Assembly: GCA_905221615.1 (NCBI GenBank)
Contig: CAJNDT010002057.1
Location: 186,001 to 250,000, forward strand
DNA from: Symbiodinium sp. CCMP2592
Lineage: Eukaryota; Sar; Dinophyceae; Suessiales; Symbiodiniaceae
DNA: 64,000 bases
Direction of reading: 5' to 3'
Part shown: positions 1 to 64,000 of the stretch, piece after piece
How positions within the stretch are numbered: the stretch's first letter is position 1
How the letters are laid out: every line of letters starts with the position of its first letter
Position numbers and translations under genes: made by a program
Notes under the pieces: model-generated
Told to the model about the DNA's origin: nothing
Database searches by the model: none
Seen by the model: the letters and a program-made list of their open reading frames with translations, nothing else

Positions 1-1923
1 GGGGCCTGATTAATTAGAACAGGGTTTTGGGGCCCAAAAAAACTACTTTGCCTTTGATAAGGAAAAAACAAAATAGTATAGGTAATTTTTATGGTACCTA
101 TAGTAATACTCCCTTGTAATTGTACATCCTGGATTTATTCTTCGGGGTGTAGGGTTTTCACTCATGAACGCATGCGACAACAATCCTATAGGTCCTAAGC
201 ACCATCGAGGCATGTGTTCGTTCTCATGACTTGAAACATTTCGCGCGCGGACCCGCGCACTTTTGCGAATTTTCGCCGAGCTTCTGAACCCTCGTTTCGA
301 ACCCTCAGTTAAAGAAATCTCATAAAGCGGTTAGAATCCGAGAACCCCTACTAATGCAAATCTTGTGAGACCCTGCAATAACCACACACCCTCTTAGAGA
401 AAACGGACAGCACGGTATAGAACCTTACAGTACTATAACCCTTGCAGAGCCCTGCTACAATCGTGGCGGTTCAGACAACTGGTAACTGGACCTAAACCCT
501 GTAACCCCTAAGCCCCAAACCCTAAGCCGAAGAAAAGGACCCGCAAAAATCGCCGGAATCCTCGAACCTGACACGAATAGTCTTGAATCGTAGATAGACG
601 TTTCCTCAGTACGGGTCGGAACTCTCAAAGTAGACGGCTCGAGCTCCAGAATGGCCGTTCAGATAAAGGAAGAATATAGGCCGCTGCTCCAATAGGACCA
701 ACACGATGCTCTCCTCTCATTGGCTGCTGAATTCCCTGAGAACTTTCGCTTCTAGCGAAACCCGGAAATTTAACCGCTGAGCCCTAAACTCTAAACCGAC
801 ACCCGGAAGCCAAGGCCGCCAACCTACTCAGCTCCTCAGGTTTTCATGGGCCATTTCAACAGGACTCCGTGATGGTTAACCTTGCTCCCGGCGTTCTATA
901 GTGCTTTGTTTAGGTGGTTTGGCGTGATAAAGGTTATGGATGATTAGAGATGTTGCAATTCAGCTTAAAGCAGAAGCTGCAACAGCTGGCACGATGCTCG
1001 ATGCCACCGGCAGATAGATTGCGGTCCTGCGCATGCAGGGGTTGGCTTTTGGCACTGCGTTTCCGCGGTTCACATTTGAGCTTGTCGGGACTTGGGACTT
1101 GCTTTTGTTGAACGGTGTCGTCACTCGAGTTCGTTGCCGCTCGCACAAGTTGCACGACCGAGGCCTTATCTGCTCTCGACACGCCGCAAATCCCAAGAGC
1201 TGAATCTGTGCAACAAGTCTCTCCCAACATCCGGACCCAACAACAAAAACAGAAATGGCATACCATCTTCTGGTGGGACATATCCGAAAGCAGCCAACAG
1301 AGCTCATGCAGAACGTGCCTACAGCTGCATCGAAGCAGCAACACCTGCGGACAGTGAAGCGACAAAGGCAGGATGCGCTGAAACCTTGACTCTTGGGGTG
1401 TCATGCTCTGAGCTGTCCAAATGTTGAGAGAAGTCAAATCCCATGTTCCCCCAACGCGGATTCAAATGATTGCTTCCCCATGCTTATTCAGAAAAGCTAG
1501 TTCACGCATTAGTTGTGGAAGAGGCTTGCGCAGTGAATGCATACTCGTCGAGATGGCAGTGTGTCACCATCGTGAAAGAAAGCGTTAGCAGCACTTGCAA
1601 TAAATATCGAATGATCAAGATATGCATGCCAGAATGGGCCCAGAACCAAAGCATCCGACATCCGAGAAACCTCGGAGCTTTGCCAAGGCAGCCTCATGCA
1701 GTTCAATACACAGGGATGTGCTTTTACTCCACCGACTGAACTCGGCAGTCGCAAAACCAGTTCCTATTCATATCCGAAGTCTAAGTCTAAGAAACCGGGT
1801 CGGGTCTAAGAGCCCAATTCTAAGAACCCGCTGCCGTCACTGAGCCCTAAGCCTTTCATCCATAAATCTCAGACCCCAGTCTGGGCCGTTGAAGACATTT
1901 GGGTTTAGGGTTTAGGGTTTAGG
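1..1923. other. Spacer without recognised gene
   Basis: Degenerate telomere-like text near 480-540, 770-800 and 1840-1922. A unique-sequence block at about 950-1450 has overlapping open frames on both strands (the longest, minus, 167 codons) but no family signature and no AG|G exon pattern that I trust. Nothing else seen. Confidence 0.5.
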
Positions 1924-2024
1924 AATTATGGTCAGTTTTAAGTTTTGGGGTCCTTAATATAATACGGCACCTATACAGTATTTAGGGTACCCAAGAAGGG
2001 ACTCTGATTTTGACAACTACCCAT
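1924..2024. repeat. Hairpin element, family E (diverged copy)
   Basis: Right arm ttttgacaactaccca and the core ataatacggcaccta match the copies at 30414 and 52408; the left arm is degraded. Confidence 0.6.
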
Positions 2025-2149
2025 TTGAATCAGAGCCCGGATAATTCGCTGAACCCAACGAAGGCCTTCAGTATCCTCTGACTCCGAATCGGACCTGCCA
2101 TGATCTGGCGGCGACTGGAGCATGACCGTGAAGCCAGGAGAACTTGTGG

Positions 2150-2260
2150 TTAGCAGCTGCAATGGTGGTAGTGATCGTGGTCGTAGTGGCAGCAGCAGCA
2201 GTAGTAGTAGTCGTCGTACTAGTAGGAGCAATGGTAGCAGGTACGAGTAGCATCATTGTA
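2150..2260. repeat. Imperfect trinucleotide repeat (GTA/GCA/GTC types)
   Basis: Runs of gtagtagtag, agcagcagc and gtcgtcgt. Explains the low-complexity open frames here. Confidence 0.7.
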
Positions 2261-2442
2261 GCAGATGTGGTGCGGGCTTTGGTCCTCAACAAAGACATCC
2301 CACAAAAATCAGTGCACACTGCGGATCACAAGAATGGTATAGTCATGATACGGACTTGAAAACGCAGGTTCACGCGTATGTGGTATACTCAAGGGACGAT
2401 TCATCAGAGCTGGGAAAATATGATACACAAAATGAAGTCAGC

Positions 2443-2565
<123 letters not shown>

Positions 2566-3048
2566 CAGACGTAGAGAATCGTCGGCAGCAAGCGAATGAG
2601 GAACGCACTGTAAGCAAGGGCCTTCGATGTTCGGTGCACGGGTTTTCGGACGACTTCAGCCCAGGATGAGATGCAGGAGAAGTTCCTAGTGCCAAGCCCC
2701 ATGTTTTTCAGTTGCAGTCTCAGACTTCGAGGTTTTTTGCAGAACAGCACCCTAAACCCTGGACCCTAAACCTTTCCACAAGGTCCATATTGGATTGGGT
2801 TGGAGGGGCGGCCGAGACCCGAAGACTTGGCCTAAAGTGAGCGGCGGCGCCTCCCGGCCCGAGGGCTTAAGGAGCCGAGAAAAGGGTTTCTTTAAAGGGG
2901 TCCTTTAAATGGCTTTAGGGTTCCTTTAAAGGGATCCTTTAAAGAGGAGCCTATAAAGGGATCTGTAAGGGTACTTTAGCAAGTGGACGACCCAAGCTGT
3001 AGCCCGACTGCGGTACACAACACGTTTGCTGACTCCTGGTTTTCCACT
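2566..3048. other. Spacer with TTTAAAGG-rich text
   Basis: Repeated cctttaaaggg motifs at about 2890-2960, a degenerate relative of the TTTAGGG text. No gene seen. Confidence 0.5.
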
Positions 3049-3235
3049 CCCCAAACCCACCAACATCCTCCGCCACGAAGCAATCGCTCGCAACCGAGGC
3101 GTGTTCCCGAAAACCCACCCACAAATTTCACCACGAAGAGCTCCGTTGTAACTGTTGGGTGCCATTGAGAATCCACGAACAAGCTTCGCCGCGAAGAGGT
3201 CGATTGCAACCGGGGGAGGGCACCCGAAACCAAAA
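3049..3235. repeat. About 60-bp tandem repeat, three diverged copies
   Basis: Copies begin near 3056, 3113 and 3171, each with caccAACA..., a CGAAGmgmTC core and ...CCGAAAmCC at the end. Confidence 0.65.
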
Positions 3236-3569
3236 AACACCAACAAGTGGATTGAGAAATCAGACCCCCCGGTTTGAAATGCTCCACGAGCAAACGGTGT
3301 AAATATCTAACGATCTACTCTTCGACCTAGGCCACAGGTAACGAGGCACTCAAAACCTACACTTAAGCCCTTCAGGCCTGCCCCTGACGCCCTCAACACC
3401 TTGAGCCTGAAGCTTTAAGCCCTCAGCCCTTACCCTGCACCTTTATCTGAACCCCAGATTTCAGCCCTGAAGAACCCTACAACCCGATATCCTTTTTGAG
3501 GGTTCTTTATCTGAACCCCAGAGGCCCAGAGCTCAGCCCCCCAAAACCCCCCAAAACCCGCTATCCTAG

Positions 3570-3648
3570 CCCTGTAATAGTGACCATAAGGATTATATAG
3601 GATTATATTAGGGCCATATTATATTCCTATTATACCACTATTACAGGG
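3570..3648. repeat. Short hairpin element (singleton)
   Basis: Perfect 13-base inverted ends CCCTGTAATAGTG / CACTATTACAGGG around an AT-rich 53-bp core. MITE-like; no TSD identified. Confidence 0.8.
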
Positions 3649-4515
3649 TGGGGGCAGCTTCTAACCGATACCCTTTTTGAGGTTCTGACTCGTAGGTTCG
3701 CTTCCAGGCTTTGTGCCAAAGGTCCTTGAGCTCCGCGGTTGTTGGCTACTAAGGGGTTCAGGGTTTAGGCTTTAGGGTTCGAAGTTTAGGGTTCCTTCTT
3801 TAGGATTCAGGCTTCTAGGAATTAGTGGTTTAGGGCTTATATCGTGGTTTACATACAGGGTTCCTTCGCAACGTTGTATAGGATTTTCGGCGCTGCAACG
3901 GTTAATAGTCCTTAAGCTACGAGGCTTCAGTCATGTACCTATACAGTAGTAACTTTGGCCTCAAATGGGATCCTATGTCTATACAAGTAGGTGAAGTCAA
4001 AGTGTTCAACTATATGGGCACATGGACCCCTACCCTCCCAAAGAACCAAACTCTAAGCCTTCAGCCCTAATGAACCTAAACTCTCGACCTTCAACCCTCA
4101 ACCCTAAAACCCGAAACCTTCGTCCTTCAGGGGTCTAGGGCCTCATATAAGGTCCTTGAAAGCATAGGGTAAGCCTTCCACCCTAAACCTCAAATCCTAT
4201 ATGCTAAACCCTAAACTCTCAAACCTAAACCCGAAAACCCCGAAACCTCTCAACCCTTCAACCCCTAGACCCCTGAAGCCTAAACCGCTGAACCCGAAAA
4301 TGTTGAAACCCCTAAACCCCTAAACCCGACAACACCGAAACCTCAAACCTTGAAGCTCTCAACCCTTACCTTTGGTTATGGAAGAATGGTAGAAATAGAA
4401 GTTACAAATTATACCCCATTCCTCCATTCCCTACTAACCAAAGGTAAGTCAACCTCGCTCGGGAGTCCTCCTCCTTGGGAAGCAACGGCTCCACGGGCCT
4501 GGCTGGGAGCATCTT
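3649..4515. other. Degenerate telomere-like spacer
   Basis: TTTAGGG-type text about 3750-3870, switching to CCCTAAA-type text about 4050-4360, with a diverged family-D hairpin between (3930-4031). Confidence 0.6.
3930..4031. repeat. Hairpin element, family D (diverged copy)
   Basis: Left arm tcatgtacctatacagtag, right arm gggcacatggaccc; resembles copies at 10629, 12152, 36651 and 41411. Confidence 0.55.
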
Positions 4516-4624
4516 CCCAGAGAGCCCAATACCCTTTCATTAAGTAATATGGCTTAAATTATATAGGGCTTCATATTATGATTTAAGCTATATTCCTTAA
4601 TTAAGGGGTATTGGGCTGCCTGGG
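4516..4624. repeat. Hairpin element, family F
   Basis: Arms CCCAGAGAGCCCAATACCC / GGGGTATTGGGCTGCCTGGG; its interior is nearly identical to the copy at 21153-21261. Confidence 0.85.
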
Positions 4625-4927
4625 TTCCCGGCGTCAGAGGCTCGGGGTTTTAGGGTTTGAGGGTACAGGGTTGGTTTTGAGGGGGTTTAGTGGATTCGGG
4701 CTTAGGGATTTGGGGGTTTTTGGGGTTTAGGAACTTAAGGTTTAGGGGCTCAGGGCTCGCGGTTTAAGGTTGCAGATGTTTGGGGTTCAGGTGTTTAGGT
4801 GTGTAGGTTTATGGAAAGTTTATGGTGCTTGGGGTTTCAAGGTTTTAAGATTCAGGGCTTGGCGGGGACTCGGAGTTTAGGGCTTTAGGGTGCAGGGTCC
4901 CAACATCTCGGGGCTGGAAGTTGCCTA

Positions 4928-5041
4928 CAGTAGAAGCCCAAAAGTTGGAAACCCAATAGCTTCAACCCTTAAGAGTAATGTATAGGGAATCCCAGCACTA
5001 TTTGGCCTTAATCCGGTTTGCAATTTTATGGGGTTTACTGT
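4928..5041. repeat. Hairpin element, family G
   Basis: Left arm CAGTAGAAGCCCAAAAGTTG and core tatagggaatcccagca match the copy at 41584; the right arm is more decayed. Confidence 0.65.
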
Positions 5042-7741
5042 GCAGCAAGGGCTTTGGGTTTGGATTCGAGGGTGTACGGCATAGGCTCAGAATTTAGGGT
5101 AGAGGCGTGGGGCTGTAGGTTCGGTGTTTCTGGGGGTTCTCAGGGATTCAGGACTCGGGCTGGTTTGAAGGTTTGCTGTAGGGAAGACGGATTTACAGGG
5201 ATTTGAAGTGGGATTCGGGAGGTCCAGTGTAGGAGCCTTGAGACGCAGAAATGTCGTTTTAGCGAACATTATTAATGTAGTTACTTAGCAACCATGAGGA
5301 TAGTGCCCCAATTGTTTCGACCCTTTGTTAGGTTGAAGGTTCAGAGTTGAAAAAACGAGTTTATGTGGAAACTCAAAGCTTGAGGGTTTGAAGATGTTGC
5401 TGTAGCCAAGGATCTGGAGGGATTTGCGTAGGGGTTTGGGGTTCAGGGGGCTCCGGCAGTTAGTTTTAGTTCAGCTTCTTGGCTCGGGGACTCTTGCATA
5501 TAGGGTTAGGAAACTTTGCCACGGATCTAAAAAAACAGTGTCCTCTCATTCTGAATCGGACATGACGGTTAGGACGGTTAGGATGCTTTACTGTTTGGCC
5601 GTGCTGATTCAACACTACGACTGCTGCTGTCTGCAATTAGCGCACAGGCTCGCGGCCAAAACAAGACATTTGGGGCTTACGTGTTGTTGGTGTCTCATGC
5701 GGTTCGACAAGAACCCTCTATCAAAAACCCGAGCGCCCTAAACCTTACGAAACCCTAAACCCGAAACAACCCTAATAAAGACTAAAATGCACTAAATCCT
5801 TTATACACAACCCTGCACCTTACATACCCCAGCCGTGCTTTTCTGGGCTGCACTGGCTTCGGCTGCGCGCGGAAGTTGCATGGAAGCCCAGCCACGACCT
5901 CCAGCTACCTCTGAAAATACAGCAGCCTTGGTATTCAGAATAGGGTTCCTTTAAGGCTTCTGTAAATGGTCGCTATAAGGGTTCGATGATGGAGGTGCTT
6001 AGAGCAATATTGTGTAAGTTTTTTTGGGGGGTATGTTATCGTATTTCGAATACGGAAACCTGAGGAATAGTAGTACTAGTCTTGAGTTGTCTACAGAACT
6101 GATTGGCTGGGCTTTGTAAGTTTTAGGGTATTCGGGTGCTCTATAGGTTCTGAAATGATTTGAAGCGAGGGTTTTCAGAAACTTAAGTGTGTGTCGTTGT
6201 TAGGAGGAGGGCTTTGTTTCGATGCTTTCGGTGGTGGTTCGCATCTAATCACCCTGAAACTCTGGTAAGTGGCGGAGGTTAGAGGTTCAGGGTTTCAAGT
6301 TGCCTTTTCGTCGCAGGGCTGCTTGACCCTAACGACTTAGCCGCTGCAGCAAAGGGGGTTAAGGGCTGGAGTCTTGCAGTTGGTGGAGCCTCGGGCTGAA
6401 CTTTAATATCTATAGGCAAACAAGAGCCCTTTACTTCATAAAAGCGCTTTATAATCATCAGAACAAGGCTTTAATGGTGGCACATTACGGTCTGATGTTT
6501 TGCAGGATCCCTCGGGGAAAAAAGACTATTTAGCTACTCAAGGCTTCTACACTACTGGTTCAACTGCAACTGTCACCCGCAGAAATTCTGGGCATGATTT
6601 ATGGCTGATCCAGCTGCGGTGCATTGGTGCATACTTCTGACTTAAGGTATTGGTGGACAAGTTGTTCTAGCGAGATTCTGGCGTGTGCCTCAGGTTGATA
6701 TAAATTGGATGTGCAGCTCCGGGAGGTACTTGGAGGCCGTGGAGAAGCCTGTGAATTTGCACGAATCTGCACCCCTTCAACTCGTGCAGCGAGAACGAAT
6801 TGCTAGCATCTTCAGTTTCACCCGGCCGTCACAGCTCATTCCAATTACCTATGCTCATGAAAGTCCACCTAAAAGCAATAAGTACGCTGCGACACATGAA
6901 GCCCTAGACCCTCCATCTAAGCCTATTTGATCCTGATTCAATATTTTCGGACTATGTACCCCTACTTGAAGGTACAATATCTGATGTGTGGAGCAGCTGC
7001 CTTTTCTTGTCGTAACGGCCCACAACTGAAGCACACCCGCCACGATTTGATACTTTGGTACAAGGCGCAAGCCTATGTGCGCAGCAGTGAAACTCAACTC
7101 AGCGTCCTGCGTTCAGAGCGCAACGAGACAGAAGGGACAAGGTCTCCCCGTAATTTGAATCACACAATAATAGGTACAGGGCAAATTCAGACAACGTCCG
7201 AGAGGAATGAGACGAGACGGGCTCCGAATACAACGTAATTACTAAACCTCCCGTGAGAAACAAGCCGGTTTGTCCCCTAAGACTTACTTACACCCATAAA
7301 TTTTGAAGCCCCCAAACGGCATGTCTGCATGCTCTGCATGATGCAGATCTCTTTCCAAATCCGGCCCCAGCATTACATTGCCCAATGCGGGCAAAAAGCC
7401 GGGGCCGAAACCCAAAAGAGTAGCATTACAAATCATTCCGACCCCTGAAAGAGCCGGAAACATAATCAAGAGCGCTGAAGGAGTAGTAGTACTAAATGAC
7501 TCGACCCTCACACCCCCGGAAGCTTTGTTTGCAGAAGTGCGAAGTGCAGAAGCCTGCTGGCTGTCAGTCTACAACCCGAAAAAGCTTGTAATGGTTTAAA
7601 AGTTGAATGCTTGGGGCTGAATGCTGAATTTTCAAAGTTTACTAGAATGGTTCTATTCTATATGGGAGTCTAGGGTAGAGGACAGCGAGAGGCCAGCAAG
7701 CAGGGTCTGCATGAGAGCCCGCAGCCTCGAGGACTGCATAA
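5042..7741. other. Spacer without recognised gene
   Basis: TTTAGGG-type text to about 5480 and scattered later; unique-looking blocks at about 5820-5940 and 6600-7260 with short open frames. The first has an AG|G-bounded minus-strand frame but nothing identifies it. No gene called. Confidence 0.45.
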
Positions 7742-7841
7742 CCAAAGGGTCCTAACTACCGATATGTAGGGATTCTATATTCGGAATTACTATTATGATC
7801 CAGGGAAGTATCCCCCATAACGGTACATAGGATCCTTTGGG
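7742..7841. repeat. Hairpin element, family C
   Basis: Arms CCAAAGGGTCCTAA / AGGATCCTTTGGG, core ggaattactattatgatcca shared with 34528 and 43228. Confidence 0.85.
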
Positions 7842-8065
7842 ATATTGGAGATGTGCTGGAGTCTTAAGCCACGACGCGTTGAGGGCTTATTTTAAGCATA
7901 TTCGTTGGAGCATCTGTTCGGGTGCTGGGCTTGCTTGACTGTCTTCAGTGTATCCAGGTTCTGATGTTATGGTGGAATGGGCCGCTGCACATGACTCGGT
8001 GCCACAGTGCTCCGGCAATCTGCGATGTCCCGCGTGCGAGGAGAACGTCGTATTTTGTTGTTTGG

Positions 8066-8067
<2 letters not shown>

Positions 8068-8126
<59 letters not shown>

Positions 8127-8148
8127 TTATTTATTTATTCATTTATTT
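8068..8148. repeat. Compound microsatellite (TC)n(TA)n(TTTA)n
   Basis: tctctctct, then tatatata, then atttatttattcattta. Open frames across it are repeat translations. Confidence 0.9.
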
Positions 8149-10628
8149 GAGGGCGCAAGGGGGGTCCTGGAAGATTGCGATTTAAGACCTTGCAGTCAGA
8201 ACCCTCAAGTCGCCAGGGTCCTGCATGGTTTTTCTTTTCGGGCGATCAAGTTTGACTGTGAAAAAAGAAACCATTACCCATTATAAGGAACATACCATAG
8301 TTCCCATAGTTTAGAGTCCTTAGGGTCATGCAGGATTTTGTCCATCAGCAGTAGGTTGGCCCTTTGAAGCCTCTGAAAAATGTTCGTAAATAGGGTCCTA
8401 TTGAGCCCAATAATTAGGGGAAAATGTAACATGTCCCGAAGGCCTGCCTAGAGGAATGACCTTACACCCTAAGCACTGGACCCTAAACAATAACCTTCAG
8501 GAACCCGCCGACTTTCGACCGAAGATTGAACGTTCTGCATGTGCAGCAAAGTGCACGAACATCCCATGCTCGAAACCCCGTGCTAGACTAGCTGCACTAC
8601 CCGGTGGACTCCGAATGTCTCTGATCGCATTGCGGCACATCTACAGTCCTTTGCACAAAACCCCAGGAGTGTAAGAGCCAACACGATTTGCGACACAACC
8701 TGAAATGGCAACTCTCGTAACAGTAACTTGCGTGCTGGGCAAGGCCAAGATGCTGAAAACCCACATCACCGACACCAACATTTCTCCAAGGAGACACAAA
8801 ACAATAACATTGGTGTCTTGCTCTCCCACCCCATTGCTCCGTGCCTTCACTTCGCCCGGCGCTTGGCATTTCCTGACACCCGTGACCCAGAAACTCAACC
8901 GGAAGATCCAAGCCCTCACTTCTCACGCGCTATATACATCTAACCCTATATAAGGATCCAAAGGACCTTATTACTGGATGCGTGGCTTTAAAATCGTAGT
9001 TTTGTGGGCAGTTTTTGGGAGAGTATGTGATGATGAGGAACTTGGACCATTAGGGTAACCGCACAGGCTGTACAGGGGAGTGCAGACTCCAGTTGTCAAG
9101 GAATACACGCCAGCGATCAATCATGACCCCCCCATCACCATGATTACTACGCTTAGCTTGTCGGATCAATAAGGGAGCGGCATTCTTGAGTAAACAGCAA
9201 ACGGAATCGTGTGCCAAACCTACTCTTGACAGTCAACTGTTCTGTTTTCGGGTGCACCGCGTGCTAGCAAGCCTCTCAACCCAATTGCCGAACCCTGGTC
9301 ATGAGCTCCACACTACCCAGCACTACACGCCCCCTCCTCCCGAACCCAAGTCTCAACCCAGAATTCCTATGTAACCCCTGATTTCCAAACCCTGACCTCT
9401 AGCTTCTAAACTCTCTACCAGGCCGCTGATGAGAAACGTGTCAAAAAACCCTAAACCTTACCTAAACCCCAAACAAGCTAGTGAACGTCGGTCCAAATAA
9501 TGGCTCAACACCTATAAAAGGCTGTTTTGTATTTGTCTATATACTTGCGGGATCCAGGTAAGCAGTATCGAAACCCTAAACCCAAACCTGATAAGCCACT
9601 ACACCCTGAAACCCAAATATCTTTAGGTACCTGGAGGGCCCTGAAGCGGCAGCGGCCGCTTTCCGCCAGCCGCTGGCTCCTGCTTAATTAGAGGACGCTG
9701 GGTGAGACGGGAGCGGGGTTCGGGTTTTGGGGTTCAGGGTTTAGGGTTTAGGGTTTAGGGTTCAGGCATTGGGGCTCAGGGTTTGGGGATTCGGGTTTAG
9801 GGTTCAGGGTTTTGCGGCTGGCGGTTGCTCCTCGCTCTTGTCCTCGTAGTTGTTGTTGCGCAAAGGAGATCATGGTGTTTTGGGGCTGAAGGACTTAGGG
9901 CTGAGAATGGCTGAGGGCTGCTTTTGGCGAAGAAACTCTTTACCGCCGAGGAGAAATGAGGTCCACAGAAATGCATCACCAGGGCCGCATTCGTGGAATG
10001 AGGGCTCTCAGGATGAACAGTGATTTCGATACCCCAAAACTACAAGGCATTGAACAGTTTAGGATTTTTAGGGCTTTGTCTCTGAGGTTGAGGATTCAGG
10101 GTTTAAGGATTAAGGTTTAGGATCTTTGGGTTCCATTTGACTGAAAGATGTCGGAGGCTGCAGTTTCCCTGTAGTCGCAAAGGTCCCTGGCCCAGAAAGG
10201 TCAACCTCAAAATCGTGGTGGGGCCATCAATGAAGCCCACCTATCCTCTCTATTGTCGTTCTTTCTTAGGGCTACCTTATAGGATCCTGGTTTGATATAG
10301 GGTTTAACACAAAAAGGAACTACACCGGAGACTACCGGCAACGTCTCAAGAACAGCTACTCAGCTGTAAGATACTGCCAGACCCGATCCAGGATCCCTGG
10401 GCTTCGAGACGTGGAAACTATCCCCCCTTAGAACCATAATTAGTAAGAAAACATTTTAAGTATTCTCTTGGGTTTTATATGAACAAAAATAATTGCTAAG
10501 GCGACTCTAGGTAAAGGGCGGGAAGCAAAGCAAAAGAGCCGAGCCTGAGTGCTCTCCGTGCCACGCGAGACCTTGGGGCTCGAGTTAGGACCATGTATCT
10601 ACGTGGCTTATGTACCCTGGCTCTTTGA
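8149..10628. other. Spacer without recognised gene
   Basis: A unique block at about 8460-8940 has several overlapping open frames of 70-110 codons without any family signature. Telomere-like text near 9350-9480 and 9560-9620 (CCCTAAA) and 9715-9815 (TTTAGGG, including three perfect tandem units). Between them, 9650-9690 has an exon-like minus-strand frame (AG|GAG ... CAG|GGC) in the same flank arrangement as SMC4 exons. It may belong to another gene but is unproven. Confidence 0.4.
10255..10345. repeat. Hairpin element, family I (diverged)
   Basis: Core accttataggatcctg and right arm aggaactacaccggagact, shared with 11038, 44321 and 52228. Confidence 0.6.
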
Positions 10629-10697
10629 GGGTCCATGTACCCTTACAGTACATACTTTGGTCCTGAAGTACCTATATACATATATATATATATGTAC

Positions 10698-10758
<61 letters not shown>

Positions 10759-10771
10759 ACATGGGCCCTTA
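10629..10771. repeat. Hairpin element, family D, with a (TA)n core
   Basis: Left arm GGGTCCATGTACCCTTACAG, right arm ccacatgggccctta. A long TA microsatellite (about 10672-10755) occupies the centre. Confidence 0.65.
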
Positions 10772-11037
10772 GGGGACGCGGCTTATGGGGCCTGGGGAAT
10801 GTAAGGCCTTTGGTGGAGACTTCACGCGCCACGAGATCCACTACGTGGACTTTAAGGCAGGTACTGTACCAAGTATGCCGGATAAATGCTTTGGGTATGC
10901 AGGGCTTGAGCTTCAGCATTCCGGCAGACCCTGCAAGGGAGAGCGGGGGTGGTAGCAACTACCCCACACGCTGAGACAGCGGAGACCGTGTTGCGGAGAA
11001 CTGGCTTTCAAGGGCCATTGGGTTTCGGGCCTCACCT

Positions 11038-11128
11038 ATAGTCGCCATTGCAGTTTAGTTTTTGGTTGCCTTATGGGATCCTGAACTTGCAAATACTTTA
11101 ACTGACAATGGAACTACAACGGAGACTG
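11038..11128. repeat. Hairpin element, family I
   Basis: Arms agtcgccattgcagttta / aactacaacggagact, core gccttatgggatcctga. Confidence 0.7.
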
Positions 11129-11815
11129 GGTAGGGTGTAGGCTCCAGCCAGATTGGCAGCATTCAAAATGGTAGGTCTTTGGGTAATACTCTAGCCCAAT
11201 GTGCTATCCTTAAATATCCTAAACCGCAAGGTACTTTGAACACAGCAAGAGGATGCCATGGCAACTTACTATACTTGTTTGTTAGCCTGCTAGTGTTGCT
11301 AGAAGAACAGACAAGTTTCAGAATCATATAGACCTATTTTCTCCATTCAATAGGTATACATTCTGTTTGATGGACCACCACTAACATCAGTTGTTGATGA
11401 CGGACAGTGCCCGTGAATGCAACGCCTTGTCAACCAAAGCTTGCATCGCGAAAACACGTACTACTGACGAGCAAACTGATAAACAGACTTGGGGGGTCAA
11501 GGATCTTAGGCTCCTTAGAACTATGAAAAACCACGGTATACCCCGTATCATTTATACTGCTGGCTTTTGTCCGTTGGCAATACGACAGGATCTTCATACC
11601 CTGTTGTTACACCGAGAAGAACCTCCCTGTACAGTCACAGAGAGCGAGAGAGAGCCATAGACATAGAGAGAGATACATACGGATGTATGTGTATCATGTG
11701 TATATGTACATGTATATGTATAATATATATATATATATATGTATACACAAACGTGTACATCTAGATAGACAGGCAGACGGATAGACGGATATGACAGACC
11801 GAAGTCTCGCTCAGA

Positions 11816-11907
11816 TTACCCTGCTGCACATAAATAGGACCAGGCTGCATCAAAGCCGGAAGGATTGATAGCTATGGATTTGGAGACGTCGAGTGTCTTG
11901 TAGATGC
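11816..11907 (-). CDS. SMC4: SMC4 last exon and stop codon
   Basis: Reads (G)IYKTLDVSKSIAINPSGFD then AAWSYLCAAG and TAA at 11816-11818. G-I-Y-K-T followed by S-K-S-I-x-I-N-P is the usual SMC4 C terminus; the last dozen residues are not conserved. No clear polyadenylation signal is visible downstream, as is common in dinoflagellates. Confidence 0.94.
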
Positions 11908-14900
11908 CTGGCTCCAGGCCAGCAGATGTGGGTTTTCCGCTGCTTTATGTGTGTTTGGCTTTTGTTCTGGGGGTTGGAGGGGTAGGTGAGGGTGTATGTA
12001 GATCTGAGGCTCAAGGCTCAAAAACTCAGCGAGCCTTTGCACATGGCCAGATTCGGATTCCGGGCTCAAGGATGTCGATTCAACGTACTCCTAGTGGGAG
12101 GCCGCAGTTGAGGGGAACCCGCGCTTCTGACTGCTGCCCAGTGCACAGTCTAAGGGCCCATGTACTCATACAGTGTATGCGCTGGCCTCAAAGTAATTAC
12201 TCCCTATATGGGAGTTTCTGAAAATCGGGGACTCTAAAATAGTACCCTAAATAGTAGGATCCTTATGACAAGCACCCCCAAAATTTGGCACCCCTATCTT
12301 CGGAAACTCCCTAGTTAGGTGCATGGGGCCCGATGTGTATACTACTTGGGTACATGGACCCTTGGGGCAAATACTCCCAAAGAACACAGCCCCTGGCCTG
12401 AACCTCTTGGATCTTCGAGGACCGAGAAAGAAGGCCTAAATCATACCTCTACTCTTTTTTTTTGGGGGGGGGTCCTTATTATGATTATAGTATAATGGGC
12501 CCCAAAACACTCTTCTAATTCTTAAGGCCCCTATGTTTACGCCCAAGCCAAGAAGTCTCGATGAGGACGACTGAACACCTCAGCTATATGAACCGTACCA
12601 AGAGAGTATTTCAGAGCTTCTAGTTTGGATAGCATAGCCACCATGCCCTTCATAGATCAAACCCTGTTTGCTAAAGCTCGACTGGGCTTCAATTCAATCA
12701 GCGCGACCTGAAAACCCGAGACTGCAAGCCCCAAACCCCAAAATCCAAAGCCCCCACAGGCCCAAAACCTCAAAACGCCTAGAACCCTAAACCCAAACAC
12801 CACTCCTAAATCTAACGCAACTCGATAGACCCCGAACCCGGGACAGTGGCCTACCAACAGATCCGCCAGTTCGAACCTCACGGGGCTTCGTCGCGACAAG
12901 TCGCTAACTCTAAGGGTTCACGCGCACATCATTCCCTTGAGGTTTCTGTGGAATTGCTAAAATAGCTACAAGGATATTACCAGCGTTTGGCAGAGGGCAT
13001 GTACCTATGAAGTACGTACCGCTTAACCCAAAAATGAAAGGGTCTTAGGCAGGACAATATCTAGGGTTCTATGGTGTATAAGGGCTTTAGACTTTACAGT
13101 GATTGTTATGAGGCTTCGTATTGTAAAGGTTGACAAGCGATTTAATGTACTAACACCCTGTATGTTACATGCTTTGGCCCTATGGACTGTCGATATACGT
13201 CCGTTAGAGCCAAAGTGTATATATATATATATATATACATATACATATCAAGATATCAGAGTGTGTCTAAACCACTCAGAGGATCAGGGGACTCTGTTGG
13301 TAACCCCGCTTGGGTGGTACGAACTAGAAGTACTCGATCTGGCTTCGTGTTCAGTAACCGGTTCTCAAAAGCAGAAAATGAAAAGACGAGTCTTGTCGGT
13401 TCTCCCTCCACCATTGTCCCTAAATTCGAGTTTAATGATTTGGGGTTTGGGAACCCGCTGCTGAGCAAATTCGGGACGAGGTATGCTGTATGGGATGGGA
13501 GACGCAGCATCTACTTGCTGGAGTTTGGTATGTCGGATCCGAACCTTGGAAAACTTTCACTTCAAACAAAGGCACATGAATAACCGCTGGTCAAGACGCA
13601 TGTGATTGCGCAGGGAGATCACGATGAACTGAGCGTTCTTGGTGCGCTCCTGCAGCAATCTCTGGTGGAAGTGAAGTTGCATGTACAAGGTCGGTGCCGG
13701 GTTGAGATGCTGGCACATCAGGACAGGGATACCCATCAAGCAAAGCTCGCTTCTTGTGTGGGAGACGTTGCAACTGCTCATCGAAAATTAAAATTGTACT
13801 CGCTAACCATGTTCGCCCGAAGGCCGACAAATCCTAAACCTCCAGCCCTGCACCCTCTCCGCCCTCAGCCCGCCCTCTGAACCCCGAACCCTATCAGCCC
13901 GGGGCCCCCTTTTTGAAAGCGCTACAACCCTGAACCCGGCTTGCAATTTGAGGCAATGCAATGACATGAAGTTGGGTCCTTGATGTAGTTCGCGATGATC
14001 GACACATTTCTGAAGTCAAGTGCTGCATCGATCTCGTCCATGAAGTACAGCGGAGTCGGTCTGGCAGACAAAAGTGGTGATTGGAGCCTGATTGCCTGAG
14101 TTTGATGAGTGTATGTATCTAATATATACAAAATGGCCAGACACAATTCCTTTCGAAACAAGCCCTGAAGCCTTGATCACCCGAAAACTGAGTCTCACCT
14201 TGCGTTTATTCGGCTGGCACTGCGACCACACACCGAAGTCAACCATACGGCTTAGGGCCTCGTGGTTTAGAGTGTGTGGTTTAAGGTTTGGGATTGCATT
14301 TTTGAATCAACTTTAGGGTTTAGGAACGTGTCCATCTTAATTCGTAACTACAAGAGGTTCTGTGTATGCTGTATGTTACTCATACTACCGGGCAGAGTAT
14401 TGATGTTTTACTCAACTGTGGCACGGCCTAGCCTGGCCTCCCAAGTAACGTGTCAGTAGTCTCCGAGGCGCCTGAACTCTAAAAACCGTAAACACAAGCC
14501 ACAAGCCCCCTTCAAGCCTAAACGACCGTAGAAACGTAAGATCTATAAACCGTAGAACCCGACAACCTAACACCCCACAGTAGCCCTTTAACCCCTATAC
14601 CTGTAGCCGCAAAGACTTACCGCTTTAAGGAACTACATACATAGAAACCATAATCACCCGAAGCTGGTATATAGGTCTTTTCGGCTCCAGGTAAACCGTA
14701 ACACCCAAGAAACCCTCTACTGGCAAGATCCGACCCGAACATCGGCCTGTAGTGATGCAAAGCGAAGACCAAAGACAAGGAGGCCAGGGTCTTCTCCTCA
14801 GAATTTATGGCAATTTAGGGCTTAGGAAGTCTAGGGTTTCGGGTTGGGGGCTTAGGGTTTAGAAAGTTTAGGAAGCTTAGGGTTTAGGAAATTTAGGATT

Positions 14901-17900
14901 TGGGATCTAAACCTTCTATAAGGGATGGCTTCGATAAGGGATTCGGGTACGGGTGCGGTCCTGTGTAGGCTTTGGTACGATAAGGTCAGGGTTTGGGGAC
15001 TTCAGAGCTTGTTGGTGCAGGACTTTAGGGCTTTAGTAGGGTCGAGGGTTGACGGCTTTGGGGTTCGGGCCTTGGATCAGAGTCCAAAGTTTCTACTGGT
15101 CTGACTACCCTAAGGGTGCATGCGACGAGTCAAACAATATATACACCGAAAAACCTGAATCCAAACGCTTATCGGGGCCAGCCAAGTGCCATGGGATTGA
15201 ACTTTGGGGCAGTGTCGGTATGGTTTATTCCTCTGTCTGCGGAAGGTACCTTCATTTGTGGTGCTAAACAATGTAGCAGCCATCATTTTACCCGTGGCTA
15301 TGATGCACATGAACCCTTCTTACGAACGAATTAGCTACTTCACATGCTGGTGCTGTGTGTCTACGAGTCTACGAGCTGACGTCGGCCATTATGAAGATTG
15401 AGCTGGGCATCCATGAACCTGCAACGATGCTACGCGCTGGGTCTTGGAGGCACGGCTGCTGCTCTTCTAGCGAGTCACCTACAGTCGTCTTATGCAGAAC
15501 CGTGCTGCAGCAGTCACTGCAGTGCTTTACCATGGACTGCTGAGCGTGTTCAACTGTGAATTCTGTTGCTGCGGTCCCTCTACTAAGGATTGCAACTATT
15601 TTGGTACGAAATTGTGCGGGCAGTGATTTCCAGCCACTTCAACGTCCACGAGCCGAAAAGATCCAGAATCCTGGTCAGCTCTATCACCAACCATCCGAAT
15701 TTCATACATCCAGATCCGTCCGGTGAAACTCGCCTTAAGTGGAACTCTCGGGTGAGCCATGACATTTCTGATATGGGTGGCCGGTAGCGAGTTAAAGCAG
15801 ATGACAAATCAACCCTGAGCTCTAAACAATAAGATGACATCCTTACGGTTTATGATGAACACCCTGCATTACCTATTAAGGACCCTAGACTATGGGATCT
15901 ATGGTATATATTCAACCTTATTGTGTGTAATGCAGGATTTGTTTCATCAACCGTTTCAGTGGCCCAGTGGCGCCACCGGACAGGTTGGTGATCTGCTTCC
16001 AACCTCGGCAGCAATGCAACAAACAGCCTTTCCTAATGCCATATGGTGTATATTGTTCAGTTCGAGCCGTTGGGGCTTTGGGCCATTGGACCCAACAGCT
16101 TTTGGGCTTGAGTCTAAGTCAGTGTGCCTCTACATAAATTCCGTACAGCTGCAACAGTACACGGGTTGCCGGGGTTAGATTCCAGCCTCTGAGATTCGGT
16201 GGTGCAAGGTGGCAAGAGGCATTCTACAATGCCAATGATTCGATGCATATGCAACATTCTCACGGCTGTGCTCTACGTCCTCGGAGGTGGCGATAAATAA
16301 ACCCAAGCAGGTAGTTCTCTTTGAAGCTACCACGCTATACGACCCAAGAGGGCCTTCAATCGAAAACGCCTAAACTCGGAGCCACCCTCACCCGCTAAAA
16401 GCTCAACATAGAGAAACCCTGAACCCGCCAAACCCTGACACTGAACCACAGCTTACCTTGAACCCCAAGCTCTCAACCCTCCCTTAGGGCCGTGCTCTTC
16501 TTCGGAGGCCGGACGCTGAAGTGGATGCCCTCATTGAAGGGGTCCAAGGTGTCGACCTGGGGGGCTTCTGTATGTCGGCCACTCAAGGGGTTCGATACCC
16601 AGGTCCCTTTCAGGATCCAAAAGTAGATCCCGCAAGGGGTGTTCCTACAAGGTAGTATCCTTCAGAAGAATAGGGTCCTCAAAACATGGGTTCTGCTTTT
16701 TGAATCCTCCCGGGAGTTTAGGGTTAAGGGTTTATTCGATAAGGGTTCTGTCAGGGTTGCGCAAGGTTTCGTTAGGGGCTCTGTAGGGGTTCTGAAAAAG
16801 GCTCTATAAGGATTCTTTCAAAGGCTCTGCAAGGGTTCAACACGGGTAGAGTAAAGGTGTTATAAGGGTTGGACTGTGTAAGGAGTCGATAAGGGCGTTT
16901 CATTGTTCGTAAATATGCATTGGCGATCCGAAGGGCTTAGGACTTGTGTGTGTGTGTGTGTTCTCTGTGTAGCTGCTCTGCTTTTCTTGATTTGATTTGA
17001 GAGGCTAGGAACCGTGTTCAGCTCGCTCAGGGTCTCTTGTTTGTTGTGACTTTGAGGAATACACCAGCGTCGCGCTGCATTATCCGGGTTTCGCGGCTTT
17101 GGACTTTCAGTCTAGCGGAATCTTGAGGCTTCGGGATCAAGGTTTGCTGCTTTGCGGCCACGAGTACCCACGGCCTGCTGAACTCCACATCTCAACCCTG
17201 CAAACCTTCCTCCCAAAACTTCCGAGACCGTAAACCGAAGCCCCACATCCGAACACCTGCAACCCCTGTAATTCTTCAAAAATTCCTGAGAAGACTCGTC
17301 GCACAAACCTGTTCCAGAACATGAACAATTTCAGCGAGCCCTACACCAACCTCCTCCAACCCCTCCTAAAAAATACCCCCGTCCCTCCACCTTCCTCCCA
17401 GCCCTTCTTAAATTGAACCTAAACGGCCCTAACCGGCCCTCAACTCCGAAACCCCAAAGAAACCGCGAGGTGCCCACGAGCTCAAGCTCGGCATCGCCGC
17501 CGAGGGTGATCATCTGGTACATCTCCTCACAACGAGCTCTTCTTTTTCATGGTGGGTTTATCTAGAGTTTAGGCTTCAGAGGGTTTGGAGGTGAGACTTT
17601 AAGCTCCCTCTTTCCGATGGTTGCTGTCATGGTCTTCCGGGCATGCAACATCGGGGCCGTACTAATTAATGAGAAGGCGAGCGCGCAAATTGAGACACGA
17701 TAAATTCCGAGAGGGTCCCAGTACCCAAATAGTAAAATAGAAGGGTTGTAGGTCCCAAAATCCATGCGTGTCCCCTGAGTGGCTTTTGGACCTTGAAACC
17801 CTGCCATTTGGGTACTTGGACCCTTACTCAAAGGGTCATGGGACTTGGCAACTATAGAGGGTTATAAACGAGGTAACTATACTTATATAGTTACTTGTAA

Positions 17901-20900
17901 CCCAAATTGAAGTACTTATAACCCTACTGACAAAGTCCCATGATCCTCCAATTAGGGTTCTGCGCAGAGTGTTAAGATGGAGCAGGCTGCAAGGCTAAAA
18001 GGCCATCGCCTTCGAGCCCAGGAACTTCGAACGCCTGGAACGGATCAGGTTCGTAGGGTTTAGGACCGTTTAGGGTTCTTTATGGATTTTTTGGGGTTTA
18101 TCTTTTTTGCGCCGTGTAGGGTTTGGGTTTACGGACGTTTAGGGTTAAGGGTTTAGGGTGAATTTAGGCCATGAGGCGTGCACCCGACGGCATAAATCGT
18201 CAAACATCCTGACATCGAAGTCACCAGAACGTGAAGGCACAAACCCGAGAAGAGTCCTTCAGCTTCATGGAGATCACCGAGAATCCTCCAGTCATCATTG
18301 CTTTTTTTGTGCTTTCAATTTTGTATTGTAGGGGGTTGCTATCGGGAGTCACAGCAGGATTGGTGTTGTAGGGAGGGGCTGGCACATTGAGTTTGAAAAG
18401 TCGACGACACGTCTCAGCCACTCATGTCCTCTCTTGCGCGTAATGTGCTCCGACAGTGAAGGGCAAATTGGGGCAAAAACCCTAAAACAAACTCAGCGGG
18501 TATGCGAAGAGTGCCTGCTGGGCCGTCGATTCAACGCTAATCCTGACGACCAAACCAAGCCGCCATTAGGAAAGTTGAAAGTGCCGAGACTTCGAGCAAT
18601 TCGAACGAAACTTCGAACTCCAAATCCCAAACCAATTAACGTAATACACACTCAACCCCAAGACCTAAACCCAAATAGAATCTAAACTCAGGACCTCAAC
18701 CCAAAACACAAATACAAACTTTAGGACTGATGCAGACAGCACATGCACACCTGAAACCTCACACCCTACAGCCAACCTTAACACACTCGAACCCGAAACC
18801 CCTGACACCTCTAATGCTCCTGAACCCTCACCCCCCACAGCACCTAATAAAAACACCCTACTCTGTTGTCTCAGGGCGATCCTTCCATGAACTCTTTCAT
18901 TCGCTGCTGCCGGAGGCGTTCTAGCGTGCGGCGCGCGTCCTTCGAGCTGTTCTGAAATAAACAGCAGCGTAGGGTTTTCGGCTTCGGGCTGCGGGATTTG
19001 GGCTTCCTGTTTTTTGTGCTTAGGGGTTTAGGTGCTTGGTCTGGTGTTGACGGGTATAGAGTTTAGGGTAAGTTTGGGGCTGATCTAGCCGGTCTTGGTT
19101 CTTGGTGGTGTACTATTACAAGGGTTCTATAAAAGTCCAGGGCTCAATTTCATGTTTCGGGTGGCTCTCCGGTTGGAGCTTCGTGATTCGGGCGTCGGAT
19201 ATATGACTTTCGATTCGGGTTTGGGACCATAGCGCCTCAATGTGGCTAAAACGGGGATGAAGTGTGCATCTGAATAGTGGCAGCGACAAGAGTTTCGGGT
19301 GCTTACTTTTCCAATGCCTCAATGGAGACAAGCAAGGCTACTTTCATTTTGAGAGTGGTGGGGCCCAGCTCCATGTCGTGGATTTCGGTGTCCTCTCGAG
19401 CATTGTGCACTTGCTCGTAGTCACCAAGACGTGCACGATGCTCACCATCAGCACGTCGAAAGTCCTGCACAGGTGTAGCTCACGGCTTACCATGGCGGCA
19501 CTTCACTCTGAACTCATAAAGACTTCGGGACCCTTGTGTTGTAGAATCCTGTGCCCTCATACTCTCGGAGGCTCTCGCACCAGGCTGCACAACGATGTTC
19601 CGTCTGGGGGTCGGGGGCTCGTCTTGGTTTAAAAGCCGTAACTTCAACGATCCTTTCAAGTATTCCGCAACATCAGTAGTGAGCTCTCCAGCTTGACAGT
19701 CTGTGCTTGACTCAGAGGAGATTTCATACGAACATGACACCAATTTAGGGATAACAGCCTGCCTTCAACAACAACGACTTTCGAAAGTCAGCAATGAAGC
19801 GGTGGCAGTGGCATGGTGGTGACTTACAGAGTAGCATTCATGTACATCTCCACATATGCGCATATAGTTGTATCTATGTATATATGCGCACGCACACTCA
19901 CACATACGTATGAGTGCATGTTATATGTATACAAATACCTGGAAACAACAATGTTATAGGTGTGTGCAGATATGTATACAGTGTAAAACTATCCTGTGTG
20001 CAAGTTATAGGAACACATACACACACACAACATAGATGTACATGTACATATCAACGACCAGATGCATAAGCATAAATTGCAAACGAACCAATGTGAACAC
20101 CTATGAACAAACGCGCAATACACACATATACATAAAATGTATACAGATGTGTATATACACATCTATAGGCATGTACGCAGACAGACAGACAAACATACAC
20201 ACATACGGACATACATATGAGCGAATACAGCTGAGGCATATTGCTCAGGTTGGTCCTCAAGCATCAGGGGGTCGCCCTCTGCGATAGCTTGGCAGGTTAT
20301 ATACTCCAAACCCTCGACCTCATAGCTTCATACCATAGCTCTATGGAACTATTTCTCACAACGTCGACCCGCCTGGCTCTTTTGCCCCTAAAAACTTGTT
20401 GTAGAGGGTTTTGTGCTGCAGGGTAGAGGCATAGGGCCTGGGGTGTGAAGTTTGCAGGGTTTAGTTAGGACTTTAGGGATTATGGTTTTGTCGGTTTGGG
20501 GTTGAGGGCAGAACAAGTATGCTTGAACTCTGGAACCGGCATAATGGCAAGGTCACTCCTTTACGGTCCGTTGAAAACTCTACCTACGAACAAGAGACTC
20601 AACATCGCCAACCAGCCCATAGCCTATGTTAGTGTAAGGTTGGTTTAGGGTCTTTGGGGTTTAGGGTTAGTAGTACCATAGCCTTATATTATTATCCAGG
20701 GGAATTTAGGGTCTAGGGCTTAGGGCAAGTAAGACCAAACAAGAAGGCCTCGATTGCGCCAAGGTTGGGCTTGAGGTTCTTGATGTTGGCCTTTGAGGCT
20801 TCAGGCTTATCCCTGCTTATCCAGTGCGTGGGGAAACTAAAGATTAACCTTCGGGATTATGTAGGGATCATACCCAAAATGGTTCAAGCTTACCCACTCG

Positions 20901-23900
20901 GCTACCATGTCTTGGTGTCTGGGATCCGGGTCCTCGTTTTGTCGGGCTTTTAGGGTCTAGGGCCTCAGGTTTCCTAGTGTTGTGTGGTCAGATGGGAGTT
21001 TCTGAAAATAAGGGTACCATATTTTGGGTTCCTTATAATAAGGATCCTACTATTTAGGGTACCATATCAAGGTCCCCCTATTTTCGGAAACTCCCAGATG
21101 GTGGGGGCTGATCGATCGGTGTTGAGGCTTCGGCGCTTCTGGGTTCGGGCAACCCAGAGAGCCCAATACCCCTTAATTAAAAATTATGGCGTAAATTATA
21201 TAGGGCTTCATATTATGATTTAAGCTATATTCCTTAATTAAGGGGTATTGGGCTCTCTGGGAACATGGTTGCGCCGACTCGAGACCTCCGCAAAACCCTA
21301 GACAGGTTGCACACTTGAGGGCCTGTGCCGTGGCCATTCACAGGCACGGTTATCATCACTGAAGCTAAATGCAAGACAGTCATGTTCAGCCGTTTCTTCC
21401 AAATCACGAAGACATCCGATTTGGGTTCTTGCTAAGGTTAAGAAAATCTGTTGCCTGTTAACTCTGGAAATGCTGTATTTCCTAAATATGCGTTTCAGAT
21501 CCGTTTGGGATCCGTTTGGGGATCCGTTTTGGATCCGTTTCGGATCCGTTTTGGATCCGTGTGGGTTGCGTTTGGGGCCCCAGCCCCGGAACACCAAAAC
21601 GGATTTGCAACGGGCCCCAGACGGAACCCCTGACGGGTCCGCAGGCGGGTCCCCCAGATGGGTCCCCGGCGGGTCGCCGAAACCACGAATCCCTCGAGAG
21701 GGATCCGTTTTTAATCCGTTTTGGATCCGTTTTTAATCCGTTTTGGATCCGTTTTGAATGCGTTTTGGATCCGTTTTGGGTCCGTTTTGGATCCGTTTGG
21801 GGCCCCAGCCCCGGAACACCAAAACGGATTTGCAGCGGGCCCCAGACGGACCCCCTGACGGGTCCGCAGGCGGATCCCCCAGACGAATTTGTCGGCGGGT
21901 CGCCGAAACCACGAATCCCTCGAGAGGGATCCGTTTTTAATCCATTTTGGAACCGTTTTGGATGCGTTTTGGATCCGTTTGGGGACCCAAGCCCCGGGAC
22001 CCCAAAACGGATCCAAAACGGATCCAAAACGGATCCAAAACGGACCCAAAACGGATCCAAAACGCATCCAAAACGGATCCAAAACGGATTTAAAACGGAT
22101 CCAAAGCGGATTAAAAACGGATCCCTCTCGAGGGATTCGTGGTTTCGGCGACCCGCCGAGAACCCATCTGGGGGACCCGCCTGCGGACCCGTCAGGGGGT
22201 CCGTTTGGGGCCCGTTGCAAATCCGTTTTGGGGCTGGGGCCCCAAACGGATCCAAAACGGATCCAAAACGCATCCAAAACGGATCCAAAACGCATCCAAA
22301 ACGGATCCAAAACGCATCCAAAACGGACCTGCGAAAACGCATGCATTCCAAACGGATTACCAAACGCATTCCCCCATGCATCCAAAACGGATTCTAAACG
22401 GATTATTAGGCTTCTGCGCCCCAACCCAGTGTTAGCAGAACCAGATTTTCATAATGCTAAGGAATTTTATGTAAGCTACCACAATCCGGATCTACCTTAA
22501 CGTGAACCCAGCAATGGCAGTGCAGACTCTCGCATTGAAATTGAAATCACGCTGTCTTGACAAGGCGAGGCCTCACCGCTGGCCTGTTAGAAACCCCGAC
22601 ATGTGAACACACCGACCCTTGAAGCATCAAGTCCAAAAAGAACCCGAAGCTAGCGACAAGGGTACGCATACCGATGCGTAGAAGAACAGGCATGTGTTAC
22701 CGTCTATGGGCCGTGCAAAATTATCCCAGCAGTGCTTGCTTAGTCAAACCCGAAAGTTTCATACAGTAAAACAGCACGAGTTCGGTTATCACGGCTCCTC
22801 TCACTCCATCAAGCTGCGAATGTACCCGGCGTAAACCTGGACCTCAAGTCTTGGACGGCTTCAAGGCAAAAAGGGCCTCCAGCGTGGCGATGCGGTCCTC
22901 GACCTCATCACGGGGCACCTGCGGTTTGGACTTTCGGGTGTTTGGTTGCCGGACTCCTAAATACCTGTACCGGGGGTGAAATATATGCTTCGTTACGAGA
23001 AGCACGTAGTTGCTTGGCCTAGGCACAGTCAAGGGTTCAGGGCTTGCCCTAAGGCTCCATAGTAGTTCCTTTTTGGGGTTCATATTTAGAAACCTATAAG
23101 GAAATCCCAAAAAGGAACTACTAACTACTATGGAGCCTATGGGTAGAGTGCAACTAAAGCATCTAGGCTTTAGCGCCCGCGATGTTGAGCGCCGGAGCTT
23201 CGATGCCATGGAAAAGCTTCAGCCTGCGGAACACAAACCCCAAAGTCAAAAGCTGGTAAGAGTGATAACTCAGTGTGAACCTTAGATTTGGGACGTGATC
23301 AAGCTACTTCTGTCAATGGCCCAAACCGGAGCCACTCCAGACATATGCGATATCGCCAGTCTTCGTCATAAACACAAATCAACAGGAAGCATCGTCCCTC
23401 TATCGGTAACCGGGCAGGCTCGACAACATGATCCCGATTATACTCCAAATCCTAAGGTTGACTACCCTAAACCTTGAAGATTATTATTACATGGGAGTTT
23501 CCGAAAATTAGGGGTACCTTATTCTGGGGGCCTTATAAAGGATCCTACTATTTAGGGTACTATATTCGAGTCCCCTATTTTCGGAGACTCCCACATTTGT
23601 ACTTGGCGTTCTTCTGGTTGGCTCTCAGGACGTTAATTTTTGCGGTGACTACCGTAAAACCTAACCCTTTCATTAGATCCCTTTAAGGAGTGACTGAGCC
23701 CCAGCCAGCCTTGCCCAGCTCCTTCTCAGAGAGCTCCTCTGCAACCGCCTTGCGCGCAAGCTCCTGACCGCTCTTACCGTCCAGGGTTTTCAGGTTTAGG
23801 GTACAGTTTAGGATTTATACGGTTTATAGGGTTTATAGGATTTATCGGGTTTAGGTTTAGGGCCTGAAAATACGAGGGTTAAGGGTTAAGATATGTAGGG

Positions 23901-26900
23901 GTTAAGATTTCTACCTATACTGTTGCTGGCTAGCCAAATGGCCCCAAACGCCCTGAACCCGAAGCTTAACTGCTCACAGGGATCCGGCCAGAACACCCAG
24001 ATTCAAACAGCCATCAAACCTCATTTAAGCCACTAGTTGAAGCAGATATTGACCTAAGAAAATCCTAACTCCCTAAATTCTAAACCCAAACCCGAAACCT
24101 AAGCGCCAAGCAAGTTCCTCCAACTTTCCGGCAGAACCGGCTGCTTCTCTGAGCTCTTTCCTGAGGTGAAAATGCAAAGTAGGAGGAAATCGAGCTGTGG
24201 GTGTCGGTTTAACATTTGGTGTGCCATCGTCTTGGTCTTTCTGTGGGCCCTTAGGGTTACCTATTTTTGGTCGGGCTTTGTCGGGCTTGAGGCTGGTTTG
24301 TAGGGCTGAGGCAGCACAAAGTCAACACAGCACTCGGTGTAGATATGCGCGTTCTACATGTCGGGTATGCCTGAATTTTGGAATGCTGCAATTTGCAGTC
24401 CTTTTGCAGCAGAACATTCTTTGCACGGATGTTTGATGGCAATCTTTGGAACGACGAGTTTTCCAGGATGACACGCCTCCCTCTTCATCAATCGTGAAGC
24501 GCATTTCCAAGGTAGACCTGGCGTATGAGGCCAAAAAGTTTAAGTTCTCCCATTGGCTCTTTTTGTGGGATTGGGAAATTGGGACGACATGGCTTCGGGG
24601 CTTTAGCTATAAACAAAAATCAATATGGGCTGAAAGAATTTCCTACTAGAAGTAATGAGGAATCTAACGGAACACTTTCACCAATGCTACCCATCCTTCA
24701 GAACTCACTGACTCTGTTACCTCAAGAAGACAACTGTGTTCGTGACAGAAGCATAGAGACGATGAAAACCTACGGACAAACATCAGCATCGCCATCGACA
24801 TGATCAGCATCATTATCCTGCTTGTCTTATGACCTGCGGCGACGGTAGTATATCTGGACTCTCTGGACTAGAGAACCCTTATCAAATCCCTGCCCCCAAG
24901 TCTTATTGGAGCACGTCTCTGAACCGTATAGAATCCCATATAAACCTATCTTCGACAACCCGGTTCGACCCCTTACGAAACCCTAAAACCCAAATCCTAA
25001 ACCCCTAAACCCTAAACCCTGAATCCTACACCCTAAACCCTAGACCCTCCTAAGTTCGACTCCCAGTCTCAGGAAGTCCAAGGGAAGCTGGGCATAGTCT
25101 TTGCGCGCTTCCTGAGACCCAGCGCTGAGAGCATCTTACGGCCCGGGCCACACAAGAACACAGGGGCCAACTACTGTAGTTAGATCAGACTTTGGCAAGG
25201 TTTGACATAGTGATTAAAAATCAGAAAGGAAACCGCAATAATGTATCGGCCTAACTAGTTTGAACAGGGTTTTGGGGTATATCTCATAGTGACTGAAAAT
25301 AAAAAAGGATCCGACAAAAGGATTCATTAATGAGGTAGGCTCAGGTGCAGCCCTAAGCCTCAACGCGAAACCTCAGAGCCCCAAACCCTACGAAACCCAC
25401 GAGCCCTGAACCCCTAAAGCATAAACCCCCTAAGCCCTAATCCCTAAACCCAGAACCCTGAAAGCACACTTACCTTAAGCTTTTCCACCGGGCCCTGGAT
25501 GCCACCATGTCAAAATCAACGGACCTCAGCTGGTCTGGTTCAGAACATGTGGGCCCGAGGACCCTCCAACTTGGGAGCCTTTGATGAAAACAGCGGACCT
25601 CCAAAATAGACCTCTACATCAACCCCTAAGCCCCTAAGACCCTCATAGAAGTCACGTATGAAACGCGGATGAATCCAAACACAACCCTCCTAATACCCCA
25701 ACCCCCTTAGACTGAAGAAACCCTAAACCCTATGAATCCACCCCATGTGCGAACCCTAAAGCCTAGGCACTGGACCCTAAACCCTAAACCCTGAACCCTA
25801 AACCCTAAACCCTGAACCCTAAACCCTAAACCCTGAACCCTAAGTCGTGGGGTCCTCCATCTTCCCCTTGCACGCGGACATGCGCGAGTGGAGCTCTCGA
25901 AGGGTTCGGGTCTTCTCCTGCCAAAGAAAGCTCTCAACTGACCCCCCCCCCAGCATTTCTAGGACTGTCCTTAACCCGGAATAACCTACCTTTTTCAGGG
26001 TTTATATAAAGAAATCATGGTATAAGGAACCCTGAAAAGGTAGGTTATTCAGGGTTAAGGGTTGCTTTAGGAATATTGGGGCTGAGGGAACAGAGGCTCG
26101 GAGGTTGAGGGTGCTTTCGGGGTTTAGCTTTCTCTTAACATGTCTTTCACAGATTAAAGGTGCAGACATCACGTTGCCAAAGCCAGCCGGACCACCACTC
26201 AAGACACTTTCGCCACCAAAGCGTACTGGAGGAATGCAACCCAGAACATGGCAGGCATCCAACGCTCGTAGCCCTGCGCAGCAACAGTAAACCTTGACAC
26301 ACTCAAAGGCCTGCATAGATTGCAACCAACAGACTTCCGACCAGTGCATGTATGCTGTGTGCTTGCGATGTAACGTATGCATGCATGCATGTATGGGAGC
26401 GTGTCTGTGTGCGTGTGTGTGTGTGTGTCAATGTGCACTGTGGCCTCCAATTCATTCACGAAGTCGACCTCTTGGCTCTTGAAATCGCTCGCCTTCTTGA
26501 TCACCTGGGTAAACGTGAAATGCATGTTTCTTGCTCAAGTTTAACTCGGTGTTCGACATTGCCAGTTCTTACTCTAGACTATTAAACCTTGGGTCACTGT
26601 AGGGGCTTTGCACAGGGATACTGATACATTTTGGGGTTACAGGACTAGGGTTCGTCATCATGTTCCTACACTAGGTCACTAGGACCCCACCGGTCTGCAT
26701 TGTAGTTTCTTTGTCAGTGTATCCAGTTTTGTGCTCAGGATCCGAAAAAGTATCCAAAAATAGGAAATACAATGGAGAGTATAGGTACTGATAGTTTGTG
26801 CTCTATATCGAGCTGCTCATCTTCTATGAAGAACACAAAATCACATGCCCTGACCCCAAAGAGTTACTCCGAGAGCGACTGTGGGCCTTTAAAGCATGGT

Positions 26901-29900
26901 CGGGAAGAGGTTTACCCAATGCAGTATTGCATCAATCTGGATGCGTATGAATGTGTATATATATATACACATGTACACATACCCTGACCGACAACGACTC
27001 TCGTTAACGATTGAGTGCTCCTGCTAACAAGCAATGATCTGCAGAAAATGGCTCAGGGCTGCAGTTTGCTTTGCACCCCTGAGGGGGCAAGCTCAAACTT
27101 GAGAACTGCTCCTATGTTCCTGCTCTGGATCGCCCCAGCGCCCAACACGATGCACTTTGACATTGCTGATACGGAACCTGTAGTTAAATCCCGAGCCCTG
27201 AATTCCGACATTCAGAATCCTTTCAAACGTGCATGTTGACGAACTGGCTGTAGCCAAAATGACTTCGTCACGCTGGTCTTTCAGCTTCTCCAGAACGGCG
27301 TCCTTCGCTGACATGCTTTCCTTCCTGGAGCTGCTGTTAAGGACTTTAAGCCTTTAAGGGTTCCTTTAAGGGTTTGGGGTTGAGGATTTGAGCTGCTATA
27401 GCAAGGGAAGCATATGATGCTCTGTAGATTACCCTGAACAAGAACCCAGGCTTGCCGATGGTGGCTGTGGTTTGAGGTTCTGTTTCTGCAGCAAATGCTC
27501 CAGCAAGCCGTACTACATGTCCCCAAAGACCTACGACCTAAAACCCTCGGAGCGTTATTGTTAAGTGTTCAGGTATTCAAGCAGCATCATAAACCCTAAA
27601 GCTCAAGTAAGGCTTGGCTTTGGCCAGTACCTGGTGAGACTCCTGAAGGGGAAGGGACCCTCAAAGGAGAAACGTAGTACCCTAACCAGTAGACCCGGCC
27701 TAAAGCCTAAACCGCAGACCTAAACCCTAGCCCAATGAAGCCCTGAGCCCCAGACCTAGACTTAACCCTACAGCCCAAACCGGGTCACAGACAGACTCTA
27801 ATATAACCCTGAGTTGGAAAGAGTATGTAGATTCCGGATCAAGTCCATAAGCTCGCCAGATCCCCAAAGTCAAAATGTCTTGCCCTGGAGTCCTGGAGTG
27901 AACCGGGGTTCTACTAGGCTTGGCAGTCTCAGGCACAGGGGTTTGGGTTTTGAGAGCTTCTGTTGCAGACCTCTGGCTTCCATCTTGCATGCTGCATCAG
28001 AATGCCACCAGTCCCGAAACAGTGGACCTCCCATAGACACCCTGTGCAACAGGATGCATAAACCTTTACCTTTCAACAATAACGCAACCCTGAATTCGAC
28101 AATCTCAGCCGGATCACCCTAAACACTAACCTTTAAACTCAACCTTAAACTCTTAAAGCCTCAACTTCACCCTAGACCACCCTAAACCCCGAACCTCAAA
28201 GCTCTCTTCTTCAACAACCAGGCGCCAAAAAGTTCAAACTTTAAAAGATAAAGCTAATATATAAGGCCGAAAAGTTTAAAGTTCCCCCGTTCACTATCTA
28301 AAAACCATCAAGAACGCCGAGGCGCATCTTGTTGTACTCGTTGAGCACCACCTCGGCTTTGTCGTCCAGCTTCGAGTGCTCTTCTTTCAGCTTCCTGGGT
28401 GTATGTAACAACAACAAAATCAACAAGCATACTAATAATATTGTTAATAATAATATAGTAATAAAGTTAATAATAGTAATAATATTAACAATAATAATAA
28501 TAATAGTAGTAACAAATAGGAAAACAGGATTACTAATAATAATAACAGTAAGTATTAAAAACGATAGCAAAAATAACCGTTATCAGAATACTTAATCGCT
28601 TCTTGGGTGAGGAGGGAAGTTTATCAAGGACCATGCCAGACTTTAGGATTTGTGGGTTGAGGGATCCGGTTGAGGGCGGGTTTAGGTTACAAACACACAC
28701 AGCTGGGTCCCCCCTAGTTAGTTTCTAGCTCCCCGAGCAGAAATCATACTGGAACCCTTCAACCATTAAGTCCCTAAGCCATGAAAAAGGAGTCTTAAAG
28801 ACTGCCCTACTATACTACACCGTGGCCACTACCAAAACGACTGTGGAAACCGCTCCAGCCCTGTTCGACAGCCCAAGTGTCCATCGACGAGGAATGTCCC
28901 CATAAGCTGCCATGCAGTGATGATGGTGGTGATGAATGACGATGATGCTAGCTCTGATAAAGGTAAACATGATTATGATGCGGAATGGGTAGACATATAT
29001 ATATATATATACATATACACACACACACACACATGTGTATATATATATATATATATACAAGTGCAATGTTTTGGGTTTTTGCTTTCGGGATTCGTGCTTG
29101 GGGTGGTTTGTGGTTTGGGGTCCTAAGTCGTCAACACTAGGCCCTGAACTTTATGGCCTTATGGGGTTTAGGGTTTGGGTCCAACAGCTGCTGCTTGGCG
29201 ACTTCAGCTTCTTCTCCTCTCCCTGCGACAGATGCCCGGTTGGGGACCACACGCTGGAAACCCAGACCCCTACCTGAATCCATCATTAAACCGTAAAGTT
29301 TGAAGCCTACAGCTCATCGACCCTGCAGCGACAAAGACTGGAAATTGAAGCTTCCAAGGGTACGGATTTCGGGTTGAGGGGTCTTCAAAATTTTAAAGTT
29401 ACACTCATACAGCCCTTCTTGAACCCTGTGCACTAAAACCCTTCCTGAACCCTTACCCTTGCCCCACCAGCCTTGTATAGTATGGTCCTTGGGCCCAGAA
29501 GCTTTTACAGATGAGTCTTCAGAGACTTAGGGTTGTCCTAAACGTAAACTGAACCCCCTGAACCCTAAACTCCGTACACGACCAAACCCAACCCCTAAAC
29601 CCTGAACCCCTAAACCCTACGCCCTCAACCCCTAGCCCTAAGGCCCCTATATATAAATACCTGGGCCTAAGCCTCTTAAAGCGAACATGCTTAGGGCCTT
29701 GAACTCGTCCGCAGCTGCTTTAGCATTGCCTTCTGCCTCTCACAGCTCTCATTGGTGCTTCAGGGTTTGGGGTTTAAGGTTGAGGGTCCAGGGTTTAGAG
29801 TTTAGTAGGAGAGTGGACCCCTATAGCAGTCCCTATACAATCGCGTCTCGTAATCCCTATATGCCCTCCGCCACTCTGCCGGCACCAGCAACAAAGGGAC

Positions 29901-32900
29901 GCTGAAGAGAAAAGGGTAGTTTAGGGTTACAGGGTTTAGAGGTTTGGGGCTGTAGGAATTGCAAGTTTATTGGCTTTTGGCTTTTGGGGATTGCCATTGG
30001 AGGGATTAAGGAAATAGGGTTTTTACTGTTTAGGGTCGAGGAAATTTCAATGGTCACACTTGAGTCTGACCCGGACATACTGTCGAGGTTTAACAGAATT
30101 TAACCTCATCCGCTTCATCTTCAACTACTCTTTGTGGGACGTGCGTAGTCTGCGAATGCCACTGCGCGTCTGCGCCCTTCGGGAATACGGCAGTATCGTG
30201 ACAAGCATCTTCTGAAACACAATGCTTGCCACACGTCCGAAGTCGGACATCATGCTGAAGTCTATATCCCGTGACCCAGAATAATCGGTCTGATTCCTGG
30301 AACGGTTGAGCAAAACAAACCCAGACTTCTACACCCAATGCTAGGATGCCGCTCGCGCATGGCCTTCTTGGAGTTCTTCACCTGACAGAGACAAGACGAG
30401 GGCTGGAAACTGACATGGGTGGTTGTCACAATTGTGGTCCCTTTTTGGGTCCCTGGTATAATACGGCACCTAATATTTAGGGTGCCCAAAAGGGAACCAT
30501 AATTTTGACAACTACTCACATGGTCGTAGAACGATTTCACTTGTTTCAGCATGCTGCGGTGATGGGAAGCCTGACAGCTAGCGCTCCAACAACAACTGCG
30601 GTAAACCCTAGAAGTTGGAAACTTGCAAGAGGGATGTTGGGTGCTAATCTTCCACATAGTTTGTGCTTGGCTTGAGGCATGAGGACGGCGAGTTTCAAGA
30701 GTTACCTCACTTACTTCAGAATGTATGGCAGCTTCTTTTGAACATGCGGAAGCTTCTTTTAAATCTTGGCTTGAACTTCAATCAAACTGCAAATAGAGCC
30801 TACGTACCTTAAATCCAAACTGTGGTGACGTCCCTCCACAGGATGTGGGCTAATCACAGAATCAGGGGAGTTCTATTTACGGGAGCCCTGAACAGAGCAT
30901 TGGTCAATTCTCAGGAATCCCCATATACGAGCTGCAAGGCCGGCATGTGCGACAGAAACAGCGGACTTTTGTTGGTGTTGCACACCACCTCATGACAATG
31001 AGTCAGCCGCAGCGGCAGAATCCTGATTTTCAAAAGCTTCTCCGATGGTGTTGATGAGTTTGAACACATCCTTCAAGTTCACGGCTTTAGTCTGACTGTC
31101 TCTCCACCAGAAGTGCCCAATCGTCCGCCCGAAACTGCAGGGTCGTTTCTCCTTGAGGCATAGCCTGCTCGGAATCGTGGGAGCCAGCTTGCGTGACCCT
31201 CGGTGCATCGAGCATCGTGGTCGCATTCTCGTCGCGATGTAAACTGACTGATCGAAGCACAGGCATGGTTTCTTCATACGTCGGCAGCTCCACCCCGTTC
31301 TGCGGGAGCTTGCAGAACGCAGCCATGGTGCTGTATTCGAGCGGACTGCGCAAAATGTTGCGAAGATCCATCAGCAAGATGCGGAGCACCTCCTGTACAT
31401 CCTGCAGGATCACTGCAATGCCTCTTGCAGTTGACTTGGCGACGTCGGGCTTAGCGTTTAGGTTTTAGGGTTTAGGGTTTGCTCTCACGATGTCTTCCCG
31501 AGCACCGCGGTCCATGGGCCCTGTGCAGGGTTATTTGTCCTTTGTTGGCTGTAATTCATGTTTAAATAAAGAATAATGAAAGGTTGAGCGTACCTCCTTC
31601 GTGCCTACCGTGGCCTTATTAAGGTGCTCCTACAGGCACTTTACAACGGCATAAGGGCTTTGATTAAGGGGTTTAAGTCCGCAAAATGGAAAGTGCCCAT
31701 ATTTCTCACAGTTGCGACGGTCTTGAGGGTGTGTCCATCAACCGCGTGCAAACCACTGAAACTCTTGAGGCTTCGGCCATGTTGTCAGCATCCAGCAAGG
31801 CTTTCTTGCCTCAGTTGCTGAGTTTTCAGTGCCTCCGGGTACGACCTGTGACCGTAAACCCTGCAACAGCAGGCTGATGCCGGCTACACTCCACCGAAAA
31901 ACTCGTCGGTTAATCAGTTGGAGTCAACTCGTGCATCACCTGCCTAGACGTGCTCACCCATGAAAATGCAGCATGACGCTTGGACTGTCAGCTCTTTGCA
32001 ACTAATGCCAAACCTCAAGACTTGAAATCGGTCAGCCCAAACCCCAGCCCAGATTTTACAGACTTTCAATGAAACCCCACACCATGAACCTATGTGCCAA
32101 AGCTCACCGGATTGGCTGATAAGTTGCACTTGTGTCGCATATCCTCGCACTTCTTCGTGGCTTCCTGCAGGTTCACCCTACTGATGCAGACATGCATAGT
32201 TGAGACGACTTGTAACTCGTACTTGTAATCATGGCATAAGCACAACACTAACCACCACGTGTTTACAATATTGTTGCTGTCCCCCCTGAACCCAAAGCAC
32301 AGAAGGATACCTCCGACTTCCGACATAACTGCCACGAAACCTTCAACTCCAAACCCTAAGAATCGAAATCCTGCATCCTAATACCCTTAAACCCGAAAAC
32401 CCTAAAACCTGAAAAGCCTAAAGCCCAAACTAAACCATGAACCCCTGCAGCCACATGTCGAAGAAAGGAGCTCCACTAAGTCAGTCAGTGCGAGGAAGCT
32501 TAGTAAACATGACAAGAAGCCTCATAGGACCTCACAGGACTCATATTACGGTCCGAAGAACTTCCTTCATTGAGGGGTGACTTGGGCTGCGGCCCGAAAC
32601 ACCGTAACCCGGATGCTTTCGCTGATGCTTCAGGCAGGCTCGGTCGTTCCTGTCTCATACTGGGCCTTTCGAAAGGAAGATCGCCTGGTTCTAACTGTTG
32701 CGCCTCCTACCCGAAGAACTGGACTCCGGATCCACAACATACACGCGAAGCGTTAACACAGAAAGCATGAAACAAGGAAGTCGCCTCAAGGACCTGCCCA
32801 AACCGACAAGGCAAAGGGTCCAAGGGAAACCATGAAAATGCGAGCCCCAAGAAGCCACGACGCCAGTAGAGAAAAGTAACCTAATTCACACGCCCTCGTT

Positions 32901-35900
32901 GACATGTACCCTAACTATGAAAAGCCTCCAAGGCCTCGAACCCTAAAACTTTAAGACTAAATCGCACATAATTACCCAAAACCCACAAGCCAAAAGCCTC
33001 TACTACTAATATGCCCTTAGCCCTAAAAGCCTATATAAGCCTTAGCCATAACTCCGCAAATCCAACTGTAAAGGCCCTGTAGATCCCCAGCCTCGAGCTT
33101 CGCCTTCGCTTGCTTCAGCTCCTCGCCGCCGATGTTCATGATCCTTGGGTTCAGGGTTTTTTTAAGTGTGACGGACTTTCTCTCGCAAGCGAAGTCAAGC
33201 CCACCCGGTGGGGCGGACACTGCGGGGTCAGGGCTTAGGGATTTGGGTTTAGGGTTTAAGGCTCGGCTTCGATGAGCTTGGGCTTCAACATGGAGACGAT
33301 AAAATAATCCCTCGCCCTTCTTATACTAAAGACACCCCTTTAGAATAAACACACCTCAAGAGCAAAAGCAAGAGCAGGACAACGAGTAAGAGCAAGACCA
33401 GGAGCACGAGCAGGAGCCGCGGTGGGAGCAGGAGCAACCGCCAGAGCAGGAGCAAGATCACCGGAACCCAGGAGTAGAGACAAAAATCAACCTCACAGAA
33501 CAAACATAGTTCGAGCTTTTTTTTGTGGGGCGGCCGTTCAATATTACTTGGAGGGTCGGGGGACTTAGTAAGTAGGTATTTCATAGACGTGTAAGTACCA
33601 CAACCCCAGTTAGGATCCCCTCTAGGGTACTCATAAGTCTTCTTATTACCTACTTACTACGTCCCTGACCCTCCAAGTAGGGACATGGAACTAAGGTTCT
33701 ATGTTGAACATTTCCCGCTTGTAGCAAGGTCTTCGGGCTAGCAGCTTTCGGGCCCAGGCCTACAACCTTGTAAACCCAACTAAAAGTTTAGACCCCAGCC
33801 CGCAACTCCGGGAAAATCAGCAAAAGGGCTGGTTGTGCAGATCACGCACTTCTTCCTCGACAACCTGCCCGAGAATACGTATTCAGGTGCGCTGCGCAAG
33901 GTGAGGATGTGGCCTAGGCTTTGGAGGTTCAGAGCCTGAGAATGACATGTCGACTTGTTTGCTTTAGCTCATGTGCCTTGCTTTTTCTATGGCCAGAGAA
34001 GGCAACCTTGGACTAGATCAAACCCGGAACTACCCCAATCGATGCCAACAATGGATTGGAGGGAAGAAGGCCTGGATCAATCACTCCTGCTGATACTGTT
34101 CATCTTCCCAGTCCCCAAAAACCCCCTACTAAAGCCCTGCATGTCCGCCTACTGCACAGGTCGACACCACAGGCTTTGATTACCTCGATGAGCCTGATCT
34201 GGCTTTGGTTCTGTTGCTCAGGCGGCTGGTTCGTGCATTTTCTCTACTCCGGGTTTGTGTGCGTGTGCGTGCTTGTCTGATTCCTGCTTCCTGCTTCCCA
34301 ATCCATGCTTTCCTGATCCATGTGCAGCCCTCTGGCTACGATGCGTGATCCCTAAAACGCTGAACCCTAAAATTGCGAAACCATAAATCGTGGAGTGGCT
34401 TCTGGTGCCTTTGAGACAAAGGGTGCCACCCCTCACCTCGCCCACCCCCTCTCTGGTCACGCGGTGATGGCAAGCGGCCTTGCTCATCGTCGACTCTAGC
34501 CTCTCGTCACCCTACACCCGAAACTCTCCCAAAGGGTCCTAAGTACCTGTATGGTAGAATGTGGGGTTTCTATATTAGGAATTACTGTTATGATCCAGGG
34601 AAGTACCCCCCATAACAGTACATAGGACCCTTTGGGTCTTGAAACAACACAAGCCGAATCCTCACTCTGAGCCCTTAACCTACAAACAGAAGCCCCTCGA
34701 ACAAAAGGTTGGCTGTGCTCCAATAACCCTGAACCGCCTGAAACCTAACGCTGTGAATTATTAACCCTACATCCTAAACTACAGAATCCTAAAAACATAT
34801 GTACATACATACATATATATATATATACGCACCAAAAACTAAATTCGTTGATAGCCTGATGCTGCTCCATGATGGTGTTCAGCTCGTCTGAGCGGCTCTC
34901 GATGAGCTTCTCCAGCCTCGTTTTTCAGGGTTTAAAGGTTACGGCTCAGGTCTGAGCGTGAAGAACCGCTGTCGAATCCGGTGTGAGGTGTAACGTGTAG
35001 CATGGTAGCGTTTAGGATTACAAGCCTACCTCGAGTTCCTTGACGGTTTCAGCTTGCTGCTTTCGTTGAGGGCATTTTGCCTTTCCAGCTTCGTAGCAAC
35101 AAACCCTAAACACCTAAACCTAACCCTAAACCTATGACCTCTGACCCCCCTCCCTCAACCTTAATCTTTAAACCCTAAAACCCTATAAGCCCGAAACACC
35201 CTAGGCCCCCTACCGTCGCATCAGCACATCTCCGGGGCGCCGACTGCTTGATCTTTGCCTTCTCCTCGCTGGTGAGCTGTGGCACTTTCAGCCTCAAGCC
35301 GTTCTGCTTGGGGTCCAGTAGGGTCTGGGGTTGAGGGCTTCAGGGTTTAAGTTTAGGGGTTCTAGGTTTCAGGGTTCCTTTAAAGGGAAAACCTAAGGGG
35401 CTTCAGAGGTCTTTGAAAGGAACACCCAGGTGGTTTGAGAAAGCAGTTCTGTTTAGGGTTCTAGGGTTTAGGGTTTAGGCGTTTTGGTTTTTTTTGGTTC
35501 AGGGGGGCTGAAGGTTTTTTTGGATTTAGGGGTTTAGGGTTTCGGTGTTTCAGGGCTTCAGGGGTTGAGGGGGTTCTTAGCGGTCCCTGACTGAGAAGGC
35601 CTCTGTGTCTGTGTACGTACAGGCAGACCAGAGAAGGCAAATCAAGCCCTAGACATGAGTCACCCATTGATGTGAATAGCAAGGGACTACACACACAGAC
35701 ACACAAACACACGCACACACACACACACACACAAACAATTATGACATCAAGATCCAGGGAGGGGGGAGCCTGATGCGACGATACCACAACTCCCTGTGGA
35801 GTGTTAAAGCCGGGGGCTGAGCTACTCTTCTGAGCCCAGGCATTCCCAGCCCTGAAAACCCCAGGTTAGGGTTTCGGTTTAGGGGGTTTAAACGGTAAGG

Positions 35901-38900
35901 GTTTAGGAGGTATAGGGTTTAGGGCTTCAGAAACCTTAAAGCTCCAAGAGCACTACTACCGGGGTCCCCCAACAACTATCCCTTATTGCCCAAATTTGTC
36001 CTGAGTGCCCACATAATACAACTAGATGTGCAATTTAATTTAACACCTATCCCATCCCCCAAACCCCCAAATGCTACTTCCATCGTGTAGGTTTAGTTGG
36101 CTTAGGGTGTCTTTGGTTTGGGGCTCAGGGGGTTTAGGCCTACTTGTCGGGTATCATGGGGAACTAAGGGTTAACCTTTTGGTGATATAGGGGTTTGTAT
36201 AGGGGCTATACTACCCCAAAAAAAGGTTCAAGGTTGCCTACTCTACTACTAGGTTCCTTCCCTATCAAGCGTACCAAGCAACAAGGGAGCTCAAACATAC
36301 TTTGGCGAGCCCGCAGGGAACGGGTGGGAACTCATTTAGGCTTGGGGTTGAGGGTTCAAGGCTTGCCATCCTCCACACCGCACTTCGGCTGAGGCAGCGG
36401 ACGACTTCAATCTGCCCTCATAGGCCTGCAAGGTGAACTCCACCAGGGTGTATTGAAGGTTTTGGGGTTTAGGAGTTTAGTAATTTAGGGGTTGAGGTGT
36501 TTGAGGGTTTGCAATTTAGGATGTTCGTTTCAGGGTTTCGGCTTTTTTGGGTCTAGGGCTTGGGGTCTAGGGCGCAAGATTTGGGGCTTCCTTGGTGGGT
36601 ATCTCGGGTATCTTCTGGGCTGACAGGGCTCAGAGTTTAGAGTTCCATAAGGGTCCATGAGCCACGATTCAGGGTTTAGTGTTTAGGGTTTATAGGGCCC
36701 CAAATAGAGATAATGAGCCCCAAAGTACCTATATAGGGACTACATCAAGGCCAATGTATCTACTATATGAGTACATGGACCCTGAGGGGTTTGTAATAGT
36801 GCCAGTCTACGAAGATAGGCCAAATCTGGTCTTCCACAAAGCAGTCTCTGGCGGGACCATCATACTAGCATGGCTTCGGTGACGCTTGCGTAATGTACTA
36901 GAGAGGGGGGTTTACATGACAAGTGGGTCTGAAGAAACTGAAGCAGATTTTGCGCATTATCGTTTAACCTATACAAGGAATAGGCTAATGGAAGGGGGGA
37001 TGTTTTTGACGAAGTCATGACAAAGACCCTTCTATTCTCCCTGAATCTTCAACTCTCTTCACAGACTTCGGCCCCTCCTCGGATTGCTTCTTCAGGGCGT
37101 TCACGTCCATCGTGCACGTCCTGAGGCTCCGTGGTCGATGTGTATAGTCGTGCGGGGCTTCATGTAATTAGGGTCGGGTTTCGGGTTCAGGTTTTTAGGG
37201 ATCTGGTTTAGGGTCTACCGCAGTTCTCCGTTGAGGGTGCAGGGCACATCGGGTTTAGGGTTCAGTTCAACAGCCAAGACTTCTTCAGCTTTCAAATTAA
37301 AGGTGGCTACCCGCGAACACCCACACAGACTATAGGCCTTAAGAGAAACCTGTACTATTTTGGGGTCCCTTTTCGTACATATAGTAACAGTATACTAGGC
37401 CCCAAAACCCTATTCACACACAGACATGCACAAGGGGCCCAGACTAAACTCGACTCCCATGGCTAGAGCAGGCCGTTTCGCTAGGTCCACGGCCGCAGAA
37501 GCTTTTGGTGGCTATAGACCGGCCAAGGTTTGTGGGAGAGGGCTTCGACAAGCCACGATACCTTTAGGGTTTAGGGGTTTGGGGTTTAGGGGGACAAGCC
37601 AGCTGCTTATGCAACGGACTTCAAGGGACTGTCTCTCGCAGCTTAAAGTTGCGATTTAGTTAGAGAAGAGGAAACACTGAGCTGCAACACCGCAGCCACG
37701 GACCTCGATCTCTCAACTCTGACCGGGAACTCCTCAATGCTAGATTCCAAACCCGGACGTGTGCCATGAGACCAAACGCCTGGAGATAAGAGTATCGCAC
37801 TCACGGAATCCAAATTCCTACGTACTCCACAAATGTCCGCACCTGTCGAAACATAGCATGCCCCAAACCTTAAAACACCACGCGCCGCTTAACCCCAACG
37901 GTGCAGGACACAAACCCCTGAAACTGCACAACAAAAACGAGTCCTCAAAGCCCAGGACTCAAAACAACCCAACGGTTTCATATGTATAGTACTATCTTTC
38001 CCGGAAACCTCAAAAAAAGAGTCCCTAAACCCTAGCTTCAAACGTATCGTATGGTGTTTTCCGGAAACCTCAAAATGCGAGTCCCTGAACCCTAGTTTCA
38101 CTTGTACAGTATGGCCTTTCCCGGAAACCTGAAAAAAGAAGTCTCTAAACCCTAAATCCTAAACCCTAAACCCCTAGACCCTAAACCGATCTAAAACCCC
38201 CATGCCCAGAAGTGCCTCTCACGCAGCTCCAGCTCGGGAATTTCGCGGTCCGTGCTGTTCAGCGCCTCATCCAAAGCCTGTGGTCTAGGGTTTAAGGGTC
38301 ATAATGCGCTTAGGGGTTTAGGAGCTTAGGGGCTTAGGGTTCAGGGGTTTAGGGGCTTATGATAGACAGTACGAGGATTTCACACCAAAGCTCTAATACT
38401 GCAGACCTATCAAAACCTTCACGGTACAATTTTAAGGGTACTTGAGTATAGAACCCTACGTTGACGTTCCGCCCCACATCAGAGGCCGACTGCACGGGGT
38501 CGTGCTAGTCGTAAGGGCATAGATTGCTGCATAGATTGGCAACGAACCCGTCGTCAGATCCAATTTCGTCCTCCGAATTTGTGAGTGAAGATGGCTCTGT
38601 GACTGTATAACGTCAGTGGTTAAACTTTCTATGCCTGTAACAAGCGATGTGACACCCTCAACCTCCGAAAGTGTGCAAGGCCAAGGATTCGAGGTGTATG
38701 TTTTGCAAGCCTCTCTGCTTCACAACCATCTAGTGACCCATCCAACAACACAGGGGTTTCTTTAGGGTTTCTACCGACACCTCCAACAATACTAGTGAAA
38801 CTTGACATCGACACACGGGTTGCGATTTTGCTCATCGAGGATTATATCCCGACCACACCAAAAAACAGCATGGAGTATGTGAGAACCCCAGACAGTAAGC

Positions 38901-41900
38901 TTGAAACCGTCAGGACATTGTGGCAGAATGATGGGTAGCAGATGATACACCTCTAACGTCATCAGGATATGTCTAGCCCTATCTTGTCCAAAGCCTGCGT
39001 GGCAAACCTAAACTATCTGCCAAACACCTTGCACGACAAAGCAGATCCTCACAGGGTTGTGAATGGTTGTCACCCACCCCCGCCGCCCCCTCTCAACAGG
39101 CCTCGCGCTCTTGCCGCAGCTGCATCAGCTGAGCGTTGGCTTCCTCATAAGCCTGCCGATTGCAAGACTTTCAATGGAATGCAGAGGTCTAAGTTGGTAG
39201 TAGTCTCCCTTACATACCCTTCATCGCGAAACTGCAATAGCCCACTATGCATGGCCCTCCATGAATGATGCATCGTCGGCCCTGGCTGTCATTTTGTACA
39301 AAGGCGTACAAGATGGGGTCTTTGGTGATGGTCGCAGCGCATGTTTTGGTGTGTGGTTCCTTGTCACAGTCGTCTGCTTTACATGTTCGATTGGGTACCG
39401 TCCGTCGTGTTCGGGTCGTGGGCAGACTCGTGTACATATGTCATGCATGGAGGTCGCTGGAATGTTTGGGGTTACTGCCCGGATCGGAATACAGTAATTG
39501 TGTCTTACACATTACAGCCCTATGACGACTTCCACCACGTTCATGCTTCGTGTGTCCTGGACGCCGCCCGTGTTTTACCTAAATAAACCCAAAAACCCCA
39601 AACCCTGAACAACTACATCTCAAACCCCTGAATCCTTAAACTCTCAACCCAAATCCAACCCAACAAACTTCACGCCTGCTGGACGCACTTCTTGACCAAA
39701 CCCCAAGCCCTTAAACTCTCTGAACCACCCGGACGAACTTCTTATAGTCCTATAATCCCTGCACGCCCTAAAAACCCTCACGGCTCCTGAAAGAACTTCT
39801 TGACCTCCCTGTTGACCGTATAGTATAAGCCTCATACACTCCATACAGCCTATAATCATGCCAATCCCTAAACCCTAAACCCTGAACCCCAAACCCTAAA
39901 TTCTGAACCCTAAACCCTCAACCCTAAATTCTGAACCCTAAACCCTAAGCCCTAAATTCTGAACCCTAAACCCTCAACCCTAAATTCTGAACCCTAAACC
40001 CTAAACCCTAAATTCTGAACCCTAAACCCTAAACCCTCACGGCTCCTGAACGAACTTCTTGACCTCCTCTTGCGAGTACTTGGAGACTGAAGCCCTGGCA
40101 CAAGTAGCGGCTCTTCAGGGCTTTGGGGCTTCGAGGTCGAGAGTGTTCCTCTACTTGGAGGGTCGGGGGGGGGACTTCGTGAGTAGGTTATAAGTGGTTA
40201 TAAGTAGACTTATAAGTGCCTTAAAAGGGACCCTAATTGGGGTTATGGTACTTATACGTCTCTAAAAAAACAACTTACTAGGTCCCCCGACCCTCCAAGT
40301 AAGGGTTCCTTAGGGATCTAGAAGGATTCCTATTTGGGGTTGGGGACAAGGGTAAGGTATAAGCAGAATATCGGCTTTGTAGATTCAAGATTTGGGGCTT
40401 GGGGGCTAGAGAACAGCAACTATCTGAGGTTGGGCTTGGGGGTTGTATTGCTGCTGCTGTAACAAGAGAAAGCTTTTAAGGAGAAGCATCGGTGGGCACC
40501 TACAGGTTCCAAATGCTTGGGACTGAGTTGGAAGCTCGGGCTGAGGACTTTGAGCGCAGGACTGCGGGTTTAGTTTACGGATATTAGGGCTTGCACTGCG
40601 AGGTGAAACCTTGTAAAGGTTCCCTCCCCCGATGTAAAGTTGAAAAGCTCAACACCAAGACATATATGTAGACTCCTACGAAACCCCAAACCTTAATCCC
40701 CAAATCGAAAATCTAGAAACAACAACAGCAACCAAGAGATCGATGGCTCTAGGCTCCGATCTCCGGGGTGCGAAGCCCTGACAGCGGATCTTCCAAGAAT
40801 CCTTCATTCTGCGGAACATGCGCTCTCAACACTGTTACCCTGAGGCTCCATGTAACATCCCAAATTCCATACCCCCACGCACCAAAACCGATGAACTCTT
40901 AAAGAAAACCTCGAAGCAACCCATGGAAGGAAGCCCTACTTAAACGGTCATGGGACTTAGTAACTAGGGTTATAAATAAAGTATCTGTACTTATAACCCT
41001 AACTAGAGTACTTATAACCCTGCTTACTAAGTCCCATGATCCTCCAAGCAGTAGGGTTTAGGGTTTAGGGGTTTAGGGGTTTAGGGTTTACCTAAACCCT
41101 AAACTAGGCACGTTCGTCCCATCCGGCCTCATTCCTCCACTGGCGACCTTGCCTCCGCCGCCGGACATCGTGCCACTGGCGTCGATCAGGCCGCCGGCAA
41201 GCCTGGGCTCAGGGTTTAGGGTTCAGGGTTTCGGATTGTAGGGTTTAGAGTTTGGGGCTTAGGCTGCAAGGATGGGTTTAGGGTTTTGCTTCCATGGGCT
41301 AAAGACTAAGTTAAAGGGCACTTTCTGTGAACCCCCTTATGGGATCTACTTGACTTTGTAGGAACCATATTTAGGGATCTACTCCTGCAAGCCTGGGCTG
41401 GTGATACAGCTAAGGGTCCATGTGCCAGATGGCCTATCCTTTAACTCGGCCGTTCAGTAGTCCTTCTATAGGTACTTAGGGCCGGAGTATATAATCTGTG
41501 GATACATGGACCGTTAGGGATAGGGTTCTCATAGGATTCCTGGGAGGGTTCTTTACAGGGCTCGATGCTGGTGCTGTGATATACAGTAGAAGCCAGAAAG
41601 TTGGAACATCAGTAGCCTCATGCCCTTAAAGCAAAGTATAGGGAATCCCAGCATGAATCATCCTAAATCCATGTTCCAACTTTCTGGGGTTCACTATAGG
41701 GGCCTCGACACGTGGAAGAGTGCTTTGGGGTCGATAACAGCAATGCCTAATACTGGTAAATATGCGGGCCGGTAAGTGAACCGGCTTCTTCGAGGTTTGG
41801 GGTTCAGAATTATTTGGGCTTGGGGTTTATAAGTTGACGGATTGAGGTTGTGTTCGGTTCAGGCTTAAGCCTTATGCGTTAAATGGCTTCTGGATTCCTG

Positions 41901-44900
41901 TTCCAGGTGTTTGCAAACCTTAAAAGCTCTTTATATCATGGAACCACACAGACAACAAGGAATTGGGTTCGGTGTTGGGGTGTTTAGGGCTTGGAGTATT
42001 CCTGTCATGATACGACGTGGCCACACAGGAAGCCTCAACTAGGGAAGCACAAAGAAGTTCCCCATAACAAAAAAACGACCGGGCGTGATAGCACTGGATC
42101 CCTAATCGTACTGCCACAATGCAGAAAAACGAATAAGTCTTCAGGATAATAGCCAATATCATTAGAGTCAATAGAGTAAAATAGAGGTGCTGACAGGTTA
42201 TGTCATCTAGTGGAAAGCTAACAGAGGGATGTTGATATCTGTGGACCCCGAAAGACCTCGTGGCCGAGTTCCCCGGCACAAAAAGGGGCTATCACTCTAG
42301 TTCTGGTAGGAGTATAGCCACCGAAAACTCCAAGCTCACCTGTTTCAAAGCCACAACATCAAAATCCATCCCTGAACCCTAACCCCAAACCCCTAAACCC
42401 GAAATGAACTCCCACTCCCCTGGAACCTTAAACCCGAAGCTCCTACATGGGAGTTTCGGAAAATGAGGGGACGCTGATATAGTACCCTATATAGAAGGAT
42501 CTTTTTTATAGGGACCCCAAAAATAAGGTACCCCAAATTTTCGGAAACTCCCGCATGAGCTCTCAACTCCCTTTAAACGAGCTCCGAGAGTCGTCACAAC
42601 TCGGTGGCGTGTGCGGCCCTGAAGACCGATCCGCGTGGCCTTTGGGACAAGGAAGCGTGGGGTCTATAGTAATTAGGGTTTGGGGTCTAGGGGTCAAGGC
42701 CTAGCGTTTAGGGTTTAGGGTCTAGGGTTCAGGGGTTTCGCAAATCCATGTATTTTGGCTTTTGGGGCTTAGGGTTTAGGCGATGGGGGTTTGGGGCCTC
42801 AAGGGTTTAGGGTTGAAGGTAAGCCCTACAAAGCCTAAACCCTAAAAGCCCTAAACCCCGAAGCCCTAATACTAACCACTCCTGAAACCCGTAAGTCCCT
42901 GGACAGTACAGCTTCAAGCCTTCAAGCTCTACAGGCCTACCCTCGAATAAGCCCGAGACTACGATCCACAAACTATCATGTCTTGGAACATTCCCGGTTC
43001 TCAAACTTTAGCCATTTCGAAACTTACAAAGGCCCTGAGCCCTGAACCGCAAATCAAGACCAAAGCAATTGAAACGGGGTATGGGGAGAACTTCCACTAC
43101 TCTGATACATCAACGGTATTACAGGGCACTATTCACGTTCCACATGAGATGACATTGGAATCCTACAACCCGCAGCCTAAAAAGGCCGAAATCGCCGAAC
43201 TCTGCAACTGGGGCTTCCATTCAAGTACCCAAAGGGTCCAAAGTATCTGTATGGTAGAATGTAGGGTTCCTATATTAGGAATTACTATTATGATTTGGGG
43301 AAGTATCTCCCATAACAGTACTTTGGACCCTTTGGGGTAATGCATTGAGATCCCCAGAGCCTGCTCCAGATCTTTGGCCACCAGCCTGGGCGTGGCATGG
43401 AAACTTCCAAGGATGCAGCGCCCCTTCGTTTAGGGTTGATGTTGAAGGGTTTCTTCCAGGGGCACAGAAACAAGATCTCTTGCACGATCGTTTGTCGGGA
43501 GGGGAGCTTCTTCTTCAAGGATCTACGGAACAACCTTTTGGGCTCGCTCTTGAACATTCTGGACCACCATGCCCTACACTGAACGCGTGACTCTGAACCC
43601 CAACTGCCCTTAAACCCTAAATTTGACCCTAAACCCTCAAGGGCATAGTTTGAAGCGGAATCAAGGTAGGTAGGATTAAGGAACCCTTCTATCAGGACTC
43701 CTGTTCTGGGATTTCCCTACCTAGCTTCATCCCACCCTTTGAGCCCTTTGAAATCGAAAACGACCAATTGTAGTATCCTTAAGGGAGGGGGGTCCAAGGG
43801 GGGTATATAGCCTAGTGATCCCTAATTCTCCCTAGTACTCCCTAAGGGCCCCTTACAGTCCCCTAAGGATTCCTTATACCCTCCCCCCTTGAACCACCCT
43901 CCCTTAAGGATCCTATAAGCCAACGCCCCAACGTCTGGGGCCACCGGCGTGTTACCCACGGCGAAGAAGAAAGCAGCTCTGTACCTGGAGGTAGGCATTC
44001 AAAAGGGTTCAGGGTGTGTAGCCCTATGGTGTACTTCCGGGGATTCCCGGCTGAAGCCCTTGGGGCACTGAGGCTTCGCTGGCTCAATGAGATCAACCAG
44101 CCTGGCAGCAGAGCGACTTTTTGGGACGAGACCCTAATAATCGGAGGGTCGGGAGACTTAGCGAGTAGTTGTTTTGGTGGCTGCTAAGCATCATATCCCC
44201 AATTAAGATCCTTTCGATTCGAAGCTGCGTTTAAGTCTACTTATTGCCTACGTAGTAAGCGCCCGACCCACCAAATACCCAAAACCCTACGATGCCCAGC
44301 GGTTTGGGAGTTTTGCCTATGGTCCCCATTGTAGTTTACTTCTGGGTTACCTTATAGAATCCTAAACGGCTTGACCCAAAAACAGGAACTACAATGGATA
44401 CTTTAGGTACCATTTGTGAAAATGAAATGCGTTCCTGGTTTTCAAAGTCCTTGTAAGGGAAGGGTTTTGAGGTTACCCTTAACCCTCAGCCCGGCTTCCC
44501 TTCAGGGCTTGAATGCAGGCTCCCAGGAACTCAACAACCTCTTAATTAGCAATGCAATTATCAAAAATTCTAGAGGGATCCCTCATATGCTTGAAGGTGT
44601 ATACTGCTTAGCAAATAGATTCTAGGATTAAAGAAGGGTCCCTGATATGATATAAGGTCTGTTGATACTTTAATGGATGGTCGAGGGTCAGGGAACCTTC
44701 ATATGACTTAAAGTATGTTGCTTGGCTGAAGCGTCATGGGCTGCTCTCGGTTCAGGGCTTTGTCTATAGGGTTGCTTTTGCCTCTAGTCTAGGCATCCCT
44801 TATTGAGGGCTTAGTAGGGCTGAGGAAGGGCAGAGGGCTAAGGGCTGAGATATGCTGTAGTGTCTCCTGGAGTTCCTTTTCGAGTGGCCATCTGGCTTGT

Positions 44901-47900
44901 GTATTTTGGACGCTAACTTGAAACCTCGGTTATCCAATTCAACGAACTACATGGGCATTGGATTGACGAATGTAGTTTTAAAGTGGTGCTACAGCTCCGG
45001 CGTTTTAGTGTTTTACGGTCGTGTTCGCTCTTACCCTCAGGGTCTAGACAGTGCTTGTGCTTGAGTTTCGGTCCTGTCTTGGTTTCAGAAAGTACGGAAG
45101 CAACAGACCCCACGCACCTCAAGACCCATGCCTATAACGCCTCTCCATTAGAGGAGCACTACACCTTGCAACCCAAAACCGTCATAGAGGGCCACCTGGG
45201 TGCGTTCTCCGGTGCACCACTCCAGGAATCCATGTTCCGTGCCTGAACTCGAAGGTACTTTAGGTTTGGATTTTAGGTTTAGGGCCTATACCTTTTCGGG
45301 TTTTGTTTTGTTCAAGATTCCGCGCCCCCACGTTCAGACTTATTTCGTCCGTTTTCCGAGTAGTGGCTGAAGGACGAAACCGCTTTGCTTTGCGTGCAGG
45401 AAGGACGAAACCGCTTAGCTTCGCGCTTGCTGGCCTTGTTTTGCTAAATGTTTTGTCTTGCGTTTGGGCTTTCCGAGAAGGAAACCTTCTGGGGACTTAT
45501 TCCGGAGAAGGATCGGGGTCCAGCTCGGGCTGGGGATGTCAAGGGCACGTGCTTTAAAGCTTCTACGGCTAATTCAATCTTGCATTGCAGTGATGTCACC
45601 CCAGCTACACACTAAGAACCCCAAATACAACCTGCTAAGGACCCACTACGTCCCCTGAGTCTCAAACCGGGTCAAGGACACCTCCCCGCTGCTTGACACC
45701 CAAACATCAATGCACCGGCCGGCGAAGCTCTGAGTAAGGCTCTTTACAACTAAAAGGGACGTCGCCTTTGGTAAACTCAACTAGAGGGGCCTCAACAGAG
45801 CGAATTTCTGCACTCCACAAAACAACCTGCATTGGAGTCTCTAGTTCCCGCGTGCAAGCTACTGAGTTTTGGACATGTCGACTGGACTCCCAACCACCGA
45901 TCTCAACCCTACCTGAACTCTTCTCATCCACCCTATCCTACCCTCCAGCCCATACCCAGCGGACTGCACCAGCACCCACCTCACCTAAACCCCCAAAGCC
46001 AGCAACTTGGTAAGGTCCCAGCTCGATCCTGGCCAGGCATAAGTGGTTTAGGGCTTGGTTCCTTACTTCGGGTCTGCTCGCGTTTGGGAGCGGTCTGCAA
46101 ATGATCACAAACCAGACTTGTAGTTACAGTAGGCCTGGGATATTATACTGAAAACTAGCCGAAGAGCTTAATATAGTGGGGCTTAATAATCAGCATAGGG
46201 TTTTATGGTACATTATACCATAACTGTAACAAGGAACCCCCTCAAGGTAGTATAGGTACTTATTGAGGCCCCTATACTTGGAGGATCATGGGACGTAGTA
46301 AGTAGGAGTTATAAGTAATTATACGTATAGTTACCTTAATTATATCCCTAGTTACTAAGTCCTATGATCCGTTAAGTAGTATCCGACAGCAAGGCTTCCT
46401 TCCTAAGCAATACATCGGGCGCGTGCTCCTACGAAATCAGACCCGGCGCAGCCCTGCACAGCCGCTATTTGGGGTTTAGGGCTTTAAGGTTGAGGGCTTA
46501 GGTTTGAGGGCTTAGGTTTGAGGGTTTAGGGTTGAGGGTTTCGGGTTTGGGGTTGAGGGTTTAGGGTTGAGGGTTTAGGTTTACGGTTGAGGGCTTAGGG
46601 ATAGCTTACCCAGTAACCCGGAGGAAGCACGGATACCCTGTTCTCCCGGTATTCACTGTTAATCAGGATATCTCAAAGCCCCACAGTAGCAACAACAACT
46701 GGGTCGTACTGCCGAAGCTAGTAGGAGTCATAGCCCTCCACATGATGGCGAGTAATTACCGAGCTAATTCGCAAACCGAGGCAAGGTCCCCATCTGGGCA
46801 ATTTAAAATCCGAAAAGCCGATGTTACTATTACAGTACTGTTTCTGACTACTGGTTTCGTGTTGGCTATTGTTACTAGAATTACTATAGTGATTGTCCCT
46901 GAAAACCGAAACCCCACATTTTCCATGGTAAGGCTCAACCCTAAACTTCGGCCCTCACACCTGGAAGCAGAATGCTACGCCCGATCACAACAAACCTTGG
47001 GTGTAGGACCATATAGGGCCCGGTAGGTTTCGAGGCGGGGCAAGGAGTTCGGGTAATGCATATAGGGCTTCTTGTAATGCGTAGCAAGCCGCGCAGTTCG
47101 TTTAATGTAGGGCTTTGCAATGTGTAACAGTGTAACAAGCAGTGTCAGGCAGTGTAAGGTTCAGGGCTTCAGGGTTTAGGGCTCAAAGTTTGGGTTCTAA
47201 CAGCTCTAGCAAGCCGCCCGAGTTGCACAACCCCTGACACGACAGGATCCATCTCAAACACGGAAGAAAGAACCGTTGAATCCTCAGCCACAACACCCTC
47301 CTGACCCCTAGACCTCTACGTGCTAAGCTCCGGCAGCCGAACTGCCTGAATCCCTCGACCATCAGAGCCTGAACCCACATCTATAGAACCCTGCCCTGAT
47401 GCTGGGCTCTTGCTCACGAACCTAGTTCAATTCGAACTACCACGATAGGAGTCTATAGTAAGGAAAAGGTTTCGTGATTATGATAGCTTAAAGCCAAGCT
47501 CCTTACACTTAAACCCTCATAAGACCCCTTCAGAACCCTTAAAGGAACACCAAACTATGGTACATTACACGTAGTTGTTCAAGAACCCTGCCCTTACGCC
47601 ACGGACCTGGATCTTCTGCATGCAGATGCATGTTGTTCGACCCAGGTCCTGCACAGTTTCAGGATCTAGGGGTCTGGGGTTTGGGGTTTACAGGGTTCGG
47701 AGTCCAAGACCTGTTCTAGGGCATTGAAACTTTGAATTGGTGTTATGCTTTGTTTTGATTTTTGGATAAATTGTATGTGTCCGGGAAATGTTTACTAGTA
47801 GATATGCCAACCGACAGTAAACACCAATAAATGGATTGAGGATGATTCCTGCTGGGATTATTAAATCAACCCATGGGGACAAGAATGTTCTAACTTTCAG

Positions 47901-50900
47901 AAAAGGTCTGAAGACCCCAACATTCGGAATATTGCATGTCGGTCAGAATATGAATATATGCATTAGGTCCTACAGTCTTGGGTTCTCTGAACTCCGGAAC
48001 CTATAAAATCAGGGTTGAAGTGTCGCTACGTCACCCGTTTTTTGAAGAAAAGCTCCAGAGCAAGACGGCTTCCTCATAAAAGGGATGGTCCAGCGTCAAA
48101 ATACTTGCGAGATATACTGACATTGGCTGCAGCAACTATTCAGGGATGTCTTAGAGCCTTAGAAAGATTTGAGCATGCTCTCTGATTTGATCCTCTCTGG
48201 CCATGAACATCCTTCCTTGGAATCTTCCTACCGTCTCCGACAAGCAAGCGAGAACAAGTCGGTCCTGGCCGCGAACGAACTCAATGACGGCTTGCGCATC
48301 CTGAGCCGTTTCCGTTTCCCACTACAGCGCACGCCTTCGTCCTAAGTACCTGCATAGTCACAGTGAGAGTTTCCATGTTCGGAACTGTTTTCTGGTTTGT
48401 GTACATATCCCCCATACAGCTACTTAGGATCCCTTGCGCCATAGGGGCCTCCAAGTCCCCTTTAAGAAAACCCTTAAGGAGGGTATTTGGGGTATAATGA
48501 TAGACCGTAGTTAGGGGGTCTGGGTAGGAATGCCTTGAGTTTATTGTATTTCAAAGTTTAGGATGTTGGGCTTGTAGGGTTTGGGTTGAAGGCTTAGCAA
48601 ATTTACGCTTGGGATTCAGGGTTTAGGATCCGGGGCTTCAGCTCTACTCCACAATTCAGGGTTTAGGAGTTATATGGCTCCATATGCAGGCGACAACAAC
48701 GGCAGGTGCAGAATCTAAGGTGCCTTGGACCCTGCACCTGGCAGAAAACAAAAAACAATCACTTACGCCACACAGTTTTGACTGGACCGGAACGGATTCA
48801 TCATGCCCGAAATTTAAACCGAGACGCAGAAGCAAAGCAGAGAAGGTTCAAGCGTTCGGGCCTAGGGTCTTTAAGGACCAATTTGAGGTTTGTAGTTCGA
48901 GTTTGTTGGTTTCGGTGCTTTCGGGAGCAGGCCGGAGAGAGAGAGCAGTGAACCTTCGGGTTTAGGCTAGCAAAACTTCGCTGCCAGAAACCGCAAAAAG
49001 GCCAAGTACAAAATCAACACAAACCCGAAAACCCGGCCTCGGTACTCTCCACCACGATGGCGTCTAGCATCCCGCATGCTGTGGACACGGCAATATCCTT
49101 CAAGCTTCGGAGATATGAGCTTGACGTTCAGGTAGGGATCAGGTTTTGGGTTGCGGGGGGCTTTCATGATTACTACTAATAAAGTTCCTTTCAGGTTTCT
49201 TAAAGTGTTCTTTTCGGGCTACTAATCTACGATGATGTGGCATCTGTTTCTACGAGCATAAACAGGATCGGTACTATGGTATAGTACGGCTCAGGGTTTG
49301 GGCGCAGGACTCGTGGCCTGCGTGTTGGGTTTTGAGCAGACACGACAGCGGGCTCGAAAGAAGCCTTTAAAGCTAGAAGTCTCCCGAGTTGAGGTAGCTA
49401 TTTCTCGAGGTAAGGCTTGAAGGCAATCGCAACAAGGAACCCTCAAAAGGGCAGGTTTGGTAGGGTTCAGGTACGGCTTAGGTTTCAAACTGTTCAGGCT
49501 TTCGGATACGTGCAGCCAAGCGGCATACTTCTTGTTGATGCTGCCCAAATCACCGAGGCGGCCATAGACGCCCTTCAGCCGACCCGCCTCCCAGATGTCG
49601 GGTCACTTCTTGGCTGAGGAGTTAGGGTTCATTGTGCACAAGTTTTGCCCCAAGCTCCCAACCCTAGATCCAAAATCCCAAACCCGATTTACGAGACTCT
49701 AGGCATCCCTTCAACGCAGGGCCTGTCTCAGCTCCACGGCGGGAGGATGGCTGCAAAACGGTGAACCCAAATTGTGGGATCTGTGAGGGAAGGGCTTCCA
49801 AAAGGGGAGGTGCGCAACCCACTGATCCCCAAGTTCCCCCCTAGTATCAGTACTGACCGAGGTAGGATCCGAAAACTTGAACAAGGAGAATTCTACTTTC
49901 GACTCTGATTCCTCAGCCCTCAACCCCCAAGCCTAAACATGAACCCCTAAACGACGACGATAAAAAGGAGTACTACATGTTCGCGAGTGCCCAACCCTCC
50001 TAAGCCCTTGATCCTCAGCCCTAAACACAAAACCCGAAACCCTCAGGCCCAAACCCTAAACATACGGCCCAAAAAGGCACATAAGCAAGCATTAGGAGAG
50101 GGATATCCCATATGCCATATATCCCTTCCTTATGACGCAGGGATATCCCTGTAAAAATGCTTATGCTTATGTCCTTTTTTGGGTCCCTACACCCCCTACA
50201 TGCTGGCTGCCTTCGCCTGCTCGTTGACGGCCTGGATCAGGCGACCACGGAAATGCTCCTGGCGCTGCAAACGGCTTGACCGGTAGAGGATCATGGGATG
50301 TAGTAGCGGGTGAAGGGTACCTTCAAGGGATCTATAGGGCTACTATAAGGGTTTAGGGTCTAATTGCAGGTTCATGGGACTTAGTAAGTAAAGTTATAAG
50401 TACTCTAATTGGGATTATAAGTACATATATATGTATAGATACCTTAATTTCATTGGAACAGGGTCTTAAAGGGCTAGAATAGCTGTGAAAAGGAAGTGCT
50501 TGGAATCAACACTTGAGAGTTAGGTTCAGCAGGAATCGACTTGGATGCACAAAACCCAGGAACCTAGCCCGAAGTCCCAATAAGGATTTGGGGCTGTAGC
50601 GGGATTTAGCTGCTGGGCATTATACAGTCTCAGGTTTGGAGACCGACGGCAAATATACACCGCAATGCCCTCCAGCCCAAAACGCAATCCGGTAACCCTG
50701 AAGTTAAACTCTCACCAAGCACCGTGGCATTTTTGAACCATATACAGCATATACATCCTGAACATTAATTAAGTCTGCAACATGTACATCACCGCGATCA
50801 TCGCAAAGCCTGCAAGCCCTAAACTCTAGCAACAGACCAAACCATGATTGCCAACCCTTGCCTCCACCCCAGCCGTAACCCCCTAAACCCTAAACCCCCA

Positions 50901-53900
50901 AACCGTAACACCTTCCCCAAAGGGATCTCCTGCTCAAACTCGCTTCGCGCTTCGTCGGCTTTCGCGCGAGCCGCTGCGACGTCCTTGGAGACCTGCGGCT
51001 ATGAGAGGTTTCGAGGACCTCTCCCTAAGGGGCTGTACGGCTAGGGATTCCTGGTTTCGCAGCACTTCAGGCAGGTTCTCACGGACACAAGATGACGGCC
51101 GACGTTTGGATAGTGTCAGGAGCTTCAATTCTTGAATATACTTAGGGGCCTTAATGACTAGAATGGGGCGTTGGGGCCATTTAAACTTTACTTATAACAA
51201 GGAACCCCAAGAATGGTATTGGTCCTTGTTTAGGCCCCTACATTCGCGTCAGGAGCGTCAATGCTTTATTGAGCCTTTCATTTCATTCTCTCGGAGTTGC
51301 GTGCCATGGGCCCGAAAGCAGAAATGACGGCTCCTTTGCAGGATACCGTTCTCTCCAGTGTGCAGGCAGCTTTCCGCTAAAGCGAAGACCTAGCAACGGC
51401 CCGGAAGAAGCTGAGGATACTCCGAAGTGCCCTCCCGAATCGGTGATCTGACGCCGATGCATTGCGGATGATTGTTTGGACAGCAAGGCAAGCCCAGCAT
51501 CGGCACTCAGATGCTCATGCCATCAAATTACACACACCTGTCTGGGTACACAGCTGCTCAAACTGTTCGAACAAAGCCTCGGTCTTGCCAAACGAGCTGA
51601 GCATAGCGGAGTACCATGATTGCCCAGATTACCGTATGAAAGATTGCTCTTGAGTGGGGCTCGGGGTACGACAAGCATACCCCTCGCAACACTAATCAGC
51701 TTAGTTTATCTAGAAGACTACGTACAGCTAGTTCGACGCTTGCTTACAACAGCTCTTCCAGAAGAATTCTGCAACTGAAAGAACCGCAAGAGAGAGCATG
51801 GAGCATGGCAAGAAAAGAAGGATCCGACCCAACGTAATCACTGGTTGGAGGTTGGAAGTTTCTGAGCTCTGCAACCCCAACAGAGGCTCCCACAGTTTAA
51901 ACCCTAAACCCTGCATCCTTAACTTCAAAATTTAAACCCTGAAACCTTAAGCGCTAAATCATCAAGCCTATAAACCCTCATTTCCAGGGCCGCAGGCCTT
52001 CTCGATCTCCGTCGCCAACTTCTTAATGCGGTCCTTCCCTTCTGTCGTCATTTTCCTGCGCTCCTGCAAGGTTTCTAGGGTTCGGGGCTGTCTATTTGTA
52101 AAGAAATATTGCTTCAGGGTTTTAGTGGTTAAGTTTCTAGGGTTCACGGCTTGAGTCATTGGGGCTCAGGGTTTAGTGACACAAAGTTCTGTGTTTAGGC
52201 AGGGTTTTGAAGTTTACATGGGTTGACCTATACTACAGGTTCCATGTCATTGTTCGTTACCTTGTAGGATCCTAGACATGTGGCCAAACCGAAACAGCAA
52301 CTCCAAATAACTATATACCCTGTACAGCCCTGACAGGAGAGTGTAGGGGAACAACCCTAAAGCCCCAAACCGATGCCTGAAACACTAAACCCATTCTTTC
52401 AAAATACATGGGTAGTTGTCAATGTTATGGCCCCCTTTGGGGTACCCTAAATATTAGGCGCCGTATGATAATAGAGACCCAAGAGGGGACCATAATTTTG
52501 TCAACCACCCACATGGTCCTTCAGCATCTTCGTCACGTCCTTTGCTTCCTGAGGGCAGCTAGTCTGGACGCGGACTCCCCAACGACGCTGGAAGGGCTTC
52601 TTGAAGGGATGCTTGTTTTGTTCCTTTAAGGGTTCGTTCCTCTGAGGGTCTGTAGTAGAGGATTAATGTTTACACGGATTTTCAGGTTTAGGGTCCGCGG
52701 TTTCGGGCTGTTCAGGATTTACGTTTCGGGGATAGGGGTTTGGAGTCCAGGAGTCTATAAGGTCTGGAGACTTGTCGACGGTCCTTATGTCTGCCGATGT
52801 CCAGAATTAATGAGGGAAACACAACAATTCTCGTGGCAAGCTGCTCAAAGTGCTATAGGGTTAAGGGCAGGGTTTCCTTCTGGGTTCCGCGTTTGGGATC
52901 GGCGGCGAGTGCCTTTCTAAAGTGATGTAGCTGAATCTGTTCCGACCCTCTCTGCTCAGGCCTAAGCCATGCCAGGACCCCCCAAGCAAGTATTCTCCTT
53001 TCCGGCTGGCTTTTATTCCTGATTATTCTTCATACTATTATCACGATGCTGTTTTTGTAATTCGCCGTATTGTGGTAGTATTGTTACTTGTATGCTTATA
53101 CTTAGTCTCGCGAACGTCTATTATCAAACTCTTTGTTCTGCAACACAATTTAGCAAGGCTCTCTATGCAAATAGCCGGAACAAGGATTCGCGGGCGTAGT
53201 GCGTAGTACTCCCGCAAAACCCTCAAGCCGAAACCCACAACCTTCAACCCTCAACCCTAAACCCTAAAGCCTAACCCGGCCCACAACCTTCGACCCTCAG
53301 GGCGCTTTCCATTCCAGTCCTGCTCGCGCTGTCCGAGCTTTTCCCGGCATTCAGCTCCTTCCTTCTTGAGTTGGTTGATTTGCTCGGTGGCCTCACAGGG
53401 AGGGTCTAGGGTTCCAGCGTTTATTAAACTAAACTCTAGCAGTCGATATACCAAACCAGTAGTAGCCAGTAGTATCAAGTAATTATGGGATGTAAGCAAT
53501 ATGTAGACACATCATCTCAGAATGCCCTGGGACTTCAAGAGCTCCGAATGGGGAGTACTCGTGAGTCATGATGGTCGCCATCTGCAACAAGGGAGCATGA
53601 TGGATATAACAGTCCTCGGAAGTCACCAAGACCCGGGAGTACTATTTGCCACGGATAAGAGTGGGCCAGAAAGAGCCACCGAGACCCAGGAGCACGATTT
53701 GTTAGGGATAAGAGTGGGCCAAAGGGACACCCAGCATACTTAAAGGCTCATGGGACTTAGTAAGTAAGGTTTAGAGTACCCTGATTGGGGATAGAAGTAA
53801 CTATAAGTATAGTTACCTTAATTATAACCCTAGTTACTAAGTCCCATGAGCCTTTAAAGTATTACCGAAGCTCCCAGTCTGAAAACTCGAACGAGCCACG

Positions 53901-54296
53901 AGGGAATTTCTGTAATTACCTAACAGACTTCACCCAATGCAGAGGCTTTGCGGTAGAATTACTTACTCCGGCAACTGCATCCTCATATTGGTACTTCTGA
54001 AAACTAACGGCAAAACATACCTCACTGGATCAGGGATTCAGAACTTAAGCGTGGTGGCTTTTAGGGTGAAGGATTGTAGGGTCGCAACCCCAAACCCCAA
54101 GAGCTTGAAGCCCAAACCCCAAACTCCAACGCCGAAAACCGAAACTTTAAATGACAAACCCTAAACTTAAACTCCATACCCTACATTCCTTGCAACAGCT
54201 TGCAGGCCTCCACTTGCCGCTTCCGAAGGAAACCTGCCTCGGCCTGCGCCACTTCCACGACCTGCTTCACCTGGCTGCCGAGAGACTCCAAGATCC
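11816..54296 (-). CDS. SMC4: SMC4, condensin core ATPase (3' part of a 50+ exon gene)
   Basis: SMC4 pairs with SMC2 to form the ATP-driven ring of condensin, which compacts chromosomes. I assembled 50 exons on the minus strand by reading family motifs and checking that reading phase carries across every junction. In order they give the pre-hinge coiled coil, the hinge (GVYGRLGDLGSINKK; then GLIDASGTMSGGG), the return coiled coil, KPNLGAIE, YQMITLGGDAELEL, DTLDPFNEGIHFSVRPPKK, the ABC signature LSGGEKT, Walker B/D-loop LYFMDEIDAALD, SLRNHMFELAD and a stop. These strings separate SMC4 from SMC1, SMC2 and SMC3. Exons average about 51 nt and introns about 815 nt. By my placement donors are about 29 GC, 13 GA and 7 GT, with roughly ten ambiguous; 47 of 50 acceptors read AG|G. 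The N-terminal ATPase lobe (Walker A) and start codon lie outside, presumably right of the retrotransposon. Identity is near certain; individual boundaries are less so. Confidence 0.96.
12152..12364. repeat. Hairpin element, family D, carrying a nested family-A element
   Basis: Outer arms AAGGGCCCATGTACTCATAC / GGGTACATGGACCCTT. The family-A copy at 12210-12311 sits inside, so D is older than A at this site. Confidence 0.75.
12210..12311. repeat. Hairpin element, family A
   Basis: Arms GGGAGTTTCTGAAAATCGGG / CTATCTTCGGAAACTCCC, about 102 bp. Confidence 0.85.
12851..12876 (-). CDS. SMC4: SMC4 exon 49 (microexon)
   Basis: Reads (M)FELADLLV(G). Leucine replaces the usual arginine in FELADRLVG. 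Acceptor TGAG|G, donor GC. Confidence 0.94.
13217..13250. repeat. (TA)n-rich microsatellite in SMC4 intron
   Basis: tatatatata with catata interruptions. Confidence 0.8.
13600..13649 (-). CDS. SMC4: SMC4 exon 48 (H-loop region)
   Basis: Reads ERTKNAQFIVISLRNH(M). Acceptor TGCAG|G, donor AT|GC. Confidence 0.97.
13979..14060 (-). CDS. SMC4: SMC4 exon 47 (Walker B and D-loop)
   Basis: Reads (R)PTPLYFMDEIDAALDFRN then VSIIANYIK. L-Y-F-M-D-E is Walker B with the catalytic glutamate; I-D-A-A-L-D is the D-loop. Acceptor CCAG|A, donor GA. Confidence 0.98.
14747..14796 (-). CDS. SMC4: SMC4 exon 46 (ABC signature, second half)
   Basis: Reads EKTLASLSLVFALHHY(R). Acceptor TGAG|G, donor AG|GC in phase 2. 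Confidence 0.97.
15972..16003 (-). CDS. SMC4: SMC4 exon 45 (ABC signature, first half)
   Basis: Reads (S)WKQITNLSGG. The ABC signature L-S-G-G-E is split across the next intron. Acceptor CGAG|G, donor GGC|GC. Confidence 0.97.
16496..16556 (-). CDS. SMC4: SMC4 exon 44 (C-terminal lobe)
   Basis: Reads VDTLDPFNEGIHFSVRPPKK(S). Acceptor CCCAG|G, donor GC in phase 1. Confidence 0.97.
17478..17525 (-). CDS. SMC4: SMC4 exon 43 (C-terminal lobe)
   Basis: Reads EMYQMITLGGDAELEL. T-L-G-G-D-A-E-L-E-L is SMC4-specific. Acceptor TGAG|G, donor GTGGGC. Confidence 0.97.
17833..17949. repeat. Hairpin element, family B
   Basis: Left end GGGTCATGGGACTTGGCAAC, right end aaagtcccatgatcctcc; internal ttataaccctac shared with other copies. 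Confidence 0.8.
18257..18285 (-). CDS. SMC4: SMC4 exon 42 (microexon)
   Basis: Reads (G)FSVISMKLK, the G-F-x-x-I-x-x-K-L-K motif. Acceptor GGAG|G, donor GA. Phase 1 entry fits exon 41. Confidence 0.94.
18882..18939 (-). CDS. SMC4: SMC4 exon 41
   Basis: Reads DARRTLERLRQQRMKEFME(G), the L-R-x-x-R-x-x-E-F-M helix of SMC4. Acceptor GAAG|G, donor GA in phase 1. Confidence 0.95.
19396..19464 (-). CDS. SMC4: SMC4 exon 40
   Basis: Reads DFRRADGEHRARLGDYEQVH then NAR, aligning with the YxxKxxxYxxRxxELxxV helix. Acceptor TGCAG|G, donor GA. Confidence 0.9.
19850..20225. repeat. Low-complexity ACATA/CACA-rich tract in SMC4 intron
   Basis: Dense imperfect acatac, cacaca and tgtata motifs over about 370 bp. 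No gene. Confidence 0.7.
20749..20790 (-). CDS. SMC4: SMC4 exon 39
   Basis: Reads ANIKNLKPNLGAIE. K-P-N-L-G-A-I is diagnostic for SMC4. Acceptor AAAG|G, donor GAG|GC. Confidence 0.95.
20994..21095. repeat. Hairpin element, family A
   Basis: Arms GGGAGTTTCTGAAAATAAGG / CCTATTTTCGGAAACTCCC. Confidence 0.88.
21153..21261. repeat. Hairpin element, family F
   Basis: Arms CCCAGAGAGCCCAATACCCC / GGGGTATTGGGCTCTCTGGG are a near-perfect 20-base inverted pair. Confidence 0.9.
21492..22406. repeat. GGATCCGTTTT array forming a large inverted repeat
   Basis: Left half is built of GGATCCGTTTT-like 10-11-mers; from about 21998 the same unit runs as CCAAAACGGATCC. A GC-rich cassette (gggccccagcccc ... tccctcgagagggatcc) occurs at about 21573-21710 and 21799-21930 directly, and at about 22120-22245 inverted. 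It sits in the SMC4 intron between exons 38 and 39. Open frames of 200-300 codons on both strands are by-products of the stop-poor repeat. Confidence 0.93.
22877..22918 (-). CDS. SMC4: SMC4 exon 38
   Basis: Reads VPRDEVEDRIATLE, matching the I-x-x-L-E helix before KPNLGAI. Acceptor CGCAG|G, donor GAG|GC. The next intron holds the large GGATCCGTTTT array. Confidence 0.9.
23054..23137. repeat. Short hairpin element (singleton)
   Basis: Arms GCTCCATAGTAGTTCCTTTT / AAAAAGGAACTACTA...CTATGGAGC, 84 bp. Confidence 0.8.
23493..23592. repeat. Hairpin element, family A
   Basis: Arms GGGAGTTTCCGAAAATTAGG / CCCTATTTTCGGAGACTCCC. Confidence 0.88.
23710..23763 (-). CDS. SMC4: SMC4 exon 37
   Basis: Reads ELARKAVAEELSEKELGK, in the region linking coil and C-terminal lobe. 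Acceptor GTCAG|G, donor AAG|GC. Confidence 0.86.
24112..24160 (-). CDS. SMC4: SMC4 exon 36 (return coiled coil)
   Basis: Reads (K)KELREAAGSAGKLEEL. Acceptor CTCAG|G; donor GC, or an earlier GA, both in phase 0. Confidence 0.8.
25773..25840. repeat. 21-bp higher-order telomere-like array
   Basis: Three copies of ACCCTAAACCCTAAACCCTGA, i.e. two perfect CCCTAAA units plus one variant CCCTGAA. Confidence 0.88.
25862..25917 (-). CDS. SMC4: SMC4 exon 35 (return coiled coil)
   Basis: Reads EKTRTLRELHSRMSACKG(K). Acceptor GGCAG|G, donor AA|GA in phase 2, or GAG|GA slightly later. Its donor side runs into the 21-bp telomere-like array at 25773-25840. Confidence 0.85.
25969..26060. repeat. Short hairpin element (singleton)
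   Basis: Long near-perfect arms: CCTTAACCCGGAATAACCTA and onward pairs with its complement ending ...TAGGTTATTCAGGGTTAAGG; about 33 bp per arm. Confidence 0.85.
26395..26432. repeat. (GT)n microsatellite in SMC4 intron
   Basis: gcgtgtgtgtgtgtgtgt-type run next to exon 34. Confidence 0.8.
26445..26504 (-). CDS. SMC4: SMC4 exon 34 (return coiled coil)
   Basis: Reads VIKKASDFKSQEVDFVNELE. Acceptor CCCAG|G, donor GAG|GC. Confidence 0.86.
27264..27320 (-). CDS. SMC4: SMC4 exon 33 (return coiled coil)
   Basis: Reads ESMSAKDAVLEKLKDQRDE. Acceptor GAAG|G; donor GT, or a GC nine bases on. Confidence 0.83.
28316..28394 (-). CDS. SMC4: SMC4 exon 32 (return coiled coil)
   Basis: Reads KLKEEHSKLDDKAEVVLNEY then NKMRLG. 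LxDKAAEVV-type coil of SMC4. Acceptor CCCAG|G; donor taken as GT, alternatives exist upstream. Confidence 0.87.
28419..28560. repeat. AT-rich (TAA)n-like tract
   Basis: aataataat/gtaata repeats over about 140 bp just upstream of exon 32's acceptor, in gene sense. Confidence 0.85.
28985..29058. repeat. (TA)n(CA)n(TA)n microsatellite
   Basis: tatatatat, cacacacac, tatatatat in series. Confidence 0.88.
29200..29222 (-). CDS. SMC4: SMC4 exon 31 (microexon)
   Basis: Reads GEEKKLK(S). Acceptor CGCAG|G, donor GC in phase 2. Another frame (RGEEAEVAKQQ) is also coil-like but breaks phase with exon 30. Confidence 0.68.
29698..29736 (-). CDS. SMC4: SMC4 exon 30 (return coiled coil)
   Basis: Reads AEGNAKAAADEFK. 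Acceptor GAGAG|G, donor AAG|GC. Strong CCCTAAA/TTTAGGG flanks. Confidence 0.8.
30414..30521. repeat. Hairpin element, family E
   Basis: Ends CATGGGTGGTTGTCACAATT / AATTTTGACAACTACTCACATG, core gtataatacggcacctaata. Confidence 0.85.
30990..31413 (-). pseudogene. Unidentified ORF block, probably frameshifted
   Basis: A GC-richer, repeat-free 420-bp block inside the SMC4 intron between exons 29 and 30. Frame one (31413 to 31087) gives 108 codons with LQDVQEVLRILLMDLRNILR near its start. A second frame, open from 31277 to 30990, ends with NLKDVFKLINTIGEAFENQD before a stop. The two overlap out of frame, suggesting a decayed coding insertion. I do not recognise the family, and it does not fit SMC4. 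Confidence 0.3.
31772..31809 (-). CDS. SMC4: SMC4 exon 29 (return coiled coil)
   Basis: Reads (C)KKALLDADNMAE. Acceptor TGAG|G. Several phase-0 donors lie within 15 bases, so the end is approximate. Confidence 0.75.
32128..32164 (-). CDS. SMC4: SMC4 exon 28 (return coiled coil)
   Basis: Reads EATKKCEDMRHK(C). Acceptor TGCAG|G, donor GC in phase 1. Confidence 0.82.
33092..33143 (-). CDS. SMC4: SMC4 exon 27 (return coiled coil)
   Basis: Reads IMNIGGEELKQAKAKLE, matching the I-x-x-I coil segment of SMC4. Acceptor CAAG|G, donor GAG|GC. Confidence 0.88.
33355..33470. repeat. Purine-rich GAGCAA/GAGCAG imperfect repeat
   Basis: About 18 diverged hexamer-like units with a strong purine bias on the + strand, in the intron after exon 26. 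Confidence 0.75.
33546..33679. repeat. Hairpin element, family B (long-arm variant)
   Basis: Arms ACTTGGAGGGTCGGGGGACT / CGTCCCTGACCCTCCAAGT. Confidence 0.87.
33839..33864 (-). CDS. SMC4: SMC4 exon 26 (microexon)
   Basis: Reads VVEEEVRD(L), aligning with the VExEVKxL coil segment. Acceptor GGCAG|G, donor GC. Confidence 0.84.
34528..34636. repeat. Hairpin element, family C
   Basis: Arms CCCAAAGGGTCCTAAGTACC / GTACATAGGACCCTTTGGG. Confidence 0.88.
34856..34909 (-). CDS. SMC4: SMC4 exon 25 (return coiled coil)
   Basis: Reads KLIESRSDELNTIMEQHQ. Acceptor GGAG|A keeps phase; an AG|G seven bases upstream does not. Donor CAG|GC. Confidence 0.83.
35030..35080 (-). CDS. SMC4: SMC4 exon 24 (return coiled coil)
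   Basis: Reads AKCPQRKQQAETVKELE. Acceptor AAAG|G, donor GAG|GTAGGC. Confidence 0.82.
35241..35292 (-). CDS. SMC4: SMC4 exon 23 (return coiled coil)
   Basis: Reads (V)LKVPQLTSEEKAKIKQS. Acceptor TGAG|G, donor GC. Confidence 0.85.
35690..35738. repeat. (CA)n microsatellite
   Basis: cacacacaca with interruptions in an SMC4 intron. Confidence 0.85.
36382..36425 (-). CDS. SMC4: SMC4 exon 22 (return coiled coil)
   Basis: Reads AYEGRLKSSAASAE(V). Acceptor TGCAG|G, donor GC in phase 2 (fits the next exon). Confidence 0.83.
36651..36783. repeat. Hairpin element, family D (diverged)
   Basis: Left gggtccatga, right ATGAGTACATGGACCCT, with telomere-like text inserted in its left part. Confidence 0.55.
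37063..37120 (-). CDS. SMC4: SMC4 exon 21 (return coiled coil)
   Basis: Reads (R)TCTMDVNALKKQSEEGPKS. Acceptor CTCAG|G, donor taken as GT. Confidence 0.83.
37976..38155. repeat. 60-bp tandem repeat, three copies
   Basis: Period exactly 60: TTTCCCGGAAACCTCAAAA and gagtccctaaaccctag recur at offsets of 60 from about 37981, 38041 and 38101. It lies just downstream of exon 20's donor, in gene sense, and includes CCCTAAA text. Confidence 0.9.
38216..38277 (-). CDS. SMC4: SMC4 exon 20 (return coiled coil)
   Basis: Reads ALDEALNSTDREIPELELRE(R). Acceptor CACAG|G, donor AG|GC. A clean example of CCCTAAA text upstream of the exon and TTTAGGG text downstream, in gene sense. Confidence 0.88.
39102..39152 (-). 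CDS. SMC4: SMC4 exon 19 (return coiled coil)
   Basis: Reads AYEEANAQLMQLRQERE. Acceptor GGCAG|G, donor GAG|GC. Confidence 0.88.
39669..39813. repeat. Decayed partial copies of the 3' end of SMC4 exon 18
   Basis: ctcctgaaagaacttcttga at about 39784 is almost identical to the exon 18 tail and donor at 40043-40063; weaker copies (ggacgcacttcttgac, ggacgaacttcttat) lie near 39682 and 39730. Confidence 0.65.
39865..40038. repeat. Higher-order telomere-like array
   Basis: Mixed units CCCTAAA, CCCTGAA, CCCTCAA and CCCTAAATTCTGAA. The phrase CCCTAAATTCTGAACCCTAA recurs at least four times. Confidence 0.88.
40046..40094 (-). CDS. SMC4: SMC4 exon 18 (return coiled coil)
   Basis: Reads (R)ASVSKYSQEEVKKFVQ. 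Acceptor GCCAG|G, donor taken as GA. Partial copies of its 3' end lie at 39669-39813 (see findings). Confidence 0.9.
40153..40301. repeat. Hairpin element, family B (long-arm variant)
   Basis: Arms ACTTGGAGGGTCGGGGGGGG / GTCCCCCGACCCTCCAAGT. Confidence 0.86.
40946..41043. repeat. Hairpin element, family B
   Basis: Ends GGTCATGGGACTTAGTAACT / CTTACTAAGTCCCATGATCC. Confidence 0.86.
41128..41202 (-). CDS. SMC4: SMC4 exon 17 (hinge end)
   Basis: Reads LAGGLIDASGTMSGGGGKVA then SGGM(R). S-G-T-M-S-G-G-G is the conserved end of SMC hinges. Acceptor CCCAG|G, donor AG|GC. Confidence 0.97.
41411..41517. repeat. Hairpin element, family D
   Basis: Ends TAAGGGTCCATGTGCC / GGATACATGGACCGTTA. Confidence 0.7.
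41584..41697. repeat. Hairpin element, family G
   Basis: Arms CAGTAGAAGCCAGAAAGTTG / CAACTTTCTGGGGTTCACTA. Confidence 0.85.
42449..42552. repeat. Hairpin element, family A
   Basis: Arms GGGAGTTTCGGAAAATGAGG / CCAAATTTTCGGAAACTCCC; starts about 40 bases inside the intron after exon 16. Confidence 0.88.
42593..42639 (-). CDS. SMC4: SMC4 exon 16 (hinge)
   Basis: Reads ATRIGLQGRTRHRVV(T), the R-x-R-V-V-T strand. Acceptor AAAG|G, donor GA in phase 2. Confidence 0.94.
43228..43336. repeat. Hairpin element, family C
   Basis: Arms CCCAAAGGGTCCAAAGTATC / GTACTTTGGACCCTTTGGG; close to the exon 15 donor. Confidence 0.88.
43361..43385 (-). CDS. SMC4: SMC4 exon 15 (hinge microexon)
   Basis: Reads (T)LVAKDLEQ. 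Acceptor CCCAG|G, donor GC. A family-C hairpin element begins 25 bases into the next intron. Confidence 0.94.
43775..43911. repeat. Hairpin element (singleton)
   Basis: Arms ATCCTTAAGGGAGGGGGG / CACCCTCCCTTAAGGAT, core rich in ccctaaggat/ctccctagt; about 38 bases inside the intron after exon 14. Confidence 0.8.
43949..43978 (-). CDS. SMC4: SMC4 exon 14 (hinge microexon)
   Basis: Reads AAFFFAVGN(T), the A-F-x-F-A-x-x-x-T helix of the hinge. Acceptor TACAG|A is one of the few not followed by G. Donor GC in phase 2. Confidence 0.93.
44078..44101 (-). CDS. SMC4: SMC4 exon 13 (hinge microexon)
   Basis: Reads (R)LVDLIEP(A). Acceptor GCCAG|G. The donor is either GA at 44077 or GC three bases later; both keep phase. 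Confidence 0.88.
44141..44275. repeat. Hairpin element, family B (decayed long-arm variant)
   Basis: Left TCGGAGGGTCGGGAGACTTA, right gtagtaagcgcccgaccca. Confidence 0.7.
44321..44405. repeat. Hairpin element, family I
   Basis: Arms GTCCCCATTGTAGTTTA / AACTACAATGGATAC, core accttatagaatcct. Confidence 0.75.
45196..45242 (-). CDS. SMC4: SMC4 exon 12 (hinge)
   Basis: Reads ARNMDSWSGAPENAP(R), matching the PENxPR turn before LxDL. Acceptor TTCAG|G, donor AG|GT in phase 2. Confidence 0.9.
46173..46276. repeat. Hairpin element, family N
   Basis: Ends tatagtggggcttaataa / ttattgaggcccctata. Directly abuts the family-B copy at 46277. Confidence 0.7.
46277..46375. repeat. Hairpin element, family B
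   Basis: Ends CTTGGAGGATCATGGGACGT / ACTAAGTCCTATGATCCGTT. Confidence 0.85.
46465..46605. repeat. Telomere-like tract (GGGTTTAGGGTTGA variants)
   Basis: About 20 consecutive degenerate units of GGGTTTA, GGGTTGA and GGGCTTA. Confidence 0.85.
47607..47648 (-). CDS. SMC4: SMC4 exon 11 (hinge)
   Basis: Reads DLGRTTCICMQKIQ, the hinge beta strand normally ending in LDKI/M. Acceptor TGCAG|G, donor GT. Codon use is unremarkable. Confidence 0.92.
48265..48300 (-). CDS. SMC4: SMC4 exon 10 (hinge)
   Basis: Reads DAQAVIEFVRGQ. Acceptor CTCAG|G. The donor must be GA, because the next exon continues the alignment exactly. Confidence 0.92.
48337..48433. repeat. Hairpin element, family C (decayed)
   Basis: Ends tcgtcctaagtacctgcata / cagctacttaggatccc. 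Confidence 0.6.
49038..49097 (-). CDS. SMC4: SMC4 exon 9 (hinge)
   Basis: Reads DIAVSTACGMLDAIVVESTE, the hinge segment after GRLGDLG. Acceptor GAAG|G, donor GC. Confidence 0.95.
49525..49587 (-). CDS. SMC4: SMC4 exon 8 (hinge start)
   Basis: Reads AGRLKGVYGRLGDLGSINKK plus Y. G-x-Y-G-R-L-G-D-L-G is the diagnostic opening of the SMC4 hinge. Acceptor GGGAG|G, donor GC. Confidence 0.96.
50067..50186. repeat. Hairpin element (singleton)
   Basis: Arms GGCCCAAAAAGGCACATAAG / TTATGTCCTTTTTTGGGTCC with inner gggatatccc palindromes; about 25 bases inside the intron after exon 7. Confidence 0.82.
50211..50258 (-). CDS. SMC4: SMC4 exon 7 (approach to hinge)
   Basis: Reads EHFRGRLIQAVNEQAK, aligning with the RGxLxxA segment that precedes the SMC4 hinge. 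Acceptor GCCAG|G, donor GC (either of two neighbouring GC sites). Confidence 0.87.
50287..50460. repeat. Two partial family-B hairpin copies
   Basis: gaggatcatgggatgtagta at 50287 and ggttcatgggacttagtaag at about 50371 are both left ends; no matching right end follows. Confidence 0.6.
50930..50992 (-). CDS. SMC4: SMC4 exon 6 (coiled coil)
   Basis: Reads VSKDVAAARAKADEARSEFE plus Q. Acceptor CGCAG|G; a second AG|G nine bases in is possible. Donor taken as GA. Confidence 0.82.
51143..51240. repeat. Hairpin element, family N
   Basis: Ends TAGGGGCCTTAAT / TTAGGCCCCTA, with aacaaggaacccc as at 46230. Confidence 0.7.
51560..51577 (-). CDS. SMC4: SMC4 exon 5 (coiled coil microexon)
   Basis: Reads ALFEQF, matching the position of the xxLFxxF motif before the hinge. 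The open frame continues EQLCTQT to 51539, so the donor could be the GA at 51559 (phase 0, used here) or one further on. Confidence 0.6.
51998..52063 (-). CDS. SMC4: SMC4 exon 4 (coiled coil)
   Basis: Reads ERRKMTTEGKDRIKKLATEI then EK. Acceptor TGCAG|G, donor GC. Flanked left by CCCTAAA-type and right by TTTAGGG-type text. Confidence 0.85.
52228..52318. repeat. Hairpin element, family I (decayed)
   Basis: Core taccttgtaggatccta and right arm agcaactccaaataact. Confidence 0.5.
52408..52515. repeat. Hairpin element, family E
   Basis: Ends CATGGGTAGTTGTCAATGTT / AATTTTGTCAACCACCCACATG; its right end is three bases from the exon 3 donor. Confidence 0.86.
52519..52548 (-). CDS. SMC4: SMC4 exon 3 (coiled coil, 30-nt microexon)
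   Basis: Reads EAKDVTKMLK. Acceptor CTCAG|G, donor GA. A family-E hairpin element starts only three bases inside the following intron (52515). Confidence 0.72.
53299..53391 (-). CDS. SMC4: SMC4 exon 2 (coiled coil)
   Basis: Reads ATEQINQLKKEGAECREKLG ... WNGKRP, charged and helical. Acceptor GTGAG|G, donor taken as GA (phase 0 on both sides). Confidence 0.82.
53739..53859. repeat. Hairpin element, family B
   Basis: Arms CTTAAAGGCTCATGGGACTT / AAGTCCCATGAGCCTTTAAAG; a long near-perfect pair. Confidence 0.88.
54208..54296 (-). CDS. SMC4: SMC4 exon 1 of those visible (pre-hinge coiled coil)
   Basis: Reads (x)ILESLGSQVKQVVEVAQ ... FLRKRQVE, a heptad-rich stretch resembling the SMC4 coil just after the N-terminal lobe. 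Acceptor CAG|GG, entry needs one base from an upstream exon. Donor taken as GAG|GC; a GT further on is possible. No upstream exon was found between here and the LTR. Confidence 0.75.
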
Positions 54297-54370
54297 CTGT
54301 AAAGGGATCTAGAAGGGTTCCTTTAAGGGTTCCTAGAACAGATCTATAGGGTTAAGGGTTTAAGGGATTA

Positions 54371-54455
54371 TAATATCCCTTCATTAAGGAATATACCTTA
54401 AACCATATTCATCCTACCACAATTTAAGGTATATTCCCCAATTAAGGGATATTGA
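54371..54455. repeat. Hairpin element, family F (diverged)
   Basis: Arms AATATCCCTTCATTAAGG / CCAATTAAGGGATATT. Confidence 0.7.
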
Positions 54456-54950
54456 AGTCTCTGGCTTTTCAATGGCACGCAACAAGGGTAAAGGTTGGCT
54501 TAGGGCTAAGGCTGTGCGTAGGGTGTTTCACGTGGCTTTTTCAGAGACCCAAAGCAAAATTTCGGGTGTAGGGTTCGGGGTAAGGGTTTGAAGGCTTAAT
54601 TAGGGGCTTAACCTCACCTTTTGAAAGGCAACAAAAGGGTTTTCAGAACGAGTTTATAAAGTTTTCCGTAGCTCATGTATATGGATTTAGATACAGCTGA
54701 AGGCTTCTGTAGCCAAGGCTTTTACAAAGGTGCCCTTCTTTAAACATCGTAGGTGCCTGCCTGTGCAGGTTCTTTCAGTGTTCTATCAGGGCCTGTGTCT
54801 CTGGGCTTGGCAGGCTCATATAGATACAAGAGCTATTTGTTGACAACGTTGGAAATAAGCCACTTCAAGAAATCGACCCCACTTCGCAGTGATGAGTCCA
54901 ACAGCTTGAGTAAGACTCGCAGCTTAAAGCCCTAAACCCCAAAACCCTAA
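54456..54950. other. SMC4 intron segment left of the retrotransposon
   Basis: Mostly unique with some TTTAGGG-like text; the last 25 bases before the LTR are CCCTAAA-type. No convincing SMC4 exon seen. Confidence 0.55.
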
Positions 54951-55244
54951 TGTTGATGCAAGGGTACTGCAGGCTCAGCTCTATCCCCAGCTGAATCATC
55001 CATGATCGCACAGCGAAGGCTCGCACTCGAATTGGTTTTTCGCGAACAAAGACCTGTTTGGTAAGCTGCAATCTTCCTAAGCTTCGAAATGTCATGCTCT
55101 GCATGAAACTGTGCTATGAAGCGTGAATCTGCATGCTGTGGCACTCCGGCCACTGAAGTCCTTGGGCCCTCACGGCCATCTGTCATGCATGCGCTGTGCC
55201 TTCCACATGACATGTCACAGCACCTGGCGTGGGAGCTTTCAACA
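54951..55244 (-). repeat. 3' LTR, complete (294 bp)
   Basis: Bounded on the sense strand by TGTTGA and TCAACA, a six-base inverted terminal match, with the polypurine tract just outside. It contains an open 88-codon frame (55213 to 54947) whose end is the start of gag in the 5' copy. No TATA box is obvious. Confidence 0.93.
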
Positions 55245-55255
55245 CTCCTCCTTGG
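55245..55255 (-). other. Polypurine tract of the retrotransposon
   Basis: Sense strand ccaaggaggag directly before the 3' LTR's TGTTGA, the expected place for plus-strand DNA priming. Confidence 0.8.
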
Positions 55256-55312
55256 ACGTCTCCAAAGACGGCCACGCTTTCATATCTGTAAAGCCAGGGC
55301 ATAATAGACATG

Positions 55313-58300
55313 TCAGTACATTGACCGTCCACTGTGGTTTTGACACAAATTACAGAACATTAACTTCCGGGGTTTATGGACATTGCGCAAGCCCCAGCAG
55401 TTGCACACTGTGTGAAAATGATCACCATTTCCTGAAACATACACAGGACCTTCATGCCATTGGGGCACCATCACTTCACGAACTTCGACTTGGCCTCGAG
55501 GAGGTGGCAACGGATCCGTTTGAACTCCGACATCCAAACTTCGCCTTGAAAGAGCACTCCTTCCTCGCCGCACCACCGTAGAAGTAGAAGAGCTCGAAGT
55601 CGAAGATGGTGCACCCATCCACTCACTGGTCGCACGCTTAGGTGGCGGCGGGTCGGTCGTCTCCATTTCAGCCAACTTGGCAGCCAATTCACGTTGGACC
55701 GCCTCTTGTAGTCGACGATGACGCTTCGAAGACCTTGACTCGCCGGGATCGCCACAGCAACGTTCCCATACGTACCAAAAAGCCTCCCACAAGCCAACAA
55801 GGGCCATGCCAGCAACAGCGATCGCAGCATACAGCTCAAAGGAACTGTCCAGTGCCAAGGGCTCAATACTCGACGCACGGGCCGTCTGAACCATCATACA
55901 AAGCACCATCATACGAACCAAAGCCAGCTTAGAAACTTCTGTGACCAAATCCACAAAACCCCAAATCCCAACCAGCTCTTCAAGTCGCTGACGGGGAAAC
56001 GATTTCGTGAGTAGGTCGGCCCACTGGTTGGAGCCTGGGACGTAGACAACTGAGACCTGGTCGGTGAGGATCTGCTCATGGATGTAGGCCGCCCGAACTC
56101 TTAGGTGGCGGGTGCGCCACGAAGTAGACGAAGAGGGCTTTGCTAGTGTAATCGCAGCCTGATTATCGATGCGAAGAGAAATGTGACCCAAATCTTTATG
56201 CATCTCACGCACTACCGCAGCAATGCTTTTGCCAATGACCAAACCTTCTGTGGCTGCCAGCAACTCGCATTCAGCAGTACTCAGGCACACGAACGGCTGA
56301 CGAGCCGAACGCCAACATATTGGCGCTCCCATCCACACAGCAACCATTCCAGAGTGGCTGCGGGAGCCCTCCGGAGCGAAAGAGCTGTCCGTGTACACGG
56401 CGAAGTCAGAAGTGGTTGGCCTCAAACTCAACGCCAGGTGTTTTGTACGCTGAAGGTAGGACCTGAGGCGAGCCGCAATCCTCAAGCATCTGGGCGCTGC
56501 CCTGGTCAGCAAAGAACCCATAGCACAAACAACAAAGCTGATGTCCGGTCTGCTTCTCTGGGCAATCCAAAGGAGTTCACCACAAGCCTTTTGAGCTTGC
56601 TTCACCTCATCATCACTCCCCCGATCTTCACCCTCAAAGGCCTCAAACGTGACCCATTCCTTCGGAGCCTGGATGGGAGACTGCTCGGTCTGCTCTGTGC
56701 CATGATGACGTAAAATCTCCTCGATGTAGGGCCGCTGGTGAAGGTAGATCGCAGAGAACTCCTCATTGGTGGCAATCTCGCAACCCAAAAACCGGATATC
56801 ATGGTCAAAAGAAAGCAGGTCCAGCTCCGAGGTTTTCCACTTGGCTGAAATCGTCGCCGCGAGGGCCGTGACAAGCCACAACGGGCCAGCCAAGAGGATA
56901 TCGTCGACGTAGAGCAAAACCAAGCCAGTGGGATCACATTCTGGCGCTCCAACCTCATAAACCATCCATAGGTTTGGCTCTGCCTTGCCCTGCTTCAGGG
57001 ACCACGTCTTGCCTTCATGCTCGACCTCAACACCGGCAATGTAGTCGTCCCGATACGACGCCCAGAGCTTAGGCGACTGACGTAAACCATACATGCCATG
57101 CGTCAACAACCATCTCTCGGTAGGCTGTGCCAACCCCAGCTGGATCAAAGCAGCCGGAGGCCTGATGATGTACACAGTCTCCCGTTCACCGCGCGGCAGC
57201 GGTGTGAGCATGAATGCTCCAGAGATGTCAGTGATCCCTGATCGCCAACGGCGGCGTGCGCTGTATGTAAGAGCACACCGAAGACTCTCTGCTGCAGCGC
57301 CACCCGCATACAACTCATTCTGGTCTTCGGCGGCGTAATTGCCGCAGCACACTATGCGTGCCTTTCTTTTACAAAGGGCGGATTCGCCCTCCTCCTCAGC
57401 CGACTCGGCAGCCGGAGGTTTCACAGTATAAACCAACTTGGAGGGCAGCTCCTGGACAACAAACTTCTTCTTCAGCTCGCTAACCTCAGAGGTAGTCACA
57501 CGCTCGAATCCTTTTTCAACAACACCAAGCTCCTTTGATATTGCGGGTCGCCACTTTGCTATCACAGCCTTGGCTTCCTGAGGACTCACATTGTAGGTGT
57601 GCCTTAGGGGGATCTTGTTGTCAATGGCCGTCTGGATAATGCCTTCAATATCCTCAACGTACTCAGGCTCAAGCTTCGCGACACGAGGAACATCATACAG
57701 CCCCAGCGAAGCCCAATACTCAACACTCCTTTCCATATCGGCCTTATACTCAAAGTCCCCTTCACCCTCATTGAAGATCTCCGGGATCAACGTAAGTCCA
57801 GGCAACTCAGCACCTGGATCCTCAGAGCTGCAAAGTCGCTTCAAACAAGCTTTCGCGCTGACCTCACCATCGACACCCTCCTCCTCAACAGGCTCCTCAG
57901 CATACAAAGCCCAATCCCACATGGTAGCTTCGCAATCTCCCGTGGTAACAGCATCCACCTCACCAACTTCATCATGAGCTCCACCCAACAATGTAGCTGA
58001 TGGCAAGGAAGCTGCCCTCATCATCGGTCTGGTTTCCAATGAATTACCAACGGAATCATCATCACCTTCATCGTCAACATGAGCCAACGGGAAATTAAGG
58101 GCTGCCAGGTACTTCTGGTCGTTCGCATTCAGCTTGTAGGCTCCTTGAGGGGTATATGCAGACAAGAACCATTTCCTGTTTCCCTCAGTCACATAAGCGT
58201 GTGGTACATGCGGATCAAACACCGCCGGCTTCTTGGTGACATCAACCAAGCATCCTTCATGAGCCTGCCCATGTTGGTCAACGTACTGATAATCCTTCGC

Positions 58301-61138
58301 ATTGGCACCACCAACCACACGTCGTTCCATTCCTTGGTTTTCAACCCACAAACCGTCCAAGGATCTCGTCTTCAGCTCCAGCACGTAGTTGTAGGTGTTG
58401 CGCTCGTTGTGGCTGTCCTTATGTTTGGGTATCTGCTCAGCAGACTGAAGGGCAATGGTAGTCCATGTAGTGTGCAGCCCAGGCCAATGCTTGTCAATCT
58501 TGGCTCTCAAATAGCTGTTGAAGTAGCGGGTTACCCATGGGAGGTCACGACCATATCTCGTAACCCCAAACGACCCACCATGAACAAACGCACCGAGGAT
58601 CATCCCTTGGCCTTCAGGAGCGCGAGGAACCTTCAAGTTTCCACAAGTTCCCGCAAACAGCGCCAGAAGACGAGCACATTCCTTTTCGCTGAAACAATCA
58701 TTGCGAAACATCTGCTCCGCAACAGTCTCGACGTAATCAATCTCCCCGGCACGGAGGTACTTCACGGATCCATCTGGACAATCATCTTCCACAGAGGAGG
58801 GAAGCACGTCCGACAGCACTTCCAATGGTTGATAAAACGTGTCCATCTTGGAGACCATAGGAGCCTTAGCTCTCATCCTTCTTGCCGGTGGCGGTAGAGC
58901 GGGTGGTGGTAGAGGAGGTTCTCCATCAGCAGGTCCATCACTCTCCTCAGGCTCGACGAGCACGGTTGGAGCCACATCATCAACGGTAGGTGGATCTCGG
59001 GTCACTCGAACATGGGTAGTTTGAATAAAGGTGCCGGAGTCCTTGAGGATAACATGGCCTCCCCGGATGTCAGTGGAAGGGCCCACATAGCGACCCTTGG
59101 TCCAATGAGGACCGAAGTCCTCCACTGCTCCAGTCTTGTACCTCTTGGTCTTCACATAGACCTTGGTGCCATAAGCAACAGGCATCACTGGTAGCGAACC
59201 GAGACGTTCGGACCGCTGCTGGGCAGCCGCATACTGTATCGCCGTGGGCCAATTCTCCTTGGAGACTCCACCAGCATCAAGCAACACTCGCGCCCGGCGC
59301 TTCAAGTAGCGCACACCAGCCTCCGCAACGCCATTGGCAGCTGAGTCGGATCCCGTAGTCGTAGTAGGCCACATCCCTTGAGACAGGGCCCATTTTCTCA
59401 CCAAGTTGCCACGAAATTCTCCACCTCGGTCTGAATGCAAACGGGTGACTGGATAGCCCAAAGCCTTCACTTCTGTCACAATGCGCTGCACAGCTGGTAG
59501 CATGGTGGCAGCCTTCTTGTTGTTGACTGGGACCGCAAAGTACAAAGTCGTGGTAGCAATTGGTTCTTTGAAGGTTGCCAAAAGCTCTTTCCAAGTTTGT
59601 TCCTCCTTCTCAACTTCATCCAAGCCCACGCCCGCACCCTCAGGGACCGCATCATCGTCAAGAGGGTCATCGCACTCAATCGTCTCCTCCTCGTCCTCGG
59701 CGTCCAACGGCGGGAGAGGGTGACCGCGAACTTCTCCATGGCCCTCAGCACCCTCAACCTCAGGTATCCTGAACGCCCCAATGACAAAGTACTTGAAGAA
59801 CTTCCCATCAGGTGAACGGCCAAAGCCCTTCAAGGGGCCCACCACATCAACACTCAGGCTGTAAGCCATTGGATGCAAAGTCGAACGGTGCTGATGGCCC
59901 GCCGCGCTGTTCCTCACGCACACAGAGCAGTCTCTCCTAAAGGGCTGATGGTTCCTGGCAACATGCAGTCGCCACGCTGCGTCACTACTCATCTTCGCCA
60001 TTCGAACACAGCGAAGTCCATCATAGTGGTCCACGGAAACATCAAGCATGCCCATCTCCTCAAGGTAGGCTCGCGAGTCCTTACACCGCGTCCATGGAAG
60101 CCAAGTAGTGGAAGCAGGCTCCTCCTGGGAAGCTGGAGTAGATGCAGCTCTCCTCAGATCTTCCACATAAAATCTCACTGGACCATCACCATGACATTCT
60201 CGAGCAACCGAAGCCAACGCATGTAAGAAGTGAACCTTGCTGCGATGGGGTCCTGCAACAACTTGCTCAGGGTGCTTGGTCGCCGCATCCTTGGCGACGA
60301 CTGTTGAAATCCTCCCATCCAAAGCAGCCCATTGGATCACCTTCCAAACATCATCGAAGTCACTCTCAGCCAACAACGTGCTCATGTTCACATACACCGC
60401 GCAATCCACAAAGGAGAGGTGCTTCAACGGATCACGAGGCCTCTCCGAGGCCGGGGAATCCCAGCGCACAATCCACGACCTGGATCTGAACAACTTCTTC
60501 CTTCCACGGCGGTTAATGCGCAGCCCCTTCATCAAAAGATCCCATATCCCTTGCTTCGGCGGCTTCACAATCAGCTGATCCTTGATCACATCCTTATAAT
60601 CAAGAAACACCGCCTTGTCAACCGCAGCACGAGCATCCAAAGCATTGCCACCCTTCACATAGTTCCGGAGGTAGGACCACCAGCTCGCCTTGAGCTGCGA
60701 GATGGCCTTCACGGAAGCTTGAGTGGCCTGCTCAAGCTGAGGGAGCTGTTGCTCCTCTAACTTCTGAATCAGTCTATGGGCCACTCCCTCGCTGACTTCC
60801 GGGCATCCGTTCCGGACCGTAAGAGGAATCACATCCCCAGTTGGCCCCACCAATTCACAAACATTGGCGTTCCAGCTCAGCCGGTAGCCGAGGGTGGCAA
60901 TGACCTTGCCAAGGGGAACGATCACCTGGGCCATATCATCGGTGCTCAACAAAGTTCCGGACTCATTCTGTTTCATCAGCGCCACAGAATCCCCGGCGAG
61001 TTGTACTCCCACACTGCGAGCCTGATACCATTCACCCTGGTCACGAGGTTGCCGAAGTGCATGTGTGGCTCCTGAATCCAGCAGCGCTCGCCTTGGGGTC
61101 CGGTCCTCTACGGTAACTCCTAGCCTAGCCCACAACAT
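55313..61138 (-). CDS. pol: Pol polyprotein with an extra oxygenase-like domain and C-terminal extension
   Basis: 1941 residues. Protease D21-S-G. Short integrase zinc module H392-x4-H397-x6-C404-x2-C407. Integrase catalytic triad D431, D570, E606 (D-x35-E between the last two) with an acidic insert between the first two. A 2-oxoglutarate/Fe(II) oxygenase-like region, roughly 820-1000, with H906-x-D908, N911, H980 and R988. Copia reverse transcriptase with D1304 and Y1410-V-D-D. RNase H with D1584, E1623, D1658, D1708. After RNase H comes an unusual tail: hydrophobic segments 1738-1750 and 1769-1791, a basic helix around 1801-1825, and a Cys/His cluster H1909, C1912, C1914, C1929, C1932. All catalytic residues are present and no stop interrupts it. 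It lies in the -1 frame relative to gag, so expression as Gag-Pol needs a frameshift. Confidence 0.95.
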   Translation of the reverse strand: MLWARLGVTVEDRTPRRALLDSGATHALRQPRDQGEWYQARSVGVQLAGDSVALMKQNESGTLLSTDDMAQVIVPLGKVIATLGYRLSWNANVCELVGPTGDVIPLTVRNGCPEVSEGVAHRLIQKLEEQQLPQLEQATQASVKAISQLKASWWSYLRNYVKGGNALDARAAVDKAVFLDYKDVIKDQLIVKPPKQGIWDLLMKGLRINRRGRKKLFRSRSWIVRWDSPASERPRDPLKHLSFVDCAVYVNMSTLLAESDFDDVWKVIQWAALDGRISTVVAKDAATKHPEQVVAGPHRSKVHFLHALASVARECHGDGPVRFYVEDLRRAASTPASQEEPASTTWLPWTRCKDSRAYLEEMGMLDVSVDHYDGLRCVRMAKMSSDAAWRLHVARNHQPFRRDCSVCVRNSAAGHQHRSTLHPMAYSLSVDVVGPLKGFGRSPDGKFFKYFVIGAFRIPEVEGAEGHGEVRGHPLPPLDAEDEEETIECDDPLDDDAVPEGAGVGLDEVEKEEQTWKELLATFKEPIATTTLYFAVPVNNKKAATMLPAVQRIVTEVKALGYPVTRLHSDRGGEFRGNLVRKWALSQGMWPTTTTGSDSAANGVAEAGVRYLKRRARVLLDAGGVSKENWPTAIQYAAAQQRSERLGSLPVMPVAYGTKVYVKTKRYKTGAVEDFGPHWTKGRYVGPSTDIRGGHVILKDSGTFIQTTHVRVTRDPPTVDDVAPTVLVEPEESDGPADGEPPLPPPALPPPARRMRAKAPMVSKMDTFYQPLEVLSDVLPSSVEDDCPDGSVKYLRAGEIDYVETVAEQMFRNDCFSEKECARLLALFAGTCGNLKVPRAPEGQGMILGAFVHGGSFGVTRYGRDLPWVTRYFNSYLRAKIDKHWPGLHTTWTTIALQSAEQIPKHKDSHNERNTYNYVLELKTRSLDGLWVENQGMERRVVGGANAKDYQYVDQHGQAHEGCLVDVTKKPAVFDPHVPHAYVTEGNRKWFLSAYTPQGAYKLNANDQKYLAALNFPLAHVDDEGDDDSVGNSLETRPMMRAASLPSATLLGGAHDEVGEVDAVTTGDCEATMWDWALYAEEPVEEEGVDGEVSAKACLKRLCSSEDPGAELPGLTLIPEIFNEGEGDFEYKADMERSVEYWASLGLYDVPRVAKLEPEYVEDIEGIIQTAIDNKIPLRHTYNVSPQEAKAVIAKWRPAISKELGVVEKGFERVTTSEVSELKKKFVVQELPSKLVYTVKPPAAESAEEEGESALCKRKARIVCCGNYAAEDQNELYAGGAAAESLRCALTYSARRRWRSGITDISGAFMLTPLPRGERETVYIIRPPAALIQLGLAQPTERWLLTHGMYGLRQSPKLWASYRDDYIAGVEVEHEGKTWSLKQGKAEPNLWMVYEVGAPECDPTGLVLLYVDDILLAGPLWLVTALAATISAKWKTSELDLLSFDHDIRFLGCEIATNEEFSAIYLHQRPYIEEILRHHGTEQTEQSPIQAPKEWVTFEAFEGEDRGSDDEVKQAQKACGELLWIAQRSRPDISFVVCAMGSLLTRAAPRCLRIAARLRSYLQRTKHLALSLRPTTSDFAVYTDSSFAPEGSRSHSGMVAVWMGAPICWRSARQPFVCLSTAECELLAATEGLVIGKSIAAVVREMHKDLGHISLRIDNQAAITLAKPSSSTSWRTRHLRVRAAYIHEQILTDQVSVVYVPGSNQWADLLTKSFPRQRLEELVGIWGFVDLVTEVSKLALVRMMVLCMMVQTARASSIEPLALDSSFELYAAIAVAGMALVGLWEAFWYVWERCCGDPGESRSSKRHRRLQEAVQRELAAKLAEMETTDPPPPKRATSEWMGAPSSTSSSSTSTVVRRGRSALSRRSLDVGVQTDPLPPPRGQVEVREVMVPQWHEGPVYVSGNGDHFHTVCNCWGLRNVHKPRKLMFCNLCQNHSGRSMY
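57960..58700 (-). other. TET/JBP-like 2OG-Fe(II) oxygenase domain inside pol (approximate span)
   Basis: Pol residues about 820-1000. Visible: TTWTTIALQSAEQIPKHKDS then HN, where H906 and D908 give the iron HxD and N911 completes the H-x-D-x-x-N form seen in TET/JBP-type enzymes. A glycine/tryptophan strand GLWVENQG follows, then FDPHVPHAYVTEGNRKWFLS, with H980 as likely distal iron ligand and R988 as likely 2-oxoglutarate anchor. Such enzymes hydroxylate bases or proteins. Assignment rests on motif spacing only; no search was run. Confidence 0.6.
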
Positions 61139-63867
61139 CCCAAAGCGGCAAGCACCGGCTTGAACACCGAGATCTCCTGAAGGCCCTCCAAGACCTTCAT
61201 CACCTTCGCCTGGATATCCCCCGTCTCGAAGTTCACCCTCCGTGAAGTTTCAGAGGTAGGCGTAGATGAAGAAGTGGCACCTGTGTCACTCGCACCAACT
61301 GAACCACCCTTTGGAGCACCCTTCGGAGTTGCAGCACCGCCACCCGGAGCACGGCATTCCTTGGCTTTGTGGCCCTGCGCCCCGCAGTTGAGGCACTTCT
61401 TCTGACGGCTAACCTTGTCCAAAAGGTTCCAAGTGTGAGGATACTTGCACTCACGACCTCGGCGGCATCCCTTGTCTGAGGCAAAGAACCGACATACATT
61501 GCTCGGTGGTCGTGGCGTTGAAGGTGTAGGTGGAGGTGGAGGTGACGTTGAGGTGGTTGGAGATGTTGTAGGCGCATCCTGAGTGGTACCCAAAGCCTTC
61601 AATGATGTAGCCTGATCACTAGCGGGTCGTGCTGCTCCAAGCCTCGCCTGCTGCTCCATCTCGGCCTGCAAGTGCTGGGTGAACGTAGTGATGCTCTGGG
61701 AGCTGGGGCAAACATCCAACTGCAAAGTGCTCCTGATCAAGCTGACCCGAAATGCCAGCTCCCCGCTCCCTCGGACCACAGGTCCAGTGATACGGTCTAA
61801 ACCGCGCAGCAGGATTGAAGCATCTGGTTCAGCGATGCCCATTGTCGCGGCACGGCGACGCCAAAGGCTCCACTTACGAAGAGCCTCCACTGCAGCGAGG
61901 GCCGATTGGCACTCTTCAGGCTGCTCCAACATCCTCAACACCAGGCTCTTCTCTTGCAAGTTCCCGGGCTGATACACGGAGTAAAGCTTACACAGCAGTC
62001 CCAACGAAGTAACTTCCCCGCTGGCAATCACTTCATCCCTGACTTGCTTCGGCACCGCACTCAACATCATCGCAGTAGCCCGCCTTTCCACCCGTGCCCA
62101 TTCCGCCTTCAACGGAGAAGTTGGCCGAGGGCGCAATTGAAGCCTGGCCAACGGAGTAGAGGAAGAAAACTGCTGGTACCAGCGAAGAACATCGGCCATT
62201 GTCGACTCCCACCAAGCCCCACTGGTATCTGAGAGGTCCTCCATCATCGGGCCGATGTGGGTGATCCAACTAAGGAGGTCGATACTGCCCGAACTAGGCT
62301 GGTACTCGGGGAGCAACGGCAACTCGCTGATGCCCGGTTTCACAGTTTCCGGTCGATCACCACGACCTGACTGACTCTGCTGCAGCAAAGCTTCAATGCC
62401 TTTCGCCAGTGTGAGAAGGACGCCGCCATCAGCATCACCAGCTGCACGTCCTGGATCTCCTGGCACTCGAGGTGGTTGTAGAGGTATGTGTGGTTGTGGT
62501 AGTTGAGGAGGTTGTAGGGGAAGTTGTGGTGGAGGTGGTACAACATGATCATCCGAATGTCGGCAACCAACGCTATCGCCATAGGGCTGAGGGCCTGAAT
62601 CACGAAGACCACCACCCAAGCCGAAGAGACCCTGCAAAAACGAACGTGGTCCAGGTGACTGCGAACGAGGACGACTAGGCGGTCTATTGTCAACAAAGGA
62701 ACCCAGAGGAGGTAGATCAGAGAGAACTTCAGGCTGGATTCCAGCACCTCGTACATTTCTATCCACCCCTGGTACCCCATCAAGACCCCGTAGGCGAGCA
62801 TCATAACTCCCATCGTGTTCAGCTAGATCACGTGGTGGCTCGATTGCACGAGGAGGTAGAGCAATGCCAGTTGCTAAGCGCTGCTCTTGAGGGACCTGAG
62901 GAGGTAGATCGGCGAGAACTTCAGGTTGGATTCCCGCACCTTCTTCTCCTCCCTGGGGACGATCACGAAGAGGACGAAGTCGAGGAGCTTCTGCATACAT
63001 GACTCTGCTCTCTTGTAGTTCAAGCTGACTTCTGAGCCTTCGAGCCTCATCACGAGCCTCCTCAGTTCGCCTCCTTTCCGTATTCAACCTCTGCAACACA
63101 TCACCCATTGCCACTTCCAACTGTCTTGAAACCTCAGCTTGCACAGCTTCAGCAGAGACACCTCCGCTGCTGACCGAAGCATCTCTCGGCTCCTGTGGTG
63201 CAGTCTGCCTCACATTGGCAGAAGCGGAAGCCGAAGATCGAGGCCACTGCTGTTGCACTCCAGCGGATGCCTGTGACGCCGACCACGAAGTCACTTCCAC
63301 GCGTCGCTGGATGTAGTCACCAAGCCTCGAGAACCAGCTGGGCCCACGCGCAGGCAGCGAACCTGCATCTGACAAAGGCGATTGTCCTGGTAAAGGCGAA
63401 GGAAGAAACTGAGGGAACAACGGTTCCCCACTTGCATTGTACATGACGGCCTCCCTGGGAGCCGTGCTGGGCGGCTCGGGAACAGGTAGCGTTATCGGAG
63501 GAGGAGATCTATCAATCATCATGAACGCATTCAAGTCCTCCTCTGCCGCCTGAAACCCGCCACCCCGAGTAGTAGTCGGCAAATGATCATCATTCATAGA
63601 CCTCGGAGGTGGTCTTTCATCTGCCTGAGAGCCCCGTCGATCTGGAAGATTCGGGGGTGCCGGGGAACTTCCTGCAGGAACACCATTAGGAATCAGAGCT
63701 GAACCCCGTTGCCCATCTGCATCTCGGTTCATACGAGGATGTTCTGGATCATCGCGATGGTAATCGGGGCCTCTTTCCTCGCCCTCCAACACAGGAAGCG
63801 TTGGGCTCATACCCTGTTGATGCAAGGGTACTGCAGGCTCAGCTCTATCCCCAGCTGAATCATCCAT
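61120..63867 (-). CDS. gag: Gag polyprotein of the copia-type element
   Basis: Encodes the capsid/nucleocapsid that packages element RNA. 915 residues from the first in-window ATG. Order: a proline- and arginine-rich N-terminal 220 residues; a predicted coiled coil near 225-275; a linker with a duplicated GAGIQPEVL(A/S)DLPP motif; a helical capsid-like region around 520-760; a CCCH zinc finger C792-x8-C801-x5-C807-x3-H811; and a retroviral-type zinc knuckle C825-x2-C828-x4-H833-x4-C838. The second finger is the usual nucleocapsid RNA-binding module; the CCCH finger is an addition. The frame stays open to the window edge, so translation could start upstream inside the LTR (next ATG expected near 64077), or at Met20 (63810) just past the LTR. 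It ends in a stop at 61120-61122, overlapping pol by 19 bases. Confidence 0.93.
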   Translation of the reverse strand: MDDSAGDRAEPAVPLHQQGMSPTLPVLEGEERGPDYHRDDPEHPRMNRDADGQRGSALIPNGVPAGSSPAPPNLPDRRGSQADERPPPRSMNDDHLPTTTRGGGFQAAEEDLNAFMMIDRSPPPITLPVPEPPSTAPREAVMYNASGEPLFPQFLPSPLPGQSPLSDAGSLPARGPSWFSRLGDYIQRRVEVTSWSASQASAGVQQQWPRSSASASANVRQTAPQEPRDASVSSGGVSAEAVQAEVSRQLEVAMGDVLQRLNTERRRTEEARDEARRLRSQLELQESRVMYAEAPRLRPLRDRPQGGEEGAGIQPEVLADLPPQVPQEQRLATGIALPPRAIEPPRDLAEHDGSYDARLRGLDGVPGVDRNVRGAGIQPEVLSDLPPLGSFVDNRPPSRPRSQSPGPRSFLQGLFGLGGGLRDSGPQPYGDSVGCRHSDDHVVPPPPQLPLQPPQLPQPHIPLQPPRVPGDPGRAAGDADGGVLLTLAKGIEALLQQSQSGRGDRPETVKPGISELPLLPEYQPSSGSIDLLSWITHIGPMMEDLSDTSGAWWESTMADVLRWYQQFSSSTPLARLQLRPRPTSPLKAEWARVERRATAMMLSAVPKQVRDEVIASGEVTSLGLLCKLYSVYQPGNLQEKSLVLRMLEQPEECQSALAAVEALRKWSLWRRRAATMGIAEPDASILLRGLDRITGPVVRGSGELAFRVSLIRSTLQLDVCPSSQSITTFTQHLQAEMEQQARLGAARPASDQATSLKALGTTQDAPTTSPTTSTSPPPPPTPSTPRPPSNVCRFFASDKGCRRGRECKYPHTWNLLDKVSRQKKCLNCGAQGHKAKECRAPGGGAATPKGAPKGGSVGASDTGATSSSTPTSETSRRVNFETGDIQAKVMKVLEGLQEISVFKPVLAALGCCGLG
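61138..61144 (-). promoter_or_regulatory. Candidate -1 frameshift site between gag and pol
   Basis: Sense heptamer TTTGGGA, read in gag as T TTG GGA. It fits X_XXY_YYZ and slips to TTT GGG, entering pol right before its first ATG and 18 bases ahead of the gag stop. G at Y is not the classic choice, so this is inference from position and frame. Confidence 0.5.
63798..63814 (-). other. Putative primer-binding site
   Basis: Directly after the 5' LTR the sense strand reads GGGTATGAGCCCAACGC. Its complement contains GGGCTCATA, resembling a methionine tRNA anticodon stem-loop. Copia elements prime from an internal half of initiator tRNA-Met, so the same mode is inferred here; a tRNA set from this genome is needed to confirm. 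Confidence 0.5.
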
Positions 63868-64000
63868 GATCGCACAGCGAAGGCTCGCACTCGAATTGGT
63901 TTTTCGCGAACAAAGACCTGTTTGGTAAGCTGCAGTCTTCCTAAGCTTCGAAATGTCATGCTCTGCATGAAACTGTGCTATGAAGCGTGAATCTGCATGC
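63815..64000 (-). repeat. 5' LTR, 186 bp visible
   Basis: Same sequence as 54951-55136 except one transition. The remaining ~108 bp should lie right of the window, ending near 64108. Confidence 0.93.

Follow-up and report, generated by a model that had tools for sequence, protein, structure and literature searches.

A candidate TET/JBP-like oxygenase domain in the pol polyprotein of a copia-type retrotransposon from Symbiodinium

Do the retrotransposons of dinoflagellates encode their own enzymes for oxidizing DNA bases? The question is raised by a locus of Symbiodinium sp. CCMP2592, for which the original prediction proposed that a retrotransposon polyprotein carries a TET/JBP-like 2OG-Fe(II) oxygenase domain between integrase and reverse transcriptase. 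Among these algae, S. microadriaticum has 12% of its T replaced by 5-hydroxymethyluracil (5hmU), a base that shows enrichment in the repeats of Breviolum (PMC11071213). Global CG methylation lies close to 70% in two species that were assigned to Symbiodinium at the time (PMC5890265). According to a broad statement in one review, 5hmU is likely made by enzymes of the TET family (PMC6723414), and the portions of the literature that we searched name no dinoflagellate gene for making it.

The window, that is, the whole stretch of 64,000 nucleotides that was analyzed, contains a young, LTR-flanked mobile element on its minus strand, and from the arrangement of its parts we classify this element as a copia-type LTR retrotransposon. 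The 3' LTR (54951..55244, minus strand, as are all features below unless stated otherwise) has a length of 294 bp with TGTTGA...TCAACA ends and shows 1 mismatch in 294 relative to the other LTR; the 5' LTR (63815..64000) is cut by the window end and reaches window-equivalent position 64108 in the related element L006. A 5-bp target-site duplication, CCTAA, lies at 54946..54950 (no strand assigned) inside CCCTAAA-like repeats, and its second copy follows the 5' LTR, just past the window end. Adjoining the 5' LTR is a primer-binding-site region read from the sequence (63790..63814), with a presumed resemblance to the complement of the anticodon arm of initiator tRNA-Met, the copia primer. The gag region (61120..63814), whose open frame continues through the window end at 63999, has a sub-threshold CCHC zinc knuckle (Pfam zf-CCHC, E 0.011, below cut-off). 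It is followed by the pol open frame P0001 (55313..61249, 1978 codons from stop to stop). In pol, the motif DSGA at residues 58–61 (61067..61078) is what we take, by motif reading, to be the aspartic protease motif, and an integrase region at residues about 430–720 (59090..59962) was assigned by position and similarity among relatives, having no Pfam match and standing in the same order in relatives. Downstream of it the reverse transcriptase RVT_2 (residues 1292–1518, 56696..57376, with YVDD at 1447–1450) was identified with Pfam at 47.2 bits against a cut-off of 31.6, and an RNase H region at residues about 1640–1775 (55925..56332), also without a Pfam match, was assigned by reading and order. 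The putative oxygenase domain comprises residues 836–1055 (58085..58744). The interval first proposed for it, 57960–58700, was borne out except at the N-terminal end, which lies just outside at 58744. Relatives of pol have the same order of parts (protease, integrase, oxygenase domain, reverse transcriptase, RNase H), and 39 of the 40 long polyproteins have the domain downstream of the integrase region.

The domain contains the iron-ligand motif H-x-D-x-x-N in the form HKDSHN (residues 943–948, 58406..58423), followed by a GLW motif (residues 966–968, 58346..58354) that is the equivalent of G-x-x-W in relatives matching the Pfam model Tet_JBP, an FDP motif (residues 1011–1013), H1017 (58199..58201), predicted from its conservation to be the distal iron-ligand histidine, and K1026 (58172..58174), the likely 2-oxoglutarate-binding basic residue. 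H943, D945, N948, W968, F1011, and H1017 are invariant in all 53 non-redundant rows from the same genome, which include one row from a DIRS-like element, L001 (52 rows without it). Among the database and window sequences (40 rows in all, 35 of them distinct), H943, D945, and N948 are invariant in 35/35 distinct rows and H1017 in 33/33, with 2 further rows gapped at this position. The ligand pattern given in the original prediction as H906/D908/N911/H980, in a numbering 37 lower than ours, is thus conserved across related elements. The basic residue named there, R988 (R1025 here), did not withstand the same comparison, since only 5 of the 33 distinct rows without a gap there, and 6 of 53 own-genome rows, have R; this poor conservation rules it out as a 2OG ligand and makes position 1026 the better candidate for the 2-oxoglutarate contact. 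Position 1026 aligns with an Arg that follows the distal His by nine residues and is invariant in 19/19 rows of alignment A3, which represents the domain of DIRS-like elements in the same genome; it is R/K in 18/18 rows of alignment A1, the group of the window copy, and in 36/53 own-genome rows. Because the remaining 17 of the 53 have N, D, or Q there, some lineages may bind the cofactor differently or have lost this ability. Every one of the 53 rows, however, has a basic residue at 1014 or 1026, and none lacks both, suggesting that the cofactor contact can shift between these positions but is kept (Fisher p 0.002 for the exchange, a statistic that ignores the shared ancestry of the rows). Two copies that are 78% identical reveal purifying selection on the domain, with pN of 0.154 versus pS of 0.739–0.741.

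The relationship of the domain to TET/JBP enzymes emerged through its relatives. The window domain has no match in Pfam, including all Pfam 2OG families, PHROGs, or NCBIfam, and comparison of the window domain or A1 with PDB gave spurious weak matches only and no credible sequence match. A1 aligned with A3 at an hhalign probability of 99.85 (E 6.4e-31) over 162 columns with the ligands aligned, whereas five column-shuffled controls and one reversed control gave E values of 0.014–0.4. Pfam Tet_JBP matches 11 of the 19 A3 members at E<=1, other 2OG families in Pfam match none of the 19, and no Pfam family except Tet_JBP turns up repeatedly among the A3-type relatives. The best of these matches (L001, 30.2 bits, E 3.2e-7) spans profile positions about 73–162 of PF12851; L001 had first been picked out by the Tet_JBP genome scan, where its E value was 2.2e-4. 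When ten other A3 members were rescanned singly, six matched Tet_JBP with E values of 0.0088–0.15 and four had no match. All Tet_JBP matches of relatives fall below the curated cut-off of 34.9 bits. The likeness to Tet_JBP that had been proposed is seen in the DIRS-like relatives below cut-off but not in the window domain itself.

Searches of PDB with alignments of relatives gave mixed results. With alignment A2, a histidine-kinase chain (3v9f, E 2.3e-4) matched in scattered short stretches, the best at 9.6 bits, and was rejected as a repeat artefact; a ribosomal-protein chain was also matched (E 0.033). Matches to TPIP1 in 6 of the 36 rows of A2 (best E 0.0075) were taken as chance, and those obtained with L077 and L073 singly against PDB were spurious. 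A3 alone again matched the kinase chain 3v9f and no TET. Alignment A4 was assembled after this result from 13 of the 19 A3 rows and four of five short-frame loci selected by their Tet_JBP match, and its five PDB matches at E<=10 among 177,635 sequences, all of them TET2 or CcTet (E 0.023–1.7), are for that reason not independent of Tet_JBP. The A4-TET2 alignment takes in the HxD motif, with the distal H and R at a negligible score of -2.3 bits. The solved TET-like enzyme NgTet1, used as a single sequence, gave no hhalign alignment with A2 or A3, no score against the HMMER profile (1000 shuffles reached up to 9.8 bits), and only itself as a database query. NgTet1 also fails Pfam Tet_JBP, so the PF12851 cut-off does not define the TET/JBP family and the lack of a Pfam match says little against kinship. 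On these comparisons we regard the domain as TET/JBP-like and not a curated PF12851 member, its profile homology being transitive only. The central claim of the original prediction, an oxygenase of this type between integrase and reverse transcriptase of a copia pol, is supported by that link together with the conservation of the ligands.

Relatives of the domain are numerous in the same genome. Two genome searches returned at least 150 matches each, in lists that may share places, and the domain occupies several positions within copia- and DIRS-like elements; the RVT_2 genome scan covered the best 150 of 5766 candidates. Scanning the 1.1-Gb genome with Tet_JBP gave 148 places at E<=10, none above cut-off, of which the strongest start with 1283-codon frames of DIRS-like type; a dispersed family of short frames, each about 310–330 codons long, is also among them. 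In the tree, the label DIRS-type for L083–L099 denotes kinship to the L001 domain; context was read for L007, L100, and L008 by frame lengths. Motif reading places sister domains next to C5-methyltransferase-like regions, themselves without a Pfam match, in DIRS-like elements, and in L078, a related element, an RNA 2'-phosphotransferase domain (PTS_2-RNA, 33.1 bits, cut-off 26) is present as well. A domain-only database search with A1 for free-standing relatives gave 11 matches among 5906 candidates, the three with a named source all being from Symbiodinium, and in viral contigs compared with A1 none of 10 pattern stretches was confirmed; A3 yielded no stretch suitable for such a comparison.

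What would such a domain do? We consider it probable that this divergent TET/JBP-like oxygenase serves as an element-encoded oxidase of DNA 5-methylpyrimidines (5mC and/or T). The domain would act either within pol or once released by the protease, binding Fe(II) through H943, D945, and H1017 and 2-oxoglutarate with the help of K1026, and would oxidize the 5-methyl group of 5mC and/or thymine in element cDNA or in a copy that has just integrated. The element might benefit in either of two ways: silencing by the pervasive CG methylation of the host would be blunted, or new copies would be given a host-like 5hmU mark. We see little difference in likelihood between the two substrates and favor 5mC slightly, since relatives of the domain adjoin the C5-methyltransferase-like regions of DIRS-like elements in the same genome. 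Given its presence in the window element and in many related elements of this genome, the domain suggests that such elements come equipped with a tool of their own for rewriting marks on DNA.

An enzyme genuinely descended from TET/JBP might instead act on a different substrate, such as RNA (element RNA or primer tRNA), N-methylated bases, or protein. The great divergence of the domain from characterized TET/JBP enzymes, none of which it matches directly, would fit such a change, and there are precedents in CcTet, reported to demethylate 6mA, and in the TET homologue CMD1, which depends on vitamin C in place of 2OG (PMC11065753); the PTS_2-RNA domain of L078 points to an RNA role in at least one carrier. 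We nevertheless consider this unlikely, since the only characterized enzymes reached by our profiles, TET2 and CcTet, are DNA oxidases, and the neighborhood of sister domains to C5-methyltransferase-like regions also speaks for DNA.

It is distinctly unlikely, in our estimate, that the fold was kept while catalysis was lost, leaving a structural or nucleic-acid-binding domain with a metal site for folding only. The non-basic residues at 1026 in about a third of the own-genome rows and the weak direct similarity to active enzymes agree with this explanation, but the invariance of the HxD pair, the Asn, and the distal His, the basic residue at 1014 or 1026 in every row, and the strict K/R at 1026 in the group of the window copy argue against it. 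That the likeness arose by convergence in an unrelated metal-binding fold (e.g., HNH-like or cupin-like) seems highly improbable: the window domain lacks a Pfam 2OG match, NgTet1 does not align, and most single Tet_JBP matches of relatives are weak, but the transitive homology leads over 162 columns to domains among which Tet_JBP alone recurs, the PDB matches of A4 are all TET/JBP with an alignment to TET2 that takes in HxD, and a Pfam profile that also misses NgTet1 makes the missing match count little.

A further proposal, which we hold to be doubtful, is that dinoflagellate 5hmU is made wholly or partly by TET/JBP-like enzymes carried by or descended from retroelements. If this were true, transposons would be the writers of their host's signature DNA base, and the capture of DNMTs and of TET/JBP enzymes by the retroelements of one host would be one linked phenomenon. 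The domains described here are concrete candidates for expression and assay, which makes the old question of the origin of 5hmU directly testable.

Compared with TET/JBP dioxygenases (PF12851; TET2, CcTet, NgTet1, JBP1/2), the window domain shares H-x-D-x-x-N with G-x-W/GLW after about 23 residues, a distal H with Arg/Lys 9 residues later and then a hydrophobic strand, and same-genome relatives that match Tet_JBP, but it differs in having no PF12851 match, its own N-terminal region (residues about 836–930), and a location inside a retrotransposon polyprotein. With Ty1/copia (Pseudoviridae-type) LTR retrotransposons the element shares LTRs, a 5-bp target duplication, the protease motif, an integrase region before RT (RVT_2), and an RNase H region, and it differs from them by the extra domain, some 200 residues long, that separates integrase from RT. 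The original prediction knew of no oxygenase described in this position, in agreement with the open-access literature, in which we found no retrotransposon-borne TET/JBP; a fungal survey likewise reports none (Kojima 2025, PMC12730594). That survey describes fungal DNA transposons (Kyakuja, Dileera, Zisupton, Helitron, and others) that encode a TET/JBP-family oxidase, for which a role in countering silencing by methylation was proposed; a mobile element with such an oxidase is common to both cases, whereas the domain described here belongs to the reading frame of a dinoflagellate LTR retrotransposon. Symbiodinium retroelements with DNA base-modifying enzymes are known from SymbioDIRS-Dnmt3 and SymbioLINE-Dnmt, and retrotransposon DNMTs have been tested in yeast (PMC5890265). 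The same study describes Copia elements without any DNMT domain (de Mendoza et al. 2018, PMC5890265), and its main text has zero occurrences of TET, JBP, or dioxygenase. The DIRS-like relatives L007 and L100 have RT and recombinase-like frames as in the description of SymbioDIRS-Dnmt3 (PMC5890265). The window element is bounded by a plain pair of LTRs and a 5-bp target duplication rather than split DIRS-type repeats, and a Pfam scan, which also misses the recombinase-like frame of L007, detected no recombinase or DNMT in it; where SymbioDIRS-Dnmt3 and SymbioLINE-Dnmt carry methyltransferases, this element carries a putative oxygenase. A TET/JBP-like oxidase in retrotransposon polyproteins would extend base-editing arms races to retroelements, joining the fungal TET/JBP transposons and the DNMTs of Symbiodinium retroelements.

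The candidate oxygenase domain is carried by an LTR element on the minus strand that extends from position 54951 to beyond position 64000 of the window. The two LTRs of this element are 294 bp each, differ by one mismatch, and have the ends TGTTGA/TCAACA, and its 5-bp target duplication, CCTAA (54946–54950), lies within CCCTAAA-like repeats. These repeats are of the telomere type, and the window contains 168 CCCTAAA/TTTAGGG words. Beside the 5' LTR, positions 63790–63814 (minus strand) resemble the primer site of copia-type elements, which is complementary to the initiator tRNA-Met anticodon arm. A gag frame is present, and the 1,978-codon pol frame (55313–61249, minus strand) includes a DSGA protease motif, an integrase region, an RVT_2 reverse transcriptase with YVDD (47.2 bits against a cut-off of 31.6), and an RNase H region. 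Here gag and pol occupy two frames that overlap by about 130 bases (61120–61249); another copy in the same genome, with a domain that is 100% identical after rounding, is a single open frame of 2,961 codons. The window copy is, therefore, either frame-disrupted or uses a frameshift.

An extra domain is located between the integrase and the reverse transcriptase (pol residues 836–1055; 58744–58085, minus strand). The original prediction described an H-x-D-x-x-N ... H-x7-R ligand pattern in this region, and the pattern is present as H943, D945, N948, H1017, and R1025 (original numbers plus 37). A Symbiodinium sp. CCMP2592 database protein has a 100% identical domain. A database search with the domain region (289 candidates, e value of 1e-3 or less) matched 39 proteins, and those with a named source are all from Symbiodinium. 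Aligned together with the window pol, they make up 40 rows, 35 of them distinct; H943, D945, and N948 are invariant in 35 of 35, and H1017 is kept in 33 of 33, two further rows being gapped there. Searching the Symbiodinium genome itself with the domain gave at least 150 matches (e value of 5e-18 or less) among 3,302 first-look candidates, counted as matches, some of which are pieces of one copy, and the profile matched 77 of 78 loci. Five loci that were broken, incomplete, or duplicated the window were left out (L002, L006, L036, L037, and L038), and removal of near-duplicates (at least 93% alike) from 72 loci resulted in 53 rows, namely 52 copia-type rows and the DIRS-like locus L001. H943, D945, N948, W968, F1011, and H1017 are invariant in all 53, so that the residues predicted as ligands (H906, D908, and H980 in the original numbering) are indeed kept across related elements. 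The predicted arginine (R988, now R1025) is not conserved, being R in 6 of 53 rows; position 1026 is R/K in 36 rows and position 1014 is K/R in 39. Every one of the 53 rows has a basic residue at 1014, at 1026, or at both (Fisher p 0.002, with no correction for shared descent), from which we infer a cofactor contact that is movable yet retained.

Among 20 copies of the domain from this genome, synonymous sites are near saturation and nonsynonymous sites are not. Two copies that are 78% identical have a pN of 0.154 versus a pS of 0.739–0.741, and the median pN/pS across pairs is 0.37 with pS saturated. Just 12 of 190 copy pairs have a dS within 0.05–1.5; over these the median ratio is 0.13 and the highest 0.54, the latter from pairs with the distant loci L039/L040. 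We conclude from these substitution patterns that the domain is kept by selection.

The window domain has no credible match in Pfam, PHROG, NCBIfam, or PDB sequences, and its link to TET/JBP, as read from sequence comparisons, is transitive. Scanning the genome with the Pfam model Tet_JBP (PF12851) gave four matches with an e value of 0.001 or less (best 29.6 bits, e value 2.2e-4, cut-off 34.9), all in another kind of element, DIRS-like and not copia. A profile built from the 52 copia-type rows gave the L001-type DIRS-like domain a score of 65.6 bits along almost the full length, the best of 1,000 shuffles reaching 5.3 bits; the L001 row was included in the multiple alignment but kept out of the profile. 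By hhalign, an alignment of 18 copia domains matched one of 18 DIRS-type relatives plus the copia locus L073 (17 of the DIRS-type ones chosen among 150 places listed) with a probability of 99.85 and an e value of 6.4e-31 over 162 columns; five column-shuffled controls and one reversed control gave e values of 0.014–0.4. In this comparison, H, D, N, and the distal H are matched, and K1026 falls on the invariant Arg of the DIRS-type alignment. Eleven of the 19 members of the latter match Tet_JBP at an e value of 1 or less, L001 having the lowest value, 3.2e-7, and none of the 19 has a match to a different 2OG family. When ten members besides L001 and L073 were rescanned singly, six matched Tet_JBP (e values 0.0088–0.15) and four did not; L073 alone gave 0.0022. 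Two of the 36 members of a mostly copia alignment matched Tet_JBP, and the PDB matches of that alignment were taken as artefacts only. The DIRS-type alignment alone matched no TET in PDB. An alignment of 13 of its rows and four of the five short-frame loci found via the Tet_JBP scan, assembled after this null result, matched five sequences among all PDB chains at an e value of 10 or less, all of them TET2 or CcTet (0.023–1.7), and the domain of the DIRS-like locus L007 alone had TET2 as its first match (0.093). NgTet1 was unalignable to the domain family by hhalign or HMMER; that NgTet1 itself fails Pfam Tet_JBP shows wide divergence within the TET/JBP family. The originally predicted kinship is supported through these intermediates and not through a direct Pfam match, and we consider it highly probable that the window domain is TET/JBP-like and homologous to TET/JBP.

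Of 40 long polyproteins (the window pol, P0001, and P0003–P0041, in which database rows are gene models and P0003 is the window pol's twin in the database), 39 have the domain downstream of the integrase region, the single exception having no integrase match, and five stop short of the reverse transcriptase. The further copia loci L080–L082, with translations read by eye, have the order integrase, domain, reverse transcriptase. In L079, the domain is upstream of the integrase and downstream of a protease-like region. In the copia-like polyprotein of L078 (G000:C258:252500-262400, minus strand; frame of 3,110 codons), it lies at 1472, after the reverse transcriptase (YVDD at 784; weak RVT_2 match, e value 0.051) and RNase H motifs (1121 and 1163), with an RNA 2'-phosphotransferase, PTS_2-RNA (Tpt1/KptA; residues ~2378–2565, 33.1 bits, cut-off 26), encoded downstream of it; this locus is one among many listed places of near-equal score with frames of ~3,187 codons. 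By reading, the domain is ahead of the reverse transcriptase in L007, and in L100 it lies between the reverse transcriptase/RNase H and regions that resemble a methyltransferase and a recombinase. Judged by these arrangements, it is a travelling domain across retroelements. When 70 domains were placed in a tree, a single clade (support 0.99) united the 50 main copia rows, DIRS-type rows form another with support of only 0.44, and L073 and L077 are set apart from the main clades. A DIRS-type query of the same genome gave at least 150 matches among 5,098 candidates.

L007 has a gag-like frame and a 1,283-codon frame that carries the oxygenase domain, a weak RVT_1 match (e value 0.012, below the cut-off), and, after the domain, what we read as a C5-methyltransferase-like motif region; a further frame, with no Pfam match, is read as a tyrosine recombinase. 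Frame lengths in L008 are those of L007, and the arrangement of both is DIRS-like. C5-methyltransferase-like motifs (PPC-like, ENP) adjoin the domain, by reading, in L007, L079, and L100; Pfam gave no match for these regions of L007 or L100. If they are real, a base writer and an oxidiser would be encoded side by side.

Loci L101–L103 form a short-frame family (313–326 codons stop to stop), and L104 (G000:C5172:211800-213300) is a single frame of 373 codons with HRDANN...GGELFVQ...H...R. The DIRS-type profile matches all of L101–L105, Tet_JBP matches L101, L104, and L105 with e values of 4e-4, 5e-5, and 0.0012, respectively, and by these matches L101–L104 belong to the same domain family. Open frames like L101–L103 (~310–330 codons) are dispersed and have their own conserved C-terminus in addition to the TET/JBP-like domain. 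They are apparently free-standing and represent candidate host or retroposed base-oxidation genes, and L104 is possibly a host gene exon.

The domain would use iron and 2-oxoglutarate chemistry and would oxidise 5-methylpyrimidines in element cDNA or new insertions. Oxidation of 5mC would allow escape from silencing; alternatively, oxidation of T would give new copies the 5hmU mark of the host. Either would be sensible given host CG methylation, reported at ~70% in two species then named Symbiodinium (PMC5890265), and 5hmU, which replaces 12% of T in S. microadriaticum and is enriched over repeats in Breviolum (PMC11071213). Because sister domains adjoin methyltransferase-like regions, we lean slightly toward 5mC, the oxidation of which has been proposed to act against silencing in fungal TET+ DNA transposons (PMC12730594).

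Among the open-access titles and abstract openings listed, we found no retrotransposon-encoded TET/JBP enzyme. Iyer and colleagues reportedly wrote the original paper on fungal TET/JBP transposons. The fungal survey of Kojima 2025 states that no retrotransposon-encoded TET/JBP was found (PMC12730594). De Mendoza 2018 describes DNMTs carried by DIRS and LINE elements of Symbiodinium and Copia without a DNMT domain, and the words TET, JBP, and dioxygenase do not occur in its main text (PMC5890265). The window element resembles the fungal TET+ DNA transposons in that TET/JBP is transposon-borne, which is known, and differs from them in that the TET/JBP-like domain is now inside retroelement polyproteins, which would be new.
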